Positions 1-27,724 of a stretch of 27,724 nt of DNA are shown piece by piece. This stretch comes from a virus. Location of the stretch: positions 1 through 27,724 of IMG/VR virus record IMGVR_UViG_3300036398_002841. One strand, 5' to 3'. Position 1 is the first letter of the stretch; every line of letters starts with the position of its first letter. The notes below the pieces were generated by a model. That model did no database searches and was not told where the DNA came from. It saw nothing but the letters and a program-made list of their open reading frames with translations. A program made the translations under genes and the position numbers.

Positions 1-3000
1 CGTATGGCCCAATTTTCAAATAAACTTAAAGGTTGTGTACCTAATATATTAAACTTAGCGCCACGAAGAGCATTGATGGCGTTAATTGTTCCGCCTTGTT
101 TAATAATTCCCTGATAAAATTTACTTTGTGTAGTAACGTCAATACCTAAATTAGTAAAGTATTCTCTTGGTCTAAAACCAATTAAACTATTACTAAAAAT
201 TTGTAGAGTTTCATCAAATGGTTGATCATTTATATCATAATATTTTAGTGATTGTGACGAATTTGTGGCAAAATTGGAAATTAATCCAGTTTTTACTGCT
301 GAACTATTAATTTGTTGCCAATTTGAAACTTGGAATTGATCTGCTGCTAGTACATTTTGCAATGCTGTGTACAGTTGAGATTTGTATTCAACTAATGTAC
401 CTTTTAAGTAATCTACACCAGGCAACCATTCTTCAATGTTCCTATCACTGAAAATGTATCCTGGAAGTTCTAGGCCACCGTTCCAAAATCCTGTTTTTGC
501 ACCTATTAATTTTAATCTAAACTGTCTATTTCCTGTTTCTGGTACATAAATTACATCATTAAAAACAGTGGTGTTGTCTAAAATCAATAGATGTTCATAT
601 TGAACAAAATTAAATGTAGCTAGCCCAACACTTTCCGTACTAATTACTTTTAAAGAAAATAATCCACTTTCTCTTGAAATTGTAAAATTATTTTTTCGTA
701 TAGTTTGATAATTAATATCTAAGACTCTACTGCCATTTACGGTATTCGTGACTTCGTCTACTACTGTGGTATCATTGAATATTTTAATGTTATCTGACAC
801 CGGACTTAAAACTATTATGTTACCTTGTTTCCAGCCTTGATCAGACCAGTGTAAAAATTCTTTAGCACTTAAAATAAAATCTTTTTTCTCATTAAGTTGA
901 TTATCTCTATCTTCAAAGATAAACCCTTGTGAAGCAAGATGTCTTTGATAACTTACTAAAAAGTCTACTACTTCTTGTTTTTTAGTAAATTCAAATCCGT
1001 ATGGAATGACTATTCTTTGATTTTTAAAATCATTATAAATTACAGCCCTGGTACCACCAACTTCAATTGTATATGAATTGTTATTTGGTAAACTAGGTAT
1101 TAATGTAAAATAAGGATTATATAAATCATATCCACTTACAGTATAGCCATTTGCACTTTTTTCTACAATTACAGCCGAATAAGAAAGCTTATCTAAAGGA
1201 GCACCTTTGAATAATTCAATTGAATAATTTTCTTCAGGTACAACAATACTGTCGTTAACGCTACTTGGGCTAAACTGTTCTGCTAATAACTCAATAAATT
1301 TTTTGTCTGAAAAGCCAGACATTTTATATGCAAGCTGTACAGTTATTAGATTTAAATTATTGTGAATTAGTGTGCTTGCATCAGCTATTCCTAAATTTTT
1401 TACATAATCACGAATCCAATTTATATAACTAGCTGCTCTTTGCGTATTTCCTAATTCATCTTCGTAACCATTAATTTTTACTATACTTGGTTTTAAGTGA
1501 CCATTACTTTCAATTAAAAACTGGCCTGTTGCTACATCTCTGTAATAGTTTTCAACATCAATTAATAGGCCAAAATATCTAGCTGGTTTAGCCAAGGCAA
1601 GAGCAAAATGTATAGCAAACGGATAATCACTACTTCTACGCCATGCCAGCTCTGAAGGTCCAATATCCCCTACTGCGTAACTCACATTAGCTGCTGCACT
1701 ATCATAATCTGTAACTAAAAATTCTGACGGACTACGTAGATTACCACTATCATCTACAGGAATAATTTGAGTCAATCCCGGACGACTATATCTAAAATCA
1801 ATGCCAGCTCTTGTTCCTGCATGAATATAACCTGCTTCTAGATCACTCCATAAAACTAAGTTACCGCCTGTATAGGGCGCTGGTCCGTATCTATCCACCC
1901 AATAATCTGGTTTCTCGCTGAAACCGAGCATTTCCCATGGATGGGTGTGCGGTCTATCTGTATCAAAGAAATATCTAAATACGCTGCGCCATGTTCCTGG
2001 CAGACTTTCTCCATTTATTACGTCTCTGAATTTTTTATAATTCCAGGTGAAAGGATCTGAGGCTACAAACGTAGAATTGGTAGTGTAATCAATTCTGTTT
2101 GTACCTACCCAACGTAAAAAGCTTTGCCCAATTAATTGATCAAATTCTGCCCTTGTATAATCAACTAATCTAAATTTCCCAGGAATGTAATCGTTAATAT
2201 TAAAGTTAGTTACATTATATTCAATTTTAATATTGTTATAGATTCTTCTTTCTAGTTCTAATAAGAATTTGTCTCTAAAGTCACCAAATGCCGGAGTAAT
2301 ACTACCGTCGTGTCCTTGTATAACTGTTATAGGAGTTCTATAAGTGTTGTCTGTATAAATTACAGGTTCAAATTTTGGATATATGCCTAACTTGGTCGGA
2401 GTCTCAGGAATGTAACTTCCATCGGTATTGTTATATTCAACAATTGTTAAAATATCATCAATTAATAAAATAAAATTGTCTGCAATGTTAATAGCAGGTC
2501 TAGTTTGATCAAATGTGTAATCTCTGTCTTTAACTAATAGTTCAGTGGTTGTTATATTGTTTAAGGTTCTTGTTATATAAACTAGAACAGCTTTGTTGCT
2601 TATAACAGTGTCTTGAAATATATTTGTTATTTCATAACTTCTAATTTCTGGGTCAAATACCTGATAACTTGGTAAGACAACTTTTTCGTCATCACCGTAG
2701 GGAACCATGTCACTATAAAACCATGGAAAAGAACTGTTCTTTACATTGTTAATAGTTAATAAAATTGTATCTACAGAAGCCGCAACATTGTTTCTATCTA
2801 ATTCTAAATTGGCAGCATGCTCTAGAAATTTTTGTTTAAACTGCGTATATTCTTTTGACGCTAATCTTAACGATTCTACAAAATTCATTGTAGGATGATT
2901 TAAAAATAAACCAGCATACACTGCCGGGGCACTATGTTGTACAATTGTACCACCGCGATTGACAAAATTTATGTCCCTAATATTACTTTTTCCAGGAACA

Positions 3001-5903
3001 TCGCCAATTATGTCAGTGCTGTTATTTTTGAACCCAATTAAATGATTTCTTATTTGTCCAAGAGTTAATGTTGTTATGTCATTGTTAAGAGCATTAATAT
3101 CATAATTCAGCGGAATTTCATAGAATCCTTGCTGAGACGTATCTTTAGAATTAAAGATTGAAATAAAAACTACATCATCTGCTGTCAGAATTTCAGGGTT
3201 TATGAGAATAGCTAATTTATTATTGGTTTGCGTAATTGCCCAATTGCCGTTGGCTACTCTTTGATTGTTAATTGTTATTTTTACATTAGGAGTATCAACT
3301 GTCTGGTCTGGTAAAATATCAATTGGAAATAAATTTGTTTGTCCATCGTAAATGTAATTAAAAAGTTGATATTGCTTGGTAAAATCTAAATTAATATTCC
3401 AAATGTTTAAACGCTCATTGGTGGTTCTTGAAAGATTTTTTTGTAAGAATCCAATATTAATATTACTAATTTCTTCTAAACCACTTGATAATCTGTAGGC
3501 AAAAGTATCAACGTCAAAATTGTTTTCAAAAAGTAAATCACCTTGCGTTTGCAAGTTTTTATAACTAACAGGGAATCCTAAAACTGGATCATTATTTCCG
3601 GTGCCACTTTTGTAGGAAAATAACTTAGTTCCAACAAAATTTGAGTTGTTGTAAACTGATTGATTACTTAAACTGATTCCTTGATTGCTAACAATATCAA
3701 ATTGAGGTGGTTGATTAACTGCGGTTTTTTGTTGAGACTCTATCCAGCTTTCGCCATTGAAATGCCATTGCTTAGATCCATTGGTGCCAGAGTTTACCGC
3801 AACAGTGTTGCCTTCTAAAACCTCAGAATCATCAGTTTCCTGTATATAAGCACGATACATCTCTGGGCTTTCGCTAAAAAGCTCTATACTGAATCTGTAA
3901 ATTTTGTTTCTGATATTTAAATCTTCGTCGGCTGTAAAAACTACTCTATCTCCATTGTTTAACACTACAACTTCAAGATCAGTAGCAGTTCCTGTGCCAG
4001 CAACTGCCGCAGAGGCAACAAACGTGGTACCAACAGTATACCCTACTGGGGCTCCGGCTGCTTCCCAATTTGTTGTTCCTAGTGTTGTTATTTCATATGT
4101 ACGACCAACTCTTAGTTCGCTAGAATTTAATATTAGAGAAAAAACTGCCGAAGTAGGTGCAAATGCTGTTGTTTTAGGAACAACAACGCCTTGTACCTGG
4201 GAAAATGCATTAGTAATTAAGGTGTCTAATACATCAATAGGATCCTTTGCTTCTACTCCAAAATTATAAAGTTGTAAGTCTGAATTAAATTCAATGATAG
4301 GTCTTTGTGCTCTTACATTTTGATCTAAAATTAATTCAGTATTGTTGTATTCTGCAGTTTTTTCAATAACTTCAACATGGAACCAGCGATTACTTCTTGA
4401 CCATGCGTTTTGGTCAATTGAACTTCTGTTTATTGTAATATAATCAGGGGTTGAATAATTATAATCTAATTCAGAAGAAACCAGCTTACTTGCGTCCACT
4501 AATTTTATTGCTGTACCTACCCCTTCAACATAATAAGTGTTATTTGTATAAGGAGCAACTGCCGTAGAATCAAATTCAACTTTTAATCCATTGGTAAAAT
4601 TAACACCAGAAGGGCTTACATAATTAGGTTCCCCAATTATTTCATTATCAGGATCAATAGTTAAAGCTAATTTAATAGTACCAAAAGCAGTGTCAGACTG
4701 GTCACTTTGATAGTAAAGATAATCCAACGGTGCTGTAATGTTAGGAACCTGAAAATATATATTGGTTCTTTTATAGAATTCTTTGCCTGAATTACTAGCA
4801 CCTGCTACGATTCTTACTTTGTTTTCATTTGAAACTTCAAATTTTTGACTAAGGTATATTCTTAAGTCGCCCTGACTATCAGGATACACATTAATTTGGT
4901 ATATACTGGTCCTTTGACTTTGGGGAATAAGATTGTCTTGATCTAAGTAAATTACATTATCTAAAACTCTTGCTGTATTGTGCCAATACGTGTCATCAAT
5001 AAATGAGTTATTGATAAACACCACAGAAGTGTTATCATAAGATGTAGTTGGTCCGTCAAGACCTCCTAACTCGCTTAATTCAGACAGCAAACATCCTTGC
5101 AAAGTTTGGTAACTTAGATTTGTGGCAAAATTCACATTGTCAACAATGGGCATTGAAGTCCATTGAATTTGCGCAGTAGAAGTTGGTACTGTGAATGAAA
5201 TCGTGCCGACGTCGGCACCGTTGTTTGTAACACCTAATACTTCACGAGTATTTAGATTATTTAAAGTGGGATCTACACCTGTTGATCCTGGTTTACTCTG
5301 AATATAAAATTTGTTATCTGGATCATTTACAGTAAACGTATATGTTCCGCCCCTAGCTAACGTAATCAATGGATTTGAAATATTATCAAATCCGACAAAA
5401 TTGTATGTGTTAGTAGTTGCATCAAATGTTGCGTTAAAATTTCTTTCAAGAGGAGTATCCAACGCACTTATTGTTACAGCATCTGGCCCATTTTCTAACC
5501 AATAATATTGTACAAAATTAATAAATTTATCAAGATCAATTTGTGGGTCGTAGGAATAATATTCATTGTCAAATAACCTATTATGATTACTTGTTAAACC
5601 TCCGTAAAAATTAATCTTATTAACTATATCTGTATAAGTGGTTGCAAAGTTAAGCTCTTGAGTAACAGGATCTTTTATTATAACCGAAGGTTCTAGTTGA
5701 TAGTTTTGTCTATCTTGTGTTGGTTCAGTGATATAGCTATCATTGGCTTTATAGGAAGGAGCCAGTTTTCTGCCAATGTATCCATTTATTCTAACTAGGT
5801 TAGGTTCACTATATAATTGATCAACAGTGGCATTAAGAAACTTTTTATTTGTTTCTGTTCTGAAAATTTCTGGTAAAAATTGTAAAGTCTTAAAAACTGC
5901 CAT
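1..5903 (-). CDS. Giant baseplate/virion structural protein at the gp7 position, 3' end outside window
   Basis: An ATG at 5903 opens a frame that stays in phase where I translated it (5903 to about 3650, and from about 1990 down to base 1), so at least 1967 residues are encoded and the C-terminus lies outside the window. The start begins MAVFKTLQFLPEIFRTETN and lies 8 nt after the gp6 stop. Visible parts are a beta-rich segment near residues 180-250 with an RGGTYTFTV and GVTNNGADVGTISFTVP pattern, a GRTYEITTLGTTNWEAAGA module near 593-641 shared with two neighbours, a SWIESQQKTAVNQPPQFDIV motif near 715-735, and HPWEMLGFSEKPDYWVDRYG near 1315-1340. Such motifs occur in very large structural proteins of marine T4-like phages. 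Being last after gp25 and gp6, it takes the place of T4 gp7 (about 1030 residues), but it is far longer, so gp7 identity is inferred from position only. Confidence 0.75.
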   Translation of the reverse strand, partial: MAVFKTLQFLPEIFRTETNKKFLNATVDQLYSEPNLVRINGYIGRKLAPSYKANDSYITEPTQDRQNYQLEPSVIIKDPVTQELNFATTYTDIVNKINFYGGLTSNHNRLFDNEYYSYDPQIDLDKFINFVQYYWLENGPDAVTISALDTPLERNFNATFDATTNTYNFVGFDNISNPLITLARGGTYTFTVNDPDNKFYIQSKPGSTGVDPTLNNLNTREVLGVTNNGADVGTISFTVPTSTAQIQWTSMPIVDNVNFATNLSYQTLQGCLLSELSELGGLDGPTTSYDNTSVVFINNSFIDDTYWHNTARVLDNVIYLDQDNLIPQSQRTSIYQINVYPDSQGDLRIYLSQKFEVSNENKVRIVAGASNSGKEFYKRTNIYFQVPNITAPLDYLYYQSDQSDTAFGTIKLALTIDPDNEIIGEPNYVSPSGVNFTNGLKVEFDSTAVAPYTNNTYYVEGVGTAIKLVDASKLVSSELDYNYSTPDYITINRSSIDQNAWSRSNRWFHVEVIEKTAEYNNTELILDQNVRAQRPIIEFNSDLQLYNFGVEAKDPIDVLDTLITNAFSQVQGVVVPKTTAFAPTSAVFSLILNSSELRVGRTYEITTLGTTNWEAAGAPVGYTVGTTFVASAAVAGTGTATDLEVVVLNNGDRVVFTADEDLNIRNKIYRFSIELFSESPEMYRAYIQETDDSEVLEGNTVAVNSGTNGSKQWHFNGESWIESQQKTAVNQPPQFDIVSNQGISLSNQSVYNNSNFVGTKLFSYKSGTGNNDPVLGFPVSYKNLQTQGDLLFENNFDVDTFAYRLSSGLEEISNINIGFLQKNLSRTTNERLNIWNINLDFTKQYQLFNYIYDGQTNLFPIDILPDQTVDTPNVKITINNQRVANGNWAITQTNNKLAILINPEILTADDVVFISIFNSKDTSQQGFYEIPLNYDINALNNDITTLTLGQIRNHLIGFKNNSTDIIGDVPGKSNIRDINFVNRGGTIVQHSAPAVYAGLFLNHPTMNFVESLRLASKEYTQFKQKFLEHAANLELDRNNVAASVDTILLTINNVKNSSFPWFYSDMVPYGDDEKVVLPSYQVFDPEIRSYEITNIFQDTVISNKAVLVYITRTLNNITTTELLVKDRDYTFDQTRPAINIADNFILLIDDILTIVEYNNTDGSYIPETPTKLGIYPKFEPVIYTDNTYRTPITVIQGHDGSITPAFGDFRDKFLLELERRIYNNIKIEYNVTNFNINDYIPGKFRLVDYTRAEFDQLIGQSFLRWVGTNRIDYTTNSTFVASDPFTWNYKKFRDVINGESLPGTWRSVFRYFFDTDRPHTHPWEMLGFSEKPDYWVDRYGPAPYTGGNLVLWSDLEAGYIHAGTRAGIDFRYSRPGLTQIIPVDDSGNLRSPSEFLVTDYDSAAANVSYAVGDIGPSELAWRRSSDYPFAIHFALALAKPARYFGLLIDVENYYRDVATGQFLIESNGHLKPSIVKINGYEDELGNTQRAASYINWIRDYVKNLGIADASTLIHNNLNLITVQLAYKMSGFSDKKFIELLAEQFSPSSVNDSIVVPEENYSIELFKGAPLDKLSYSAVIVEKSANGYTVSGYDLYNPYFTLIPSLPNNNSYTIEVGGTRAVIYNDFKNQRIVIPYGFEFTKKQEVVDFLVSYQRHLASQGFIFEDRDNQLNEKKDFILSAKEFLHWSDQGWKQGNIIVLSPVSDNIKIFNDTTVVDEVTNTVNGSRVLDINYQTIRKNNFTISRESGLFSLKVISTESVGLATFNFVQYEHLLILDNTTVFNDVIYVPETGNRQFRLKLIGAKTGFWNGGLELPGYIFSDRNIEEWLPGVDYLKGTLVEYKSQLYTALQNVLAADQFQVSNWQQINSSAVKTGLISNFATNSSQSLKYYDINDQPFDETLQIFSNSLIGFRPREYFTNLGIDVTTQSKFYQGIIKQGGTINAINALRGAKFNILGTQPLSLFENWAI

Positions 5904-5911
5904 TTTTTATC

Positions 5912-8900
5912 CTACAAGCTAGTAATATTAATTTGTGATGCGGTTATAGCCGGTATAATTTGCACATTATCTACAGTGGCGGCGCTTACTAAAATTTCAT
6001 CCGGATCAGCATTAATTTGAAATAATGTTCCAAATTGAGACTCTGTATCAGCCGGAACAATTATAATGCTGCTTACATTAGGCACTAACGATGTGTGCAG
6101 GTATGCACTTAGTTCACTAAAATAAAATGTTTCACCAAATTCCCAATTGTTAATGTCAAAGTATGTGTTAATTGCAGCGATAACCTGGCTTTTTATTTCA
6201 TTATCGCTAATCATTATATTAGGATTTTTAATTACTTTAAATGTAGCTCGCAATGTTGGATTGGCTTTGCTACCAAACAACGGTTTAAAAACAGCAGGAT
6301 TGTAGATTATACTGTCGCTTACTGTTTTAAATGCTTCAATTGATTCAAATTCTGTTCTAAGTTCGTTTACACTAGGAGGAGCGGGTTCTGCAATTTTTCC
6401 GCCGGTGTCAGTGATATATGCAAAATAATCATTGGCATAGGTCTTAGTTAGAATATAAAAATCAATTAGATTATTAGGGCTAGGATCAATTCTTCTATTA
6501 TTTGGTGCGTTATGCTTGTATTGGAACATTAAATCTTTGCGCCCTACTCTTGCTATATAATCGGTTGTTTCTTGTAGTGTAGTGCCACTTGAAATGTAAA
6601 ACAAGTGTGTATCTATTGCAAAGAATACTGTGTTATCAGGATACAATAAAATATTTTCTAAAATTTCTTCTTCGGTTCCATATTCACTTACAACCTCAGT
6701 CTGATCAATTGGATTAAATGTAATAAAATTATATTCGTTGGTGCTTTTTACAAAGAATACAAATTTGTTTTCTGGATTTACTGTAGGTGCAACTAAATTG
6801 ACAAACAAGTCTGGATCATCAGGTACTTCGTCTAAGTTATCATCAGGAAAAGTAATTTTAACTTTTCTATTGTCTTCTATTCCGTCCTGCCCTAGGGCTA
6901 CATCCCAAATTCTATAAGTTTGACTATAGAATATTGAATCACTAGAATCTGGCTCGGTATTAGTACGCAAAACTTTAATTGCATCACTTAGTGTAGTGGC
7001 AGTTCTACTATCATACACTCTTACATCAGGATCAAAATAAAATCTAGTTTCCCGTTCACTTTCAAAATAATAATCTATACCTCTGCTGACAGCAGTGTAT
7101 TCTCCGTTTAGATAAGTTAAACTTAAAAACCAACTAGAATCTAAACTTGTGCCGGCTGTGCTACCAGCATTAGCTAGACTAAATTCTCCGGTTCCAAGAT
7201 TCTGGCTTTCAATAATTTTCCATGATAATGATGGAATATCGTATCTGAGGCCAAAGGTTTTAAAACTTAAAATTTGAGTAATAATATCATTGATTAATGC
7301 TTCAGACCAATCATTGGCAAATACTGGAATAATTTGGTCAATTACAGCACCAGTAGGAACAACAACACTTAGAGTTGCTACCGAAGTAAGTCCAGGATTA
7401 TCATAATTTATAATACTTGCCCACAACTCTGTGCGCTGGAATTCGGTAGTAGGGGTTCCAATTTGTATTTGATTTTGAGCATCAAAATATTGGCCGGCTG
7501 GTAGAACAAATTTAACTAGACTGCCTTGCAATAAAAAATTGTAATTGGGACTAGCAAATGTGCCAGAACTTCTTCCGCTTGCTACAGATGTTTGTGTCCA
7601 TGTTGCTATTAATGCTACTGTGCCCGATCCTGATCCTGGCACAGCCGTGGCTGTAAAAATTGTACCCGCTGCATTAGATGCTGCGCCAATGCTGGTGAAT
7701 GAAGTAGAACCTGACGTAATAATTTTATAGGTTTTACCGGCTGTTAAACTAGTGGCTGCAATAGTTGGCCCTTGCGGTTGGGTTCTAGTTGCAGTATCAT
7801 AATAAAGATGTCTAGTTGCAATGCTAGAGATCAACGGTTTTAGACGATTTCTTACTATTGCACTTACTTCTACTGTGCTAGTAAATTGGAATGTGACTGT
7901 ATCTGTATAGTAAGGATCTTTATAAATTAAACCGTCCTGAGCAAAAATATTTGTGCTAGAATATTTTCCAGTTGCATCAATAACATCAAGATATCTACTT
8001 GTGCCCGAACTAGTTCTATTTACTGCCTTCAATTTTAAAATATTGTTGAAGGTTGTAAATGGTAAAACATTATAGTCCTCAGCAGTCACCATTCTATTTT
8101 GTGTGTAATACTGCTGCGGAGCATTTGTTCTTATGCTGTCAAGAGATTCTCTTGATATAGCATTTGAAACTGTGTACTGTAAACTAGCTCTCACTGTTAG
8201 GGTTTCTGCCCTACCTGAACGACCACGGTATGGTATAGTAACAGTTATTCCAGCCATTTCATCTGGCGTAATTTTATAAGTTAAATTATTACTTGTTCTA
8301 TAATAAACTCTAAAATTGCCTACTGGAATATTAGTAAAACTACCGTCACCAAACACTAAATCAATTTGATCATTTGCTCTACTTGCAACACTATAAAGAT
8401 TTCTCTCGTCAGTATTATTATAAATTACATTAATTCCATTAACAGCAGGCACTTGTGTCCATAATTGATTGAGTGCTCCGCTGCTAGTCAAACTGTATAG
8501 CCAAGCGTCAATATTATTAATATTATCAAAATTAATATTAACGATTCTGTTAGGCAAGCTTTCTGTAATAACAAAATCTAGATTACTTAAACTACCTTGT
8601 TTAAAGTAGAAAAAATATCCTGTGTTATTACTGCCGTTGCCTTGATTATCATTTTTATATAAAAAGTTAAAACTGCCGCCCGGTGCTGGAGGCAGTTCAT
8701 AAATGTATGATTGATCAATACTAGTAGCACTTACAATTTCAAAAGGAAATGTTACACCGCCCACTGTTGCTGTATAAGGATATGTAGTTGTAGACCCAGA
8801 TAGCGTTGATACTGTGTATTCATCAGTAGAGACACCATTGAGAGATTTTGAAGCTCCAGGTTTACCAATTGCCTGCGTGGGAAGAATAGCAGCGTTTAAC

Positions 8901-9376
8901 ACGCCAGTGAACTGTTCTAGCCAGTTTTCGTTTGAACTGTCATTCCAGTTAATAATAATATTGCTTAGATTAATGCCAGTACTATCAAAAATTGCTTCAG
9001 TGGTACTAACACTATCAAATTTTAAAAATCCAGAAGCTGGTGTACTGCGCTTGGGATTATAACTAACTAAACGAGCTAGTTTTAATATGCTATCTCTGCG
9101 TTCGGCAGTATCAATAAAATTTTCACGTGCATTTAGATCTGTTCTAAAAGCTAAACTTTGACCTAAAAAAGCAATTAAATCAATAAGCGCAATGTATTCT
9201 GAACTGTCAGTAAAATCGTTAAAATCTTCAGGATAATATGTGCGTAAATATTCAATCATTGACTTACGCAAAGTTTCATAGTCAAAACTTTGGAAGTCAG
9301 CTTCTCTAAAAGTTTGGTAGATTTTAGTCCAATCTTGTTGAACTAGTAAACTTGTTTGTCTTGTAGTAATAGCCAT
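5912..9376 (-). CDS. 6: Baseplate wedge protein gp6
   Basis: 1154 residues. In T4, gp6 dimers form the inner iris-like ring that links baseplate wedges. The N-terminal 120 residues are typical of gp6 of marine T4-like phages: YYPEDFNDFTDSSEYIALI, then LAFRTDLNARENFIDTAERR and LARLVSYNPKRSTPASG, then an NWNDSSNENWLEQFTGVLNA segment. The C-terminal part (about 1030-1154), with FKPLFGSKANPTLRATFKVI and NWEFGETFYFSELSAYLHT, fits the gp6/baseplate-J-like end. T4 gp6 has 660 residues, so this version carries large insertions. One is the module at about 540-588 starting GKTYKIITSGSTSFTSIGA, which recurs in two other baseplate proteins here. ATG start at 9376, 52 nt after gp25, with a possible late promoter in the gap. 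Confidence 0.92.
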   Translation of the reverse strand: MAITTRQTSLLVQQDWTKIYQTFREADFQSFDYETLRKSMIEYLRTYYPEDFNDFTDSSEYIALIDLIAFLGQSLAFRTDLNARENFIDTAERRDSILKLARLVSYNPKRSTPASGFLKFDSVSTTEAIFDSTGINLSNIIINWNDSSNENWLEQFTGVLNAAILPTQAIGKPGASKSLNGVSTDEYTVSTLSGSTTTYPYTATVGGVTFPFEIVSATSIDQSYIYELPPAPGGSFNFLYKNDNQGNGSNNTGYFFYFKQGSLSNLDFVITESLPNRIVNINFDNINNIDAWLYSLTSSGALNQLWTQVPAVNGINVIYNNTDERNLYSVASRANDQIDLVFGDGSFTNIPVGNFRVYYRTSNNLTYKITPDEMAGITVTIPYRGRSGRAETLTVRASLQYTVSNAISRESLDSIRTNAPQQYYTQNRMVTAEDYNVLPFTTFNNILKLKAVNRTSSGTSRYLDVIDATGKYSSTNIFAQDGLIYKDPYYTDTVTFQFTSTVEVSAIVRNRLKPLISSIATRHLYYDTATRTQPQGPTIAATSLTAGKTYKIITSGSTSFTSIGAASNAAGTIFTATAVPGSGSGTVALIATWTQTSVASGRSSGTFASPNYNFLLQGSLVKFVLPAGQYFDAQNQIQIGTPTTEFQRTELWASIINYDNPGLTSVATLSVVVPTGAVIDQIIPVFANDWSEALINDIITQILSFKTFGLRYDIPSLSWKIIESQNLGTGEFSLANAGSTAGTSLDSSWFLSLTYLNGEYTAVSRGIDYYFESERETRFYFDPDVRVYDSRTATTLSDAIKVLRTNTEPDSSDSIFYSQTYRIWDVALGQDGIEDNRKVKITFPDDNLDEVPDDPDLFVNLVAPTVNPENKFVFFVKSTNEYNFITFNPIDQTEVVSEYGTEEEILENILLYPDNTVFFAIDTHLFYISSGTTLQETTDYIARVGRKDLMFQYKHNAPNNRRIDPSPNNLIDFYILTKTYANDYFAYITDTGGKIAEPAPPSVNELRTEFESIEAFKTVSDSIIYNPAVFKPLFGSKANPTLRATFKVIKNPNIMISDNEIKSQVIAAINTYFDINNWEFGETFYFSELSAYLHTSLVPNVSSIIIVPADTESQFGTLFQINADPDEILVSAATVDNVQIIPAITASQINITSL

Positions 9377-9395
9377 TCTAAATACCTATTTTTAA

Positions 9396-9403
9396 TATTT
9401 ATT
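9396..9403 (-). promoter_or_regulatory. Possible late promoter before gp6
   Basis: The minus strand reads AATAAATA, seven of eight bases of the T4 late promoter TATAAATA, 19 nt upstream of the gp6 ATG in the only sizeable gap (9377-9428) inside the baseplate operon. The surroundings are very AT-rich, so a chance match is possible. Confidence 0.35.
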
Positions 9404-9428
9404 CAAATTATTTTCTGGTACTTTTATG

Positions 9429-9806
9429 TTAAATTGCTATTACATTGTTTTGTTCGCGATCAAATTGTAAAGATAATACATCGCTGTAATTGTCAGGTAA
9501 AAAAGTTATTTCTACTTGAATTTGTAGTCCATAATCAAATTGATCAACTAGAACGTTGTCAACTCGTATTCTTGGGTCATAGCTTACTACTCTTTGTATA
9601 TCTGACACTATCAGTGCTTTTACATCAGCAGTCAAAGGCTCAAACAATACATTCCAAATTATACTGCCAAACTCTGGATTCATTAGCTTTTCGCCTTTTC
9701 TTATGGCAAAATGATTCAATAGATCGCGCTTAATCAATTCTAGATCAGTTAATCTAAATTTTTTGTATCTATCTATTGTGCTAAAACCTTTATATCTTGT
9801 GACCAT
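9429..9806 (-). CDS. 25: Baseplate wedge protein gp25 (GPW/gp25 family)
   Basis: 125 residues, close to T4 gp25 (132). gp25 joins the gp6-gp53 wedge core and helps initiate sheath polymerisation; homologues occur in phages, R-type pyocins and type VI secretion (TssE). The family hallmark NHFAIRKGEKLMNPEFGSII followed by WNVLFEPL sits near residues 31-58, and the VVSYDPRIRVDNVLV segment near 88-102 is also typical. Start is ATG at 9806 (MVTRYKGFST), 8 nt after the preceding stop. An AATAAATA match at 9812-9819 is too close to the ATG to be a useful promoter. The gene precedes gp6 as in other T4-like phages. Confidence 0.95.
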   Translation of the reverse strand: MVTRYKGFSTIDRYKKFRLTDLELIKRDLLNHFAIRKGEKLMNPEFGSIIWNVLFEPLTADVKALIVSDIQRVVSYDPRIRVDNVLVDQFDYGLQIQVEITFLPDNYSDVLSLQFDREQNNVIAI

Positions 9807-9814
9807 AAATGTAT

Positions 9815-10900
9815 TTATTCTGGTGTATCAGCCCCTAAAGTCATGATAGCGTAACGCCCATTATTAAAGTAAATGTGCCCCGGGCGACCCCTACTATCCA
9901 CTGTTTGACCTGTTTCTCGCCATACATTTGCTTTACTTGCAATAGAAAATGTTTCTGAATTAATAGTGCCGTCAGAATTATAAACACTTTGTTTTAACTG
10001 AGGATTACCTAGGTCTTGGTACTGATATGCCAGAGCTAACATTCCGGCCACTTTGTCTTTAGTATCGCCGCTACGTATAGCATTACTTTTAATCAGTTCG
10101 TTGTATTTTTCAGTCAAAAACTCGGTCATGACATTTTCTTGTATCAGTGTTGCAGCTAGGAATAAATCATTTGAATCTATTCCATCTTTGCCCGTCCATT
10201 GATTATTGATATCTAAGAAGCCTTTATTGTACAACAACCATTGACTATTTTGATATTTTCCTAGCAGTAATGGGCTAACAGTAAAAGAAATAGCACCACT
10301 AATAGTGTGATTACTAGCCAGTTTAATTTGATTATTACCTATAAGTGCAGTGCCAGTTCCGCTACCAACAGCATTTGCAATGAATTCTAAACCAACTGCT
10401 ACATTTGCTACAAATGGTACGCCGCACAGTGTAAAGTCAGTAGTGCCAATGCTAGTGATTGTATAAGTAAATCCAGGAACAAACTTGCCTGCTTGAGTAT
10501 CTCCGCCTAAAGATTTTTCAATAACAATTGTATTACTACCAAATGCACCTGTGCTGGTTCCGGCAATGTTAGCAAACATGCCAACTTTTATTTCACTATG
10601 ATCATTGTTTGTAATTGTTATAGATGCAACATTGGCAAATGATGTATTAGAACTTATACTGGCTTTATAAATTCCTATTTGTGGTACGCCTACACCAATT
10701 AAGTTGGCATTGGTGTTACTTTCTAATTGGCCAAGTTGTATTAATAAACATCTAACCTCAAATCTGTTTAATCCAGGTACGTCCGGTCTAGTTTGTTTTA
10801 TTGAAACTCCTCTTGGAGCATCAGGATCTACTAGCAAACTGCGACTAGCAGGATTAATCACAGGAAACTGAAGAGATGTTGTTATACCTGTATTAGCCAT
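9815..10900 (-). CDS. Baseplate-associated structural protein, unknown role
   Basis: 361 residues, not recognised as a named T4 protein. The N-terminal half is beta-rich and includes a module at about 135-187 that starts GFTYTITSIGTTDFTLCGV and ends in a GSGTGTA pattern; it matches modules in gp6 and the gp7-position protein. The C-terminal part (about 225-361) changes character: a helical stretch with LIQENVMTEFLTEKYNELI, then KVAGMLALAYQYQDLG, then GRPGHIYFNNGRYAIMTLG. The AGMLA and GRYA segments are reminiscent of structural or peptidoglycan-processing domains near gp5 in marine T4-like phages, but no catalytic motif is certain. Its ATG overlaps the gp5 stop by 8 nt, so coupled expression with gp5 is likely. 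A hub or spike accessory role is inferred from position. Confidence 0.8.
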   Translation of the reverse strand: MANTGITTSLQFPVINPASRSLLVDPDAPRGVSIKQTRPDVPGLNRFEVRCLLIQLGQLESNTNANLIGVGVPQIGIYKASISSNTSFANVASITITNNDHSEIKVGMFANIAGTSTGAFGSNTIVIEKSLGGDTQAGKFVPGFTYTITSIGTTDFTLCGVPFVANVAVGLEFIANAVGSGTGTALIGNNQIKLASNHTISGAISFTVSPLLLGKYQNSQWLLYNKGFLDINNQWTGKDGIDSNDLFLAATLIQENVMTEFLTEKYNELIKSNAIRSGDTKDKVAGMLALAYQYQDLGNPQLKQSVYNSDGTINSETFSIASKANVWRETGQTVDSRGRPGHIYFNNGRYAIMTLGADTPE

Positions 10901-12377
10901 TGTTTTTGCCTTTAGTCTGTGCCACGGGCTTTACTACTGAGCCATTATTCTTTTTTAATTGTCCTGTTTGTCTTTGCCATGGTTCGTGAGTTGGCGTAAA
11001 AGGAGCAATACTTTCAAATGTAGAGTCCGACGACACCCATAATTTTTGTTCGTTGTTATACTTAACATTGGCTTGTTTGTAAAATTCAAAAGGAACATTA
11101 GTAAGAGGTGAAGACGGTGTGCTTGTATTAAGATAAATGTTTCTACCTTTTAACACTAAATCGCCGGAAGTTTTCCAACCTCCTGTGATTGCCTCCATTA
11201 ACAATGATGAGCCACTTTTAATGCCTACGTTTCCTGCATTTACAGCTATGTTTTTTGCCGCAGTAATTGTGTAACTTTCTGTTTCGTTTAAAAAATATTT
11301 TTCTGCATACATCTTAATAGCATTGCCACTATGAAAATTAATTTCATTGTCGGCATGAAAATTTATGTTTTGTTGTGCTCTTACATTAAAATCGTTGTTA
11401 GTAAAAATATTGATACTTCCGTTGGGTGTAAGTTCTATCCAAGTTGTTCCTTTACTATTACCAATATACATAATATCTTCGGTATCATGCATTAGTATTT
11501 GATGACCCCCACTACTTCTTAAACGCAAAAGTCTACTTTCGCCAAACAAGTCACCATCGTCCATAACCAACGAGTGCCCGCCTTTACGATTAGGAAATTG
11601 TTGTAATAGACCAATTGGCAAATCTCCTTGGGCTATACGTTCTTCAAGATCAGGAAAATCTGCAGGATCAGGAACAGATCTACCAGGGCTGCTTAAACCA
11701 ACTACTTGACTAGGTGTTTCACGCTGGCTACTACTGGTAATAGTGCCTCGCACAGGATCTTTGTCTAATCCTTGTTCTATTACAATATTTGCTTGATATG
11801 TGTGTACAACTCTTGGCAAATCAAAAAATTTAGGATCTAAGTCATCTTTCTTGTTTTGAGCTACTAGTTCTGCCGTGGGCAAATAGCTACCACTGCTTAT
11901 TCTACCAGAGCCAAAGGTTTTATCGTTGTTGATTTTACTAGTGCCAATATTGGTTCCGTCTGGTCTAGCTAACCCCGGAGTCATGTGTGTTGTTGGCAAG
12001 TTAGGTATGCAAGCAAACCAAAATCCTTGATTAGGATCTCCCATTACAAACGTAACCAAAACTTTATTGCCAATATCAGGGGGCACAGCCCAAAAACCAT
12101 AAGTTTGTTGTGCAGTAGTAAAATTATTTTTATCATCCCCTGGTAGGCCTAATGTGCTTCCAAAAAATGGAGATGCGTACTTCATGACATACCATTTATC
12201 TGCTTCTTCTTCGTCACCGCTTATGTCAGGTATCCATACAGCTAGTCTACCGGCTCTAGCAGGATCTGAATTATTTTTTATAATGCCAATAAATGGACCC
12301 GGATCAAGTTTGACACCGGTTTGTTTTGTACCGGTCCAGTCTGGTAATCTGCCTTGGCTTGATTTATTAACTGCCAT
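10893..12377 (-). CDS. 5: Baseplate hub spike protein gp5 (no lysozyme domain)
   Basis: 494 residues (T4 gp5: 575). gp5 forms the trimeric membrane-puncturing spike under the hub. Residues about 25-130 form an OB-fold region: GPFIGIIKNNSDPARAGRLA, then WYVMKYASPFFGSTLGLPG and PPDIGNKVLVTFVMGDPNQG. Residues about 260-420 form repetitive beta sequence typical of the gp5/VgrG needle: LRSSGGHQILMHDTED, then WIELTPNGSINIFTNNDF, then INFHADNEINFHSGNAIKMY. The roughly 130-250 linker, where T4 gp5 carries a T4-lysozyme domain, has no recognisable E-D-T lysozyme signature, as in cyanophage gp5 proteins. ATG at 12377 shares its A with the upstream TAA (TAATG), so translation is probably coupled. Confidence 0.88.
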   Translation of the reverse strand: MAVNKSSQGRLPDWTGTKQTGVKLDPGPFIGIIKNNSDPARAGRLAVWIPDISGDEEEADKWYVMKYASPFFGSTLGLPGDDKNNFTTAQQTYGFWAVPPDIGNKVLVTFVMGDPNQGFWFACIPNLPTTHMTPGLARPDGTNIGTSKINNDKTFGSGRISSGSYLPTAELVAQNKKDDLDPKFFDLPRVVHTYQANIVIEQGLDKDPVRGTITSSSQRETPSQVVGLSSPGRSVPDPADFPDLEERIAQGDLPIGLLQQFPNRKGGHSLVMDDGDLFGESRLLRLRSSGGHQILMHDTEDIMYIGNSKGTTWIELTPNGSINIFTNNDFNVRAQQNINFHADNEINFHSGNAIKMYAEKYFLNETESYTITAAKNIAVNAGNVGIKSGSSLLMEAITGGWKTSGDLVLKGRNIYLNTSTPSSPLTNVPFEFYKQANVKYNNEQKLWVSSDSTFESIAPFTPTHEPWQRQTGQLKKNNGSVVKPVAQTKGKNNG

Positions 12378-14929
12378 TATTCATTTGCTCCAGGATATAC
12401 AGGTGTAGGATTAGCTACAAATGGTTCATTTTGAAGATTTGTTTGATACAACTTACCACGCCACTCAAAGACTCCCCCTGGTTTATTTCCAAAATCTTTT
12501 CTAGCCTGAGCAAAAGCATCTGAGAAAGTCAAGGGCTGATTTGATTGTGTAAACTGAGATGGCTGTGTTGGCGAGCTAGATGGCACTGGTGGAGCATTTG
12601 GTGTAGGAATAACCGGATTAGAAAATATTCCTCTTTTTGCCTCAGCATCTTGATCTAAGGTCTCATTAGTGTTTACTCGAGTTGTTTGTCTGGCGGGTTT
12701 GGCCGGCGGTGTCAATGCATCAGGAATTCTTATTAGATCTAAAGTTTGTGTAAACTGACCTCTATTGAATTCACTAACCACTGTTATCACTTTATAAATT
12801 CCAGAAAATGATCCGTCAGTTGTACGGCCATTTGATAAAATATCTTGTTTATTAACTATACCAATTGGATCATTAATATCTATGGCATTTTTTACATTTA
12901 CTCTTACATAAACTTGTTCGGCATCAAATAGTATTTGCCCATTGTCGCTAATAGGTCTTGTAGAATTGTTTGCTAATCTATTTTCCAATAGGCGTGCATA
13001 CTCTTCAGGACTACCTGGATTATAAAACACATCATCTTGTTTAATAAAAGCTGGATCACCAATTATTTGTAGTTTTAAATTTAAAGCATCGCCTCGCTGA
13101 CTGCTATAGAGGCTTGTTTTCAAGTCAGCAATAATTTGCTCATCAGGATCAGTGGATTTTGTAGTACCAACTGAACCTTTTTGGGCGCCTGCAAATGCTT
13201 TCACGACCGGAGGAAAAGATCTTTCTGTAATCTGAGCACTGTATTTGGCTGTTTCAACATTGTCTGTATCGCTATCTGCATCATTGCCACCTCTAACAAC
13301 TTGGTCGCCTTTAGTTGTTATTAGAGTATAAAATGAAGAATCAAAATCTATGTCAAGTCTAATTATATCTTTGTTTTTTCCTGTATATAGATAATCATAA
13401 ACACGCACAACAGTATCTGCTACATTTGAAGAGTTAACTTTTGGAAAATTTGGGTGATATGCATTTGCGGCGGTATAAGGTAGTATAGAATACAGCACAG
13501 TTTTACTGTATGTGTTTGTTGACGGATCAAAGTCCTGCAATGCAACTGTAGGCAATATTTTAAACCATTTTAGTTTTTTTGGTGTATTTGTTTGCCCACT
13601 TCTATCATTACTACCGGTATATTGAGCATTACTATCTGTTTGACTTTGTTCTGATGGTTGTGTTTTTAATTGATTTTTTATATATTCGCTTTTACTCAAA
13701 ATAGCATCAACGATATCTATAATGCTGTACCCAGCATTAAAAGATAAAACTTGTTTGTCTTTTCCAGAACTAGGCACTTGATTGTAAGCACTACTAGAAT
13801 TAGACATACCAACATCAGTTGTGGAACTATCAGCCGCATTGACAATTTTAGATTTTGCTATTTCGTCGTCGGGTATATTAAATGCTATTCTAGTTGGTAT
13901 TTGTATTGCTAGTTTTTTACTAGTTTTAATTTTCTCCATGTAACCATTATAGGCAGCAGGTAAACTTTTTACTTTAAATTTTTCTTTTGCTGTGAGTAAT
14001 CTTCTTTGATTTTCTATTTCAGCGGCCGAAGGAGTTGCAGAATTTTTATAGGCGGCAATCCATTTTTCTACTTCACGTTCTATTCTTTCTTCCTCTGTTT
14101 TTATTTGTCCTACAAACAGTTTTTCTAGTTCATCATTGCTACTGAAAAATTCACCTACTGTTCCTGCTTCTACTGTCATGGGCACAGGCAACGAAGCTGT
14201 AATATTATCAAAAGCTGAATGATTGTAAGGTATAGCTGAAACTGCATAAGTTGTTCCGCTACCAGTTGGTTTAATTTTCATTTCAATCAATTTGATAGCA
14301 ATTTTTTTACTTACAACAACATTATTTGTAATTTGCAATTGATTAAGTTTATCATCTGATGGATTAGCTAAGATGTCTACCTGCAGTAAATATGGCTGAG
14401 ACATGTAGTTAATACTTCTGTCATCAGAAGTTTCGCAGGCGCTTAATAATCTATCTAATAAACTTAAACCATATGGTTCTGTGATAGTAAAGGAAATGTC
14501 AATGGCGTTTGACGCTTTTGTTTTTGCATTAAGCCCAACTACAGATTCCATTGATAAGTTATCAATAAAAAAATCAGTTTGAAAATCTGGATGCCTTAAT
14601 GTTTGATTATAATTTGCCCGTCCTGTTCTAGTTTCCTGTGCTACTAAATCCCCAATTGTAGTTGCATAACCACCTGCACTACTTATTAAACTATATTTTG
14701 GCGTAAAGGAGGTAGGATTTGCTGAGAGATTATTATAGTCCTGTGATGTTAAGAAAAATAATGTGATTCTATAAGTGTAACTAGTATAATCATGTAAAAT
14801 GTTTTGCGGTACAGGACCTGGTGTTTGAGGGGTATAGTCTGACTGTTTACCTGTTACATTATTGCCTACTATTGAACTATTGTTTGATACATTAACCTGA
14901 TCAAAGTTTTCTTCTGATATTATAGCCAC
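12377..14929 (-). CDS. Large baseplate hub-type structural protein (gp27 position)
   Basis: 850 residues starting with GTG at 14929 (V-A-I-I-S), 3 nt after the gp53 stop; no ATG lies upstream in frame. The N-terminal part contains LHDYTSYTYRITLFFLTSQD (about 45-64) and FTITEPYGLSLLDRLLSA (about 147-164), patterns seen in structural proteins next to gp5 of marine T4-like phages. Residues about 270-330 are charged and probably helical. After a Pro/Ser-rich linker (about 745-798) a C-terminal module reads AFAQARKDFG...FEWRGKLYQT (805-831). Lying between gp53 and gp5, it is the best candidate for the hub protein that holds the spike (T4 gp27), but I see no direct gp27 motif. That role is inference. 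Confidence 0.8.
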   Translation of the reverse strand: MAIISEENFDQVNVSNNSSIVGNNVTGKQSDYTPQTPGPVPQNILHDYTSYTYRITLFFLTSQDYNNLSANPTSFTPKYSLISSAGGYATTIGDLVAQETRTGRANYNQTLRHPDFQTDFFIDNLSMESVVGLNAKTKASNAIDISFTITEPYGLSLLDRLLSACETSDDRSINYMSQPYLLQVDILANPSDDKLNQLQITNNVVVSKKIAIKLIEMKIKPTGSGTTYAVSAIPYNHSAFDNITASLPVPMTVEAGTVGEFFSSNDELEKLFVGQIKTEEERIEREVEKWIAAYKNSATPSAAEIENQRRLLTAKEKFKVKSLPAAYNGYMEKIKTSKKLAIQIPTRIAFNIPDDEIAKSKIVNAADSSTTDVGMSNSSSAYNQVPSSGKDKQVLSFNAGYSIIDIVDAILSKSEYIKNQLKTQPSEQSQTDSNAQYTGSNDRSGQTNTPKKLKWFKILPTVALQDFDPSTNTYSKTVLYSILPYTAANAYHPNFPKVNSSNVADTVVRVYDYLYTGKNKDIIRLDIDFDSSFYTLITTKGDQVVRGGNDADSDTDNVETAKYSAQITERSFPPVVKAFAGAQKGSVGTTKSTDPDEQIIADLKTSLYSSQRGDALNLKLQIIGDPAFIKQDDVFYNPGSPEEYARLLENRLANNSTRPISDNGQILFDAEQVYVRVNVKNAIDINDPIGIVNKQDILSNGRTTDGSFSGIYKVITVVSEFNRGQFTQTLDLIRIPDALTPPAKPARQTTRVNTNETLDQDAEAKRGIFSNPVIPTPNAPPVPSSSPTQPSQFTQSNQPLTFSDAFAQARKDFGNKPGGVFEWRGKLYQTNLQNEPFVANPTPVYPGANE

Positions 14930-14932
14930 AGA

Positions 14933-15235
14933 TTAAACTCCTAGGTCTTGTTTAAGCGTATCTAATTTAGGAATGTAAATTCTAGTTCCTGCTCTAAAAT
15001 CTAATAAAGGGTCTACTAATACATTAGGATTGCGTTGAGCAAACACCCACCACAATGCACTGGTTCCGTATAAATCGGCCGAAAGTAAATCTGGCCTATA
15101 TTCGTACACACTGTCTATTTCATATAACACATCGTCAGGAAATTTAGAAATTGGTCTATTGGTCATAACATCTAAAAAATTACCAAATACTTTTGTGTTG
15201 TAGTATGGACTACTAGAACTGTATTGTGCAGCCAT
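14933..15235 (-). CDS. 53: Baseplate wedge protein gp53
   Basis: 100 residues, shorter than T4 gp53 (196) but matching the short form in marine T4-like phages. gp53 clamps gp6, gp7 and gp25 of neighbouring wedges and has a LysM-like fold. Diagnostic residues are YEYRPDLLSADLYGTSALWW then VFAQRNPNVLVDPLLDF (about 45-80) and GTRIYIPKLDTL (about 83-94). The start ATG at 15235 overlaps the upstream stop (TAATG), suggesting translational coupling with the tube-cap gene. Confidence 0.93.
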   Translation of the reverse strand: MAAQYSSSSPYYNTKVFGNFLDVMTNRPISKFPDDVLYEIDSVYEYRPDLLSADLYGTSALWWVFAQRNPNVLVDPLLDFRAGTRIYIPKLDTLKQDLGV

Positions 15236-16242
15236 TATAGATAGCCTCCAGAGAAAGTATTATTTTTCCCTACTATTAATCCTCCTCGAGCAAACTCTTT
15301 ATAATCAAAAGCTATTGCTTGTGTACGACTAATTACAGGTTGTAAAGTTAAACTAAAAGTACTTGAAGTTGGTACACGATTAAATGCTGAATTAATTGTC
15401 TGTGTTAAAATTTCATTACCAGCATTAGTTCCGTTTACACTAGGTAATGTTATAGATCCATAGGTGCCACTAAGTGTATTACTTGTAGATTTTGTTGTTA
15501 CACTCTGCGGAGTACTTACTTCAATGTAATCAACGTCATTGGGCATCGTATGACTGAAACTAGTCACAACACAGGAAATATGGGGTAAATAGTGTTGTCC
15601 ATAACCATCAAGATATACTATAGGTGGCGGGCTACCTTGGTAATCAGATGACATACCGTAAAACATCTTTGTTAAAGCTCTAAAATAATAAATGCCTGCT
15701 AAAAAATATCTAGCTTCATCTAAATTTTGCACAGTAAAATCAGCAGAAATATTAATAGCAGCAACAGAACTTGATTCGTAAAAATATTGAGCGTAGTTAG
15801 AATGAGTAAGTTGTTGGGTTTGATAATTTGCTGAATGTGCTACTGTTACAGATGGCACATAGGGGAAAATAAAGCCATCAGTTTGTTTCAAAGGAGCCAC
15901 TAAACCAGGTACATTACCAGACGATGATGGATCCCAATACAAGATTTTACTAGAAGGATTAATACTAATTCGTACTCGCCAATCGTTACCAGAATCGTCG
16001 CTTGTGCCAAACTGCACACTAGGACTTTGGGTAGATGACTTTGCAACTGCACTACCTCCGGGTAGTAAACCTGCCAAACTTCTACGTGCATCTGCAGGAT
16101 TTAAACTACCAGCCGAAGTAGTTTGGTTTCCATTACCAGGTATAAAACGGTTGACAACTCCATTAACTGCTGCGCCTACAGTATTGGTAAGTGAGCGAAA
16201 TGAATTGGTATTTGTTTGATTAATCGGAGTTACTTTAGGCAT
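15235..16242 (-). CDS. Baseplate tail-tube cap / baseplate subunit (gp48/gp54 type)
   Basis: 335 residues; T4 gp48 has 364 and gp54 320. These proteins cap the baseplate hub and start tail-tube growth. The conserved core is in the middle and C-terminal half: FIFPYVPSVTVAHSANYQTQ, THSNYAQYFYESSSVAAINI, FTVQNLDEARYFLAGIYYFR, KMFYGM, then PPPIVYLDGYGQHYLPHISC and PNDVDYIEVSTPQ. The N-terminal about 80 residues are low-complexity (Asn, Ser, Gly, Ala) and probably flexible. It is the first gene of the minus-strand baseplate operon, with an AGAG-containing leader before its ATG. Whether it corresponds to gp48 or gp54 cannot be settled by eye. Confidence 0.85.
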   Translation of the reverse strand: MPKVTPINQTNTNSFRSLTNTVGAAVNGVVNRFIPGNGNQTTSAGSLNPADARRSLAGLLPGGSAVAKSSTQSPSVQFGTSDDSGNDWRVRISINPSSKILYWDPSSSGNVPGLVAPLKQTDGFIFPYVPSVTVAHSANYQTQQLTHSNYAQYFYESSSVAAINISADFTVQNLDEARYFLAGIYYFRALTKMFYGMSSDYQGSPPPIVYLDGYGQHYLPHISCVVTSFSHTMPNDVDYIEVSTPQSVTTKSTSNTLSGTYGSITLPSVNGTNAGNEILTQTINSAFNRVPTSSTFSLTLQPVISRTQAIAFDYKEFARGGLIVGKNNTFSGGYL

Positions 16243-16305
16243 TATATTTTCTCTTGCATTTTTATTATTTATTTGTTAAATTAACAGCGTATTTAAAGGA
16301 ACCGA
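16243..16305. promoter_or_regulatory. Divergent intergenic region between baseplate and gp55 operons
   Basis: These 63 bp must hold promoters for both operons. On the minus strand AATAAATA (16266-16273) matches seven of eight bases of the T4 late promoter and lies 23 nt before the tube-cap ATG. On the plus strand AAAGGAA (16295-16301) is a good ribosome binding site 4 nt before the gp55 ATG. A sigma70-like pair TTGCAT (16254-16259) and TAAATT (16277-16282) with 17-nt spacing could drive gp55, but both boxes are weak. Confidence 0.45.
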
Positions 16306-17190
16306 ATGAAACACAACTATCTAAACAACCGCGATATCTTAAAGGAAATACACAAAAGCAAAATAACTTATTGTAGCTTTTTGGCGCCAGAAGATGCGCA
16401 CTACGATATAATTTTGCCCGGTATTGATAAAATTAATAAGAAAAATATAGCCGAAGGTCGTAAATTACGAGCAGAAAGACTAACAAGAGCGGCGTTTGAT
16501 CAAGCCCAAAGCACAAGCACAGTAAAACTAAAACTAGATGATTTTGCTGTCAAACCTAGTAAAATAGCTGCAACAGACATAGTGTTTCGTATAATGACTT
16601 GGGAACACATACCAACAGATACAGTAAAGTCTAAAAAACAAAAAACACAAATTGTACTAAACGACGACGAAGATCCTATTACCGAATATGATGATGCTGC
16701 GGCGGCGCTGCCTAGCAAATTCGTCAAGGTCAATTTTCCTCCATTCCAGCATTATAAAATTGATGAGGACGGCACGCCGTACTGTGTAGGCAAAAGTCAT
16801 TGGCAAGGCGATCTTGAAAAAGGCAAATTTAACAGAGAGCATGGTACAATGACACGCACACTAGCACACATGTTCATGAAACTGTGCGAACGTTATGCTA
16901 CCCGTTCAAACTGGCGTGGATATACATACAACGACGAAATGCGTAGTCAAGCACTACTTCAACTCAGCCAAATTGGACTACAATTTGATGAATCAAAATC
17001 ACAAAATCCTTTTGCTTATTACACTGCTGCTATCACTAATTCCTTTACTCGAGTCCTTAACATTGAAAAGCGCAACCAGAATCTTCGAGATGATATTCTT
17101 GAAATGAACGGACTAACTCCTAGTTATACCAGACAAGGTATGGGCTCCTGGGGCGGCGGCTCGACGTCTGGTGAATATAATGATGATTGA
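16306..17190 (+). CDS. 55: Late-transcription RNA polymerase sigma factor gp55
   Basis: 294 residues. gp55 replaces the host sigma factor and directs RNA polymerase to late promoters (TATAAATA), working with the sliding clamp and gp33 in T4. The conserved part is C-terminal, about 170-285: FNREHGTMTRTLAHMFMKLC, then NWRGYTYNDEMRSQALLQLS, then NPFAYYTAAITNSFTRVLN and RNQNLRDDILEMNGLTPSYT, a sigma region-2-like pattern shared with gp55 of marine T4-like phages. T4 gp55 has only 185 residues; the first 150 or so here are extra, charged and acidic around 110-130 (DDED, EYDD). A strong AAAGGAA binding site fixes the start. It heads the plus-strand operon and presumably serves the perfect late promoters at 26442-26470. 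Confidence 0.9.
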   Translation: MKHNYLNNRDILKEIHKSKITYCSFLAPEDAHYDIILPGIDKINKKNIAEGRKLRAERLTRAAFDQAQSTSTVKLKLDDFAVKPSKIAATDIVFRIMTWEHIPTDTVKSKKQKTQIVLNDDEDPITEYDDAAAALPSKFVKVNFPPFQHYKIDEDGTPYCVGKSHWQGDLEKGKFNREHGTMTRTLAHMFMKLCERYATRSNWRGYTYNDEMRSQALLQLSQIGLQFDESKSQNPFAYYTAAITNSFTRVLNIEKRNQNLRDDILEMNGLTPSYTRQGMGSWGGGSTSGEYNDD

Positions 17191-17228
17191 GTTTGACTTT
17201 GCTGGTTATAAAAGTGTAAACTAAACGG

Positions 17229-18248
17229 ATGTCTAACTTATTCAAGAAAGCAGCAGTCTGCACAGATATACATTTTGGATTAAAAAGCAACAGTCAAACA
17301 CACAATGATGATTGTTTGAATTTTATCAAATGGTTCACAGCAAAGGCCAAAGAGGAAGGGTGCGAAACTGCTTTCTTTCTTGGCGACTGGCATAATAATC
17401 GTGCATCAATTAACATTGTTACTCTCAACTATAGCCTCAAAGCTCTGGAGCATTTGAATGACAATTTTGACTGTGTTTATTTTATTCCTGGCAATCACGA
17501 TCTTTATTATCGCGATAAGAGGGATGTCCAAAGTGTTGCGTGGGCACGGAACTTACCTAACATTCATATTTGTAATGATTGGTATATCAGTGGCGACGTG
17601 GTTATTGCTCCTTGGTTGGTTGGCGATGATTATAAGCGTATACCAAAACTAAATGCCAAATATATGTTTGGGCATTTTGAACTGCCGCATTTTTACATGA
17701 ATGCAATGGTTCAAATGCCCGATCACGGTGATGTAAAACAAGATGACTTCACTGGTGTCGAACATGTATTCACTGGTCATTTTCACAAACGCCAAACACA
17801 GCGTAACATAACTTACATTGGTAATTGCTTCCCACACAACTATGCCGATAATCACGACGACGAGCGTGGTATGATGGTATTAGAATGGGGCAAGGAGCCA
17901 GAATATCATGCTTGGCCAGATCAACCTAGATATCGTGTATATCAACTAAGCGATGTTCTAACTAATACAGATGCACTATTACATAGAGGTATGCATGTTC
18001 GTGTAAATTTAGATGTTGACATCAGTTACGAAGAAGCTGCATTTATTAAAGAAACGTTTGTTAGCACGTATGGCCTCAGAGAAATCACACTAATACCACA
18101 GAAAATAGTAAATGAAGATATCAATTATGATATAACTGGTAACATAATGTTTGAAAGTGTTGATACTATTGTAACTAATCAACTTACAAATATACAAAGC
18201 GAACAGTATAATAAAAATTTACTGCTGCAAATATATCAAACTTTATGA
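17229..18248 (+). CDS. 47: Recombination endonuclease subunit gp47 (Mre11/SbcD-like)
   Basis: 339 residues, the same length as T4 gp47. It is the nuclease subunit of the gp46-gp47 complex, which resects DNA ends for recombination-dependent replication and helps degrade host DNA. All calcineurin-like phosphoesterase metal motifs are visible: D13-I-H15, G52-D-W-H55, G88-N-H-D91, a GHFE segment, and G-H-F-H near 183-186. The ATG is 38 nt after gp55. The stop overlaps the next gene in ATGA, so the downstream accessory gene is probably translated by coupling. In T4, gene 46 lies close to gene 47; here about 2.8 kb of other genes intervene. Confidence 0.95.
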   Translation: MSNLFKKAAVCTDIHFGLKSNSQTHNDDCLNFIKWFTAKAKEEGCETAFFLGDWHNNRASINIVTLNYSLKALEHLNDNFDCVYFIPGNHDLYYRDKRDVQSVAWARNLPNIHICNDWYISGDVVIAPWLVGDDYKRIPKLNAKYMFGHFELPHFYMNAMVQMPDHGDVKQDDFTGVEHVFTGHFHKRQTQRNITYIGNCFPHNYADNHDDERGMMVLEWGKEPEYHAWPDQPRYRVYQLSDVLTNTDALLHRGMHVRVNLDVDISYEEAAFIKETFVSTYGLREITLIPQKIVNEDINYDITGNIMFESVDTIVTNQLTNIQSEQYNKNLLLQIYQTL

Positions 18249-18778
18249 TTGACCATATAACACCTATACTTGACAAATACTTTTGGTATGACAAGATATT
18301 TGATTTACTAGATTATGACGAAGATTTACAAAGTTTGTACGAAGAACTAAAGCAGTTAAGTAAACCACACTACGAAAATAATTATAGATTTATATTTTTA
18401 CATTACGACACAGATTATTACATCACCAATGATCAACCTGGAGTTTTGCTGCGCAACCTACAGCGCATGATTTGGTCGTTGGGTATTGGAAATTATTTTT
18501 GCTTAATATTAAGTCAGCAAAATTTAGAAAATGAATTAGATAGATTAAGGATAGAAGAAACAACCGAAGATGTTTCAATAGCTTGTATTACACATCCTTT
18601 GCAAAATATTAATTATTTTCCTCAACTTGTTGAAAATTTAAACAGCGATAAAATTGTGAAGAATTATTCATGCTTTAATCGTCAAAAAAGGTTCCATAGA
18701 TTAGCTATGTTTGTTTTACTTAAAGAAAATAATTTACTAGATAAAGGAATGGTGAGTTTTGGTGCAAAGCAATCTTGA
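18245..18778 (+). CDS. EKTFKP-type phage protein, N-terminal part of a split gene
   Basis: 177 residues; ATG overlaps the gp47 stop (ATGA). The segments FIFLHYDTDYY (about 49-59), YSCFNRQKRFHRLAMFVLLK (about 138-157) and NNLLDKGMVSFG are the N-terminal half of a family common in marine phages, sometimes annotated as glycosyltransferase-like, whose second half contains an EKTFKP motif. That second half is found immediately downstream in the +1 frame, overlapping this frame by 20 nt. The simplest reading is one gene of about 365 residues broken by a one-base indel near the TTTT at 18757-18760, natural or an assembly error. Two coupled genes are possible but less likely. The enzymatic role is not established from the sequence. 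Confidence 0.7.
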   Translation: MIDHITPILDKYFWYDKIFDLLDYDEDLQSLYEELKQLSKPHYENNYRFIFLHYDTDYYITNDQPGVLLRNLQRMIWSLGIGNYFCLILSQQNLENELDRLRIEETTEDVSIACITHPLQNINYFPQLVENLNSDKIVKNYSCFNRQKRFHRLAMFVLLKENNLLDKGMVSFGAKQS

Positions 18779-19328
18779 ACTAATTCACACTTCGCCTTTT
18801 TTAAGAATCAAGGACGGATGGCAAGTTAGAGATCAAAATTTATTAGAATTATTAAAGAACTTTGATTTTCAAACAAATTATTCAAATTTTGAGGATCCTT
18901 ATCATCATAAACAGGCTGAACCAGAACTTTATCAGCAGTGTTTTTTACAAGTAGTCACAGAAACAGTTTATGATTATCCTCATAATGCCTACGGAGAAAA
19001 AACTTTTAAACCAATCAGTTGTTTAAGACCTTTTGTAATTTTAAGTGTTCCTGGATCGTTAAAGGATTTGCAAAAATTAGGGTTTTATACGTTTAGCGAT
19101 TGGTGGAGTGAGGATTACGATAACATTAGCGATCCTACAGAAAGATTATTTGCTGTGCTTGATATTATTAATTGGATTGGTACACAGGATCTTTCAACTT
19201 TACAAAAAATGCTATTAGACATGATGCCAATTTTGCAACACAATCATACCCATTATTTTAATACGTTAGTTCCTCAACAAATTTTAAAATTTGAAATTAA
19301 TTGTAAAAAAAACATAAAACCTAGATAA
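18759..19328 (+). CDS. EKTFKP-type phage protein, C-terminal part of a split gene
   Basis: The frame is open from 18756, with only a TTG at 18759 as a possible start, 10 nt after an AAGGA at 18744-18748. It encodes about 189 residues. FLQVVTETVYDYPHNAYGEK, TFKPISCLRPFVILSVPGSL and LQKLGFYTFSDWWSEDYDNI form the conserved C-terminal half of the family whose N-terminal half lies in the preceding frame. No independent gene of this half alone is expected, supporting a frameshifted single gene. The ends meet within MVSF and VQSNLELIHTSPF. A membrane segment is not apparent. If the indel is real, activity may be lost unless the halves assemble. Its neighbours are gp47 upstream and the oxygenase-like gene 5 nt downstream. 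Confidence 0.7.
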   Translation: MVQSNLELIHTSPFLRIKDGWQVRDQNLLELLKNFDFQTNYSNFEDPYHHKQAEPELYQQCFLQVVTETVYDYPHNAYGEKTFKPISCLRPFVILSVPGSLKDLQKLGFYTFSDWWSEDYDNISDPTERLFAVLDIINWIGTQDLSTLQKMLLDMMPILQHNHTHYFNTLVPQQILKFEINCKKNIKPR

Positions 19329-19333
19329 AGACT

Positions 19334-19843
19334 TTGGAATACACTTTTAATAATTGGAAAAATAAAACAGGTACTATTCCAGTAACCTGGAAAGAACACG
19401 ACTATACAGAAGTTAGCTGGTACCAACACAATGGCTCACCAGGATTTGATTCAAACAAACAAAATTTAGATCCGTACAAAAATAATATTGGTGTACTAAT
19501 TCCAAGAACAGTTCCGGACGTATTTGAAAAAGTTAAAAACTATTTTCTACTAAAAGATTTAGTTTGCGATCTTAGTAAATACACTCCTGGTATGTTGTTA
19601 CCTTGGCATTGGGACACTTATCCTACGTACAGTAAAAACATGAATATTGATAACATAGAAAATATTGTTAGGATAATTGTTTTTTTACATGATAGCCAAC
19701 CAGGTCATCAGTTATGGATAGAGGATAAATTTTGCCACGGTCCGGCCGGTTCATGGTTCAGCTGGACTGGCACTACAAAACACATGGCTGCAAATCTTGG
19801 CGAGTCTGATCGTTACGTAATACAACTTACAGGTCATGTGTAA
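19334..19843 (+). CDS. 2OG-Fe(II) oxygenase-like protein (cupin fold)
   Basis: 169 residues. A stop at 19322-19324 lies just upstream in this frame, and TTG at 19334 is the only usual start codon in the N-terminal region, behind a weak AAAG. The motif PWHWDTY gives His92-x-Asp94 after a beta-strand-like LSKYTPGMLL; a distal His150 sits in WTGTTKHMAANLG and Arg160 in RYVIQLTG. This H-x-D ... H ... R order is the iron and 2-oxoglutarate site of double-stranded beta-helix hydroxylases, and the GPAGSWFSWTG turn is like phage and aspartyl-hydroxylase-type members. The substrate is unknown. The stop shares a base with the next start (TAATG), tying it to the amidinotransferase-like gene and suggesting a common pathway. 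Confidence 0.65.
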   Translation: MEYTFNNWKNKTGTIPVTWKEHDYTEVSWYQHNGSPGFDSNKQNLDPYKNNIGVLIPRTVPDVFEKVKNYFLLKDLVCDLSKYTPGMLLPWHWDTYPTYSKNMNIDNIENIVRIIVFLHDSQPGHQLWIEDKFCHGPAGSWFSWTGTTKHMAANLGESDRYVIQLTGHV

Positions 19844-21003
19844 TGTATTCAGTATATCAACATTGGGATAAATTAAAAACTTGTATAGTTGGACGAAGTT
19901 ATCCACCTGAGTTTTACCATTGGATTACTAATAGCAAAACTAGAACAAAGTTTGAAAAACTTGCCGACGAGACCGAACAAGATTTTCAAAATTTAATTAA
20001 CTTATTAACTAAAAAATTCAATGTTGAAGTTGTACGCCCTGAATTACCTTCTGATTTAGATAGTCTTTACGTTGATAACAAATGGGTAATGCCTCCGGTT
20101 GCACCAAGAGATTATTTTATTACGATAGGCAACAAGTTTTGGGTACCAAAAGTGCCAAATGCTAGTCATGCGTGGAATGTTTTTTACAGACAAAATAAAC
20201 AACTTGATTGGCCTGACTATGCAAGACCTGAACATTTTTTTAAAGATAAGCCCGAATACCAGCAGGCAATGACAGAGAAGTTCAATGAATTCCAGCAAAA
20301 AGATCAACATCATCTAGATAAAAAACTAGAATTTTATAAAAATATTTTTGCTAAAATTAAAAACAGCGGAACACAGATTGTTTATACAGATCAGGATTTT
20401 ATTAATGGCTGCTTTGTAAGTCGCATAGGACATGACTTATTCTTTGGTACTCAAACATTTCACGAGGATAAAGCCGCATTATTAGAAACGGTTAATAAAT
20501 TATTTCCTGACACTCGCAATCACATTGTGGATTCTGGAGGTCATGGCGATGCTGTGTATTGTCCAGTTACACCTGGCTTAATAATAAGTTTAAAAGATAT
20601 ACCAACTTATGCAAATACTTTTCCAGGATGGGAGGTACTTTATTTGCCTGACAGTGATTATTCAGATAATCAAAGATTTAAACAATCCATGATAAAAAAT
20701 AAAGGACGTTGGTTCATTCCTGGTTTTGAAAAAGATAATAATTTAATTAATTTAGTAAACAATTATTTTGATGAATGGGTAGGGCAAGCCAGCGAAACGG
20801 TATTTGATGTAAACATATTGATTGTGGATTCTAAAAATATTATTATTAGTACACACAATGACCGTATTGAAGCAGCATGTTCACGTTATGGAATAGATGT
20901 GCATGTATCACCGTTCAGACACAAATATTTTTGGGATAGCGGCACACACTGCGTTACCAATGATCTGGATCGAGAAGGCTCAATGGGTAAGTTTCTTGAC
21001 TAA
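19843..21003 (+). CDS. Amidinotransferase-fold protein (AGAT/StrB-like)
   Basis: 386 residues. It resembles glycine/inosamine amidinotransferases of the guanidino-group-modifying superfamily, which move an amidino group from arginine through a cysteine intermediate. By eye it aligns with human AGAT at PRDYFITIGNKFWV (88-101), the catalytic-His segment GGHGDAVYCPVTPGLIIS (His234, Asp236), and the C-terminal nucleophile segment DSGTHCVTNDLDREG (Cys370), ending as AGAT does. The segment that holds the catalytic Asp in AGAT (FDAADFIRAGRD) reads FINGCFVSRIGHD here, placing Asn188 at that position in an ungapped alignment. Activity may therefore differ. It lies between the oxygenase-like gene (TAATG overlap) and gp46 (27-nt gap). 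The acceptor is unknown. Confidence 0.8.
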   Translation: MYSVYQHWDKLKTCIVGRSYPPEFYHWITNSKTRTKFEKLADETEQDFQNLINLLTKKFNVEVVRPELPSDLDSLYVDNKWVMPPVAPRDYFITIGNKFWVPKVPNASHAWNVFYRQNKQLDWPDYARPEHFFKDKPEYQQAMTEKFNEFQQKDQHHLDKKLEFYKNIFAKIKNSGTQIVYTDQDFINGCFVSRIGHDLFFGTQTFHEDKAALLETVNKLFPDTRNHIVDSGGHGDAVYCPVTPGLIISLKDIPTYANTFPGWEVLYLPDSDYSDNQRFKQSMIKNKGRWFIPGFEKDNNLINLVNNYFDEWVGQASETVFDVNILIVDSKNIIISTHNDRIEAACSRYGIDVHVSPFRHKYFWDSGTHCVTNDLDREGSMGKFLD

Positions 21004-21030
21004 TGCAGTAACCTAATATAAACTATTACA

Positions 21031-22800
21031 ATGTTTCGAATAAAAACACTTGCAGTTAAAAATTTCATGAGCGTGGGCAATGCTACCCAGGCTGTTCAGT
21101 TTGATCGTAAAGACCTAACGCTAGTCTTAGGACAAAACTTAGACCTAGGCGGAGACGACACAGGAGCCAGAAATGGCACCGGCAAGACTACAATTATCAA
21201 TGCATTAAGTTATGCACTATATGGTTCAGCATTAACTAACATTAAAAAAGATAATCTTATCAATAAAACAAATGGTAAGAATATGTTAGTTACTATTGAA
21301 TTTGAAAAAGATGGCATAGACTACAGAATTGAGCGCGGTCGTAAACCTAACACCATGGCATTTTATGTAGGCGGTCAGGAACAGCAAATCAGTGATGAAA
21401 GCCAAGGCGACAGCAGAGAAACTCAAGCAGAAATTGAGCGCATGTTGGGTATGAGTCACGATATGTTTAAACATATTGTAGCACTTAACACATACACTGA
21501 ACCATTTCTAGCATTAAAAGCAAACGATCAACGCACTATTATTGAACAGTTGCTAGGCATCACTATGCTAAGTGAAAAGGCAGATGCTCTCAAAGAACAA
21601 TTACGAGCAACCCGGGATGCTATTACTCAAGAAGAATATCGTATCAAAGCAGTATCAGATGCCAATAATCGCATTAAAGAACAAATTGAAGCCACACGAC
21701 GTAGACAAAACATGTGGAGAAATAAACAAGTTAACGAAATAGTAGAACTTGAACGAGCAATAGAGGTCATTGGCGATTTAGACATTGAACAAGAACTAGC
21801 CAATCATGACGAACTTGAAGAATATCATAAACTGGTTGGCAAAATAAATGACATTACTAAATGGAAAATTAACTGTGAACAAGAACAAGTAAGATTAATT
21901 AAAGAATTAGATAAGCTTAAAAAAGAAATTGAAAAATTAGAAAACCACGAGTGCTATGCCTGTGGCCAAGCAGTACATGATACCAAGCACGAAGAAATAT
22001 TAGAAGCAAAAAGAACTGCTTCTAAGGAAACTGCTTTATTTTATCTTTCTAACGAAGAGCAGTGGAAGGCTCATGCTGATGCTTTAGAAATGCTAGGAAA
22101 ACCTGGGCGAGCACCAACTGTGTTCTATGATCGCAAAGAAGATGCTATTAATCATAAAAATGATTTGCAAAACCTACGCACACAACTTGATGCTAAACTT
22201 CAAGAGCTAGATCCATACGAAGAACAAATTCAAGAAATGGAAACCAAGGCGCTTGAAGAGATTAACTACGATTTAGTTAATGAATTATCAAATGTTAGAG
22301 AACATCAAGAGTTTTTGCTTAAACTATTAACTAACAAAGATAGCTTTATACGTAAACGTATAATTGATCAAAATCTTAGTTATCTAAATTCTAGATTAAG
22401 TCAGTATCTTGATCGTATTGGATTGCCACATACTGTTAAATTTTTAAATGATTTGTCTGTTAGTATTGAAGAACTAGGCAGAGAACTAGACTTTGATAAC
22501 TTGAGTAGAGGCGAGCGTAATAGATTGATATTAAGTTTATCGTGGGCATTTAGAGATGTCTGGGAAAGCTTGTATCAACCTATTAACTTGTTATTCATTG
22601 ACGAAGTTATTGACACTGGCATGGATAGCTCGGGCGTAGAAAATAGTCTTGCTATACTTAAGAAAATGGCTAGAGAAGGTAATCGCTCTGTTTGGTTGGT
22701 ATCGCACAAAGACGAACTGGCAGGGCGTGTGAACAATGTTTTAACTGTAGTAAAAGAAAACGGCTTCACTAGTTACAATACTGATGTTGACATCACCTAA
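21031..22800 (+). CDS. 46: Recombination endonuclease subunit gp46 (Rad50/SbcC-like)
   Basis: 589 residues (T4 gp46: 560). It is the ATPase partner of gp47. In order: N-terminal ABC half with Walker A G-A-R-N-G-T-G-K-T-T (Lys52); coiled coils (about 180-300 and 330-440) rich in Glu, Lys and Leu; a zinc hook Cys308-Y-A-Cys311; then the C-terminal half with signature LSRGERNRLILSLSW (from 491) and Walker B NLLFIDEVIDTGMD (about 519-532), and a closing VSHKDEL segment. ATG at 21031 follows a 27-nt gap. Its 3' end overlaps the radical SAM gene by 17 nt. All motifs look intact. Confidence 0.96.
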   Translation: MFRIKTLAVKNFMSVGNATQAVQFDRKDLTLVLGQNLDLGGDDTGARNGTGKTTIINALSYALYGSALTNIKKDNLINKTNGKNMLVTIEFEKDGIDYRIERGRKPNTMAFYVGGQEQQISDESQGDSRETQAEIERMLGMSHDMFKHIVALNTYTEPFLALKANDQRTIIEQLLGITMLSEKADALKEQLRATRDAITQEEYRIKAVSDANNRIKEQIEATRRRQNMWRNKQVNEIVELERAIEVIGDLDIEQELANHDELEEYHKLVGKINDITKWKINCEQEQVRLIKELDKLKKEIEKLENHECYACGQAVHDTKHEEILEAKRTASKETALFYLSNEEQWKAHADALEMLGKPGRAPTVFYDRKEDAINHKNDLQNLRTQLDAKLQELDPYEEQIQEMETKALEEINYDLVNELSNVREHQEFLLKLLTNKDSFIRKRIIDQNLSYLNSRLSQYLDRIGLPHTVKFLNDLSVSIEELGRELDFDNLSRGERNRLILSLSWAFRDVWESLYQPINLLFIDEVIDTGMDSSGVENSLAILKKMAREGNRSVWLVSHKDELAGRVNNVLTVVKENGFTSYNTDVDIT

Positions 22801-23656
22801 AATACTACACTTAGAAATAACTGATATTTGTCAAGCTGCTTGCCCGCAGTGTGCCAGAGAGTATGATTCTAATTTTGATCCTAACATAAAGCATTCGCTT
22901 ACTGTAGATGATATACAAAGATTAGTTTCAGTAGATACTATACAAAAATTAGACAAAATGTTTATGTGTGGTAATTACGGAGACCCGGCTGCCGGCGACG
23001 CTGTAGAAATTTGTAACTATTTTAGACAAGTAAATCCTGATATTACACTAGGAATGAACACTAACGGAGGTCTACAATCTACTAGATGGTGGCAGTCGCT
23101 TGGTGCAATTATAAATCGTCAAAAAGATTATGTAGTGTTTAGCATTGACGGACTAGAGGATACCAATCATTTATATAGAAAAAATGTAGTATGGGATAAG
23201 GTAATAAAAAATGCCGGTGCGTTCATTCAGGCAGGAGGTCGTGCGCATTGGGAAATGATAGTATTTGAACACAACGAACATCAAGTAGAACAAGTAGAAA
23301 AACTAGCAAAAGATTTAGGATTTTATATTTTAAGATACAAAGTTAGCAGAAGGCATAATTTGGTACCTATCGCGAAAATTAAACCTCCTAAGAATTATAC
23401 AGAAAAAATAGAATTATCTGATACTATACGCTGTCAGGCACTGGAAGAAAATAGTGTATATCTATCTAGTCAAGGCACGTTTCATCCTTGTTGTTGGCAT
23501 GGTAATCGTGGCGGTACGCAATTGGATAAATTTAGCGAACTTATTACTTCTTGGAGCACTACTCCAAACATTGTTTGTAGGCAAACCTGTAGTGTGGTCA
23601 ATAACAAAACTAATTTTTCAAATCAATGGCGCAAAGAAATTATGTTAAATCCTTAA
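22784..23656 (+). CDS. Radical SAM protein with C-terminal cysteine cluster (SPASM-like)
   Basis: 290 residues. The radical SAM iron-sulfur motif is C16-x3-C20-x2-C23 in ITDICQAACPQCAR, followed by the glycine-rich CGNYGDPAAGD turn (about 62-72) and VVFSIDGLEDTNHLYRKNV, standard for the SAM-binding barrel. The C-terminal part has extra cysteines in RCQALEENSVYLSSQGTFHP, CCWHGN and VCRQTC, suggesting a SPASM or twitch domain with an auxiliary cluster, as in peptide-modifying enzymes. No precursor peptide gene is apparent beside it, so the substrate is open. The start ATG lies 17 nt inside the end of gp46 in another frame, so its translation is probably coupled to gp46. Confidence 0.88.
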   Translation: MLTSPKILHLEITDICQAACPQCAREYDSNFDPNIKHSLTVDDIQRLVSVDTIQKLDKMFMCGNYGDPAAGDAVEICNYFRQVNPDITLGMNTNGGLQSTRWWQSLGAIINRQKDYVVFSIDGLEDTNHLYRKNVVWDKVIKNAGAFIQAGGRAHWEMIVFEHNEHQVEQVEKLAKDLGFYILRYKVSRRHNLVPIAKIKPPKNYTEKIELSDTIRCQALEENSVYLSSQGTFHPCCWHGNRGGTQLDKFSELITSWSTTPNIVCRQTCSVVNNKTNFSNQWRKEIMLNP

Positions 23657-23675
23657 AAGTCATAATTATGTGTGC

Positions 23676-24104
23676 ATGGTATGGCTTTTTGAAGATAAAA
23701 CGGTTGAGATACTACCCGAAGATTGTGTTGGGTTCGTCTATATGATTACAAACACAGTGTCTGGCCGAAAATATATTGGAAAAAAGTTAGCCAAATTTTC
23801 AAAAACTACTGTTAAAACTGTAAAACTAAAAAATGGCTCAAAAAAGAAAAAGAAAATCAGAAGTAAAATAGACTCAGACTGGCAAGAATATTATGGCTCA
23901 AACGACGAACTCAAAAAAGACGTAGAAACCCTAGGCTCAGACAAATTTAAAAGACAAATACTATATTATTGTAAATCAAAAGCTGAATGCTCATATATTG
24001 AAGCAAGAGAACAATTTAGACACCAAGTCTTAGAATCAGATGATTATTATAACGGGCATATACAAGTCCGTGTCCATGGCTCTCACATAAAAGGTCGTTT
24101 ATAG
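23676..24104 (+). CDS. GIY-YIG-like nuclease-fold protein
   Basis: 142 residues from ATG at 23676; a GTG at 23670 would add two residues, but relatives typically begin like MVWLFEDK. The first conserved block is VGFVYMITNTVSGRKYIGKK (about 18-37), the GIY and YIG elements of the GIY-YIG fold. It is followed by a lysine-rich loop (NGSKKKKKIRSK), WQEYYGSNDELKKDVETLG, and ECSYIEAREQF, where the Glu may be the metal ligand. Similar short proteins are widespread in T4-like phages and may act in DNA processing; they are not necessarily homing enzymes. It sits 19 nt after the radical SAM gene and 2 nt before the SGNH-like gene, within the same operon. Confidence 0.75.
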   Translation: MVWLFEDKTVEILPEDCVGFVYMITNTVSGRKYIGKKLAKFSKTTVKTVKLKNGSKKKKKIRSKIDSDWQEYYGSNDELKKDVETLGSDKFKRQILYYCKSKAECSYIEAREQFRHQVLESDDYYNGHIQVRVHGSHIKGRL

Positions 24105-24106
24105 CA

Positions 24107-24952
24107 ATGAAAAAGATAGTATTTGCTGGCTGTTCATTTACCGCAGGACATGGATGGGATGACATTGACCCTATTACGAGTTCTCAAATTGAAGCCAAAG
24201 ACTATCCAGGCTTGTGGGTAAACTTATGCCAAAAAAATATTGATAGATTTCAAGAGCTTGAATTGGAAAACTTAGGTGTAGGCGGAGCAAGCAATACAGA
24301 AATTTTTGAAAATGTAACTAGATTTATGTCTAAACATAGCAAAGACATTGACACTATTTTTTGTCAATGGACCGCAGCTCCAAGATATAATTTTAATGTT
24401 GGGTTTGAACTATGGAATACTACCGAACATTTTAATTTGGCTTCTATGCTATCACACGATGTTAATCTTAATCAAGGCAAATCCTACTCGCGCGAATACA
24501 TAAAAGATTTAGTTAACAGATTATTAGTAATGCACCATATACACTGGGAAATTTTAAAAATTGTTGACTATACTAATATTATTACTAGACTAGCAAATTT
24601 GTTAAATATCAAGAATATATTTTTTATAAACGGGTTGTGTCCTTGGGACAACAACTATTTTGTTGAACTATCAAATGTTGATCCTGAAAGTTATACACCT
24701 TTTACAAAAAAAGAAATTTTAAACATAGAAACTAGAGACGACAAAGACATTCACACACTTTACAAATTGGCACATTCACAATACAACTCAGCTGGCGGAA
24801 TTAATAGCAATTTATGGATTAATTTATATCAGTCATTTCACTCACTCACAATAGACAAAAATTTTGATCTAGTACATCCTGGCACACAAAGCAATCGCAC
24901 TTTTTTCAACATCATTACAAATAGGCTCAAAGAGTTACAATTTATCAAGTAG
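24107..24952 (+). CDS. SGNH/GDSL-like hydrolase domain protein
   Basis: 281 residues, last gene of the plus-strand operon. The block I motif is at the N-terminus, KKIVFAGCSFTAGHGW (Ser10), followed by NLGVGGASNTEIF (about 55-67, block II Gly/Asn) and a C-terminal FDLVHPGTQSN with the Asp-x-x-His pair (block V). These are the catalytic elements of SGNH esterases or acyltransferases, though phage members may be divergent. IDTIFCQWTAAPRYNF (about 84-99) replaces the usual block III. No signal peptide is visible, so it should be cytoplasmic. Together with the EKTFKP-type gene it hints at carbohydrate or acyl modification, which is inference. Confidence 0.7.
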   Translation: MKKIVFAGCSFTAGHGWDDIDPITSSQIEAKDYPGLWVNLCQKNIDRFQELELENLGVGGASNTEIFENVTRFMSKHSKDIDTIFCQWTAAPRYNFNVGFELWNTTEHFNLASMLSHDVNLNQGKSYSREYIKDLVNRLLVMHHIHWEILKIVDYTNIITRLANLLNIKNIFFINGLCPWDNNYFVELSNVDPESYTPFTKKEILNIETRDDKDIHTLYKLAHSQYNSAGGINSNLWINLYQSFHSLTIDKNFDLVHPGTQSNRTFFNIITNRLKELQFIK

Positions 24953-25316
24953 TAATTGCAAGCACAAGCATCAAAATCGTGTGCCCTACACCTGGTTGAA
25001 ATATACGCAGGGATGGAAGTCTCGTCGCTACAACGAGCACTCAACTACTACCCGCAAGGATGAAGATCGCAAATGCCGCGATTTAGTTGTTTGAACAGGA
25101 TTCATAAAGGCTAAAAAGACGCGATAGCGATATCGCACGTTTACAATGCAGGCTGATATTTGTATTGTAGATCGCCGTTGTATAAAGACGGAGCTCGAGG
25201 TACCGGACAACCGCCTCTGTAACGCTCTAATATCAGTGACTGTGCTACTCAGATGAAGTACATATATTTTTTGCCCGCCCTGGGCAAAGAGTGACCAATT
25301 AATCTAGATGAAATCT
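24953..25316 (+). ncRNA. Hairpin-dense intergenic region, candidate structured RNA
   Basis: There is no convincing gene in these 364 nt, between convergent genes. By hand count 24961-25260 is 46% GC, richer than the neighbouring genes appear. Short stems follow one another: GTGT/ACAC (24979-24991), CTCGT/ACGAG (25021-25037), ATCGC/GCGAT (25066-25082), GCGATA-GCGA-TATCGC with a GNRA loop (25121-25136), TACAAT/ATTGTA (25142-25169), CCGT/ACGG (25175-25191), GAGG-tac-CGG-acaa-CCG-CCTC (25197-25217) and TTTGCCC/GGGCAAA (25270-25288). The GNRA loop exists only on the plus strand, which favours that strand, where read-through from the upstream operon would supply it. No tRNA, tmRNA or known riboswitch signature is recognised. 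Alternatives are regulatory leftovers or a decayed small gene. Confidence 0.45.
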
Positions 25317-25348
25317 AAAAAAGCATTGATGAGCGAAGCGAAATCAAT
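25317..25348 (-). terminator. Intrinsic terminator of the gp26/gp51 unit
   Basis: Read on the minus strand, a stem ATTGAT/ATCAAT (25348-25343 with 25330-25325) closes a loop with an inner GC-TTC-GC mini-hairpin and is followed by GC and six T residues (25322-25317). It lies 19 nt past the gp51-like stop. A second hairpin just upstream of it, AGACTAAC/GTTAGTCT with a 3-nt loop (25349-25367), touches that stop codon and may reinforce termination. Confidence 0.7.
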
Positions 25349-25366
25349 AGACTAACGAAGTTAGTC

Positions 25367-25597
25367 TTAAAAGAATGGCATTCCTGATTTCTTGGCAGTT
25401 TCTAAATTATCTTTAATGATTTCGTTTATGATACGGCGTTCATCTGATCCCAGAAGCATAGCGTCGTTATAAGATAAACCGCCGCGCATGTACCAGCACA
25501 TTCTTAGTAGATCTTCTTTAATATCTTTAACTTGTTTTTCGTAGCTCTTAACTAAGCCTAAAATACCTTCGGCGTCAAGTGTTAAGAGCTGTTGGCG
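25367..25597 (-). CDS. 51: gp51-like baseplate hub assembly domain, made by -1 frameshift from gp26
   Basis: 76 residues plus stop. LRMCWYMRGGLSYNDAMLLG, then SDERRIINEIIKDNLETAKK and SGMPFF, is the pattern of the short gp51-like (baseplate hub assembly catalyst) protein of marine T4-like phages. The frame has no ATG, GTG, TTG or CTG before the internal ATG at 25501, which would cut off its first 32 residues; the frame is closed by a TGA just upstream of the slippery site. It joins gp26 exactly in the -1 frame at the heptamer 25603-25597, giving a predicted 354-residue fusion (278 + 76). gp51 acts in baseplate hub assembly and is absent from T4 virions, so the fusion is probably a chaperone-like assembly factor. 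Confidence 0.85.
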   Translation of the reverse strand, partial: RQQLLTLDAEGILGLVKSYEKQVKDIKEDLLRMCWYMRGGLSYNDAMLLGSDERRIINEIIKDNLETAKKSGMPFF

Positions 25598-25603
25598 AAA
25601 AAA
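25543..25603 (-). promoter_or_regulatory. Programmed -1 ribosomal frameshift signal
   Basis: The minus strand reads T TTT TTC (25603-25597) with zero-frame codons TTT and TTC, a classic X XXY YYZ heptamer. A 6-nt spacer GCCAAC (25596-25591) leads to a perfect 10-bp stem: AGCTCTTAAC (25590-25581) pairs with GTTAAGAGCT (25552-25543) across a 28-nt loop that can form an inner GCC/GGC pairing. The stem contains the gp26 TAA stop. Heptamer, phase, spacing and stem all match known bacterial and phage -1 signals. Confidence 0.88.
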
Positions 25604-26430
25604 CTTGCATAATCAAACGTTAACGCAACATCGTAGGTTTTACTACAATTTTCACATGTTCCTGTTTGTGATTTAAGTGCACCTTCTTGACTAAGCTCAA
25701 CTATGCGCTCTTGTAATTTTTTACAAATTTCTGAATCACAATTTAAATAGAATTCTTGAATAAATTCTGGTTCTGACACTATAGTACCACTATCAACTAG
25801 CTCAATAAACTGTGTGCTATCTACTAGTAGTTTTGCATTTAAATCAACTAATCTAGTAATGTGGTGCTTATATGCACTAATTTTTGTTTGATCTTCTGTA
25901 TTGTCACTGACAATGTTTTCCAACATACGTTGTTGTTCATATGAAATTTTACTAGTTTCATTTAAACTTGCGTAAGTTTGTGGCTTGATTTTGATTCTAA
26001 TTTTTTCATGTTCTAATTTTTTATCGTAGTCAGGACATTGTATGCTATCTAGATAGCCTGTTAATTCAACTTCAAATCTATTTTCTGTCTCGCAATGCGG
26101 GCATTTAGTGTCGATGTTCATGGTATTGCCATAAGACGCTACCCTAATCGCAATTAAAATAGCATCTACATCTGTACTAGGAATTTCCCACGCATCGGTA
26201 ATGTGTGGACAACAACTTTCTATAACATCTACTACACCTTGGCCGTTTAATAATGCGTCAGGTGTTTTTAATAAAATCTCATCTTTTGCTGTCATTGGAT
26301 ATATTGGTAATTCACCTGTTTTGGGTATATCCAACCCAGCAGTCCAGTGCTGGCCATTGCTTGGTAATCTTAGATAAATTCCTGGTTGTCTAAAATGCGC
26401 TCGCAAAGGATTGAGAGGTTTTTGATCCAT
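25582..26430 (-). CDS. 26: Baseplate hub assembly protein gp26 (T4_baseplate family)
   Basis: 282 residues without frameshifting (T4 gp26: 208). The family pattern is N-terminal: LRAHFRQPGIYLRLPSNGQH, then GELPIYPMTAKDEILLKTPD and LLNGQGVVDVIESCCPH (about 10-75). Two CxxC pairs, C110-P-H-C113 and C259-E-N-C262, could form a zinc ribbon bringing the middle and C-terminus together. ATG at 26430 is preceded by AGGA (26442-26439) and a perfect late promoter on the same strand. At codon 278 the ribosome meets the slippery site: most ribosomes should add A-N-S-S and stop, a fraction should continue into the gp51-like domain. The short form plus long fusion beside a tape-measure-like gene parallels lambda gpG/gpGT. 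Confidence 0.92.
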   Translation of the reverse strand: MDQKPLNPLRAHFRQPGIYLRLPSNGQHWTAGLDIPKTGELPIYPMTAKDEILLKTPDALLNGQGVVDVIESCCPHITDAWEIPSTDVDAILIAIRVASYGNTMNIDTKCPHCETENRFEVELTGYLDSIQCPDYDKKLEHEKIRIKIKPQTYASLNETSKISYEQQRMLENIVSDNTEDQTKISAYKHHITRLVDLNAKLLVDSTQFIELVDSGTIVSEPEFIQEFYLNCDSEICKKLQERIVELSQEGALKSQTGTCENCSKTYDVALTFDYASFFANSS

Positions 26431-26441
26431 TTTTTGATTCC

Positions 26442-26449
26442 TATAAATA
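26442..26449 (+). promoter_or_regulatory. T4-type late promoter, rightward
   Basis: A perfect TATAAATA, 31 nt upstream of the tape-measure-like ATG. Initiation a few bases downstream would give a leader of about 25 nt containing AGG (26470-26472) 8 nt before the ATG. gp55, encoded in this window, is the expected sigma factor. Confidence 0.8.
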
Positions 26450-26462
26450 ATTGATAATACTA

Positions 26463-26470
26463 TATTTATA
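26463..26470 (-). promoter_or_regulatory. T4-type late promoter, leftward
   Basis: A perfect TATAAATA on the minus strand, 32 nt upstream of the gp26 ATG. With the rightward copy it forms a perfect 10-bp inverted repeat, CCTATAAATA (26440-26449) and TATTTATAGG (26463-26472). Each promoter lies on the far side of the other, so the two start sites should nearly coincide near 26455-26457. Confidence 0.8.
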
Positions 26471-26480
26471 GGCTAAAAAT

Positions 26481-27724
26481 ATGGCTGATCCACAAATCCA
26501 ACAACTGTTACAAGCGTTTCAACAACTGACCGGAACGGCCGGCAATGCTAGGGCATCAATGGCTGCTGCCAGCCAGTCCATGGCTAGACTGCGCACAGAA
26601 ATGCAACGTGGCACAGGAACAGTGCAAAGTCAAACTGCCGCACTACAAAGCTCTATTTCGCAATTTGCTGCACTGGATACAGCCACGCAGCAGTCAGCAG
26701 CTGGGCAAAAGCTACTGGCCCAACAGGCACAGGCTGCTTCAGAGATATTTAGAGATGCTGCTGGATCAATGACCGCATCAGTACTAAAAGGCGGCTTAGC
26801 CGAAGCCATCAACTATGTAACAAAACAAATTACTACAACCATAGGCAGCTATCAAGAAGGTGCCAGTGGTATCCAAACAGCATTTAACATGCAAAATGCT
26901 GCCATGGAAAGTCAGATTCAAATACTGAATAGATTGAGTTCTGGTGCAGAAGTTGCAGCCACTACTCTAGCACTAATACCAAATCCAATTGCTAGACTGG
27001 TTGCAGGGCTAGCAGGAGGCACATCGGCCTTAATGGCTTTTGCTGCTCAGGCCGGTACCAAAACGCTAGAAGGCATGAAAATGCTTGAAAAAGAAACTAC
27101 CATTACTGCAATGTCATTTGATGTCTTGCAAAAGAATGGAGTTTTATTTGGCGGCGGTATGCTGCAAATGAGAGAAACTAGCGGCGAATTGCGTTTAAAT
27201 CTCAATGAATTTTCTAAAGTTGTATCGCACAGCAGGAAAGAATTAACTGATTTTGGCGGATCAACAGTAGGTGGTGTTAAAAAATTAAGAAATGTAGGAT
27301 TAGCACTTGATCAACTTGCCACCGAAGGAAAAGATTTACGCAGAAATCTATTACTGTCTGGTATCAGTTATGAAGAACAAACCGAAGGCATGGTCCAATT
27401 CATGGACATGATGAACAAGACCGGTAAGTTGCGTGGAATGACTGATAAAGAAATTGCGGAAACAGGTGCCAAATATTTGATAACTCAGAAGGCTATTGCA
27501 GCGTTTACTGGCGAAGAAGCAAAACAAGCGCAGGCTCGAGCCAAGCAAGCAGCCGAACAAGGTGCAGTAAGAGTAAAACTAGAAAAAATGGGCGGCGAAG
27601 CTGCGCAGAAATTTAGGCTGTTGTCTGAACAAGTAGGCCCGGACATGACCAAGGCTTTGCAACAGATGTTAGTGACCGGTGGCAGTGTGGTAGACAAAAA
27701 TCTAAACATTATGTTGGCAAACAG
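26481..27724 (+). CDS. Tape-measure-like tail protein, 3' end outside window
   Basis: ATG at 26481 opens a frame that remains open to the right edge (414 codons), so the C-terminus is missing. The N-terminus (about 1-110) is Gln/Ala-rich and probably coiled coil (MADPQIQQLLQAFQQLTG, then QQSAAGQKLLAQQAQAASE). A small, hydrophobic, glycine-rich stretch follows near 150-195 (LALIPNPIARLVAGLAGG). Then comes VGLALDQLATEGKDLRRNLL, GISYEEQTEGMVQFMDMM, RGMTDKEIAETGAKYL and AFTGEEAKQAQARAKQAAEQ. This helical pattern occurs in tape-measure or structural proteins of marine T4-like phages. Divergent placement beside the gp26/gp51 frameshift pair supports a tape-measure role (functional analogue of T4 gp29). 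Homology to gp29 itself is not evident. Confidence 0.7.
   Translation, partial: MADPQIQQLLQAFQQLTGTAGNARASMAAASQSMARLRTEMQRGTGTVQSQTAALQSSISQFAALDTATQQSAAGQKLLAQQAQAASEIFRDAAGSMTASVLKGGLAEAINYVTKQITTTIGSYQEGASGIQTAFNMQNAAMESQIQILNRLSSGAEVAATTLALIPNPIARLVAGLAGGTSALMAFAAQAGTKTLEGMKMLEKETTITAMSFDVLQKNGVLFGGGMLQMRETSGELRLNLNEFSKVVSHSRKELTDFGGSTVGGVKKLRNVGLALDQLATEGKDLRRNLLLSGISYEEQTEGMVQFMDMMNKTGKLRGMTDKEIAETGAKYLITQKAIAAFTGEEAKQAQARAKQAAEQGAVRVKLEKMGGEAAQKFRLLSEQVGPDMTKALQQMLVTGGSVVDKNLNIMLAN

Follow-up and report, generated by a model that had tools for sequence, protein, structure and literature searches.

The window analysed here, a 27,724-nucleotide stretch of viral DNA (IMG/VR record IMGVR_UViG_3300036398_002841), contains one large gap between its long open reading frames (ORFs). 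Following the ORF that ends at position 24952, 629 nt separate it from the next long ORF, whereas the remaining inter-ORF gaps measure at most 63 nt. About 25367-25590 of this gap is a -1-frame continuation of the convergent gene gp26, leaving a non-coding remainder of about 24953-25366. A first-pass annotation of the sequence had singled out this region as the sole large non-coding stretch and had proposed that it encodes a new, hairpin-rich phage RNA with no coding frame. Its reported GC content of 46% was reproduced (46.0% for 24961-25260, and 44.5% for 24953-25316, as compared to 35.3% for the window). The minimum-energy single-sequence fold of the gap has an energy of -100 kcal/mol (z = -2.3), a value equalled by 3 of 100 shuffles; because this energy is only mildly unusual, hairpins alone would not be compelling, and comparative evidence from covariation is decisive for a structured RNA.

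The genes bordering the gap have features of their own. The gene at 23670-24104 belongs to PHROG 447 and directly precedes the RNA in most relatives; it also matches homing-endonuclease families, and its label, 'NAD synthetase', looks wrong. Between this gene and the RNA, the ORF at 24107-24952 has a GDSL/SGNH-like start (MKKIVFAGCSFTAG) and is probably a recent insertion, as its relatives occur in only about five of the loci compared. On the minus strand (25367-26430), gp26 is followed by an ORF of ~70 residues in the -1 frame (...LGLVKSYEKQVKDIKEDLLRMCWYMRGG...KKSGMPFF*), with a slippery AAGTTTTTTC near 25590 at their junction. It is likely that gp26 is extended by a programmed -1 frameshift of the kind known from tail-assembly chaperones; matches to the gp26 family in related loci also often fall in two ORFs per locus.

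The Rfam search suggested by the first-pass annotation (cmscan, Rfam 15) returned a single match in the window: positions 24957-25092 (136 nt) correspond to RF01718, Polynucleobacter-1, with a score of 102.8 bits (gathering threshold, 37) and complete coverage of model positions 1-141. ARAGORN found no tRNA or tmRNA gene in the window, in keeping with the earlier statement that the region is not a tRNA, a tmRNA or a known riboswitch. The RNA is a structured phage RNA, as claimed, but not a wholly new one. Polynucleobacter-1 was catalogued in 2010 from Burkholderiales and from fresh water and estuary, and Table 1 of that study marks it 'y' as an RNA and 'y' as cis-regulatory, i.e. as a probable RNA that is probably cis-regulatory (PMC2864571); the cis-regulatory position is this listed 'y' and has at no time been a curated criterion for membership in the family. 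The window RNA shares with RF01718 the full-length, above-threshold match and the fresh-water association. However, the model ends at 141 nt, whereas the window RNA begins a few nucleotides earlier and runs ~220 nt further, and it differs from the entry in having three pseudoknots, in being phage-borne and in having no co-directional gene behind it, since the downstream gp26 lies on the opposite strand. An Rfam orphan known since 2010 is therefore roughly the first third of one ~365-nt phage RNA, the remaining ~220 nt lying outside the model. Rfam covers neither the 3' ~220 nt nor any of the three pseudoknots, and it also lacks the alternative 5' domains, the phage context and the multi-copy jumbo-phage relatives described below; the open-access literature that was searched, whose coverage is incomplete and no proof of novelty, contained no account of either the complete RNA or the related jumbo-phage RNAs.

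The RF01718 core pattern was found in 81 stretches of IMG/VR contigs. Nearly all of them continue into a 3' region of ~220-250 nt that contains compensatory changes, the exceptions being contigs truncated within it. Helices were sought without bias in 61 non-redundant sequences and then counted formally on an alignment (A1); twelve were supported, three of them pseudoknots. In A1, 93.3% of the cells are paired, as compared to 35.8-45.5% with slid partners; double changes occur in 43 of 63 pairs, 458 cells are changed on both sides, and none of 500 shuffles reached the paired, double-change or both-side counts. In all intact relatives that were found, the 3' ~220 nt are conserved and show covariation, and no codon-level conservation was seen. 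These data show the window RNA to be conserved, folded, phage-borne and non-coding, as the first-pass annotation had proposed. Its features are as follows.

24949-25316, plus strand: whole structured non-coding RNA, ends approximate (61-sequence alignment with covariation; 3'-half model)
24957-25092, plus strand: 5' domain, RF01718 (cmscan match given above)
24949-24953 with 25027-25031 in the P3 loop, plus strand: pseudoknot PK0 (92.9% paired; double changes in 3 of 5 pairs)
24962-24966/24980-24984, plus strand: helix P2 (99.7% paired; 4 of 5 pairs covary)
25021-25023/25035-25037, plus strand: helix P3 (96.6% paired)
25042-25047/25084-25089, plus strand: helix P4 (100% paired; 3 of 6 covary)
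25065-25070/25078-25083, plus strand: helix P5 (99.7% paired)
25121-25136, plus strand: hairpin Pa, GNRA-capped, GCGATA-(GCGA)-TATCGC (sequence; column coupling 25122/25135)
25139-25145/25166-25172, plus strand: hairpin Pb, with the PK1 5' strand in its loop (7 of 7 pairs covary in a hand-run alignment)
25154-25159 in the Pb loop with 25230-25235, plus strand: pseudoknot PK1 (97% paired; double changes in 6 of 6 pairs)
25177-25181 (GUUGU) with 25207-25211 (ACAAC, Pd loop), plus strand: pseudoknot PK2 (97% paired; 3 of 5 covary)
25190-25194/25224-25228, plus strand: helix Pc (96.1% paired; 4 of 5 covary)
25198-25201/25213-25216, plus strand: helix Pd, within GAGGUACCGGACAACCGCCUC (100% paired)
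25251-25257, plus strand: twin heptamer 1, AGATGAA after ACTC (identical to twin 2 in 61 of 61 relatives)
25269-25289, plus strand: hairpin Pt, TTTTGCCC..GGGCAAAG, between the twins (94.7% paired; 3 pairs covary)
25306-25312, plus strand: twin heptamer 2, AGATGAA after ATCT (same 61-relative comparison)

Pb is misaligned in A1, where only 63% of it is paired, and its full support comes from the hand-run alignment. PK0 is missing from the Rfam structure of RF01718. Because its 5' strand is 24949-24953, the RNA starts within the last codons of the upstream ORF and its 5' end overlaps the stop codon of that ORF, slightly before the start at 24953 that had been annotated. The earlier picture of short stems lying end to end is only partly retained: the GNRA-capped stem (25121-25126/25131-25136, loop GCGA) and the nested GAGG..CGG/CCG..CCTC stem are both present, but most of the fold is longer-range and includes the three pseudoknots. 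Resemblances to RNase P, T-loops and tRNA mimics were seen by eye only and were set aside.

The 3' half of the RNA also occurs on other 5' domains. A search with the 3'-half pattern alone gave at least 191 strict matches; the RF01718 core motif is present in at least 84 and absent from at least 107, some of which are diverged RF01718 members and some coding chance matches (L094, L176 and L191). R1, a covariance model of the 3' half built from the window's clade, recognizes many of the matches that lack the core motif over its full length (E-values from 9e-17 to about 1e-2). The coding loci L094 and L191 matched neither of the 3'-half models R1 and R2, and L176 yielded a 17-nt fragment only (R2, E 0.5). 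At least 13 loci of the 3'-half family have no Rfam match at all, and of the two copies on a 302-kb contig (G006), one has an RF01718-like 5' domain, which at 35.5 bits falls slightly short of the threshold, while the other lacks it. Because the 3' core occurs with and without RF01718, even within G006, different 5' domains are exchanged on a common core. Several TTAGGCACATTGTTCGCATTAGGCGATC-type direct repeats lie ahead of the RNA in G006 at 275500-276500 (L298). Two contigs from beta-proteobacterial MAGs, one of them Aquabacterium, combine the core motif of RF01718 with a 3' half that has diverged (L083 and L084; R2 E-values of 0.011 and 0.0016, respectively); they are possibly mis-binned phage contigs and a hint to the host.

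In T4-superfamily jumbo phages, the position of the RNA is conserved, with the gp55-gp47-gp46 operon on one side and the convergent gp26 on the other. ORF clustering placed a phrog_447 (GIY-YIG-like) homologue just upstream of the RNA in at least 154 loci, gp46 upstream in at least 131 and a convergent gp26 downstream in at least 123, while in a minority of relatives (at least about 35-40) the ORF downstream is co-directional. In the window's clade, no promoter can be recognized immediately upstream of the RNA. RNA-bearing contigs of the family reach 262-355 kb, and by gp46, gp26 and gp55 the nearest isolates are jumbo myophages (PA5oct-like phages, Atu_ph07 and RaK2/121Q/CBB/GAP32/BF/Munch/XaC1); the phage of the window belongs to an uncultivated T4-superfamily jumbo-phage lineage.

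A blastn search with the window RNA and the group B RNAs found no match in isolated phages, and relatives in isolates (group C) were located through synteny. In 121Q, CBB, BF, GAP32, XaC1, Munch and XbC2, an unannotated gap of about 680-840 nt is present at the same site beside gp26; the corresponding region of Hallingskeid is annotated with small hypothetical ORFs only. The gap sequence of 121Q recurs in 4-5 copies per genome in 121Q/CBB/Munch-like phages, on a single strand and mostly 50-100 kb apart (in BF, at 30, 93, 175, 259 and 335 kb), and in CBB each copy has its own unannotated gap. RaK2/121Q-like phages, whose hosts are E. coli, Salmonella, Pectobacterium and Xanthomonas, carry RNAs of ~500-600 nt at the syntenic site and 3-4 others (L202 and L205-L212, with paralogs at L256-L292), in unannotated gaps of ~650-850 nt in the records inspected. 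RaK2 (L207) has lost the RNA at the syntenic site, where its gap measures 365 nt, and carries copies near 191.6 and 280.0 kb. Most isolate copies are preceded by a TATAAT-type promoter and lie mostly within runs of co-directional genes.

The isolate RNAs show covariation of their own (95.1% of the cells paired versus 35-46% when slid; double changes in 31 of 40 pairs). In order, their elements begin with Pb, whose loop holds the PK1 5' strand; then come the PK2 strand CCGUUG, Pc, Pd (with the PK2 strand CAACC in the loop) and a variable hairpin, and after these the 3' strands of Pc and PK1, followed by a short motif that recurs on the far side of a GC hairpin. The helix order Pb(PK1 5')-PK2 5'-Pc-Pd(PK2 3')-Pc 3'-PK1 3'-twin-hairpin-twin was found independently in the window's clade and in the isolates. 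The freshwater models R1 and R2 do not score the group C (121Q-like) RNAs. In the reverse direction, a model built from the isolate RNAs only (R3) gave eight matches on 304 kb of freshwater loci, six of them on the RNA core in register; it matched group B cores in register with E-values of 4.6e-4, 0.0034, 0.041 and 0.042 and a relative from the window's clade (L010) with an E-value of 0.35, also in register, all of these E-values being rough, and it did not match the window itself. Common descent of the freshwater and isolate RNAs is likely, although not proven. R2 found no match in PA5oct, Atu_ph07, SCTP-2, Phosso, XacN1, Vibrio 2.275.O, Stenotrophomonas CM1 or ICP1, a weak negative as this search had no positive control.

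The most distinctive feature of the RNA is a heptamer that occurs twice, once where the PK1 3' strand is followed by ACTC and once where the GC hairpin is followed by ATCT. The two copies are identical within each of the 61 sequences of the window's clade, whereas nine different heptamers occur between RNAs; under shuffling, a mean of 9.9 and a maximum of 22 sequences matched. The variation is narrow, as positions 3, 4 and 6 are invariant and the changes are mostly purine swaps. The two paralogs of G006 carry AGATGAA and GCATGAA, each self-matched, and the identity rule therefore acts within the molecule and not the genome. Isolate paralogs share a shorter motif (about GUCAR, and UUCAAG in RaK2), and in two of the inspected copies its two occurrences do not match. 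A partner search by covariation in the alignment found no column pairing with the heptamers, and antisense copies are not enriched within the RNA or within 3 kb. A third-strand switch, in which one anti-sequence alternates between the twins, was accordingly rejected, as was a CsrA sponge (several GGA motifs, CAGGGAUGGAA), since the heptamers read AGAU in many members. Twins that are identical but not complementary suggest two equivalent docking sites or a direct symmetric contact, although the identity could instead reflect some other partner. We know of no other RNA family with a constraint of identity rather than complementarity, and its strictness makes it both unusual and sharply testable.

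The window RNA is built from a clade-specific RF01718 5' domain, a double-pseudoknot 3' core and twin heptamers flanking a GC-rich hairpin. With a probability that we judge to be about even, it is an autonomous ~365-nt RNA of a jumbo-phage superfamily that serves as a trans-acting scaffold with two equivalent docking sites. In the window's clade, the transcript of the gp55-gp47-gp46 operon would probably release the RNA from its 3' end during infection, as no promoter stands out just upstream of the RNA, whereas the enterobacterial relatives would be made from their own promoters. The RNA would be a rigid, trans-acting scaffold whose double-pseudoknot core holds the two heptamers as equivalent docking sites; these would either touch each other directly or each be bound by one of the halves of a symmetric partner (a protein dimer or an RNA oligomer); the exchangeable 5' domain would set clade-specific interactions. 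More tentatively, and with the chances rather against it, these RNAs could form a new class of large jumbo-phage RNAs, found across many hosts with 1-5 paralogs per genome, in which the identical heptamers contact each other or a symmetric partner and possibly build an assembly of RNA that very large phages require.

It is less probable that the RNA forms a homo-oligomer on its own, a cage or ring of the GOLLD/ROOL kind in which the twins are intermolecular contacts. Identity without complementarity would suit such symmetric contacts, and GOLLD has a similar design, with a conserved 3' region and a variable 5' region (PMC12286853), a phage-borne origin and multiple pseudoknots. Like GOLLD and ROOL, the window RNA is phage-encoded, structured and pseudoknotted and has no known function; it differs from them in its smaller size (~365 nt in the window's clade), in its twin heptamers, in the absence of a tRNA-gene link in the window and in having no Rfam relation to either. 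The GOLLD and ROOL models gave no gathering-threshold match in the window, the group B loci or the isolates, and none at E-values up to 1 in the group B and C paralogs.

The position of the RNA in the window's clade, starting at the upstream stop codon or immediately behind it, between convergent genes and with no clear promoter, would also fit a stable 3'-UTR tail that terminates and protects the upstream early-operon mRNA and blocks read-through into gp26. We regard this as unlikely, as the 121Q-like relatives are free-standing, have promoters and occur in 4-5 copies mostly among co-directional genes, and a terminator would not need three pseudoknots, exchangeable 5' domains and twins that are strictly identical. 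It is quite improbable that the heptamer is a doubled seed of an antisense or guide-like RNA pairing with an RNA-specific target: twins that are identical in each RNA and differ between paralogs of one genome are what such an RNA would show, but the narrow, mostly purine-swap variation is unlike that of a free guide, and no antisense match is enriched within 3 kb. A cis-regulatory leader, as the 2010 table (PMC2864571) suggested and as the minority of relatives with a co-directional downstream ORF would allow, is very improbable, since the next gene is convergent in the window, which also makes a cis-riboswitch unlikely at this locus, and at gp26 in at least 123 loci.

A further comparison is offered by ICP1, which produces an abundant, orf-less ncRNA of ~800 nt (PMC7567579). 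Both are orf-less phage RNAs of unknown role, that of ICP1 being abundant; the core model finds no match in the ICP1 genome, and no relation is shown. As the superfamily is present in cultured phages, including 121Q-like coliphages, one of which is recorded on E. coli K-12 MG1655, the function of a large phage ncRNA becomes testable in a model host.
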